Source: a virus. From it: 31,902 nucleotides of DNA. The translations under genes and the position numbers were made by a program. This document shows, one piece after another, positions 1 to 31,902 of the stretch. How positions within the stretch are numbered: position 1 is the first letter of the stretch; each line of letters begins with the position of its first letter. Under the pieces are notes generated by a model. That model saw only the letters and a list, made by a program, of their open reading frames with translations. It had not been told where the DNA came from and made no database searches. The DNA is taken from positions 1-31,902 of IMG/VR virus record IMGVR_UViG_3300008627_000034; one strand, given 5' to 3'.

Positions 1-2677
1 AAATCGAAAGTTCAGCCGCTGTTCTGATTCCCTCTCCAACATCTACAGGAACTTCAACAACCATTGTTGTATCTTCTGAACCAAATGCTGGTTCTAATTT
101 GTATCCTGCTTTCTTTAGTGGTTCTAATAATTCTGAATGTTTAGATAGTCTAATTCGTCTTATATAAAATCTACTCTCAGGATAATGTAAACCTGGTGTC
201 GCGCCTGCCAATAATGATACAGTTCCACTTGGTTTTATTGAAGTCGTTTTTTTCGACTTCGGTATTGCAAACCAATCTGAATACATTTTATCCCACGCTT
301 GAATAACGTCATATCCGTTCTCCAACCAATTTCTTAATTCATCTAAACCTCTATTTGTGATAAACTGAGCAACACCACTTACACTACATCCAATTCTACG
401 ATTTCTTAACATCACTCTGTTTGTATCGCTCCAATGAGTTTTACCAAGTGTTACGGTCTTAGCATACAAATAAGCATATTTTAATGTACGAGCATAATCC
501 TCATATGAATCATGATTATTTGGAAAGGTTTCTACAAGACAACACAACTCATATGACTCAAGTGTTTGTTCCAGACAATTATGGATAAACAAACCAGATG
601 AACACAAATACTTATCATCCAAAGTAGATGTTATCACACCAAAATTATGTGTATCTTCAACAATCATATCATAAACATCTTCATATCCATAAAACTCAAC
701 TGATGCAACTTTATGATTCCAAATACCCTGATTGTCCATTCCTCTTTTAACATTGGAACAAGAATAACTACAAGTTTTTCTTTTGGATGCTTGATATTCT
801 GTAAGTGTTTTGTATTCATTACACACAGGACAATTCCAATCAACCCAAACTGTTTTTTCTTTCATCTTCTTTGATATGTGTTTTCTAACTTCATCTGTCA
901 TACCATTTCTAATTGATTCAACCATGAAATCTCTTTGGGTTTCCCAATTTTCTTCTGATTTTTTACCAATCTTTTTTAATGTAGATTTTTTATGATGTTT
1001 ACCATACATACTATTTCTTTCACCAAAATGACCACCATTTTCAAGAGTAGTTTTTTTCATCTTTTCTACATTTACAGGGTCATGCATTGGATTTTTATCT
1101 AATCTATGTAATCTACTATGTTCCGATTGAGTTATTACATCTAAATTATCCCACCTGTCATTTGTCTTATCAAAATCTTTATGATGAATTGCATATTCTT
1201 TTGGATTGGGCATATAACCAAGTTCATGCTCTGTAATCAATCTATATTGTCTTATACCACTTACTCTTTTACCAGTTCCTCTTATGTTCCTATAACCTTT
1301 GTTGTCAAAACTATTAAATGGAAATACTGATTCGCCTTTTTGTAAATCTTTAAGTTCTTTATATTCACCATTTCTCAACATAATTTTATGGTCAGGTGTA
1401 GCTAACAAATTAGAACCGTCATCTAATGTTAGTTTCCATATTTCAGTATTTTCTTTTGTTTTCCAAGTTTTAGTTGATTGTTTAATAACTACTTTACCAT
1501 TTTCATCAACAGAATAAACTGGATATTGAGTACCAATCAAATCTTTAATTGGAACTGCATTTCTACCATCAGCTACTGCCACTAATGTATCACCAACTAC
1601 ACAAGGATTACCACCCATAGCTCTGTGGTCTTTATCATCTCCACCATTTTTCATTCTTGAGTAGTGTCTCATATTTTCTAACCACGCTAACCCTGGTTCT
1701 CCATTATCTGAAATTCTTTTTGCTACCTCTGTATAATCCATACCAAGTTCTGCAAAGATAGAGTTATTTGATGTCCATCCAAATTGTTCTCTGTGTGGAT
1801 TTACTTTATAATTTTTTAAATCTAAGTATTCTTCATTATGTGGGTCACCAAATACAATCTCTGCAGTTCTTCTAACATTACCTGCTACAACACACTTACC
1901 AATAAGGTTCATTATGTCCACAATAGTCGTTACTGTAATTGGACTATTTGTATTATTATCCAATACACCTCTAATATCTTCGTGAATTTCTTCTAATGGT
2001 TCATGTCCACTCGAAACACCACCAAAACCTTTGATTGGCTCTCCAGCAGGTCTGACTTTTGAATAATCAAAATCAACTTGGGCAGTTCCATGAAAATAAC
2101 TTTCTAACAATAGTCTAAGAGATTCTACCCAACCCTCTCTTGTGTCAGGTATTTGAAAAATTTCTACTTCACGATTTAAGTTAGGTTCTTTTATAAAAAT
2201 CTCTCCTGCACCTTTTGTATCAAAACCAACTCCAACACCTAACATTGATGCGTCCATAAGGAAACAAAATGGTTTTGAATAATCTTCTTTAAGTGTAGCA
2301 GTAGATACGAATGCACAATTATTGAGTGCCGCGTATAACTTCTTTTCTTCTGTGATTGGTGTTCCCATTGCCCACAATCCACGACCTGGTGGTAAGAACT
2401 TCATATTAAAAATTCTATCATACATATCTTGAGCTGACTTCTGCGCTTGCCAAGGATTCCAACCTAACAAATGAGATTCTATGTGAGACATTTGCATCGA
2501 GTATGTTCCCTCTACAACCCTTTGAACGGTTTCCCACCATCTTTCATTTTTTCCGTTTTCTTTAATTCTTGAATAGGTTCTCATATAAACTAATTCACCT
2601 AATCCATTAAAACCAAAAGGTGGCTTCTTTCGTTTATATTTATTTATAAATTTATCAGATAATTTAAATTTTTCCAT
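1..2677 (-). CDS. nrdJ: Class II (adenosylcobalamin-dependent) ribonucleoside-triphosphate reductase, intein-containing, 3' end cut by window
   Basis: Reduces ribonucleotides to deoxyribonucleotides in the cytoplasm using B12, feeding phage DNA synthesis. The frame stays open from an ATG at 2677 to the window edge (892 codons visible). Landmarks of the monomeric RTPR family (Lactobacillus leichmannii type, about 740 aa without intein) are visible: FGFNGLGELVYMRTYSR near the N-terminus, the redox cysteine in ALNNCAF (residue 121, matching C119), VRPAGEPIKGFGG, GKCVVAGNVRRTAEI and SNNSIFA. After the intein comes C-LEQTLESYELCCLVE, which carries the radical cysteine (C408 equivalent), E410 two residues on, and the second redox cysteine (C419) eleven residues on. 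The intein sits directly before that radical cysteine, so the enzyme can work only after splicing. An AGGTGG site lies very close to the ATG. The gene lies 5 bp after a 48-aa basic protein and downstream of the helicase. The family call is secure; the C-terminal redox tail is outside the window. Confidence 0.93.
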   Translation of the reverse strand, partial: MEKFKLSDKFINKYKRKKPPFGFNGLGELVYMRTYSRIKENGKNERWWETVQRVVEGTYSMQMSHIESHLLGWNPWQAQKSAQDMYDRIFNMKFLPPGRGLWAMGTPITEEKKLYAALNNCAFVSTATLKEDYSKPFCFLMDASMLGVGVGFDTKGAGEIFIKEPNLNREVEIFQIPDTREGWVESLRLLLESYFHGTAQVDFDYSKVRPAGEPIKGFGGVSSGHEPLEEIHEDIRGVLDNNTNSPITVTTIVDIMNLIGKCVVAGNVRRTAEIVFGDPHNEEYLDLKNYKVNPHREQFGWTSNNSIFAELGMDYTEVAKRISDNGEPGLAWLENMRHYSRMKNGGDDKDHRAMGGNPCVVGDTLVAVADGRNAVPIKDLIGTQYPVYSVDENGKVVIKQSTKTWKTKENTEIWKLTLDDGSNLLATPDHKIMLRNGEYKELKDLQKGESVFPFNSFDNKGYRNIRGTGKRVSGIRQYRLITEHELGYMPNPKEYAIHHKDFDKTNDRWDNLDVITQSEHSRLHRLDKNPMHDPVNVEKMKKTTLENGGHFGERNSMYGKHHKKSTLKKIGKKSEENWETQRDFMVESIRNGMTDEVRKHISKKMKEKTVWVDWNCPVCNEYKTLTEYQASKRKTCSYSCSNVKRGMDNQGIWNHKVASVEFYGYEDVYDMIVEDTHNFGVITSTLDDKYLCSSGLFIHNCLEQTLESYELCCLVETFPNNHDSYEDYARTLKYAYLYAKTVTLGKTHWSDTNRVMLRNRRIGCSVSGVAQFITNRGLDELRNWLENGYDVIQAWDKMYSDWFAIPKSKKTTSIKPSGTVSLLAGATPGLHYPESRFYIRRIRLSKHSELLEPLKKAGYKLEPAFGSEDTTMVVEVPVDVGEGIRTAAELSI
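578..1603 (-). mobile_element. Intein with HNH homing endonuclease inside nrdJ
   Basis: A 342-residue in-frame insertion interrupts the reductase at NP^C. It begins with Cys1 (CVVGDTLVAV, typical block A), carries a block B TPDH at intein residues 69-72, and ends GLFIHN followed by Cys+1, the canonical C-terminal splice junction. The centre carries an HNH-type motif (IHHKDFDKTNDRWDNL, about residues 139-154), then a NUMOD3-like NPMHDP...NSMYGKHHKK stretch and a four-cysteine zinc-finger-like segment (CPVC...CSYSC). Known inteins of this kind splice themselves out of the precursor, and the endonuclease spreads the element to inteinless alleles. All splice residues look intact, so it is probably active in splicing; whether the endonuclease still cuts cannot be read from the sequence. 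HNH inteins are less common than LAGLIDADG ones. Confidence 0.92.
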
Positions 2678-2682
2678 TCCAC

Positions 2683-2829
2683 CTACTTTCCTATGACCTT
2701 TTTAGACCAATATTTTATTTTTTTATTATCAAGAATTTTTTCTCGATGTTTCCAATAATATTTCTTCTGTCGAGCTCTTCTCGCCTTAATTCTATCAAGC
2801 TCAGTTATGTATTTTATTTTACGTCCCAT
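2683..2829 (-). CDS. Small basic protein, MGRK/YYW family, 48 aa
   Basis: Unrecognised. A short Arg/Lys-rich protein opening MGRKIKYITELDR and carrying ARRARQKKYYWKHREK. I chose the ATG at 2829 over a TTG start at 2901 because the same MGRK-x-KY-x-TE opening begins a second small protein at 5441. That makes MGRK the likely true N-terminus and the upstream TTG extension spurious. The reading frame sits between the helicase and nrdJ and ends 5 bp before the nrdJ ATG. A GGGA sequence precedes the ATG. The strong positive charge and Tyr-Tyr-Trp core suggest nucleic-acid binding, but that is inference. It contains no cysteine, so it is not a zinc finger. Confidence 0.6.
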   Translation of the reverse strand: MGRKIKYITELDRIKARRARQKKYYWKHREKILDNKKIKYWSKKVIGK

Positions 2830-2927
2830 TTTTTCCCAAAATAAAAGTAGGGAAGAAAGTTTTTCATATTTTTTTATGAAATTTTTTCTTATTTCTTCCA
2901 ATAATAAGTACCATATATATTACAAAA

Positions 2928-4322
2928 TTATTCGAATCCTTCTATCTTTTTATCTGAAGGTTTTTCTTTTTCATCAGTTTTATATGCTGCGTAAACATTC
3001 GCCGCGGTTTGTCTTAAAAAATCCTCTGAACTTTTCATTTTCTTTGTAGCTTCTGAACCCATTTTTGAAGTTGGACGATGTATATCAATTAATCCTATTG
3101 TAGTATTCATACTTACAGGATAGGTTATACCATCAACACCAAATCTATTTTTTATAATATGACACCGAGCCGTATTAGCTGCTTTATCCTCAATTTTTCT
3201 CGATATACTTAAAACAAAATCTGCTGTCATAACTTTAGTATAACTCTCCGCGACTTTTTCTGCCCCAATAACATCTTCCTCTAATGATGAACGATTTGCT
3301 TGTGATGCTGTCCATATAGGAACTTCCATTTCACCAGCCAATCCTCGTAGGTCTTCATAAATGTTTCCTAACTGAAGTCTTAATTCTTTTGAATGTCCCA
3401 CATCTCTCATAATATCAGCGTAATCTACAATAACTAAATTAGGTTTAAATCCACTAATCTCACATTGTTTCAAATGTGCATTTAAAGTTTGAACTGTTGC
3501 AGACCTGGTTGGAAAATATTTAATTAATAATTGTCCTTTAACTTGTTGTAAAGATTTTTCTACTTCCTCTTTTCTAAATTTTAAATCTCCTGTAGGTACA
3601 CCTGAAAATATAGTATCATATCGTAATCCAACATATTCTTGGTTTAATTCCAATGTATAATGTACTACTTTTTTTCCAACCTTAATAGCGTTTTGTACTA
3701 TTTTTTGTAAACACCAAGTTTTTCCAATACCTGCTGGTGCTACCAATACTCCTAATTCTCCAGCACCTAATCCACCATCCATTACTTCATCTATAATATC
3801 CCAACCAGTAGAAACAGTTTTTCGAGTAGTTTTAGTCATTCGTTCTTCTAAACCTTTAATATAATCATGACCTAAATCCTTACTCGTACCCGCTTTCATA
3901 GCTTCATCTATTCTTACCTTAATACCATCATAGTCTTGTCTTTCTAACAAATCAACACTATCCATTATAGCGGTTTTTAATGTTTGATTTTTACAGAAAG
4001 TCAACGCATGTTCTTTTATATATTCAAAATCAGTAGCGTTTCTTAATTGATATGATTCTTTCAAATTATCTATAACGGTTTGTTGTAAAAGATCTGAATT
4101 TATTTTTTTAATCTCTATGGATAAGGTTTCCATAGTTGGTGTAGTCTTATATTTTCCAAAATACTCTTTTATATTACGTACTAACCATTTATCCGCATCA
4201 CTATCGAAATACTCTGGTTCTATAATATCATTAATAGTTTGCATGAATTGTTTATCATTAATAAGTAAAATGATAATTTTCTTCTGAAATGAATGTCCGA
4301 AATGTGTTAATGTTTCTGCCAT
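2928..4322 (-). CDS. gp41: Replicative DNA helicase, DnaB/T4 gp41-like
   Basis: Hexameric 5'-3' helicase that unwinds DNA at the phage replication fork and would partner a primase encoded elsewhere. The 464-aa length equals a typical gp41/DnaB. The N-terminal 150 residues are helical, like the DnaB N-domain. The RecA-like motor follows: Walker A APAGIGKT (about 195-202), Walker B NLVIVDYAD (295-303), the sensor TASQANR (338-344) and the arginine-finger-like KNRFG (391-395). The C-terminus (about 425-464) is charged and probably flexible. The ATG at 4322 lies just after the TAA of a 30-codon ORF, so translation may be coupled. It is part of the replication block from the ssDNA-binding protein to nrdJ. 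The family assignment is firm. Confidence 0.92.
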   Translation of the reverse strand: MAETLTHFGHSFQKKIIILLINDKQFMQTINDIIEPEYFDSDADKWLVRNIKEYFGKYKTTPTMETLSIEIKKINSDLLQQTVIDNLKESYQLRNATDFEYIKEHALTFCKNQTLKTAIMDSVDLLERQDYDGIKVRIDEAMKAGTSKDLGHDYIKGLEERMTKTTRKTVSTGWDIIDEVMDGGLGAGELGVLVAPAGIGKTWCLQKIVQNAIKVGKKVVHYTLELNQEYVGLRYDTIFSGVPTGDLKFRKEEVEKSLQQVKGQLLIKYFPTRSATVQTLNAHLKQCEISGFKPNLVIVDYADIMRDVGHSKELRLQLGNIYEDLRGLAGEMEVPIWTASQANRSSLEEDVIGAEKVAESYTKVMTADFVLSISRKIEDKAANTARCHIIKNRFGVDGITYPVSMNTTIGLIDIHRPTSKMGSEATKKMKSSEDFLRQTAANVYAAYKTDEKEKPSDKKIEGFE

Positions 4323-4323
4323 A

Positions 4324-4416
4324 TTAAAAAAAATCGTGTTTAATTAAATTTGCTGGATTAATTGCCTTCTCTACTCTGGATTCAGCACTATCTCCATTGA
4401 TAAGTTTACTTTCCAT
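4324..4416 (-). CDS. Possible 30-aa linker ORF between the Mom-like gene and the helicase
   Basis: An ATG at 4416 opens a 30-codon frame (MESKLINGDSAESRVEKAIN, then 10 more residues ending KHDFF). It overlaps the last codons of the Mom-like gene by 11 nt and ends one base before the helicase ATG. It fills an otherwise empty 83-bp gap exactly. It may be a translational-coupling leader, or the 3' remnant of a gene replaced by the Mom-like insertion. No family is recognised and the frame could be chance. Confidence 0.35.
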   Translation of the reverse strand: MESKLINGDSAESRVEKAINPANLIKHDFF

Positions 4417-5272
4417 TAAAATCAAAAAACTCCTTTGCTTTATTATAAGTTGACACAACTCTACTATTCTTTATAGCTGATTTATTATATTTAAGTGGTG
4501 AATTACTTCTCCATTCTATCTCATTCACAAAACTCCAAGACCCATCTGTAAAATCTTTTTTCTTCCAAACCAATTCTTTATCCTTTGGATATGTTCTATT
4601 CCACTTAATATCAGTTTCTTTTAACAATCTTTTCTTTTCTCTCTTACTACATAAAAAATAAACATACCTAAATTGTCTACCTCTATAATGACTCCAATTA
4701 TTTTCAATTAAAAACTCTTTAGTAGGTCTTCTACCTATATTTAAATTTTTCTTATCCTTTAAATAAGATTGAGCTGTTCTTGGATGTACTCTCTCACCAG
4801 TATCAGATAGATATAAATCTGTAGTTATAAACCCACCATATAAAAAGTTAGTTGCTTGATAAACATAACCTGGTTTTCCCAATATACCATCTGCCCAAGT
4901 ATAAATCAATTTTATATCAGGTCTATTCTCCTTAACCCATTTAAACATTTTAGATAAAATTACTGATTCTGAATTTTTAGGTAATTCTTCTAACATACAC
5001 ATTTTACCTATCTCTAAATAGTCTTTAGATTTTAAAGAAGGGAATAAATTTTTAATTGTATTAAGTGGTTGAACTCCCCACCCAAGAGTAATAACCGCAA
5101 CAAGTTTATTATCAATAAAACTTCCAAGAAAATGTTTAGTTAATCTCGGCATTATTTTTGAATAATGATTATTAAACACAACATCTAACGCACTTACTTC
5201 ATCTATTTCAACAAAGTCTGATTCTTTTACATTTTCAATTGAATAAAATTCATGTTCACTATTACTCCCCAT
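4406..5272 (-). CDS. Mom-like DNA modification protein (GNAT-fold adenine acetamidation family)
   Basis: Mom of phage Mu modifies adenine N6 to a carbamoylmethyl form that blocks host restriction. This 289-aa protein carries blocks that I associate with Mom-like phage proteins: NHYSKIMPRLTKHFLGSF near the N-terminus, LEIGKMCMLEELPKNSES, then IKLIYTWADGILGKPGYVYQ followed by ATNFLYGG, and a late RQFRYVYFL. The hydrophobic strands with conserved E, S, D and Y fit a GNAT-like acyltransferase fold. I place the start at the ATG at 5272; an upstream in-frame start (5332) lies within the overlapping 59-aa gene and its extra residues match no family block. The C-terminal 90 residues, rich in Lys, Trp and Asn, go beyond the Mu Mom core. 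It is the only modification-type gene among replication genes. The assignment is from recalled motif resemblance, not a search. Confidence 0.65.
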   Translation of the reverse strand: MGSNSEHEFYSIENVKESDFVEIDEVSALDVVFNNHYSKIMPRLTKHFLGSFIDNKLVAVITLGWGVQPLNTIKNLFPSLKSKDYLEIGKMCMLEELPKNSESVILSKMFKWVKENRPDIKLIYTWADGILGKPGYVYQATNFLYGGFITTDLYLSDTGERVHPRTAQSYLKDKKNLNIGRRPTKEFLIENNWSHYRGRQFRYVYFLCSKREKKRLLKETDIKWNRTYPKDKELVWKKKDFTDGSWSFVNEIEWRSNSPLKYNKSAIKNSRVVSTYNKAKEFFDFNGK

Positions 5273-5441
5273 ACAATTCTTTCCTGCGTTTTTCCTCAAT
5301 TTCCTGCTGTCGTTTTTTTCTGTATCTATCACGTGCTACTTTACGTAATCTTTCCTGATTACGATAGTAATGTTCCATCTGCCATTTACGCTGGGCGTCT
5401 TGTTTCTCTTGTTCAGTCTTATATTTAACTTTTCTACCCAT
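5262..5441 (-). CDS. Small basic protein, MGRK/YY family, 59 aa, overlaps the Mom-like gene
   Basis: Unrecognised. It begins MGRKVKYKTEQEKQ and continues HYYRNQERLRKVARDRYRKK, ending KELYGE. Almost every third residue is Arg or Lys and it is probably one long helix. Its first 30 residues resemble the 48-aa protein at 2829-2683 (shared MGRK-x-KY-x-TE, then a YY-x-x-x-RE core). It overlaps the end of the 5'-nuclease gene by 8 nt, and its last codons overlap the Mom-like ATG by 11 nt, so the two are probably translationally coupled. In phage Mu the small Com protein gene overlaps mom in the same way and controls its translation, but Com has zinc-binding cysteines and this protein has none. A link in function is therefore speculation. 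Confidence 0.6.
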   Translation of the reverse strand: MGRKVKYKTEQEKQDAQRKWQMEHYYRNQERLRKVARDRYRKKRQQEIEEKRRKELYGE

Positions 5442-6486
5442 GACTCATTTTCGCATATCTATTTAATTGAGTAAAATTCTGATTTAACCAACTCTGTAAG
5501 TTTGGTAAAGAAGCGAAAAGTTTATCTTGTAAAAACATCTTTTCAAATTCCATTTTATTCAATTGTGTTATAGGTCTATCTATTCCTTCACGTATCCTCA
5601 ATTTAGTGGAATTTGGTATATCAACATCATGTAACTGCATTAATCTTTTATTAAGATCTAATTGAGATTCACACATCGATATACTTTCAAAAATTTTCAT
5701 TTCATCTTCCTTACCACGACATGATTGTACTATTTCTTCTATGGTTAAATCTTTATCTTTTTCTTGTATATGTGGAAATCTTTTTATGATAGTTTTTAAG
5801 CCCGCACCCTTAACTCCAGGTATATTATCAGATTTATCCCCTTCTAATATCCTATAAGTTAAAAAATTTCTTGAAGGAATACCATATTCTTCAAATATTT
5901 TATCTTCATCATAAATTTTCTTTTTAGTAGGAGAATAAATCTTAATTCTATCATTGACAAGTTGTAAAAAATCTTTATCAGTAGAACTAATGACAACATT
6001 TTTATCAAAAACTTGTTTAGATAAATAACCAATGGTATCATCCGCTTCAATATTATCTATTGATAAAATACTAAGTGGTAATGTTTCCAAATATTGAACA
6101 GTTCGCTGTAACTGTCGTAACATATTAGCTCGTTCTTCTTCTTTATCTGCAAAATCATATGCACGAACAAGTCTTTTATCTGTTTTACGACCTGCTTTAT
6201 ATTCAGGAAATAATTTACGGCGGCGGGTACTCCCACCCTTACCATCAAATACTATAATGGCTCGGGTGGGATTAAAAAGATGAATTACATAACCTATACT
6301 TTTTAGAAAACCAACTATTCCCCCAATATGAACACCGTCATCATTGAGAGTTGGTATAACACTAAATACTCGTATAAAAGTATTTAGGCCATCTATAATT
6401 AGTACTTTATCATTGAAGTGACCATCATCTAATTTACCGCCTTGTTTCTTTATCTGTTCAAGAATACTTACGTATCTATCATTCAT
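5434..6486 (-). CDS. 5'-3' exonuclease / flap nuclease, T4 RNase H-like
   Basis: Removes RNA primers and 5' flaps during lagging-strand synthesis. The metal-binding acidic residues of the FEN/PIN family are present in order (numbering from the ATG at 6486): LIIDG (D32), IIVFDG (D81), EADD (E147, D149, D150) and STDKD (D170, D172). These are followed by the helix-3-turn-helix entry GDKSDNIPGVKGAG (about 216-229). A basic STRRRKLFPEYKAGR segment at about 86-100 matches the arch region. The length (350 aa) is close to T4 RNase H (305 aa) and to the Pol I 5'-nuclease domain. I chose the ATG at 6486, which overlaps the UvsX stop by 8 nt; a longer frame starts 30 nt upstream but adds nothing conserved. 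Confidence in the family is high; the exact gene name is less certain. Confidence 0.9.
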   Translation of the reverse strand: MNDRYVSILEQIKKQGGKLDDGHFNDKVLIIDGLNTFIRVFSVIPTLNDDGVHIGGIVGFLKSIGYVIHLFNPTRAIIVFDGKGGSTRRRKLFPEYKAGRKTDKRLVRAYDFADKEEERANMLRQLQRTVQYLETLPLSILSIDNIEADDTIGYLSKQVFDKNVVISSTDKDFLQLVNDRIKIYSPTKKKIYDEDKIFEEYGIPSRNFLTYRILEGDKSDNIPGVKGAGLKTIIKRFPHIQEKDKDLTIEEIVQSCRGKEDEMKIFESISMCESQLDLNKRLMQLHDVDIPNSTKLRIREGIDRPITQLNKMEFEKMFLQDKLFASLPNLQSWLNQNFTQLNRYAKMSHG

Positions 6487-7594
6487 CAAGGGACTCATCT
6501 GTAATCTCCACATCATCTATACCAAGAGCGGATTTGTCATATTTTAATATGACTTTATCACATATGAGATTATAAACATATTCCTTTAAATCATTTTCTT
6601 CCAAAATTTTGTTGAAATCTTTAGATTGAAATTTCTTTTCATCTGTAATCTCACCAGTTTCGAAATCAATGATAGGTAATGTATACCAAGCACCAGATTG
6701 TTTCACTATATCGTAATCCTTCATTACAGTCAGCCAACTACCTTCATCATCTATTCCTGTTTCAAAATAGAGTGGAAATTCAGCTTTCCTAAGAGGAGGC
6801 CCAAGTCTATTTTTAACAACTTGTGCTAAAATAGTCATACCAATAACATTCTTCTTACTATCTTTTATCTGACCTTTATTTTTAAGTCTGATTCGTGTTG
6901 AAGCATGAAATGGTAATGCCTTTCCGCCACTTGTTGTCCAAGGGTCTCCAAACATAACACCTAACTTTTGACGTAACTGGTTGGTAAAGACCAAAGCTAT
7001 CCGTTGTCGTCCAATCATTTGAGTAATTTTTCTCATAGCTTTGGATATTATAATAGCTTTGGCCGTTGCCCAACCATCTTTATCAAAGTCAGCGTCTAAC
7101 TCAACTTTGGTAGTTGCTGCTGCAAGAGAATCCACTAATATAGTAACTAATCTATCTTTTTCAGACTCGCGAACTTTTGTTACGATTTCTTCAATCGCTT
7201 CAAAGACATCCTCTACAGTTTCGACATGAAGATATAACATATTCTTCATATCTAAACCAATTACTTCCAAAAACTCATGAGAAACAGATGTTTCAGTATC
7301 AATATAAACTGCAAGTCCACCTTTTTTCTGAGTTTCTGCGAGAATATGAGCTCCAAGTAATGATTTACCACTACTCTCAAGTCCATTCAATTCTGTAATT
7401 CTACCCACCGCAATACCACCATTAGGTTTATTTGATATTGCTACATCCAACATAGTTGAACCAGTAGATACAAAATCTTTTATATCTGTGGGAGTCTGAT
7501 CCGTGCCATCTAAGAAATAAGCTACTTTATAATCCTTGAACTTTTTATTCAAAGTACCTGCTAATACATCAGCAAGTTCATCTCTTACGCCCAT
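6479..7594 (-). CDS. uvsX: RecA-like recombinase, UvsX
   Basis: ATP-dependent strand-exchange protein that drives recombination-dependent replication and repair, working with the ssDNA-binding protein encoded directly upstream. Seen from the ATG at 7594 (371 aa): Walker A GLESSGKS (71-78), a conserved YIDTETS shortly after, Walker B TILVDS (151-156), and a loop region FTNQLRQKLGVMFGDPWTTS with GGKALPFHAS matching RecA L1/L2. The length matches T4 UvsX (about 390 aa). A longer frame to 7645 would run into the ssDNA-binding gene; the MGVRDELAD start lies 7 bp past that gene's stop. The gene lies in a tight ssb-uvsX-nuclease run, probably one transcript. Confidence 0.93.
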   Translation of the reverse strand: MGVRDELADVLAGTLNKKFKDYKVAYFLDGTDQTPTDIKDFVSTGSTMLDVAISNKPNGGIAVGRITELNGLESSGKSLLGAHILAETQKKGGLAVYIDTETSVSHEFLEVIGLDMKNMLYLHVETVEDVFEAIEEIVTKVRESEKDRLVTILVDSLAAATTKVELDADFDKDGWATAKAIIISKAMRKITQMIGRQRIALVFTNQLRQKLGVMFGDPWTTSGGKALPFHASTRIRLKNKGQIKDSKKNVIGMTILAQVVKNRLGPPLRKAEFPLYFETGIDDEGSWLTVMKDYDIVKQSGAWYTLPIIDFETGEITDEKKFQSKDFNKILEENDLKEYVYNLICDKVILKYDKSALGIDDVEITDESLDE

Positions 7595-7601
7595 TGTATT
7601 A

Positions 7602-8366
7602 CTATTCTTTATTAAAGAGTTCATCAAAAGCTGAAGAAACATCACTTACAGTTTCGGTTGTATCCTTAACTGTATCTGAAGTAACCGATTTCTCTTTAGT
7701 TTCTTCCTTCTCCTCACTTCCACCTTCAAGCCAAGTATTCAAAACTTCCGTAAGTTCATCATAACTCAACTCTTGATAGATTTCAGTAAGTTCCTTCTGA
7801 GTATCTGCTACAGCTTCCAACACATTCTTATCATCAGAAATTGGTGATTGCATTGGTTTTACTCGTATTGCAGTTGAAGGGAAACTTGCTCCAGTTTCTT
7901 CTGCTGTTTTGAACTCAACCGTAACATCACGTCCACCTACTGGATCCGTAATATCACCATAGTCTGGGTCAGCAATTACAGAAAGTAATTCTTGATATAC
8001 CAGCTTTCCAAATCCCCAAAACCTTACGCCTTGATTTTCTTCACCACGAACCAAAACGGGTGCATAAGTTCTCATTTTAGCTTCAAGTTTCTTACCAAGA
8101 CGATAATCATCACGATTACCTGAAGATTTTAGTTTTTGAGCAAATTCTTCAATCGGGTCTGGACGACCAAATGAAATTGGTGAAAGATATGACTTTCCAC
8201 CTAAATCATAATGAAAAAATAACTCAATAAAAGGATTGTCCTTATTAAATTTATAAGGTACAATTCTGATTTGTTGTTTGCCTGGTTGAGGTTTCCAAAG
8301 ATTTGAAGTTCTTTGGGTTGTTGATTGTAACTGATTTAGTCGTTTTTTTACTAAACTTAAATCCAT
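7602..8366 (-). CDS. gp32: ssDNA-binding protein, T4 gp32-like
   Basis: Coats single-stranded DNA and organises replication and recombination proteins. The 254-aa protein has the gp32 plan: a basic N-terminal segment (DLSLVKKRLNQLQSTTQ), a core OB-like region with WKPQPGKQQIRIVPYKFN, the FFHYDLGGKSYLSP strand and GVRFWGFGKLVYQELLS, and an acidic Ser/Thr/Glu-rich tail from about residue 215 that ends FDELFNKE. Such tails bind partner proteins in the family. T4 gp32 is 301 aa, so this one is short, and I do not see the Cys/His zinc cluster of T4 gp32. A strong AGGAG lies 8 nt before the ATG, and the longest upstream gap of this region (118 bp) holds a candidate promoter, so expression is probably high. 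Confidence 0.85.
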   Translation of the reverse strand: MDLSLVKKRLNQLQSTTQRTSNLWKPQPGKQQIRIVPYKFNKDNPFIELFFHYDLGGKSYLSPISFGRPDPIEEFAQKLKSSGNRDDYRLGKKLEAKMRTYAPVLVRGEENQGVRFWGFGKLVYQELLSVIADPDYGDITDPVGGRDVTVEFKTAEETGASFPSTAIRVKPMQSPISDDKNVLEAVADTQKELTEIYQELSYDELTEVLNTWLEGGSEEKEETKEKSVTSDTVKDTTETVSDVSSAFDELFNKE

Positions 8367-8434
8367 TAGATATCTCCTATTTTGTATTTGTTAATTAGTT
8401 AATTTGTATTCGTAAAGTGTCATTTGACCTTCAA

Positions 8435-8448
8435 GAATAAATATAACT
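8435..8448 (-). promoter_or_regulatory. Candidate promoter element (ATATTTAT motif) upstream of the ssDNA-binding gene
   Basis: On the minus strand the gap reads GTTATATTTATTC about 70 nt before the ATG. The same ATATTTAT core recurs in most intergenic gaps of the window (near 15715, 24050, 25052, 25792, 28430 and 28767). The rest of the gap 8367-8484 is AT-rich with no ORF and no good hairpin. The role as a promoter is inferred from recurrence and position only. Confidence 0.35.
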
Positions 8449-8484
8449 CTGTTTCTGAAAAACAATTTTTTTTTCGATTTTTTA

Positions 8485-9360
8485 TTAGAAGTTAAACGTT
8501 CCAATTTTCTTTGAATTTTCTATAACTTTTAAAGCGTGATTTAAATAAAATCTACCAGCTTTTGGTGAACCATTCTCTTTACCATCTGATTCTCCGAGTG
8601 GTTTAATCCATAAATATGCATCACAATTCTCAGATTCAGTTTTAAATGTTGGTAATTCACCAATTGCACAAACTTCAGGATTACACCAATCTCCAGTATA
8701 ACCCATTCCATTTCGTGAAGTATCTATTATATATGATTTATTCGTTTGTTTTGAAATTTCATCACCATAAGTAATACATTGTTTAGTAGAAACAAAATTT
8801 GATACATTCAAACTAAATCCTTTAAATAACTTCTTATCAAATTCTGAAAGTAATTCTATTACTTCTTCAACATCTAACCAATATGGATGTCCAACATCTA
8901 AATATATTGACGCATTTTTATTATTTTTTAAAATTTCTAAGCTTTTTTTACAAAGGTCAAATCTCTTAACCTTATCATCGTATTTCATTTGATGTGTTTG
9001 TGGAAGAGCATCTGGTTCAAATATAACTATAGGATTACTATCTCCAATTCCTTTAGACACCTCTGTAATAAATTCTAAATATTTCGTATAAGTCTGTTCT
9101 CCCCCCTTAGAGAAATAACCTAAATCTCTACCTGGAATTGAATATAAGACCAAAACCGCTATATTTTCTTCTTTAGTCTCAATAAAAGTTTTAAATACTC
9201 TATTGAGTAATCGTCTTATTCTACCACTAACATTTTTAACTGTTTTATACGGTGAGGATCCATACCAAAATCCCATTGGCTGATTGTATAACTTTCCCAA
9301 TTCTGGGTATTGTTTTGATAAATTTGCATGTCTATCAAAACTAGGTTTATATAACTTCAC
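8485..9360 (-). CDS. Glycoside hydrolase family 6-like beta-1,4-glucanase
   Basis: GH6 enzymes hydrolyse beta-1,4-glucans with inversion. This 291-aa protein is the length of a bare GH6 catalytic domain and keeps its signature blocks: VLYSIPGRDLG (D79, matching Cel6A D175), IVIFEPDAL (D117, matching the acid D221), IYLDVGHPYW (155-158 DVGH), FSLNVSNF, YIIDTSRNGMG, WCNPEVCAIGELPT and DAYLWIKPLGESDG (D259, matching D401). All catalytic aspartates are therefore present. I see no signal peptide, carbohydrate-binding module or linker, so export would need lysis or virion packaging. The start is GTG at 9360; an in-frame stop lies three codons upstream. It ends an overlapping gene run, 6 bp after the 136-aa gene. 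Its role may be polysaccharide degradation on host cells; the family call is strong, the substrate unknown. Confidence 0.85.
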   Translation of the reverse strand: MKLYKPSFDRHANLSKQYPELGKLYNQPMGFWYGSSPYKTVKNVSGRIRRLLNRVFKTFIETKEENIAVLVLYSIPGRDLGYFSKGGEQTYTKYLEFITEVSKGIGDSNPIVIFEPDALPQTHQMKYDDKVKRFDLCKKSLEILKNNKNASIYLDVGHPYWLDVEEVIELLSEFDKKLFKGFSLNVSNFVSTKQCITYGDEISKQTNKSYIIDTSRNGMGYTGDWCNPEVCAIGELPTFKTESENCDAYLWIKPLGESDGKENGSPKAGRFYLNHALKVIENSKKIGTFNF

Positions 9361-9366
9361 TTTATT

Positions 9367-9777
9367 TTATGATGAGCTCCAAGTTGAACAATTTATAATT
9401 TTATACAATTTAGTTTTTATAACAACTAACCCATCTTCATTGTAGAGTAAAACTGAATTTTTATAATTCTCCCAGGGTATGATAAATGTTTTATCTAAAA
9501 CCCCATCATTTAATTCTCTTATGACATCATTGAGGGCGTTAATTGTATAGAGTGTATTGGTTTGTTTTTTTCTATGTAGAGAAATTGTATTAGGAATACC
9601 TTCCATAAAATTATCATCGTATTCTACATTGTAGGTACACATTAAATTATTAGGTGTCTCTACATCTTCAAAAGTATAAATTTTGTCATATAATATATCA
9701 TTACAAGAAATAATGATATCAATTGATTCGTTTAACGTTGGTTTTTTAGTAAATGTACAGAGTAATTGAGTTTTCAT
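9367..9777 (-). CDS. Conserved-looking hypothetical protein, 136 aa
   Basis: No function recognised. The frame starts at an ATG that shares its A with the stop of the 685-aa gene (TAATG), so translation is coupled. The protein is soluble-looking, with alternating short hydrophobic strands (LLCTFTKKPTL, IDIIISCNDILYDKIYTF) and a segment NTISLHRKKQTNTLYTINAL that looks structured and conserved. It ends in a serine-rich CSTWSSS. It has no signal peptide, no membrane span and no obvious catalytic motif. The position between the 685-aa protein and the GH6-like gene suggests it is expressed with both. Confidence 0.7.
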   Translation of the reverse strand: MKTQLLCTFTKKPTLNESIDIIISCNDILYDKIYTFEDVETPNNLMCTYNVEYDDNFMEGIPNTISLHRKKQTNTLYTINALNDVIRELNDGVLDKTFIIPWENYKNSVLLYNEDGLVVIKTKLYKIINCSTWSSS

Positions 9778-11834
9778 TAATTGTGAACCTCTCTATGAGC
9801 GTCAGCTGCTTGATTTTCAAAATCTTTTGATAAATTCATTTCAAATTTTAAGCTACTACCATAATTTTTACCATCTTCTCTGACACCAATAGTAGCGATT
9901 ATGATTTCTTGTTCACCTTCACCGGCAACATATTTGACTACGGGAGGTTTTTTACTTAAATCAACTTTTAAATTTTGTTTAACTTCGTCAAAGTTATCCG
10001 TGCCAAATAATTTTTTCATAGTTCTTTTATCCATAGAAATATCACCGACCATCATAACCTCTTTACCCTCAACAATGTCTCTCAATGGTAAACTCTCTTG
10101 TATGTTATTCAACATTTTTTCCTTAATTGGGTCAACTTCCATAGCTCTAACAATGTTATTAAGTATTTTTCCAGTAGCCTCTTGTATTTCTTTGATGACT
10201 TCATCACCACCATCAATAGATTTTAAGGCTTCAAGTAATAATTTATTTCTATCTCTCGCCAAACCTTTACCAGATAATAACGCTTCAATCCTACTCTCAA
10301 AATCATCTGACTTTGGGTCTAAACCTAATTTTTTTAGATTTGTTTTTAATTTACCGCTTTTAATCAATTCAATGAGTTTTTGTTTTTTATCAACTTGATT
10401 GAAGAAATCTAAATATTTTTGATTTTGTCTTTGTGTCCACTTAGCTTCATCAATGTCTTCAATTGAAATTTCTCCATCACCATCAACATCTTCTATACCA
10501 ATATCTGCAGCATTTTCTTTGAACTCTTGTTTTTCTTCGTCAGTTAATTCCTTAGTTCCAAATGTTTTACTTGGCGAGGAATTAGTTAATCTGATGTTAC
10601 CATCTTTTTTCAAAGATATTTGTATTATTTTTTCATTTCCATCTTTGTCTTTAACCTTAATATATGAGTCAGTTGATTTACCTTTTTTGTCTAATGGTAA
10701 TCCAATAGCTTTTGCTTCTTCGTCAACATCCCACGCTGATGCTACTATTTCATAATCTTCACCCATCTCTGTTTTTAGGAAGTCATCGATTGCTTTATTA
10801 TTTTTTATAGCAGCATCTAACCAACTAGATTGTACTAATACATTATTATTTTTATAAAAATTTTGTTTCCCTAATTTTCCTTTTTGAGCACTTTTTCTAT
10901 TTGATGGTGTATCTAATCTGACACTTGGATATTTTTTTTGTAACTCTTTTAATTTTTCAACACTATCCACACTATCCAATTCATCTTGAGTTGGTGCATT
11001 TGGTGGTGAAGTTTGTTTTCTTATATGTTCTTCAATTGCTTTAAAGAACTCCTCTCTTTCTGGATTCTGAATAGATGAACCAATCATTGTCAATATTTCA
11101 CCTGCTTGTGAACGAATTTCACCTGCTCCTCCTTCAGTTATGAAATGACTTAACTCTGAGATAGGTTTAATTACTTTTCCTTGTGAGTCTGTTTGGATGT
11201 TGGTATTTAACATTCTTTCTAAAACTTTCAAATATTTTTTAGGAACTTTATTTATATCGATACCCAATTCATTCAATTTTTCTTCTAAATTAATTTTATC
11301 TTCGACACTATGTTGTTTATTTTTTTCGTTAAAATCGTCATCTGTTGGTTCACCTAACGGCTCTGTAAATACTTCCTGTTCTAAAGGATTAGCAGCATCT
11401 TGTGGTTTTTCATCATCAGTAGGTCTTGCATAATCTGGATCTATGTCTTTATTACTATCAGAATCCCTATCAAAATCACCAGGGCCCGCTACCTTATCTC
11501 CTTCAACATCCTTTGACTTCCCATCTCCTTTTAATTTATCTGCCGCGTCACGTGCAGGAGTTCCTTTAGGTCGAGTAGAAGCACTCTTATAAGTGGTAGT
11601 TTTCTTTACAGTTTTTCCATCTTTAGTTTTTATCTGATAAGTAACTGGTGTCTCGGGGTCAATCTTAGCTTCCATCAAATAAGCTACTTCTTCCCAAGTA
11701 AACCCATGTTGTTCTAAAACATTTTCAAGTTTTAATCTATGACTATAATTTTTTAAATCTGGTATTTTGGGATGTACTGACTTTACCCAATTCTCAAATA
11801 TTAAATTTAATATATTTTTTAGTTTAATCAACAA
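9777..11834 (-). CDS. Large acidic protein with EF-hand-like loop and possible PD-(D/E)xK-like core, 685 aa
   Basis: Function unrecognised. The start is a TTG at 11834 (second TTG at 11831) preceded by ACGGAGAAG, a good ribosome site inside the end of the polymerase-like gene; the first in-frame ATG is about 54 codons in. Residues 1-57 are helical and basic. Residues 85-175 are low-complexity, rich in Asp, Lys and Pro, and probably disordered. A central part has E246 (AGEILT), D389 (KSTDSYIKV) and QISLK (405-409), in an order that resembles a PD-(D/E)xK nuclease core with Gln in the Glu place; this is weak. Residues 449-460 (DVDGDGEISIED) match a calcium-binding EF-hand loop. The C-terminal 180 residues are helical. 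It could equally be a virion or prohead-core component. Confidence 0.75.
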   Translation of the reverse strand: MLIKLKNILNLIFENWVKSVHPKIPDLKNYSHRLKLENVLEQHGFTWEEVAYLMEAKIDPETPVTYQIKTKDGKTVKKTTTYKSASTRPKGTPARDAADKLKGDGKSKDVEGDKVAGPGDFDRDSDSNKDIDPDYARPTDDEKPQDAANPLEQEVFTEPLGEPTDDDFNEKNKQHSVEDKINLEEKLNELGIDINKVPKKYLKVLERMLNTNIQTDSQGKVIKPISELSHFITEGGAGEIRSQAGEILTMIGSSIQNPEREEFFKAIEEHIRKQTSPPNAPTQDELDSVDSVEKLKELQKKYPSVRLDTPSNRKSAQKGKLGKQNFYKNNNVLVQSSWLDAAIKNNKAIDDFLKTEMGEDYEIVASAWDVDEEAKAIGLPLDKKGKSTDSYIKVKDKDGNEKIIQISLKKDGNIRLTNSSPSKTFGTKELTDEEKQEFKENAADIGIEDVDGDGEISIEDIDEAKWTQRQNQKYLDFFNQVDKKQKLIELIKSGKLKTNLKKLGLDPKSDDFESRIEALLSGKGLARDRNKLLLEALKSIDGGDEVIKEIQEATGKILNNIVRAMEVDPIKEKMLNNIQESLPLRDIVEGKEVMMVGDISMDKRTMKKLFGTDNFDEVKQNLKVDLSKKPPVVKYVAGEGEQEIIIATIGVREDGKNYGSSLKFEMNLSKDFENQAADAHREVHN

Positions 11835-13098
11835 ACTTCTCCGTTATATCTTCCATCTCATGATAATTTTTACCATGTGAAACCGTAGTAGGATAATTAT
11901 TTTTTTCCATTTCTTTCTTTATCATTCTTAACAAGCTTAAACCATCCTTTAAATTAAAATCAATTAAAAAAGCATCATAGTTATATAACGCTAATTTACT
12001 TTTATACTCAGAAATCTTCGGTAACAAATTACGCATTATTTCTATATTTCTTTCCGTTTCTAAATTTTGAATGAAATAATTAAATAATTTAGTTTTATTC
12101 ATTTCATCATCAAAATTACGAGCGAATATCTTCTTTCTATAAATATAAGATTCTATATATTTATTCTTTTTATACGACTTCCACAAGTTATCAATAAAAT
12201 CTTGTACTTTACCAAAAAATGGATTCATTTGTACTACTTCTATTGGAATATGTCCATATAAATACTGGAATGATCTTCTTTTAGATTCTTGATAATCACA
12301 ATCATAAAATTTAGACATATGTTCGTGAACTGAACTTTCTGGGAATTTATAATTTACCACTTCACCTATCAATCTCAAATGATACGCATCATAATCAAAT
12401 TCAACTAACATGCCTTCATTTTTAAATCTACTCACATAAGATTTTCTACTCTCATCTTTTTTATTCAACGCCGCAAAGTTAATACCACCAAATCTATTAG
12501 ATGGACGACCTGTAGATGTATACAAATTATATTGACTATAAACTTTTTCATCATTCTTTTGTAATCCACAAGATTCTACATTAGAAAATAAATTAAATGC
12601 ATCATCATACTCTTTAATATAATACTTTTCAGAAAATTCTACGTCAAGAAACTTTTTAATTGTTTCATATTGTTTCAATATAGGTATAATGGTATTTATA
12701 TTTTTAGGTTTATGAAATAAATTTTCCCACATCCATGATTTATCATTTTCTATATCTATAGATTTATTAGTTTCCAAATAATAAAGAAAATTTATATCCA
12801 CCATTCCACCAAAATCAATAGAATGTAAAACTTCTTTTTTATTAAATACAAATTTAGTAGTATCAGATTTTAAATCTTCTAATAAACTTGTATCTAATTC
12901 TATAGTTTCCGAATGATTAAACGGTAATATATAATCATCATCTAACCTAATGGTTAAAAACGCTATTTCATTTTCTTTTGGATGTAATTTACTATCTGTA
13001 AAAGTACAATGTATTATTGGTGTCCAATTATAATCATTGTATTTATGTATAAATGAATCAAATTCTTTTTTCGACTCTATTATTCTCACTATAACCAT
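11824..13098 (-). CDS. Family-A DNA polymerase-like protein, short (424 aa)
   Basis: The C-terminal half has the family-A polymerase motifs in order: TSTGRPSNRFGGINFAALNK (194-213), motif A EFDYDAYHLRLIGE with D235, HEHMSKFY then motif B ESKRRSFQYLYG (about 271-282), FIQNLETERNIEIM (Q-helix-like), and motif C LYNYDAFLID with D375. Both catalytic aspartates remain, while the usual Glu after the motif C Asp is Ala. At 424 aa it is much shorter than Klenow-type enzymes (about 600 aa). The N-terminal 190 residues lie where the 3'-5' exonuclease domain should be, but the DxE motif reads HCTFTD, so proofreading is probably lost. It starts 3 bp past the PIG-L stop and overlaps the 685-aa gene by 11 nt. 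It may be a repair or translesion enzyme, or part of the replisome; a main replicase elsewhere in the genome cannot be excluded. Confidence 0.75.
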   Translation of the reverse strand: MVIVRIIESKKEFDSFIHKYNDYNWTPIIHCTFTDSKLHPKENEIAFLTIRLDDDYILPFNHSETIELDTSLLEDLKSDTTKFVFNKKEVLHSIDFGGMVDINFLYYLETNKSIDIENDKSWMWENLFHKPKNINTIIPILKQYETIKKFLDVEFSEKYYIKEYDDAFNLFSNVESCGLQKNDEKVYSQYNLYTSTGRPSNRFGGINFAALNKKDESRKSYVSRFKNEGMLVEFDYDAYHLRLIGEVVNYKFPESSVHEHMSKFYDCDYQESKRRSFQYLYGHIPIEVVQMNPFFGKVQDFIDNLWKSYKKNKYIESYIYRKKIFARNFDDEMNKTKLFNYFIQNLETERNIEIMRNLLPKISEYKSKLALYNYDAFLIDFNLKDGLSLLRMIKKEMEKNNYPTTVSHGKNYHEMEDITEKFVD

Positions 13099-13101
13099 TC
13101 A

Positions 13102-13602
13102 TTAATTTACCTTTGTAATCTTTTCATACCAAGGACTAAACCATTCCAATACATCTCCCTGACTTCCATATACTTTTAATAAATCTCTTTTCTTATATAA
13201 TATATCCTCAGATAACCTTTCTTTACCCTTATCAAATTGCCATAATAATTCTGGTCGTAAATGGTTTAATATATCGTGTAAAGCTCTATGTCTTGGATGT
13301 CCGTATTCACCTTGTTTATTATGTGTTACTATTTTTTTATAATCTCTTTCTCTCAATACTCTTAATAATTCATAGATAAGTTTTTCTCTATGGTAATCCT
13401 CTCCACCCTTATATCCTGTCCAATGTTCGTAATCCTCTATACCTATATATTTCATAGACTCTCTAAATTCTTCTCGTCTGACTTCATTATGATACTCATC
13501 TATTACCACTACCTTATACTCGTTGGGATGTGATAATAATTCAGCTCCACCAAATAGTGCTTCATCATCAGGGTGTGATACAATCATTATCTTGTCAATC
13601 AC
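13102..13602 (-). CDS. PIG-L/LmbE-family N-acetylglucosamine-type deacetylase
   Basis: Zinc enzymes of this family remove the N-acetyl group from GlcNAc-containing substrates. Seen: the metal/catalytic signature IVSHPDDEALFGG at the N-terminus (His, Asp, Asp), the second metal site EYGHPRHRALHDIL, and KKIVTHNKQ between them. The length (166 aa) is on the short side for the family (about 180-230 aa), with the C-terminal lobe reduced. The start is a GTG at 13602 overlapping the nagB stop by 8 nt; it gives MIDKIMIVSHPDDE, the usual family opening. An ATG five codons later is the alternative. The gene follows nagB, so the two probably act on related amino sugars. The acceptor (free sugar, glycolipid, cell-wall fragment or nucleotide sugar) is unknown. 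Confidence 0.88.
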   Translation of the reverse strand: MIDKIMIVSHPDDEALFGGAELLSHPNEYKVVVIDEYHNEVRREEFRESMKYIGIEDYEHWTGYKGGEDYHREKLIYELLRVLRERDYKKIVTHNKQGEYGHPRHRALHDILNHLRPELLWQFDKGKERLSEDILYKKRDLLKVYGSQGDVLEWFSPWYEKITKVN

Positions 13603-14266
13603 AATAAAATACCGTGCAATTTGGATGTTCTTGTAAAAATGAGGCTGGTACTTCAGGAGTTATATCTCCATTAATTGCCCTATCTAAAATTTCTTTCTTA
13701 TGACTACCTTGTGCTACTAAATAAATTCTTTTAGCTTTCAGTATGGTTTCTATTCCCATTGTTATTGCTTGTGTAGGAACTTCATCTATAGAATCAAAAA
13801 ATCTACTATTATCCTTAATTGTATTCTCTGTTAAATCAACCACATGAGTTTTTGATTCTCTTCGCGTTCCTGGTTCATTAAATGCAATATGACCATTAGT
13901 TCCAATACCTAATATCTGAATATCTATACCACCATAGGCTTCTATTAAATCATCATATAAATCTACTCCATTTAAACTTGGAAAAAATCGTTTTTTAAAT
14001 GTTAAATTACCAAATAGGTGTTCATACATAAAATGATTGTATGATTGTGGATGCCAACCATTCAATCCAACATATTCATCAAGATTAAAAGTAACCGTTT
14101 CAGAAAAGTTTGTATTTCTCATCTTTGATAATTCTTTATAGATTCCAATAGGTGTTGAACCTGTAGCTAATCCTAAAACTGGATTTTGATGTCTTTTTAC
14201 CAAATCTCGTATATTTGATGCTATTAAATGACAAACTTTTTGATATGGGTTATTTTTAATCCTCAT
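13595..14266 (-). CDS. nagB: Glucosamine-6-phosphate deaminase
   Basis: NagB converts glucosamine-6-phosphate to fructose-6-phosphate and ammonia, reversibly. Seen: the phosphate loop LGLATGSTPIGIYKEL, the catalytic TFNLDEYVGL (Asp as in E. coli D72), the YNHFMYEHLF helix, GIGTNGHIAFNEPGTR (His and Glu equal to E. coli H143 and E148; the D141 place is Asn, as in Bacillus-type NagB), and the late LVAQGSHKKEIL. The length of 223 aa is close to the shorter Gram-positive type (about 240 aa), and the allosteric C-terminal part of the E. coli enzyme is absent. The ATG overlaps the ThyX stop by 11 nt and the stop overlaps the PIG-L start, so it is embedded in a coupled operon. A nagB in a phage is unusual. 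Confidence 0.93.
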   Translation of the reverse strand: MRIKNNPYQKVCHLIASNIRDLVKRHQNPVLGLATGSTPIGIYKELSKMRNTNFSETVTFNLDEYVGLNGWHPQSYNHFMYEHLFGNLTFKKRFFPSLNGVDLYDDLIEAYGGIDIQILGIGTNGHIAFNEPGTRRESKTHVVDLTENTIKDNSRFFDSIDEVPTQAITMGIETILKAKRIYLVAQGSHKKEILDRAINGDITPEVPASFLQEHPNCTVFYCD

Positions 14267-14978
14267 TCAAATAAACTTCACTCCACAATTTAGTGGTTTC
14301 TGGAAAAATTTCCAACATAATTTCTTTTAATACTTTTGCGTATTGTTGTATTTCCCATTGAGCGGTAGGTTCATCTCTAAGTTCTATAAAGTTCATAATA
14401 GCTTGAAATGATGCCGTCCAATAAACTTCTGTATATTGTGATAATGGTAATACAATTCTTGCTTGTTCTTTAGCCATACCAGCATTTACCATTGATTCAT
14501 ATGCCATTTCAACATTATTCATAAATGTTTTATAAATCATACTCATTCGTTTTTGTTGTAAATCATCTAACTCACCTTCAGAAGCTTGTTTATTATCTTC
14601 TGATTGTTTTCTCCAAACTTCTGGATAATAATACTCTTTTACTGGAACATACCGACCACTAATTTCGTTCCATGGTGTATCTTTAGTTGGATAGTTTGAA
14701 GTTGCTTCAATTCCCACCAAATGGCGAAATAATTGTCTCATCACAAATTCAGGAGCTTTAATATTAAGTTGTGTTTGTAAATGCCTAAATGGACTAAAAT
14801 GTTTATTTTTTACTAAATATCTAACTAATTTCGCATCCTTTTCGTCCCACACTTCCTTCCTTTTACCAAACGATACTCGAGCAGAATTAACTACTGTTAA
14901 ATCATTTCCCATAACACCTTCTACTCTAATATGCCCCTTATCTAATATTTTTATTTCTTTACCTTTATAACTTTCCAT
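14256..14978 (-). CDS. thyX: Flavin-dependent thymidylate synthase, ThyX
   Basis: Makes dTMP from dUMP using FAD, NADPH and methylenetetrahydrofolate, complementing the reductase NrdJ. Seen: NDLTVVNSARVSFGKR near the N-terminus (nucleotide-binding part), FSPFRHLQTQLNIKAPEFV, then the ThyX signature region MRQLFRHLVGIEATSNYPTK followed by DTPWNEISGRY, where the classical RHRxxSxNExSxRY is stretched by an insertion. The late LPLSQYTEVYWTASFQAIMN and FIELR follow the family. The length (240 aa) is normal. Its start overlaps the homing endonuclease by 28 nt. It has an extra N-terminal MESYKGKE compared with the thyX remnant upstream, which suggests the two copies have different histories. It should be functional. 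Confidence 0.93.
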   Translation of the reverse strand: MESYKGKEIKILDKGHIRVEGVMGNDLTVVNSARVSFGKRKEVWDEKDAKLVRYLVKNKHFSPFRHLQTQLNIKAPEFVMRQLFRHLVGIEATSNYPTKDTPWNEISGRYVPVKEYYYPEVWRKQSEDNKQASEGELDDLQQKRMSMIYKTFMNNVEMAYESMVNAGMAKEQARIVLPLSQYTEVYWTASFQAIMNFIELRDEPTAQWEIQQYAKVLKEIMLEIFPETTKLWSEVYLNED

Positions 14979-15685
14979 TGTTTATATTCTCCATGTTTTA
15001 ATAGTGGTTCTGACCAAACTTTCCCTTTTAAGTATTCACAGATTGACTTTCTACCATAAAATTCTTTAACTACACCTACGGGTGATGTTAAAATAAAAGT
15101 TCTTGTCGTTGATTTTATTTTTTTTTCTATTTGTGTTTTTGTTTGTTTTTTTCCACTAACTCGCAGTGAAAATTTTTCTTTAAATCCAGTAGAATTCCAC
15201 ATCTGTTTAGATTTTTCTCCAATTTTTTTCTTAGTTTCGTCAGTATGTGAATGTCCCCATTTTTTATACTTGCTTCTGTCGGTCTTCTTCCAATATTTTT
15301 GTACAGATTCTCTAATTTTCTGTTTATGTTCTTCTGTTTTTTTACGTCCTGTGTGAGCTTTACTATAGTTTTTTCGTATTTGTTCTTTATGTGGATTATT
15401 GGTAAATAAATCTCCACCAGTTCCCCCTATATGAATATTATATCTTGGATTTAATTTTTCTATCCACTTAATTTCAGCCTTATCTACTTCATCCTTTGTG
15501 TTACATTCTTCTAAAATTACACAATCAAAATTTTTTCTACCATATTTTTTGATTGCTTGAGTTAATATTTTCCCACTACCTATATAACGCATACCACTAA
15601 CAGTTCTCATATTATTAGTATTTTTATGCTGACCTATATACAACTTACCATTTATTTTATTTATAGTTTTATACACTACAAACAT
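14951..15685 (-). CDS. GIY-YIG homing endonuclease (Seg-like)
   Basis: A free-standing selfish nuclease. The N-terminal GIY-YIG domain shows VVYKTINKINGKLYIGQH, RYIGSGKILTQAIKKYG, FDCVILEECNT with a following KWIEKLNPRYNI and the terminal GGTGGD. The DNA-binding half has NUMOD3-like repeats (SKAHTGRKKTEEHKQKI; GHSHTDETKKKIGEKS) and a C-terminal NUMOD1-like helix (FYGRKSICEYLKGKV). The length of 244 aa matches T4 Seg proteins. It has its own AGGAGA ribosome site 7 nt before the ATG and its own ATATTTAT element in the 54-bp leader, as expected of an inserted cassette. It lies between a broken 5' end of one thyX and a full thyX, so thyX is its likely target. Confidence 0.92.
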   Translation of the reverse strand: MFVVYKTINKINGKLYIGQHKNTNNMRTVSGMRYIGSGKILTQAIKKYGRKNFDCVILEECNTKDEVDKAEIKWIEKLNPRYNIHIGGTGGDLFTNNPHKEQIRKNYSKAHTGRKKTEEHKQKIRESVQKYWKKTDRSKYKKWGHSHTDETKKKIGEKSKQMWNSTGFKEKFSLRVSGKKQTKTQIEKKIKSTTRTFILTSPVGVVKEFYGRKSICEYLKGKVWSEPLLKHGEYKQWKVIKVKK

Positions 15686-15708
15686 ACAACTTCTCCTATA
15701 TTTATCTA

Positions 15709-15721
15709 ATAATAAATATCA
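15709..15721 (-). promoter_or_regulatory. Candidate promoter element (GATATTTATTA) upstream of the homing endonuclease
   Basis: On the minus strand the leader reads GTGATATTTATTATTA about 30 nt before the endonuclease ATG, followed by ATAGGAGA. The same core occurs before the tail genes. Its presence in the short insert leader supports a promoter carried by the mobile cassette; this is inferred from recurrence. Confidence 0.35.
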
Positions 15722-15739
15722 CAAAAGTAAACTTTACAT

Positions 15740-15862
15740 TTAACTATCTACAATATCTTTTCGTTGTCCAAATGAAACACGAGCAGCATTTACTGGTGTT
15801 AAATCATCACCAAGTGAATCTACAACTTCAATATAACCTTTGTCTAAAACCTTTATTTTCAT
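15740..15862 (-). pseudogene. thyX: 5' remnant of a second thyX (40 codons)
   Basis: The frame opens with an ATG overlapping the stop of the 61-aa gene (ATGA) and reads [20 protein letters not shown] then [20 protein letters not shown] before a TAA. Aligned by eye to the intact ThyX from its residue 8, 23 of about 39 positions are identical, including LDKG, DLT and ARVSFG. The homology ends right after RVSFG-x-RK, and the next feature is the homing-endonuclease leader. It is therefore the beginning of the native thyX, whose remainder has been lost or replaced by the endonuclease plus another thyX. It could still be translated as a short peptide because the start and coupling are intact, but it lacks every catalytic residue. 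Confidence 0.85.
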
Positions 15863-16044
15863 TTAACCTCAACTAAATCATTCGGCATCACAAACCATAT
15901 TTTACCAACTTGATCTTTAACGCGAATTTTTTTATTTGATTCTTTTATAACATTTTCTTGGGCAAAAACTACCTCATCTTTATATAGTGTTCCATTTATT
16001 GAAAATACATTTTTTTTTGCTTTATATTTAAAACCTTTATCCAT
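15859..16044 (-). CDS. Hypothetical protein, 61 aa
   Basis: Not recognised. A small, probably beta-rich protein with [20 protein letters not shown] and [15 protein letters not shown]; the pattern could form a small SH3-like barrel, but that is a guess. It lies 4 bp after the stop of the 1292-aa hub-like gene and its own stop overlaps the ATG of the thyX remnant. It therefore links the tail module to the original thyX, showing what the junction looked like before the homing-endonuclease event. No cysteines, signal peptide or membrane span. Confidence 0.65.
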
Positions 16045-16048
16045 TATA

Positions 16049-19000
16049 CTAATCTACAGGGTTTTTTATTAAAAGTTCTGAATTCATTACCCACATCGTT
16101 AGTACATTATAAGGCATAAAACTGTCAAACCACGCATCATATTTTGGATCTACATATTTAACCTCTTTAACTAAAGCTTCCAATTCACCCAATTGTTTCT
16201 TTGCACCTGCTAATCCTTTCCCTTTTGTTAAACCTAACTCATTTTCTAATAAATACATCCATGGTGCGTATTGACCATCATCTACCGCGGATTTCCATGC
16301 TATCCAAGTAAAACCTTCTGGTGGTTTATGTCCATTACCATCCTCAGCTTTTTTACCGAACATAGTATTATACCAATTCCAAGTGCTTGATACAGATAGT
16401 ATCTCAGCCGGATCCGTAGAAAAATACAGGTTGTATGTATCATAGTCTGATTGATTGTTCTTTATTATTTTAGGCAAAGTAGTTCTTAGTGTTAATCCAT
16501 CTCTCTTTAAGTCTTCATGTCTGTTATCTTCAAACCAAGTATCCGCTACAACTCTATTATAGAAAAACTTTTTAGCATCTTTTTGTTCATTCAATTGTAC
16601 ACCTTCCCCCGCCATCCAATTTCCAACATACATTAACTGCATTTGGAAATAAAAAAGTATATGCATAGGATTTGAAAACTCAAATTTTTCAACTTCTTTT
16701 TTACTAGGATTCCAAATTTTCTTTGCAGGAATTATCATTTTATTCTTAGGATCTGCAAAATGTTCAAAAACTTTAGAAAAATCAGCCAAAACTGCATTAC
16801 CACCCTTGACAGAACTATAATCCACAAATCGCATAAGATTCTTGAGCTCACCAAAAATTGTATCCACTGCACCAGCTCCCGTATCCATATTATAATTAAT
16901 TCCTGCTATATGAGAATACGCGGCGGAAACAAAATCAGCCCTCATATTAAAAAAATTAAGATATTTATGTATTCCTTCAGTCATTGGTAATAAAGTTGGA
17001 GTAATTGTATATGGATATTGACTTTCTGGTTTTAATACTTTTCTTTTAGGAAACGCTTTTGGATTCATTCTCGGCATTCCCTTTATAGTAGTACTCCAAG
17101 TATCTGGAGTAAGGTCTTGAGTTATTTCTATCGCTTGATACAAAACTGGATATTCACCATTAGCTTGTTTTTGAAATCCTTTAGGTAAATACTTAGTTAT
17201 AAAAGCATCACCTGGAAAAATACCACCAGTACCATCTATTGTTAGAGATAAATCCATCAATCCATTATATAGAGAAAACCTATTTGGAACTGATTCCATT
17301 GGGTCATAATTTATTCTATATAACATCTCATTTTTAAAGTTTACAGGAAGATTTTTCATCCTTCCAGTTATCGCGTTATATTTATTCTCCGCCCATGCGG
17401 CATCTGTAGTATTTAAATCTACTTCTAATCTATATACAGAACCAGACGAAGCTGGTAATGGTATAATACTCGTAGCGGCAGGTGAAGTAGTTGAATCATA
17501 TTTTGAACTATTTAGTAAAGATTTATTAAAAGAATCTAAAAACATATTTTGTGTATTTTCAAATTTAATCTCTTCAGTTTCATTAACACCATCCCCCGCA
17601 TACTTACCAAATGCAGTACTTTTTTCTAATATTGGTACTACATTCTGATTCTTTTTATTAAGATTCATTATTCTCTGATAATTCTCAAATCCATCAAGTT
17701 TAAGAAATTTAGTTAATTTCTGTGCTTCTAATCCACCTCTTGATGGGTCATATTCACTTATTTTATTTCCAGGTTGATTTCCCCCATATAACGCTGTAAC
17801 TGCCATTGAATTTGGTATAGATACTTTTAAATCTTGATTTTTAACCATAGACCCTGGTTCAAACGCAGGAAACTCATATACTTTATTCAAATTACCCTTT
17901 TCTTCATTTACAGATTGACGGTCTTGTTTGTTAAACATAGATGGATCTTGAACTAAATTTTTATCTATAATTCCTAATCTATTTGGATGAAAAATATCAG
18001 ATGCAACTTCGAATGAATTTGAATTTCCAAAATTATCAGTCATAAGTTTAAAAATATTATCTAAACCTTCACGTAAATTACTAACTCCTGCAAAAGCTCC
18101 CTGTAATGCTTTTGCGTTAAAAAATAAATTTCTTATATATCCACTTTCTTTATCAGTATTAGCTGAAGCTTCAACCTCTACCTTCGCTATACGAGACTCA
18201 CTATTTCCTTCCTCAGTTGTACCTGAATTAATCTTAGAATCAATATAACGACCTAAATTAGCAAACATATTAAATCTTAATTCATTACCTACATCAGTAA
18301 CTTCCAAAGGGTCACACAATCGTAATCCAGGAATTTTATCTGGAATTATTACAGAAGTCACATCTGTAGTTAACAAACTATCGGGCATTAAAAATTTACT
18401 ACTTTCAAACTCACCTTTATCTGAAATACGACTTGTTTCATCTAATTTAGGCTCTACTGAATGAAAATATACTGTTAAACTATCTGTATCTCCTACATAA
18501 CCTGTAAACCTTGTCAATATATTATCCTCAAACCAACCCCATCTTACCCAAACTTGTGGTTCTGCGTCTACATAATCTAAAAAAGTTTTATTGTCTGAAA
18601 ACATCAAGGCCATTAAGGAACCTGGAGCTAAATTTTCTTTAGTTTTTTCCCACCAAGTTTCTTCACTTTTTTCTCTCGTTACTTTACCTTCCTCTGATAC
18701 TTCAGTTGCTACACCTCTTACTTGTGAAGAAAATTTTTGATAATTAGCGGCTTTAAAATTATTTTTGAAAAAACCATATGTTCCAGTTGAATATTTCCAA
18801 TCCATCGCTGAAAAGATTTGGATAACATTATTTTCACTATATTCCTCAAAAACTGTTGGATAAATCATATGGTCAAGTTTCAACTTACCACTATTTTGTT
18901 CTTTCCATTCCGCTACATCACCCTCTTTATCATACATAGTATAACTTGGTTTATCTTCTGTAGATTGTTGTCCCACTAAGGAATAAAATAATGTTTCTGG

Positions 19001-19927
19001 TAAATTCTTTATAACATCATAAAAATTTTCTGCAGGTACATCTACGGTTTTACCCTCTTCTGGTAATTCTATTGTAAGTGTCTCAGGTTTACCCATAGTT
19101 GATTTTGGAAGAGCTGCATCAATTATACTTACTCCAGTTGTCGAAATTTCTACGGTTGCATTAAAACCACCATCTTCTCTTAATGTATAATCAAAATTGG
19201 AAATTGTTCCTACTGCAAAATCATAATCGCCCTCACCACTTAATACTTGATTTTCATATTCCTTAGCTAAATTAGTCTTATTTAATAGATACATTTCAGG
19301 ATCATTCTGTAATCCACTTAATCCAAGATTTTTATAAGTTTGAATAATTTTATCACCAAGTGTAGGATTCAGATTTTTTGTAGACCATCCAAATTCTACA
19401 AGTACCTCCGAACCTACTCTAAAAAAATGTGGTGAAAGTCTTTCTAAATCATCTAAAGAAAAAACCGTAAATTCTACTCTAACTTTTCTTAAAGATTTTA
19501 CATTACCAGCGTATGACGAATTAATAGACCTTATACCTGATGGTGGTTTATAAAATAATGTTCTATCATCAGTACCCGCATATGTTTCATCAAAACCTGA
19601 CCGCATCAATGGTTCATTTGCCCCTGGTTGTGTATGTGCTATAGAATCAACCTCTCCACCTGAACCAATAATTGCTATTTGTCCTTTTTCCCATTCAACT
19701 GGTGGTTCTTCTTCAGTATTTTCAGATTTAGGTGGAGTCGGTGCGACTACGTTTAGACTAATCATTTGTGCCCAAGTAGTTCTCGTATAAAGTTCATTTA
19801 ATAACTCAGTACTATCCCCTATAGGCGTATTAGATGCGTTAGGTTTTTCTTTTCGTAATAACCTTGATTTTTCATTTAATTTGTCCTGTATCTCTGGAGC
19901 TATTGGACGAAGATTAAAATTAGACAT
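16049..19927 (-). CDS. Large baseplate hub-like structural protein, 1292 aa
   Basis: Probably a central baseplate component. It begins MSNFNLRPIAPEIQDKLNEK and has a region FFRVGSEVLVEFGWSTKNLN that suggests a beta-barrel hub domain; a second VWVRWGWFEDNILTRFTGYV shows the same kind of strand near the middle. Toward residues 870-960 there is DLSLTIDGTGGIFPGDAFIT, YLPKGFQK, then YQAIEITQDLTPDTWSTTIK, which resembles the late strands of gpD/gp27-type hub proteins (a 'ligand-binding, then T..isp..W.T...g' pattern). No lysozyme domain is evident. The ATG is one base after the stop of the gp53-like gene. The position at the end of the tail module fits a hub or tail-tip assembly protein. At 1292 aa it is far larger than T4 gp27 (391 aa) and may fuse several functions. 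Structural role confident, precise identity not. Confidence 0.7.
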   Translation of the reverse strand: MSNFNLRPIAPEIQDKLNEKSRLLRKEKPNASNTPIGDSTELLNELYTRTTWAQMISLNVVAPTPPKSENTEEEPPVEWEKGQIAIIGSGGEVDSIAHTQPGANEPLMRSGFDETYAGTDDRTLFYKPPSGIRSINSSYAGNVKSLRKVRVEFTVFSLDDLERLSPHFFRVGSEVLVEFGWSTKNLNPTLGDKIIQTYKNLGLSGLQNDPEMYLLNKTNLAKEYENQVLSGEGDYDFAVGTISNFDYTLREDGGFNATVEISTTGVSIIDAALPKSTMGKPETLTIELPEEGKTVDVPAENFYDVIKNLPETLFYSLVGQQSTEDKPSYTMYDKEGDVAEWKEQNSGKLKLDHMIYPTVFEEYSENNVIQIFSAMDWKYSTGTYGFFKNNFKAANYQKFSSQVRGVATEVSEEGKVTREKSEETWWEKTKENLAPGSLMALMFSDNKTFLDYVDAEPQVWVRWGWFEDNILTRFTGYVGDTDSLTVYFHSVEPKLDETSRISDKGEFESSKFLMPDSLLTTDVTSVIIPDKIPGLRLCDPLEVTDVGNELRFNMFANLGRYIDSKINSGTTEEGNSESRIAKVEVEASANTDKESGYIRNLFFNAKALQGAFAGVSNLREGLDNIFKLMTDNFGNSNSFEVASDIFHPNRLGIIDKNLVQDPSMFNKQDRQSVNEEKGNLNKVYEFPAFEPGSMVKNQDLKVSIPNSMAVTALYGGNQPGNKISEYDPSRGGLEAQKLTKFLKLDGFENYQRIMNLNKKNQNVVPILEKSTAFGKYAGDGVNETEEIKFENTQNMFLDSFNKSLLNSSKYDSTTSPAATSIIPLPASSGSVYRLEVDLNTTDAAWAENKYNAITGRMKNLPVNFKNEMLYRINYDPMESVPNRFSLYNGLMDLSLTIDGTGGIFPGDAFITKYLPKGFQKQANGEYPVLYQAIEITQDLTPDTWSTTIKGMPRMNPKAFPKRKVLKPESQYPYTITPTLLPMTEGIHKYLNFFNMRADFVSAAYSHIAGINYNMDTGAGAVDTIFGELKNLMRFVDYSSVKGGNAVLADFSKVFEHFADPKNKMIIPAKKIWNPSKKEVEKFEFSNPMHILFYFQMQLMYVGNWMAGEGVQLNEQKDAKKFFYNRVVADTWFEDNRHEDLKRDGLTLRTTLPKIIKNNQSDYDTYNLYFSTDPAEILSVSSTWNWYNTMFGKKAEDGNGHKPPEGFTWIAWKSAVDDGQYAPWMYLLENELGLTKGKGLAGAKKQLGELEALVKEVKYVDPKYDAWFDSFMPYNVLTMWVMNSELLIKNPVD

Positions 19928-19928
19928 A

Positions 19929-20243
19929 TTAAAATAGGTTGTTTATTTTTTCTAATTCAGTTATAACTCTACCAGGAGTACTTGGTACTCTAATCTGTTT
20001 CTCTGTATTAAGATAGATAGAACCATCATGTATATTATTAGCTTGTGCTATTATCCACCAATAACTTGGGTCTTTATAGAATCTATGTGCAATATGTTCA
20101 CATCTTTCCATCGCTTTTGGATATATAAAAATATCATCATCTTCTAATGGAATTTTTGGATAAATTGTTGGTTTATGTACAGATTTACCCTTTACATTAT
20201 TTTTTACTTTTGTGAACTTATATCTTGAAATTTTTTTAGCCAT
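19929..20243 (-). CDS. gp53: gp53-like baseplate wedge / LysM-like tail protein
   Basis: A 104-aa protein whose centre reads DDDIFIYPKAMERCEHIAHR then FYKDPSYWWIIAQANNI, the pattern of T4 gp53 and gpX-type tail proteins (a D-x-x-h-hA-x-x-h-Y-x-D-P-x-h-WW-h-IA-x-AN motif). T4 gp53 holds wedges together around the hub. This one is about half the length of T4 gp53 (196 aa), leaving mainly the LysM-like core with a basic N-terminal extension (MAKKISRYKFTKVKNNVKGK). It sits 4 bp after the 642-aa gene, with TAGGATA before its ATG, and abuts the hub-like gene. The motif is clear; the gene name is by analogy. Confidence 0.8.
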   Translation of the reverse strand: MAKKISRYKFTKVKNNVKGKSVHKPTIYPKIPLEDDDIFIYPKAMERCEHIAHRFYKDPSYWWIIAQANNIHDGSIYLNTEKQIRVPSTPGRVITELEKINNLF

Positions 20244-20247
20244 TATC

Positions 20248-22176
20248 CTACGTCTCCATCAAATTACCATCACTTGCTTGTGAAGTTATATCATCATACT
20301 CAAATGTTCTCGGTGAATCCCAAAAGTCCATTGGAGTTGTTGGGTTTGAACCTTTTTCCCAAATTTTACCATTATCAATACCTAAATGTTTTCCATACTT
20401 ATTCGCGTGTACATCTCCGATATATCTAAAACCTACCGTAGTGGTTATATATTTTGGAAACTGCATACCTTTAGATGTCTCCCAAGTCGAATTATCTTCA
20501 ACTTGATATGAAAATGATTCTAAAAATCCAGGTTGTTTTTTAAACAAATCACCTATAGTTAGTTCAATAAAAGGCCCAATCATTCTTTGATTATTTGCTT
20601 CATATTCTGGATAGGTTAGTCCAATCATATAATTTAATTTTTCCATCATAACTGGTAATTCTTGTTCAGTTTTAGGATATAGTGCAAAACTAAAGTTTAC
20701 AAGTCTATTATTTCCCTTATATATCCAAACATTTTCAGCTCTTCCAATAAATTTTTCAGAATTCCATTCTGGAGCTAAACTGTCTGATACCCCTGTTAAT
20801 ATCGCCCTAAAAATTAAATACTTATTAGCGACTAAATCTTTTATTCTAAAATTAACTAAATCTTCAGGTATTTTTTCTTCATCTATAACTTCTCCATACG
20901 GATACAGATTAACTCTATCACCCAAAGTATCCTTAACTAACTTATGAGGATAAACTTGCCGTCTTGTCATCTGAGAATTATGAGTTTCACTTGTTAGTTT
21001 TACTCGATTACCTTGATCACCGATTCCTTTTATTCTCTTTTCATCCGCTTCAAAAACTGTATCTTTAGGGTCTGTAGGACTAAGAGTTGAATCATATTGT
21101 GGATCACTTACCTCAGGTTTATAATAAGCCTTTTCAGGTATTCTATCTTGATAATCAGTAGAGACAGTATTTACTTTTCTATCTTTAGTATTTCTTAAAT
21201 TATAACCGTCTAATCGTGACGCATAGTGAGTTAATTTTGCTTTATGTCCAAGTGCCTTATCAGAATCTACATAACGAGTAGGTGGTGGCCCAACAATTAT
21301 ACGTGTTCCTAAAAATCCATTAATAGTTCCCTCTACATAATTGGTTACTGCAGCTGTAACTTGTCCTACTGGGTCACCTAATGCCGTATTTAATCTACCA
21401 AATAAAGTCTCTTGTTCTTGTGCTTGAATCTCGACTGATGTACCTTTAAATGATTCATTAGTCCATTGATATAATTTATTACTCGTACCTCTTCTACCTT
21501 CAAATGAAAAATCTCTATAACCCTCAAACCTTTCATATAAACCACCAGTTGTATCATCACCCTTGATAAAAGAAGCAATTTTATTTACTGCAAGTCCTGC
21601 TGGAACAAAACGAGGTAGTTTAGCTATACGAGTAGCTCCAATTACTGCATATAAGGGATTTATAATTCGTGTTTCAGGTCGTGGACTAAGTAATTGTAAC
21701 GCGGCTTGTTTTCCTAATGAAAGTAAACCTTCAGAAGATGTATTAAATTTATTCAACCTAATTACATCCGTCTTAATTCGATTTAACGCCCCTTCAACTC
21801 CACCTCTAATAAACTCTAAAGTAAATCCTCTATTAGATTTTCTATTTTCTCCCATATAACGAAGGTCTGCTCCACTATCCATTAAATCTTTTAATACAAT
21901 GGGATGGACTCCTGAAGTACTAGATTCTAATCTGATTTGTGAAGGTGTTCTAAATGTATAAAAATTATCAAATTTAAACTTTTCTTCCCCTACATCTGGA
22001 GTTAAAAACTTTCTTTCTAATTCAGACTTAGTAATATCGTCTGAATCAGTTATGAATCTTACAGTCTTTACATCAAAATATTTTTCTTTTTTAAGATTCT
22101 TTACCGAAGGTGATTTATCAGGTTTTATTGACCGATACTGCTTAAGATTTGGTATTTTAAAATTTCGTAATCCCAT
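20248..22176 (-). CDS. Tail-tube-cap / baseplate structural protein, 642 aa
   Basis: A structural protein by context and composition. The C-terminal third, with FRIKDLVANKYLIFRAILTG, WIYKGNNRLVNFSFALYPKT, LNYMIGLTYPEY and GPFIELTIGDLFKKQPGFLE followed by SFSYQVED, has the look of a tube-like beta-domain as in T4 gp48/gp54, which start the tail tube on the baseplate. The N-terminal part is basic and then has helical, Gly/Ala-rich stretches (about 150-200). Its ATG shares a base with the stop of the tape-measure-like gene (TAATG), so translation is coupled. No enzymatic motif seen. The gp48/54 analogy is inferred from gene order and fold-like pattern, not from strong sequence identity. Confidence 0.65.
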   Translation of the reverse strand: MGLRNFKIPNLKQYRSIKPDKSPSVKNLKKEKYFDVKTVRFITDSDDITKSELERKFLTPDVGEEKFKFDNFYTFRTPSQIRLESSTSGVHPIVLKDLMDSGADLRYMGENRKSNRGFTLEFIRGGVEGALNRIKTDVIRLNKFNTSSEGLLSLGKQAALQLLSPRPETRIINPLYAVIGATRIAKLPRFVPAGLAVNKIASFIKGDDTTGGLYERFEGYRDFSFEGRRGTSNKLYQWTNESFKGTSVEIQAQEQETLFGRLNTALGDPVGQVTAAVTNYVEGTINGFLGTRIIVGPPPTRYVDSDKALGHKAKLTHYASRLDGYNLRNTKDRKVNTVSTDYQDRIPEKAYYKPEVSDPQYDSTLSPTDPKDTVFEADEKRIKGIGDQGNRVKLTSETHNSQMTRRQVYPHKLVKDTLGDRVNLYPYGEVIDEEKIPEDLVNFRIKDLVANKYLIFRAILTGVSDSLAPEWNSEKFIGRAENVWIYKGNNRLVNFSFALYPKTEQELPVMMEKLNYMIGLTYPEYEANNQRMIGPFIELTIGDLFKKQPGFLESFSYQVEDNSTWETSKGMQFPKYITTTVGFRYIGDVHANKYGKHLGIDNGKIWEKGSNPTTPMDFWDSPRTFEYDDITSQASDGNLMET

Positions 22177-23729
22177 TAGTCTAACTTCGCACTCATATTA
22201 TTTACTGCTTTTACAGTATTATCTCCCGCAATCCCAATAGCGTCTACTTGGGCTTTGACTCCTTCACTAACGGCTGCTCCTGTCGCCGCTGCTCCTGCGG
22301 TTAATGTATTTGCATTCGCCGTTGTCAATCTCGCCAATTCTGCTGTAGATAATCCAACCGCTTCAGCTAATTTATTTCTTTGTATAACATTCATTCTATT
22401 GAATTCAGCTTCTCCACCAACTTGGTTCTTAACCTCTCTCAATACTCCTTCTAAATCACCACTTAGAGCTAATTGTCTTGCTCTATCAAGATTTAATTCT
22501 CTACCAATCAATACAGAGGCTTCCATCTGTTTATTGATTGAACCTTCAATATCTAATAGACCTTCAGCAACTTTCTCTACTACGGATAAATTAAGACCTA
22601 ACTGTTTAGCAGATACCGCTGCAGCCATAACATTCTTACCACCATCCGCTGAGAATTTCGCAAATGCTTCTGTACTACTCGCGATATCATCAAATAAATC
22701 TGCAGGAGCTACTCCTCTTTGTCTTGCTAACTGAGCTGTCTGCATTTGCATATTTAATAATTGTGAATTAGTCGCTCCACTAACTGCTTTTTGAATACGA
22801 AGGATTTTTGCGGCATTTTCTTCTGTGATTGCGTATTGTAAACTCATCCGCTTCATCTGAATTGCAGTTCCTGTGGTAATCTCATTAATATTACCAAACT
22901 CTTTACTTATCGCAGTTACTGCCTTTTCATTAACTGCAAGAGCTCCACCTAATTTAACGGTTTGAGCATAGGAAAGACCAGTCTTATTGGCGAAATCAAA
23001 AATTCCCTTCGCCATTTTAGCTATTAGACCTACTCCTATAAGTAAAACACCTGCTATAGCTCCCATTGCTATTTTTCCTGCCATTCCAGCTGTTTTAAAC
23101 GCATTAGCTACATTGAAAATTCCTTTTTTCATTTTTCCCATATTCTTATTCACATTAAATCTCATATCTAACTTACCACCCTTAGTTCGTTTCTGATCCA
23201 TAAGACCAGTAAATCCACTTCCAATCCTATTCGATATACTATCTGACACTTCTTTTATTTTTTTATCCGCAAGTTCTGATAATGCCTTTCCAAATATAGG
23301 AACTTTACCAATCATACCTGTTAAACTCTTTGCCGATTCTTCAAAATTTTCTGCCATATTTTTAGAAAAAATATCTGCGTTTTCTAAATTCTCAGCACCT
23401 TTTTGCATCTCTATTAAAGACTCTTCTATTTGTTTAAATTTATCGGCGGGAAGTACTGCTTTTAATCTCTGTAAACCTTGTATTTGTTTAGTGAAATCTT
23501 GTTTCATAAAATCACTTGAACCAACTTTTTCAATATTCTCTAAAAAATCAGCTGATAGGTCTGCACCTGTTTCTAAAAACTTAGTAACCTTTTTACCTGA
23601 AGCAGATGTATCACCCAAACTATCAGATAAATTTTTAGATAAAATACCTAAATTTTTAGCGTAGTCAGTTTGTTTCGCGTACTCTTGTGTTATTTGTTGC
23701 GCTCTTTTTAATGAGACATTATCAGCCAT
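22176..23729 (-). CDS. Tail tape-measure-like protein, 517 aa
   Basis: Sets tail length and may pass into the host envelope on DNA ejection. Evidence: mostly helical sequence; coiled-coil-like Lys/Glu/Leu patterns in the first 150 residues; a very hydrophobic segment GKIAMGAIAGVLLIGVGLIA at about 218-237 flanked by basic residues (one membrane span); then Ala/Gln-rich helices ending in an Ala/Thr/Gly-rich tail (NANTLTAGAAATGAAVSEG). The length is near T4 gp29 (590 aa); at about 1.5 angstrom per residue it would fit a tail near 80 nm (a rule of thumb). It lies two genes after the frameshifted chaperone-like pair, which is the standard position for a tape measure. Confidence 0.75.
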   Translation of the reverse strand: MADNVSLKRAQQITQEYAKQTDYAKNLGILSKNLSDSLGDTSASGKKVTKFLETGADLSADFLENIEKVGSSDFMKQDFTKQIQGLQRLKAVLPADKFKQIEESLIEMQKGAENLENADIFSKNMAENFEESAKSLTGMIGKVPIFGKALSELADKKIKEVSDSISNRIGSGFTGLMDQKRTKGGKLDMRFNVNKNMGKMKKGIFNVANAFKTAGMAGKIAMGAIAGVLLIGVGLIAKMAKGIFDFANKTGLSYAQTVKLGGALAVNEKAVTAISKEFGNINEITTGTAIQMKRMSLQYAITEENAAKILRIQKAVSGATNSQLLNMQMQTAQLARQRGVAPADLFDDIASSTEAFAKFSADGGKNVMAAAVSAKQLGLNLSVVEKVAEGLLDIEGSINKQMEASVLIGRELNLDRARQLALSGDLEGVLREVKNQVGGEAEFNRMNVIQRNKLAEAVGLSTAELARLTTANANTLTAGAAATGAAVSEGVKAQVDAIGIAGDNTVKAVNNMSAKLD

Positions 23730-23788
23730 AATATGTATTCTTCTCCACTATACTATATAACCGTTTAATTTAAGTAAAAAAACTTAAT

Positions 23789-24028
23789 TTATTTTATACC
23801 TAATGTTGCAAGATATTTTTTAAGTTCTGGATCATCATCTATCAATTTATCCATCTTCTTAGAATTTCTTTCAGCGTCTTTCTTTATCTTATTTGATAAC
23901 TTTTTAAATTCAGGATTTTTTTCAGCTCGTTTAATAGCTTTATTAGATCCTGGTTTTAAAATAAGATTAATAAGTGTTCCCAAAAATTCATTGAGAAGAT
24001 GTTCATTTTTGATTTTAATTTTAGACAT
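23789..24028 (-). CDS. Small basic helical hypothetical protein, 79 aa
   Basis: Not recognised. It is Lys-rich and helical: MSKIKIKNEHLLNEFLGTLI, NLILKPGSNKAIKRAEKNPE, then FKKLSNKIKKDAERNSKKMD and DDPELKKYLATLGIK. The gap upstream holds a GATATTTATT element at 24045-24054 and only a weak TGGA ribosome site. It is located between the chaperone-like frameshift ORF and the tape-measure gene, so a tail-assembly role is likely from context alone. No Cys, no membrane span. Confidence 0.65.
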   Translation of the reverse strand: MSKIKIKNEHLLNEFLGTLINLILKPGSNKAIKRAEKNPEFKKLSNKIKKDAERNSKKMDKLIDDDPELKKYLATLGIK

Positions 24029-24044
24029 AAAAATTCCAGTTTTA

Positions 24045-24054
24045 AATAAATATC
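24045..24054 (-). promoter_or_regulatory. Candidate promoter element (GATATTTATT)
   Basis: Minus strand reads CTGATATTTATTTAAAA, about 20 nt before the ATG of the 79-aa gene and just past the stop of the frameshift ORF. It shares its core with six other gaps. Function inferred from recurrence. Confidence 0.3.
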
Positions 24055-24057
24055 AGA

Positions 24058-24261
24058 TTATCTACTTTTTGAGATATTGTGACGAGCCTTCTCAAACTCT
24101 TTAGCTTCGTCCTCATAAGCTCTAACTAACCGTTTTAAATACCAACGGCGAAGATAAACTGGTAAATTGTAGGCTTGGGAGAATGTAAATCCCCCTTTTG
24201 AATGAAATATTAATTGAAATATTTGTTCATGTATATCTGCTCTATATTCACGAGGTAGGCC
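24058..24261 (-). CDS. Start-less downstream ORF, probable frameshift extension of the gp26-like tail-assembly gene
   Basis: A 67-codon frame (GLPREYRADIHEQIFQLIFH, then SKGGFTFSQAYNLPVYLRRW and a charged helix EDEAKEFEKARHN) runs to a TAA at 24058. It contains no ATG, GTG or TTG codon in frame. It overlaps the 3' end of the 253-aa gene, beginning right after the run of seven T in GAGTTTTTTTGGCC (minus strand). From TTT-TTT in the upstream gene, a +1 (or -2) slip enters GGC and makes a 316-aa fusion. The location between the tail tube and the tape measure is where tail-assembly chaperone frameshifts occur in tailed phages. The coding look (no stops, charged helix, hydrophobic spacing) is good; the slip itself is inferred. 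Confidence 0.7.
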   Translation of the reverse strand, partial: GLPREYRADIHEQIFQLIFHSKGGFTFSQAYNLPVYLRRWYLKRLVRAYEDEAKEFEKARHNISKSR

Positions 24262-25009
24262 AAAAAAACTCGGCAGTTATAGGTACTGCCGCTTTTATCT
24301 CCTTTCCGTACTTGTCTGTGAATTCCAAATCCATATTTAAATCTGGAGTAACTGATACAATGTAACCTCTAAGAGCTAAACTATCAAGAGCAAATAGTTC
24401 CTTATCAACAAAATTATTTATAGTAGGTCGATCACGATTACCATCAACCTCTCTAATTTGATTTTTTAATCTTGTGGTAAGAGTTTTATCTATATCACCT
24501 GAAACTTTTTGTAAAGATTTAACTTGTGTATCTACTTCATCCATTTGTCCAGAAGTCATTACTCTAAATTTAACTACTCGTTCTGTTTGCGGTAATTTAA
24601 ACTCTATCTCTCCATTTTTATCCATAACAATAGAATCAAAATCAATATCTGTATTTTCAATCTTAGTTAAATCTACTTCAAATTCTTCCATTTCATTTTC
24701 AGAATTCAGAGCTTCAAATTTATACTGTTTACCATATGCTAAAATTCTTGCTGATATCAATATTGCATTTTTATCACCAAGTAGCATATCTTGTAACTTT
24801 ATTTTTTTATCAACAATTAATTCTTTGAGTAAGTAATCTACTACGATTCCTTTTCTAATTAATGTCTCTGATGTTAAAATATCTTCTTCCTTGGCGGTCA
24901 TATATTTTATTTCCACTTGTCCTGATGATAGTGGATTGTCTTTTGCGTAGAATTTTCCCTTCGAAGGCAAATCAATCACTTCGGTAGGAAACTTTACTGT
25001 TTCGGGCAT
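24248..25009 (-). CDS. gp26: gp26-like T4 baseplate/tail assembly protein (chaperone-like), 253 aa
   Basis: The N-terminus TEVIDLPSKGKFYAKDNPLS with SGQVEIKYMTAKEEDILTSE is characteristic of the T4 base-plate protein family (T4 gp26-like) in marine T4-like phages. Later parts are LIVDKKIKLQDMLLGDKNAI, LISARILAYGKQY and FELPQ-type beta segments; the protein ends ITAEFFWPTS. A strong TTAGGAGATTAATATG site precedes it. Its last codons contain the T7 run from which a start-less ORF continues in the +1 frame, so I take it as the short product of a tail-assembly chaperone pair (analogous to lambda G and GT). It may assist hub assembly, tape-measure folding or both. Family call fairly firm, mechanism inferred. 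Confidence 0.8.
   Translation of the reverse strand: MPETVKFPTEVIDLPSKGKFYAKDNPLSSGQVEIKYMTAKEEDILTSETLIRKGIVVDYLLKELIVDKKIKLQDMLLGDKNAILISARILAYGKQYKFEALNSENEMEEFEVDLTKIENTDIDFDSIVMDKNGEIEFKLPQTERVVKFRVMTSGQMDEVDTQVKSLQKVSGDIDKTLTTRLKNQIREVDGNRDRPTINNFVDKELFALDSLALRGYIVSVTPDLNMDLEFTDKYGKEIKAAVPITAEFFWPTS
24259..24270 (-). promoter_or_regulatory. Putative ribosomal slippery site (T7 run)
   Basis: The minus strand reads AGTTTTTTTGGC; the upstream gene reads it GAG-TTT-TTT-TGG. Seven consecutive T are followed by the zero-frame stop TGA five codons later (24250-24248), while the +1 frame stays open for 67 codons. I did not find an obvious downstream stem in this AT-rich stretch by eye. Confidence 0.5.
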
Positions 25010-25045
25010 ATTAATCTCCTAATGAAAATATGTTATAACTACAAT

Positions 25046-25058
25046 ATTAAATATAACT
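25046..25058 (-). promoter_or_regulatory. Candidate promoter element (TTATATTTAAT)
   Basis: Minus strand reads TAGTTATATTTAATATT about 43 nt before the gp26-like ATG. It departs from the recurring ATATTTAT core at one base. The 69-bp gap 25010-25078 holds nothing else I can support. Confidence 0.28.
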
Positions 25059-25078
25059 AACTTTATACTAATTAAAAT

Positions 25079-25234
25079 TTATTTTTTTGAGGGTGCAAAT
25101 TTCTCTTTAATTGGTTTAAGTAACATATCAAATAAGATATCATCATATTTAGTAGGCGTCATTTTTACGATTTTTTCCAAAGCGTAAATAACTACTAAAC
25201 AATATTCCCAATTAGCTGCTATCCATTCACTCAT
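25079..25234 (-). CDS. Small hydrophobic hypothetical protein, 51 aa
   Basis: The ATG at 25234 is preceded by ACGGAGAATAAT, a good ribosome site. The product reads MSEWIAANWEYCLVVIYALE then KIVKMTPTKYDDILFDMLLK and a Lys-rich end to PSKK. The segment WIAANWEYCLVVIYALEKIV is aromatic and hydrophobic and could be one membrane or amphipathic helix; the following basic tail resembles small phage membrane proteins and some holins. It lies between tail tube and gp26-like genes, so an assembly role is as likely as lysis. No family is assigned. Confidence 0.6.
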   Translation of the reverse strand: MSEWIAANWEYCLVVIYALEKIVKMTPTKYDDILFDMLLKPIKEKFAPSKK

Positions 25235-25258
25235 TATTATTCTCCGTTTTCGTTTTCG

Positions 25259-25750
25259 TTAGAATTGTAAAATTGCGTAATCATAACGCAATGTTAGTTC
25301 GATGTCTGCTGGATCTGTTCCATTTGCATAATCTAAGTCATTAAAGTTTGCGTCCTGAATAAATGTTCCCTTTAATGTCCATTCTTCAACGACATCCCCA
25401 ACAGGGCCTAACAAATTAAAAGTTATATCTTTTTTATAAAAATCTGTATAACCATCACGACCTGTTACTGACTCGTGTGATAATCTAACCCATTCCATCA
25501 CAGACTGTGCCGCAGATGGTACTATTGGGTCATATAAAGTAATAGCCAAAGGTTGCCATTCACCTTTACCCTTCACATACCGTTTTACATTTATATGGTC
25601 AAGTACAATTTCCTCAAAAGTAATCTGAGGTCTCGCGCCTGTTTTAACAAGATACGCGGGAATACCCTCTATGTACATAATAAACCGATTTTTCGTTTTC
25701 GGTTCAAACGGGGTAAACATTATTTCATTAGCATCGATTAACTCGGGCAT
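25259..25750 (-). CDS. gp19: Tail tube protein, T4 gp19-like
   Basis: Major tube subunit that stacks inside the contractile sheath. The 163-aa length equals T4 gp19. Family patterns: KNRFIMYIEGIPAYLVKTGA followed by RPQITFEEI, WQPLAITLYDPIVPSAAQSV, MEWVRLSHE, GYTDFYKKDITFNLLGPVGD, EEWTLKGTFI and the terminal LTLRYDYAILQF. All are beta-strand segments of the tube fold. A TTTTAGGAGATAAAAG site precedes the ATG and an ATATTTAT element lies 42 nt upstream, while a terminator separates it from the sheath gene. It thus seems to have its own strong transcription unit, as expected for an abundant virion protein. Confidence 0.9.
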   Translation of the reverse strand: MPELIDANEIMFTPFEPKTKNRFIMYIEGIPAYLVKTGARPQITFEEIVLDHINVKRYVKGKGEWQPLAITLYDPIVPSAAQSVMEWVRLSHESVTGRDGYTDFYKKDITFNLLGPVGDVVEEWTLKGTFIQDANFNDLDYANGTDPADIELTLRYDYAILQF

Positions 25751-25784
25751 CTTTTATCTCCTAAAAGTCAAAATATCGTATTTC

Positions 25785-25799
25785 ATATATAAATATAAA
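25785..25799 (-). promoter_or_regulatory. Candidate promoter element (TTTATATTTATATAT) upstream of the tail tube
   Basis: The minus strand carries CTTTATATTTATATATG about 42 nt before the tube ATG, downstream of the sheath terminator. The same 11-base ATATAAATATA (plus strand) recurs exactly at 28425-28435 before the sheath gene. The remaining part of gap 25751-25928 is AT-rich without ORF. Confidence 0.4.
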
Positions 25800-25870
25800 G
25801 AAGGGAGAAAAATGTAAAAAAATCACCATACTCTTTACACTAATATTTGAAGTTTTTTTGAAGTTTTTAT

Positions 25871-25900
25871 AAAAACAAAAAACCCCAGTAAAAACTGGGG
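25871..25900 (-). terminator. Intrinsic terminator after the tail sheath gene
   Basis: In the minus-strand RNA, CCCCAGT (25900-25894) pairs with ACTGGGG (25889-25883) around a four-base loop, a perfect 7-bp GC-rich stem in an AT-rich background, followed by TTTTTTGTTTTT. It starts 29 bp beyond the sheath stop. On the plus strand only CCTTTT follows, so it works mainly in the gene direction. Confidence 0.9.
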
Positions 25901-25928
25901 CCTTTTGACTCATATTTGAGGTATTTTA

Positions 25929-28361
25929 TTACTCTGGAAACGCTGCTCCAGTTGGTAACACTACAAAGTCCAATACTATAAACTCTGCGGTTCTTGTAGG
26001 TTGAATAAATATCTGTCCTACAAGACGATTTCTATCAATCACATCAGGTGTATTAACTGAATCATCCATAACAACTCTAAACGCGTTCAACCCACTATTA
26101 GCTTGTACGGTTTCAAGATATGGATTAACTGTATTTAAGAAACGATTTCTTGTTGCAGTTGTATTCTGTTCAAACACCAAGAATCGAGAAGTAGACGCGA
26201 TGAATTTCTTCAAATTAATCAACAATCTACGAACATTAATCCTATCAAGTGCTGATGGTTTAGACTGAAGTGTTTTCTGTCCAAATACCGTTACACCTTG
26301 ACCTGGGAATGTTGCGATTGGATTAACTCTATCTTCATACAATCTATCTCTTTCTGCATGTGTTAATCTTGTTTTTGCTTCTACTACTGAAGTTAAACCA
26401 CCACGATTCAAACCTGCTGGTGCGAACCATTCTTGTCCAACTCTATCATTAAATGCAAATACTCCACCTAATACTACTGAAGGTGGCACCCACATTGGTC
26501 TATTAGTAGATGAATCTATAATTTTCACCCAAGGATAATAAACACCCGCGTAATTTGTATCTAATGAATTTATACCATTTACTGCATTCGCGATGGAATC
26601 TGACCATGCAAATCCGTCCATGATATAAAAAGTATCTGCTCGAGCTTCTGTTTTAGTTATTGCGTGATTCGTTACTGCATTATGCATATTTGAACCAGCT
26701 GAACTATGACAGACTCCAGGAATTACAAGTAAATTGATATCAAATTCATCTGGATTACTTACTGCGTTAATAGCTCGTTTAAAAGCTTTTGAACCAGTTG
26801 CGTTGGATGTACCACAATCAAATCCTTGTGTATTTGTTGAGCTAATATCATTTCCAGTAGCTGCTGTTGTTCGTGGATCTCCACCATCAAATCCCCATTG
26901 GAAAGGTATTGCAAACTTACGTTGTGCAATATCTGATAAAGCTAATGTTACAAATTCACTATTATCTGAAAATGTATCAACATTTAAAGCTGTTCCTGTA
27001 TTCGCGTGTCCATAAACATTGTTTAATGAAAACACTACATTATCTCCATTACCAGAACTTGCCCATAATGGTGATAAATAAGCTTGTGAATCTTTTCTAT
27101 CAAAATCAAATCCATAAAACACATTAGAATCATAATCACCAAGACTATTAACCTGCTGTGTTACAATGGAAGCTGTTGGTATATTGTTACCTGGAACTGG
27201 ATTATTTACTTTCTTATATCCATAAGGTACTACAGTAACAGGATGCTTTTCTAAATTAGCATAATCACCTACACGAATGTAAGATGAATTATTTGGATAA
27301 TCACCATGATAGGTCAATTTACCATTTGCATCAATTACTACGTGTCTATCACCTATTCTCTTTGCAAAATAATTAGATGACGCTAAATCAAAATTACAAT
27401 TATCAAATTGTTCTAAAAGTTGATTGTTATCTGCATTACCAGGATTATGTCTCCTAACTTGTACACTAAATTCACCATAATCACTACCTGCGATTGAACC
27501 CGCTGCTTTAATATTCAAAATACAGACTTTTGTTTTTGTATTTGCTCCTGTACCATGACTTAGTGTATAGAAACGGAAAAGTTCCTTTTCTGCACTTGTA
27601 GCTGTAGCTCCTTGGTCTATAATATAAGGTGTACGAGCTGTTGAGTAATCTGCATTACCACCCCAACTTGCCGCTACACCAACACTATTGAATTGTGAAG
27701 TATAAGCTGCGTTTGAACCACCTTGAAAATCTAATCCAGCAGATGAAGATGCACTTCCAGTTACAGTTAATATTCCCCAGTTACCTGAGACTGCGTGTGC
27801 AGTATTTTTAAACTGTTTATATAGATAAACATAATCTGTTGAACTTTCGGGGTCACTTGAAATTACCTTATCAAGATAAAGAGCGGATCCTGTATCCAAA
27901 GAAGCTGAAATAGACTGTAAAAGTCCATTAGAGCCACTAACTCTAATGCAAAATGAACTACTCGCATTAGCCCATCCTACTGCTGTACCAGATATATCTG
28001 ATGTTTTTCCTAACGATGTATTACTAAGAGTAAAAAGTGTTCTAAATCCATGTGTACTACCTGAAGATTGTATATGAACTGAATCAGCTGTGTAGCCTCC
28101 AGTATTCATTACTCTAACGATAGTACAAGTTGAAGCAGAACCAAGATACTCTTGGACAGCGTAAGGAAGATAATAATTTTTCGTTAATCCACCAAATTTT
28201 TCTTCAAATTCTTGAAAATTTTGAACAACGGTTGGTACAAATGCTGGGCCCTCTTGGGTAGCACCTATCATACCTGCACCGATGTTAGAAATTCCTTGGG
28301 GGAGAAACGAAAGATCGGTTTCCTGGGTAAAAACTCCAGGACTTACTATTCTTTCGGCCAT
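25929..28361 (-). CDS. gp18: Tail sheath protein, T4 gp18-like
   Basis: Contractile sheath subunit. The N-terminus (IVSPGVFTQETDLSFLPQGI, GMIGATQEGPAF, QEFEEKFGGLTK, PYAVQEYLG) and the C-terminal domain (RLYEDRVNPIATFPGQGVTV, FGQKTLQSKPSALDRINVRR, FIASTSRFLVFEQNT, NRLVGQIFIQPTRTAEFIVL) are typical of the family. The middle (about 100-450) is Ser/Asn/Gly-rich and makes the variable outer domains, so the protein is longer (810 aa) than T4 gp18 (659 aa). A strong TTAGGAGAAATTTAATG site, an upstream ATATTTAT element and a downstream terminator mark it as a separately expressed abundant protein. Confidence 0.93.
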   Translation of the reverse strand: MAERIVSPGVFTQETDLSFLPQGISNIGAGMIGATQEGPAFVPTVVQNFQEFEEKFGGLTKNYYLPYAVQEYLGSASTCTIVRVMNTGGYTADSVHIQSSGSTHGFRTLFTLSNTSLGKTSDISGTAVGWANASSSFCIRVSGSNGLLQSISASLDTGSALYLDKVISSDPESSTDYVYLYKQFKNTAHAVSGNWGILTVTGSASSSAGLDFQGGSNAAYTSQFNSVGVAASWGGNADYSTARTPYIIDQGATATSAEKELFRFYTLSHGTGANTKTKVCILNIKAAGSIAGSDYGEFSVQVRRHNPGNADNNQLLEQFDNCNFDLASSNYFAKRIGDRHVVIDANGKLTYHGDYPNNSSYIRVGDYANLEKHPVTVVPYGYKKVNNPVPGNNIPTASIVTQQVNSLGDYDSNVFYGFDFDRKDSQAYLSPLWASSGNGDNVVFSLNNVYGHANTGTALNVDTFSDNSEFVTLALSDIAQRKFAIPFQWGFDGGDPRTTAATGNDISSTNTQGFDCGTSNATGSKAFKRAINAVSNPDEFDINLLVIPGVCHSSAGSNMHNAVTNHAITKTEARADTFYIMDGFAWSDSIANAVNGINSLDTNYAGVYYPWVKIIDSSTNRPMWVPPSVVLGGVFAFNDRVGQEWFAPAGLNRGGLTSVVEAKTRLTHAERDRLYEDRVNPIATFPGQGVTVFGQKTLQSKPSALDRINVRRLLINLKKFIASTSRFLVFEQNTTATRNRFLNTVNPYLETVQANSGLNAFRVVMDDSVNTPDVIDRNRLVGQIFIQPTRTAEFIVLDFVVLPTGAAFPE

Positions 28362-28424
28362 TAAATTTCTCCTAATCGATTATTAATATATTGTATGTAT
28401 ACAAAACACACCAAAATTGGTTAT

Positions 28425-28435
28425 ATATAAATATA
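28425..28435 (-). promoter_or_regulatory. Candidate promoter element (TATATTTATAT) upstream of the tail sheath
   Basis: Minus strand TTTTATATTTATATATAACC, about 69 nt before the sheath ATG in the 92-bp gap 28362-28453. It is identical over eleven bases to the element before the tail tube. Also in the gap are TA-rich steps (TATTAATATATTGTATGTATAC, plus strand in part) that I do not assign. Confidence 0.4.
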
Positions 28436-28453
28436 AAACAAAAAGTTGTAAAG

Positions 28454-28732
28454 TTAGTCTGAAGGTGTAAAAACACCAGTATTTACATCTAAATTACCAT
28501 TTCCATACTTTTCTGTAAGTCTTTGAACCATTTCGTTCTCAGTTGTACGAAGTTCTTGATGTTCTTGTATAAGACCTTCCTTTTTTTCTTTTAATTCCTC
28601 TAAAGCTGTATCAAGTTGTTCTACTTGTAAAGCTGTTTGACCCATACGTAAAATTACATCAGTATATTTTCCTTGTAGGTCTTTTACTTCATCAAGTTCT
28701 GATTGCTCTAAAGTGACTTCTTTATTCGGCAT
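28454..28732 (-). CDS. Small coiled-coil protein, 92 aa
   Basis: Unrecognised. The heptad-like pattern QSELDEVKDLQGKYTDVILR, QVEQLDTALEELKEKKEGLI and QEHQELRTTENEMVQRLTEK makes one long acidic coiled coil across about residues 8-72, followed by a short loop YGNGNLDVNTGVFTPSD. An AAGGAGTTATAAATATG site precedes it. Similar short coiled-coil proteins occur near tail fibres in marine T4-like phages, where some may act as trimerising or chaperone factors; here it sits between fibre and sheath. It has no Cys and no membrane span. Confidence 0.7.
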   Translation of the reverse strand: MPNKEVTLEQSELDEVKDLQGKYTDVILRMGQTALQVEQLDTALEELKEKKEGLIQEHQELRTTENEMVQRLTEKYGNGNLDVNTGVFTPSD

Positions 28733-28758
28733 ATTTATAACTCCTTAATGTTATTTTC

Positions 28759-28772
28759 AATAAATAAATATC
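28759..28772 (-). promoter_or_regulatory. Candidate promoter element (AGATATTTATTTATT)
   Basis: Minus strand CAGATATTTATTTATTGAAA about 35 nt before the ATG of the 92-aa gene, in the 59-bp gap after the tail-fibre gene. It shares the ATATTTAT core of the other gaps. Confidence 0.33.
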
Positions 28773-28791
28773 TGTTAAATTTTGAAAAACT

Positions 28792-31700
28792 CTAATTTTT
28801 TACCTTTTTTAAATCATCAATTTCTGATTTAAGTTCTTTGATAGATTCTATCAAAATTGGTACTAATTTATTATAGTCTACAGATTTAAATGTTTCTCTA
28901 CCGTGTAATCCATCATGTTCTTTCACAATTTCAGGAATAACTGCTTCAACTTCTTGTGCTAAAACACCAACATCGTGTCCCATATCTTTTCGTTTCCAAT
29001 CATATTCTACACCACGAAGTTTCACAATTTCATTTAAACCATATTTCATATCTGTAATGTTCTCTTTAAGATTTGCATCAGATGCTACAGTTGATGAGAA
29101 CGCTACAATATCAGCATCAGCGTGGAATGTACCACCAGCCGCCATTCTAAATTCTTCTACACCATTCTGATAGTAACTAATTTGTCCATTAGATCCAGTA
29201 GCAAAACATATATTATCACTTGCGTCATATCCAACTTTCAAAGCGTTATTATATACTGAAGTAATAGCTGTCTGTGCTGGTGTAATACTTAATGTACTTC
29301 CAGCTCCACCACTAATACCAGTTCCTTGTGTTGCTAACCTTAAATTTTCACCATTTGCTTCTATACCAGTATCTGCGATATCACTTGCATCAAAATCAAG
29401 TGTAACAGAACCACCAAGTGTTACAGAACCACCTGTTTTTAATCCATCACCAGCTGTGATAGTTACAGCATCTTCTGCAAGTTTTGCAATTGGAATTTCA
29501 TCATTATCAATTTGTGCTACGATATTAGCTGCTGTTGCATCATCAACATCTGCACCACTTATTGTTCCACCATTAATAGCATTACCACTTATTTGGTCGG
29601 CTGCTACGGTAAATGTACCACCACTAACATCTAAAGTTTTACCTGAACCAACTGTTATATCTGAAGTTGCTATTGTTGCTCCATCAATTGTACCACCATT
29701 TATATCTGCTGTAGTAACAGTTCCTAAATTAGCGACTGTATTTCCTGCGTTAGTCCAATTACCCACTATACTATCCAAATCAAGTGTAGCTGTAGAAGTT
29801 CTACCAAACGAACCTGTAGATACTGAAGAACCTGATATTGCCATCGTTGCAGTTATTTGAGATATATCAACAGCACCTGCTTCAAATGTTATCACATCAT
29901 CAGCTGAAGCTCTTATTGACGTATCATCATCGGCGTCTAAGTCAATCCTACCAGTACCACCTATACTAATACTTCCCTGTCCATTTAAATCTATATCATC
30001 TACCCATAGTTTATTCCAAGCTTTACCAGAAGCACCCAAATCATCAGCACTATCTGTATTTGGAATTAAATTACCATCTACATCAACTTCACCACCACCT
30101 GGGTCTAATACAATATCCGCTGCAGCTATTACTTGTAAATTAGTCGAAACATCAATATAATCATTAGCACTATCTATTTCTAATCTTTCAACTCGTGTAT
30201 TTCCACCTTCAATACTTATTAAGTCTCCAGTCTGAGTTATTGTTGCATCACCATTATCAAAATTTATCACGCCACCTTCAGCTAAGAACAAATCACTCCA
30301 TTGTAAGGATGTTGTACCAAGTGCCGCACCATTACTTGCAAATGGTGAAACTGTCGAAACAAATCTCGCTCCATTAGCTATAAACTCTGCACTTGATGAG
30401 ATTGCTGTTTCAGAATGGTCATATCGTAAATGAGCCACACTACCACTCACACCAAAGTCTAATCCAGCTTGATCCATTGTAGCGGAAGTCGTTGAACCAC
30501 TACCTACCGTTATGGTATGGTCTTCAACTTGTAAACTACCTACTCGTGCTTCAATTCTATCACCTTGAACAACCAAGTTTCCTGGAATAGTCACATCATT
30601 ACCACTAAAAGTAACTCCCTCAACTAAAGTATCACCACCACTTGCTGCTACAGTCATATTACCACTATCTCCAGTAATATTTCCAGTAATCGTTATAGCT
30701 CCGTCTACATCTAAATCACCACCAGCCAATGTCAATTTATTAGAACTATGTGTTAAAGTTAAATCTCCATTATTAAAATTAACTACACCACCACTTGCTA
30801 AGAATAAATCACTCCACATCTTAGAAGTAGTTCCAAGTGCCGCTGCATCAGAATTAAGAGGTGATAACGTTGTATCTACTCCACCTGGTACAGTTAATAC
30901 TGCGATTGAACCTGTAGCTATAGATGAACCAGAGATGGCCATTGTTGATGTCATTTCTGCAACATCAACTGCTCCCGCTTCAAAAGTTATCACATCATCC
31001 GCTGAAGCCCTAACTGAAGTATCATCGTCAGCATCTAAATCTATTCTTCCTGTTCCACCTATTGAAATACTACCTTGTCCATTTAAATCTATATCATCTA
31101 CCCACAATTTCTTCCAAGCAGTTCCACTAACTCCTAAATCATCTGCACTATCTGAACCAGGTTTAACATTATTTCCACCTGGGTCTAATACTATGTCTGC
31201 AGCTGCTACTATTTTTAAATCTGTATCTACATCTAAATAATCCGATGCACTATCTACTTCTAATTTATCTACTCTTGTACTTCCACCATCTATATCAAGT
31301 AAATTACCTGAATGTGTTAATGTTACATCACCGTTGTTAAAATTAATTACGGCTCCACTTGCTAAGAATAAATCACTAAACATCTTTGAAGTACTACCAA
31401 TTTGAGCTCCATCTGAAGCTATTGGTAAAATATGTGTAGAAGTATTTACTCCATGAGATGTAAGAGCTCCACTTGCACTTATATGAGTTGAAGCGGTTAC
31501 TCCACCATTTAATTGTACTCCTGCACCACCAGTTAATCCAATACCTGCGGTAGCATCCATTGTAATTCCACCTGTACCAGCATTTATATCTACTAATATA
31601 GCATTAAGTTCAACTTCTGTACGATTCGCTGTATCACCACCTACACTAACTTTCTGTCCAACAGCATCTCCACCTATAGTAATTGCTGCTGCTGAAGAAT

Positions 31701-31902
31701 CTATTGTAACTGCACCACCAGCATCTATATCTACTGTACTTGAAGGTGTTAATGAGAATGTAGTCATTCCTGTTTCAGATAATGCTCCACTTCCATTAAA
31801 ACTCCATACTGCGGTATCATCACCATAAGTAGAAGTTGAAGCTCCTGCTATGGCTACCGTAGTACCAGCTAAAATATCTATGGCACCTGCACCATCTACA
31901 TC
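28792..31902 (-). CDS. Tail fibre/spike with C-terminal S74 intramolecular chaperone, 5' end outside window
   Basis: Host-recognition fibre. The frame is open from 31902 to the stop at 28792 (1036 codons visible); the ATG at 31767 is internal because the same frame continues upstream with WSFNGSGALSETG without a stop. Most of the protein is made of Asp/Gly/Thr-rich beta repeats (GSISIGGTGRIDLDADDDTS, VITFEAGAVD, ADIVLDPGG), as in trimeric beta-helix fibres. The C-terminal ~110 residues form a Peptidase_S74 domain: SSTVASDANLKENITDMKYG (Ser and Lys of the self-cleaving dyad), EYDWKRKD, DVGVLAQEVEAVIPEIV, YNKLVPILIESIKELKSEID. In the family this domain trimerises the fibre and then cuts itself off. 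The two long internal repeats invite recombination. Confidence 0.9.
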   Translation of the reverse strand, partial: DVDGAGAIDILAGTTVAIAGASTSTYGDDTAVWSFNGSGALSETGMTTFSLTPSSTVDIDAGGAVTIDSSAAAITIGGDAVGQKVSVGGDTANRTEVELNAILVDINAGTGGITMDATAGIGLTGGAGVQLNGGVTASTHISASGALTSHGVNTSTHILPIASDGAQIGSTSKMFSDLFLASGAVINFNNGDVTLTHSGNLLDIDGGSTRVDKLEVDSASDYLDVDTDLKIVAAADIVLDPGGNNVKPGSDSADDLGVSGTAWKKLWVDDIDLNGQGSISIGGTGRIDLDADDDTSVRASADDVITFEAGAVDVAEMTSTMAISGSSIATGSIAVLTVPGGVDTTLSPLNSDAAALGTTSKMWSDLFLASGGVVNFNNGDLTLTHSSNKLTLAGGDLDVDGAITITGNITGDSGNMTVAASGGDTLVEGVTFSGNDVTIPGNLVVQGDRIEARVGSLQVEDHTITVGSGSTTSATMDQAGLDFGVSGSVAHLRYDHSETAISSSAEFIANGARFVSTVSPFASNGAALGTTSLQWSDLFLAEGGVINFDNGDATITQTGDLISIEGGNTRVERLEIDSANDYIDVSTNLQVIAAADIVLDPGGGEVDVDGNLIPNTDSADDLGASGKAWNKLWVDDIDLNGQGSISIGGTGRIDLDADDDTSIRASADDVITFEAGAVDISQITATMAISGSSVSTGSFGRTSTATLDLDSIVGNWTNAGNTVANLGTVTTADINGGTIDGATIATSDITVGSGKTLDVSGGTFTVAADQISGNAINGGTISGADVDDATAANIVAQIDNDEIPIAKLAEDAVTITAGDGLKTGGSVTLGGSVTLDFDASDIADTGIEANGENLRLATQGTGISGGAGSTLSITPAQTAITSVYNNALKVGYDASDNICFATGSNGQISYYQNGVEEFRMAAGGTFHADADIVAFSSTVASDANLKENITDMKYGLNEIVKLRGVEYDWKRKDMGHDVGVLAQEVEAVIPEIVKEHDGLHGRETFKSVDYNKLVPILIESIKELKSEIDDLKKVKN
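29812..30300 (-). repeat. Long imperfect repeat copy 2 in the tail fibre
   Basis: Encodes the block from FLAEGGVINFDNGDATITQT through NTRVERLEIDSANDYIDVST, ADIVLDPGG, SADDLGASGKAWNKLWVDDI, GSISIGGTGRIDLDADDDTS, ITFEAGAVD to MAISGSS. It parallels the block at 30905-31385 in the same order, with a near-identical GTGRIDLDADDDTS segment. A shorter third copy of the first part lies at about 30722-30818. Boundaries are approximate. Confidence 0.75.
30905..31385 (-). repeat. Long imperfect repeat copy 1 in the tail fibre
   Basis: Encodes FLASGAVINFNNGDVTLTHS, STRVDKLEVDSASDYLDVDT, ADIVLDPGG, SADDLGVSGTAWKKLWVDDI, GSISIGGTGRIDLDADDDTS, VITFEAGAVD, MAISGSS, the same order as 29812-30300. Synonymous differences show that it is an old tandem-type duplication within the gene, not a recent one. 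Boundaries are approximate. Confidence 0.75.

Follow-up and report, generated by a model that had tools for sequence, protein, structure and literature searches.

Textbooks describe GH6 as a family of secreted cellulases, and a GH6 gene without a signal peptide in a T4-like phage raises the question of what such an enzyme does for the virus and where it acts. The gene lies in a record that we refer to as the window, which is the whole of IMG/VR entry IMGVR_UViG_3300008627_000034 (31,902 nucleotides, 31.9 kb) and represents a fragment of a T4-like myovirus.

The window gene and its predicted fold

The gene occupies 8485..9360 on the minus strand, starts with GTG and encodes a protein of 291 aa. 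Pfam PF01341 (Glyco_hydro_6), whose curated cut-off is 27 bits, matched this protein with 145.6 bits (E 3.7e-42) over profile positions 19–300 of 305. This score rules out a chance or mis-framed ORF at 8485–9360, and it bears out the GH6 assignment made in an earlier, sequence-only reading of the window, which had proposed the profile search. The catalytic and supporting residues of the family (Y73, R78, D79, D117, D155, K253, E257 and D259) are all present and all aligned in M. tuberculosis Cel6, the best solved relative. In the translation, D79 falls in the YSIPGRD block (codon 9124..9126, minus strand, as for the codons that follow), D117 in the EPD block (IFEPD; 9010..9012), D155 in the YLDVGH block (8896..8898) and D259 in the GESDG block (8584..8586). 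These four residues are invariant in the viral relatives, and D79, D117 and D259 are where the sequence-only reading had put them. D117 is the predicted catalytic acid and D259 the predicted base-side Asp, roles which we take from general knowledge of GH6 and not from model coordinates. The conserved aromatic residues W32, W161, W225 and W251 are kept as well. On these sequence grounds, the window gene is confirmed as a member of GH6 with a complete predicted active site, and its predicted activity is the hydrolysis of beta-1,4-glucan with inversion.

The ORF coincides exactly with the 8485–9360 of the sequence-only reading, which named no strand, and the protein begins at the GH6 domain with neither N-terminal extension nor signal peptide, a bare domain as first described. 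It lacks the features of secreted cellular GH6 enzymes, namely an export signal or N-terminal extension and two disulphide pairs; the disulphide partner positions 80, 124 and 262 are not Cys.

An AlphaFold2 model of the protein, built with 54 sequences (mean pLDDT 89.6, pTM 0.90), has the distorted beta/alpha barrel seen in Cel6 structures. It superposed on M. tuberculosis Cel6 (1UP0) with a Z of 34.5 and an rmsd of 2.0 Å, with 277 of 293 residues aligned (VIA-align), and on the Thermobifida fusca Cel6A endoglucanase E2 (1TML) with a Z of 32.5, while Foldseek gave a TM of 0.87 to Cel6 endoglucanases. Against tunnel cellobiohydrolases the Z was about 30, with ~80 residues of those larger enzymes unmatched; about 279 of 363 residues of T. 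reesei Cel6A aligned with the model. Because the model aligns almost fully to endo-type Cel6 and leaves ~80 residues of the tunnel enzymes without a counterpart, the cleft is probably of the open endoglucanase type with short loops, as judged indirectly from aligned-residue counts. The sequence-only reading had asked whether an active-site tunnel is kept, and the model points instead to an open cleft.

M. tuberculosis Cel6/CelA1 (Rv0062; PDB 1UP0, 1UOZ) resembles the window protein in fold, active site and short endo-type loops, at 36–41% identity depending on the method. Unlike the window protein, it is a secreted cellular enzyme with both family disulphides and a role in biofilm dispersal. 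The T. fusca enzyme, also cellular and secreted, shares the GH6 endoglucanase fold at about 27% identity.

Gene setting and viral relatives

The gene belongs to a co-directional run in the order thyX, NagB-like, PIG-L, polA-like, a 685-aa gene, a 136-aa gene, GH6, gp32, uvsX and 5'-3' exonuclease, followed in the same direction by Mom, DnaB and a class II ribonucleotide reductase with an intein. A 6 bp gap separates GH6 from the preceding 136-aa gene of unknown function (9367..9777, minus strand), and downstream lie the genes for a gp32-like single-strand DNA-binding protein (7602..8366, minus strand) and a UvsX-like recombinase (6479..7645, minus strand). The flanking gp32, uvsX and exonuclease genes agree with the replication-region context proposed earlier, and the sheath, baseplate-hub and S74 fibre genes lie farther upstream in the same direction, so the statement that GH6 does not adjoin the fibre genes also holds. 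Its placement at the end of an amino-sugar/nucleotide run needs correction, since the gene sits mid-run, between the 136-aa gene and gp32. That run includes genes for a PIG-L family deacetylase (13102..13602, minus strand) and a glucosamine-6-phosphate deaminase (NagB)-like protein (13595..14266, minus strand), and this pair (13102–14266) recurs upstream of GH6 in several phages of the window's lineage, lineage A. Also on the minus strand, the class II (B12) reductase gene (2–2677) is split by an intein with an HNH endonuclease domain, a Mom-type DNA modification protein (4406–5332; 166.9 bits) is encoded between the helicase and exonuclease genes, and a GIY-YIG homing endonuclease gene (14951–15685) overlaps the thyX start. 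The T4 late promoter TATAAATA, considered as a timing clue, was no more frequent in the window than expected by chance and was set aside as uninformative.

Successive IMG/VR scans raised the number of GH6 loci in viral contigs from 4 to 20 and then to at least 80, and a scan with neutral motifs found 173 viral contigs encoding GH6 relatives, a few of them outside the window's group. GH6-bearing contigs reach 339,794 and 216,820 bp, and the PF01341 profile matched 54 of 54 relatives. As the comparison set we used 88 distinct aquatic T4-like proteins (61 + 27). In lineage A, the 136-aa gene directly precedes GH6 in 42/42 loci, and gp32, uvsX and the exonuclease gene follow, in some loci beyond inserted genes. 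In most loci of lineage B, a peptide deformylase gene precedes GH6 (adjacent or one gene off) and opposite-strand genes follow. Gaps or overlaps between GH6 and the preceding gene are short in most loci. These arrangements are operons in which GH6 precedes gp32-uvsX (lineage A) or follows peptide deformylase (lineage B). In L079:5968–6909 and L086:5968–6921, GH6 carries a Cys/His-rich, zinc-knuckle-like C-terminal extension.

Flavobacterium phage immuto, Microcystis phage Mel-JY01 and the uncultured 484-kb LR756508 share the lineage-A backbone and have the 136-aa gene, gp32 and uvsX without GH6. In Mel-JY01 an S-adenosylmethionine-lyase-like gene occupies the GH6 slot, so that the slot between the 136-aa gene and gp32 seems to be an accessory hotspot. 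A search of 50,697 GenBank phage records yielded a single convincing phage GH6, which is tail-linked and comes from Streptomyces phage Gilgamesh; no isolate T4-like phage matched the group's GH6. Gilgamesh gp72 and the GH6 of contig L253 are phage-encoded, as in the window, but they have an extra N-terminal region, adjoin tail genes, keep one family disulphide and fall outside the aquatic viral group on the tree. GenBank record MT836874.1 (L006, 1–10474), labelled 'Bacteriophage sp.', was rejected as a phage example; its other ORFs are bacterial-looking (a TonB-type receptor, an AraC-type regulator), and we read it as a stretch of bacterial DNA that carries a GH6 gene. A Peribacteria match (L102), with a long SLH-GH6 protein, an export-like N-terminus and cellular gene surroundings, was rejected as a phage contig too.

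A maximum-likelihood tree of 100 rows placed 62 group sequences on one side of a branch with an SH-aLRT of 99, and 33 cellular plus 5 other viral or tail-type GH6 sequences on the other; the tree was unrooted and made by a quick method, its cellular rows were those nearest the query, and fungal GH6 was left out. The nearest cellular GH6 sequences come mostly from Actinobacteria. With this branch support, the aquatic T4-like GH6 proteins appear as one virus-only group apart from their nearest cellular relatives in the unrooted tree. When genomes were scanned with virus-type motifs, neither a cellular donor nor any cellular or prophage copy turned up; a scan with general motifs found actinobacterial and candidate-phylum GH6 outside the viral group on a tree from which fungal GH6 is absent.

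The catalytic set is invariant across both viral sets (61 + 27 proteins). Median dN/dS in four subclades was 0.18, 0.07, 0.08 and 0.10, rough ratios because some dS values are high, and by this measure the viral group is under purifying selection. Disulphide pair 1 was present in 0/88 viral and 81/81 cellular proteins, and pair 2 in 12/88 and 80/81. One viral motif of the earlier scan excluded Cys at position 80, and the comparison was repeated with neutral motifs; pair 1 was still absent from the group, and pair 2 occurred in 10/27. In the cellular proteins at least 37 residues precede the GH6 domain, and most of these N-terminal extensions contain a hydrophobic stretch, whereas the viral proteins begin at the domain and have no secretory N-terminus. 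In the L033–L062 subclade (21 of the first 61 proteins), W225 and C226 in window numbering are replaced by H and F, which possibly reflects a changed sugar subsite. This large virus-specific group, with its two conserved operon settings and its disulphide loss, had escaped the sequence-only reading.

Several phages also offer clues to hosts and sugar metabolism. One lineage-B phage has an IscU that is 75–83% identical to gamma- and betaproteobacterial IscU, which suggests proteobacterial hosts for that lineage. The lineage-B loci L020:13742–14140 and L092:4808–5137 code for IscU and a 7Fe-type ferredoxin that closely resemble proteobacterial proteins. A cyanophage origin was considered and rejected, psbA (PF00124) being found in 0/49 records, many of them fragments. 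A T4-like lineage-A relative (the 131,840-bp record of L049 and L255–L261) encodes NeuB, a cytidylyltransferase, GDP-mannose dehydratase, a pfkB-family sugar kinase, glutamine synthetase and a GH108-type endolysin separate from GH6. Many of its genes are glycosyltransferase-like by eye, within a long run that includes surface-glycan functions.

Possible roles of the enzyme

We tentatively favor, at somewhat less than an even chance, an endoglucanase of cytosolic origin that reaches host matrix glucan when the cell lyses; the substrate, the host and the release are what we infer. During infection, synthesis would take place in the host cytoplasm, and the enzyme would fold without disulphides and stay inside the cell until a separate phage endolysin opened it and set the enzyme free in bulk. 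Once outside, it could cut beta-1,4-glucan (cellulose-like) in the matrix or capsule that surrounds the lysed cell and neighboring cells, and removal of this glucan would keep virions from being trapped and expose new hosts. In favor of this explanation we count the Pfam match, the Cel6 fold, the invariant catalytic residues and the low dN/dS, together with the disulphide loss, the domain-only N-terminus, the close spacing or overlap with the gene before it in most loci and the separate GH108-type endolysin of the 131-kb relative. Rv0062, the nearest characterized relative, disperses biofilm via cellulose hydrolysis (PMC10816823). Host cellulose is also required by Erwinia phage S6, whose gp95 is a verified cellulase and likewise a phage beta-1,4-glucanase tied to host cellulose; unlike the window GH6, gp95 is a multi-domain GH5 enzyme discussed in relation to adsorption (PMC9544554). 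Against release at lysis stands the position of GH6 among replication genes, as a lysis-released enzyme is usually expected among late genes. The sugar-metabolism genes of these phages, which could indicate an intracellular role, and the H/F subclade, which hints at a changed substrate, also count against it. The sequence-only reading had offered a host-glucan role at lysis, which is plausible.

The main rival keeps the enzyme at work in the infected cell, on intermediates containing beta-1,4-glucan or on nascent chains, where it would block or remodel the assembly of host surface glycan (for example against superinfection) or feed the phage sugar pathway jointly with the NagB-like and PIG-L enzymes. 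The absence of an export signal, the loss of disulphides and the operon shared with replication genes fit such a role. So do the sugar genes: in the window and several relatives the run includes NagB-like and PIG-L genes upstream of GH6, and the 131-kb relative encodes NeuB, a CMP-sugar transferase, GDP-mannose dehydratase and numerous probable glycosyltransferases. However, NagB and PIG-L are not beside GH6 in many relatives (e.g., L004 and L005), and we know of no cytosolic beta-1,4-glucan substrate established for the likely hosts; we regard this role as somewhat unlikely. A narrower version, in which the virus-only subfamily shuts down or remodels surface-glycan assembly inside the cell as counter-defence or superinfection exclusion and does not digest cellulose, is improbable in our estimate. 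The S-adenosylmethionine-lyase-like gene in the Mel-JY01 slot represents a family with a known anti-restriction role.

The remaining explanations are less probable again. Glucan breakdown might yield sugar for phage production, an idea proposed for viral GH6 from Mariana Trench sediments (PMC8725595) and in keeping with the other metabolic genes of these phages; yet an enzyme without export cannot reach an outside polymer before lysis, and no glucan uptake gene was noticed nearby on inspection. We think a nutritional role quite unlikely. Opening of the host capsule on entry is the common mode of phage depolymerases, and the GH6 genes of Gilgamesh and L253 do adjoin tail genes. The window gene and its group, by contrast, are neither encoded among nor fused to tail or fibre structural genes but sit with replication genes or behind peptide deformylase, and nearly all members lack an extra virion-attachment domain (two have a short C-terminal extension), which makes a virion-borne enzyme very doubtful. 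Least probable is a GH6 fold that is a cellulase no more and now acts on a different beta-1,4 or similar glycan, such as an amino-sugar polymer or a DNA or envelope glycan. The change of W225 to H in one subclade, the long divergence from cellular GH6 and the amino-sugar and DNA-modification genes nearby would suit this, but in the window protein the GH6 catalytic set and all four conserved tryptophans are intact.

Prior reports and significance

The Mariana Trench study reported GH6 in a viral scaffold as an auxiliary metabolic gene and traced its carbohydrate genes to bacterial donors; compared by description and not by sequence, the likeness to our group is GH6 in a viral scaffold, whereas that report concerns a single gene and its text contains no virus-only group, operon or cytosolic form (PMC8725595). 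The tail-linked GH6 of Gilgamesh is already annotated as a glycoside hydrolase. We found no widespread virus-only cytosolic GH6 group in the libraries and open-access literature that we searched. The group is missing from the phage-protein libraries PHROGs, where it was unmatched, and BFVD, where a structure search gave no GH6-like structure (best E 1.3e-4, TM 0.33). This virus-only branch, present in well over 100 sequences from uncultivated aquatic phages, is apparently undescribed.

The group's enzymes should express in the cytoplasm of E. coli, so their function is directly testable. Because a diverse group has dropped export and most disulphides while holding its active site under purifying selection and its genes in conserved operon positions, this conserved, export-less viral GH6 implies that beta-1,4-glucan, or something similar, matters in many aquatic phage-bacterium encounters, in a setting, water, where cellulose is seldom considered.

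Follow-up and report, generated by a model that had tools for sequence, protein, structure and literature searches.

How does a phage gene come to be preceded by a second copy of its own front end, with an endonuclease gene lodged between the two? This question is raised by the thyX locus of a virus contig of 31,902 bases, which was analysed over its full length (the window) and whose matches to tail sheath, baseplate hub, single-strand-binding and DnaB-like helicase families point to a contractile-tailed, T4-like phage as its source. On the minus strand the genes follow each other in the order 1292-aa ORF, 61-aa ORF (16044-15859), 40-codon ORF (15862-15740), homing endonuclease gene (HEG; here HEG1, 244 aa, 15685-14951), complete thyX (14978-14256), glucosamine-6-phosphate isomerase-like gene (13595-14266, assigned with Pfam) and PIG-L gene. 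The initial annotation had read the 40-codon ORF as the first codons of a thyX still translationally coupled to the 61-aa gene, followed by a GIY-YIG endonuclease and a full ThyX, and we were able to confirm this tandem: the short ORF, hereafter the stub, lies on the minus strand and is joined to the 61-aa gene by a 4-bp ATGA overlap. The different N-terminal extension ascribed to the complete ThyX has another origin: the thyX start codon and the MESYKGKE that it opens sit inside the end of HEG1 (the two genes overlap by 28 bp), MESYKGKE being the last HEG codons read in another frame, with a GGAG upstream of the thyX ATG. Directly after thyX, the isomerase-like and PIG-L deacetylase-like genes (13102-14266) overlap each other and are kept in two related loci, L081 and L001; perhaps the pair serves sugar or DNA-modification functions.

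Both proteins passed their family models, with the downstream gene product scoring 144.5 bits against NCBIfam TIGR02170 for ThyX (cut-off 87.9) and HEG1 scoring 32.2 against Pfam GIY-YIG (cut-off 22.6). On the NCBIfam model for group I intron endonucleases (TIGR01453, cut-off 56.05) HEG1 reached 61.7, whilst its relatives from loci L064 and L010, described below, reached 67.2 and 53.0. A profile built from the four closely grouped HEGs matched I-TevI (1ln0, E 2.4e-4), and E71 of HEG1 aligned to the catalytic glutamate of I-TevI. HEG1 also matched phage homing endonuclease PHROGs and, weakly, the SegE GIY-YIG model (23.3 bits, below the cut-off of 25), and a search of the HEG for zinc-finger and intein families returned none at E<=0.1. 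When compared to the solved ThyX structure 6j61, the ThyX of the window (14256-14978) is longer by about 12 residues in the stretch from the RQxxRH to the NEISGRY motif; this insertion is near-universal in the aligned relatives, with locus L180 being shorter.

A locus without the HEG was found in L081. Here, an uninterrupted, full-length thyX shares the ATGA overlap with an upstream gene orthologous to the 61-aa gene (62.5% aa identity), as anticipated in the initial annotation, which had called for an allele continuing the remnant as a full gene coupled to the 61-aa gene. The surroundings are those of the window, with matches to the 1292-aa ORF (41% aa), the isomerase (85%) and PIG-L (87%), and with one extra ORF (3020-3967) that is absent from the window at that place. 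Among the loci included in this comparison, the stub matched the 5' end of the L081 thyX over 36 residues with 88.9% amino acid identity (E 2e-17), so that chance does not explain the stub; in DNA the two agree at 82 of 99 bases, and the alignment runs to ...TTTGGACAACGAA before the sequences depart. The stub is at most 88.3% identical to any compared thyX outside the window's own record and its distances to ThyX sequences are unequal, rather than equally large to all of them. We assign its first 33 codons (15764-15862) by alignment to an A-type resident thyX, the groups in our thyX trees being named after a sliding comparison; this stretch may serve as a left homology arm.

The same unit of stub, HEG and thyX recurs in L001, another phage with different upstream neighbours, and the comparison of both loci falls into segments of very different identity. 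In the 180 bp upstream, agreement at 80 of 162 positions amounts to no real homology; it then rises to 82/99 over stub codons 1-33 and to 76/78 over the next segment (15686-15763), which comprises the left junction (~15760-15764), a 7-codon tail reading RKDIVDS, the stop and a 54-bp leader with AGGAG, and which travels with the HEG. High identity continues through the HEG (685/735) and thyX codons 1-104 (302/312), and falls from codon 105 to the end of thyX (318/405) and in the isomerase gene (409/661; 51% in amino acids), with 165/207 at the start of PIG-L. The two stubs are thus less alike than leader, HEG and the shared thyX tract taken together (p 9e-5). Moreover, the 33 stub codons differ by 14 synonymous and 3 nonsynonymous changes, whereas the 348 codons of HEG plus thyX tract contain 22 synonymous differences (p 4e-7 for the contrast), whilst the HEG itself shows 18 synonymous differences and 32 that are not. 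Differences that are mostly synonymous, unlike those of the HEG, make the stubs look as if they had diverged as working thyX genes, that is, as two alleles: the stub of L001 shares 98.9% identity (95 bp) with the front of the full thyX of L010, and only 85.3% with the stub of the window. Taken with the identities of the cassette, the 3' part and the flanks, these contrasts indicate that a cassette of HEG and alien thyX 5' end entered two different resident alleles at one point. Hence the single frozen event that the initial annotation envisaged does not hold: the unit is present in a second phage within another resident allele and, as described below, a related HEG with the same anatomy occupies another site. 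A scan of viral_contigs for the left junction found the L001 contig alone.

How much of the downstream thyX arrived with the HEG can be read from its breakpoint. The max-chi2 test for the window and L001 places a break at codon 104, where identity drops from 97.1% to 78.2% (chi2 53.7, p<=0.0005, the lowest value that 2000 shuffles allow). The proposal that repair had brought in a divergent thyX thus stands for codons 1-104 (14667-14978), which match L001 closely, but not for the remainder, and the arrival of a whole downstream thyX with the HEG finds no support in the breakpoints. A further relative of the B-type 5' part is L069, 95.8% identical from codon 17 on; no HEG was found upstream of its thyX, in a contig that ends at codon 104. 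In the 5' tree the window, L001 and L069 form one clade with support of 100, which, together with the identities and the breakpoint, marks this part as an alien replacement. The 3' part (14256-14666) is, judged solely from the drop in identity, probably resident. In the 3' tree the window stands apart from L081 despite its A-type stub, and the AU test on this part did not reject window and L001 as sisters (p 0.09). An L081-like 3' part, suggested by C-terminal residues, received no support from the tree; what is left of this claim is that the 3' part is far from that of L001. The trees comprise 52 hand-picked sequences of 135 distinct thyX (51 in the 3' tree) and were calculated in quick mode. 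Separately, the RKDIVDS tail of the stub (15740-15763) resembles B-type thyX (L031, CGAAAAGATA) in its opening residues; this hints at a first insertion that was possibly not in an A-type allele, or at a B-type participant in an earlier co-conversion.

The second case of this anatomy is the one in which the chimera is best supported. Loci L010 and L015 represent one lineage with a 79-codon stub, a related HEG (HEG2, 54% aa identity to HEG1) and a full thyX, inserted at a site that differs from that of the window and L001. Compared to L003, the L010 stub agrees at 214 of 228 bases (94%) and codons 101-232 of the full gene at 368 of 396 (93%), whereas codons 1-76 of the full gene agree at only 142 of 228 (62%); max-chi2 places the break at codon 91 (chi2 101.3, p<=0.0005). 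The trees conflict accordingly, with the 5' part grouping with L081 (support 98) and the 3' part with the L003 group (99.9), and the AU test rejects both crossed groupings (p 0.0026 and 0.0001). The simplest reading of these sequences is that stub and 3' half were once one L003-like gene, between whose parts the HEG and an alien 5' end were inserted. The L010 stub ends at CAATG, as in alleles reading RQW, whilst the inserted copy reads RQAYKH; of 135 distinct thyX, 12 have this motif, and the two distinct thyX linked to HEG2 (L010 and L064) are among them (p 0.007, a small sample). An assembly artefact is unlikely, as the flanks of the window and L001 are those of different phages and as 2137 of 2138 bases are the same in L010 and L015, which stem from different IMG data sets. 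In L064 (1822-3025) a HEG-thyX pair lies among neighbours that match none of those around the window's unit, and a tblastn search found no stub there; the pair is possibly an ancestral or a relocated cassette. All four HEGs of the close group (window, L001, L010/L015 and L064) overlap a thyX start. In L036, as in L005, an L005-like thyX runs uninterrupted through the HEG2 site; its RQAYKH tract is nearly identical to that of L010 and looks like a tract converted without a HEG, in a contig that begins inside the gene.

To place these loci, 280 sequences were compared, 248 of them with thyX, which gave 156 distinct thyX after removal of loci from the window's own record and collapsing of identical copies; the sample consists mainly of the best 80 of 187-334 relatives in each of three thyX scans and is not a census. 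A HEG of this family is linked to 4 of the 156 distinct thyX, with a stub in 3 of those 4, at 2 sites. Among these 156, of which 133 include the 5' end plus 1.2 kb upstream, tblastn (E<=1e-3) gave a second match to the thyX 5' end only beside a HEG. Fifteen more distant HEG relatives showed no thyX in the DNA examined, and neither did the relatives from one further set or the examined surroundings of 14 distant relatives (27-41% identity) in prokaryote genomes. In cultured phages, a doubled match to the 80-aa thyX 5' end appeared in 0 of 1133 records, and the full ThyX query matched 1527 places in 1526 records, both being tblastn counts that an overly divergent stub would escape.

We consider it probable that the locus harbours a homing element that has no intron or intein and that replaces the 5' end of thyX, leaving the old one behind as a stub. 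Such an element would need neither intron nor intein, for it would carry a spare front end for the gene that it invades. HEG1 would cut a sensitive A-type thyX near codon 33, and a HEG-bearing phage present in that cell would serve as template for repair of the break: on the left, the broken end may pair with the stub, or may first have been joined by chance, whilst the right end would pair with the conserved body of thyX. Leader, HEG1 and the divergent 5' part would thereby be copied in and joined to the resident 3' part at about codon 104, the outcome being a dead stub from the old 5' end, a HEG and a chimeric, presumably active full-length thyX started inside the HEG. The new 5' part would be expected to escape the HEG, its sequence at the cut site being different, and the stub would then let the unit pair with A-type thyX at either end, regardless of which genes lie next to it. 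Whilst anatomy, empty site, breakpoints, the two alleles entered at one point and the second case can be read from the sequences themselves, we infer cutting, resistance, repair route, the stub's role as homology arm and the activity of the chimera by drawing on phage homing (PMC2988022) and WHO elements (PMC7282813). Against this homing explanation, which we still hold to be likely, are the linkage of a HEG to so few of the distinct thyX, the stubless L064, the lack of thyX in the examined DNA of the fifteen more distant HEG relatives, the B-type start of the tail of the window's stub, the placement of its 3' part away from L081 and the max-chi2 breaks, given below, in pairs with no known HEG.

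The strongest competitor, although an unlikely one, is that ordinary free-standing homing of the T4 Seg type has gone wrong, with no special class of element involved: a HEG residing upstream of thyX would cut the thyX of relatives and, in a recipient without upstream homology, illegitimate joining of the left end would leave a useless stub. The HEG-thyX pair of L064, with other genes beside it, would suit this explanation, as would the SegE and PHROG matches of HEG1. However, the two different alleles of the window and L001 share their point of interruption as well as their leader, which fits re-homing through the stub better than repeated illegitimate joining; illegitimate joining may well be the origin of the first stub. 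Very improbable is that thyX is merely a recombination hotspot in which HEG, stub and chimera were assembled by unrelated exchanges. The thyX of these phages does appear to be mosaic or unevenly conserved elsewhere too, with max-chi2 p under 0.01 also in 3 of 5 pairs without known HEG (L036/L005, L003/L081 and L003/L002; chi2 18.7-35.5), but in L010 the stub points to the same L003-like gene as the 3' half, and it is precisely these two that the insert separates; the confinement of second 5' matches to HEG-linked loci likewise speaks against unrelated exchanges. It is harder still to maintain that the 40-codon ORF stands as a conserved gene in its own right or acts as translational leader: whilst it is intact, ATGA-coupled and differs mostly synonymously, the L001 stub is nearest to a full-length thyX and not to the window stub, stub lengths are unequal (40 and 79 codons), and among the loci compared, in searches aimed at thyX generally, no stand-alone stub and hence no such gene in relatives was seen. 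Least likely is that the HEG belongs to a group I intron or intein in a degenerate state, a reading which the TIGR01453 score of HEG1 would favour but which we reject, as no Rfam intron family matched window positions 13500-17000 at E<=5 (one chance microRNA match aside) and no intron RNA matched L001, L010, L087 or L064 at E<=0.5, as such an element would hardly fit alongside a 54-bp leader and a direct overlap of HEG and thyX, and as splicing would duplicate the 5' end.

The statement that free-standing homing genes leave no remnant of the cut gene applies to those of the T4 type, but not to yeast WHO elements or to fungal mitochondrial mobile ORFs (PMC7282813, PMC3630166). These are the closest parallels that we found, and in them the other end of the gene is replaced; among the papers listed in our searches of the open PMC library, we found no phage example of stub, HEG and full gene. 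WHO elements of Torulaspora and Lachancea yeasts, as described by Coughlan et al. (2020, eLife, PMC7282813), likewise place a HEG next to a full-length but chimeric host gene and an old fragment that has been displaced, without splicing and with conflicting trees for the two ends of the host gene; in the proposal of their authors, the displaced fragment acts as second homology arm, whilst resistance comes from the replaced end. Our loci show this anatomy, with the HEG between chimeric gene and displaced fragment, in mirror orientation. According to the same account, WHO elements replace the 3' end of FBA1, encode intein/HO-type (HO/VDE-type) endonucleases with zinc fingers and have been shown to cut allele-specifically, whereas the present element replaces the 5' end of thyX, whose start is embedded in the HEG, and encodes a GIY-YIG enzyme in phages. 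Mobile ORFs with foreign C-termini are described for atp6 of Allomyces and for atp6, atp9, cox2 and nad3 of Glomus (Beaudet et al. 2013, PMC3630166), and for atp6 and cox2 of Phlebia radiata (PMC4019555). In these, a HEG and another gene end are fused in frame and the native end is left behind; those cases are C-terminal and mitochondrial, with a LAGLIDADG enzyme encoded in Glomus atp6, whilst here an N-terminal part is carried. The element thus works like WHO elements and fungal mobile ORFs but is a member of neither, given its nuclease unlike that of WHO, the other gene end and the other host.

Within phages, the Seg genes of T4 as presented in PMC2988022 share with our case a GIY-YIG HEG in a T4-like phage and co-conversion of flanks, but are free-standing and sit between genes. 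With their stubs, the window, L001 and L010/L015 depart from an arrangement between intact genes with the target whole, to which L064 would conform. The same source describes phage genes split by a HEG (mobE in nrdA, mobA in gene 60), which yield two polypeptides that must reassemble; there separate polypeptides result, here a duplicated end. Engineered drives described as home-and-rescue (PMC7968924) also target an essential gene, but are synthetic, CRISPR/Cas9-based and operate in Drosophila.

More tentatively, and with our judgement leaning slightly against it, the loci could represent a natural home-and-rescue family of phages directed at thyX, in which related GIY-YIG genes, each linked to a 5' end immune to its own enzyme, compete by overwriting the alleles of their rivals. 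As part of this reading, HEG2 would have installed an A-type 5' end in L010, and HEG1 would have interrupted nearly the same 5' end in L001; the 5' part carried by HEG1 reads RQLFRH at the HEG2 site, and hence differs there. If true, such a family predicts an order of dominance, with HEG1 over HEG2, and would help to explain the strong mosaicism of the thyX 5' end in these phages. A mirror-image system in phages, acting on the 5' end with an unrelated nuclease, would mean that the strategy of cutting a gene and bringing its replacement end arose more than once, and that it is not peculiar to yeasts or mitochondria. The thyX unit would offer a small system in which natural analogues of rescue-type gene drives can be tested, and may be a cause of chimeric evolution in a phage gene of nucleotide metabolism.
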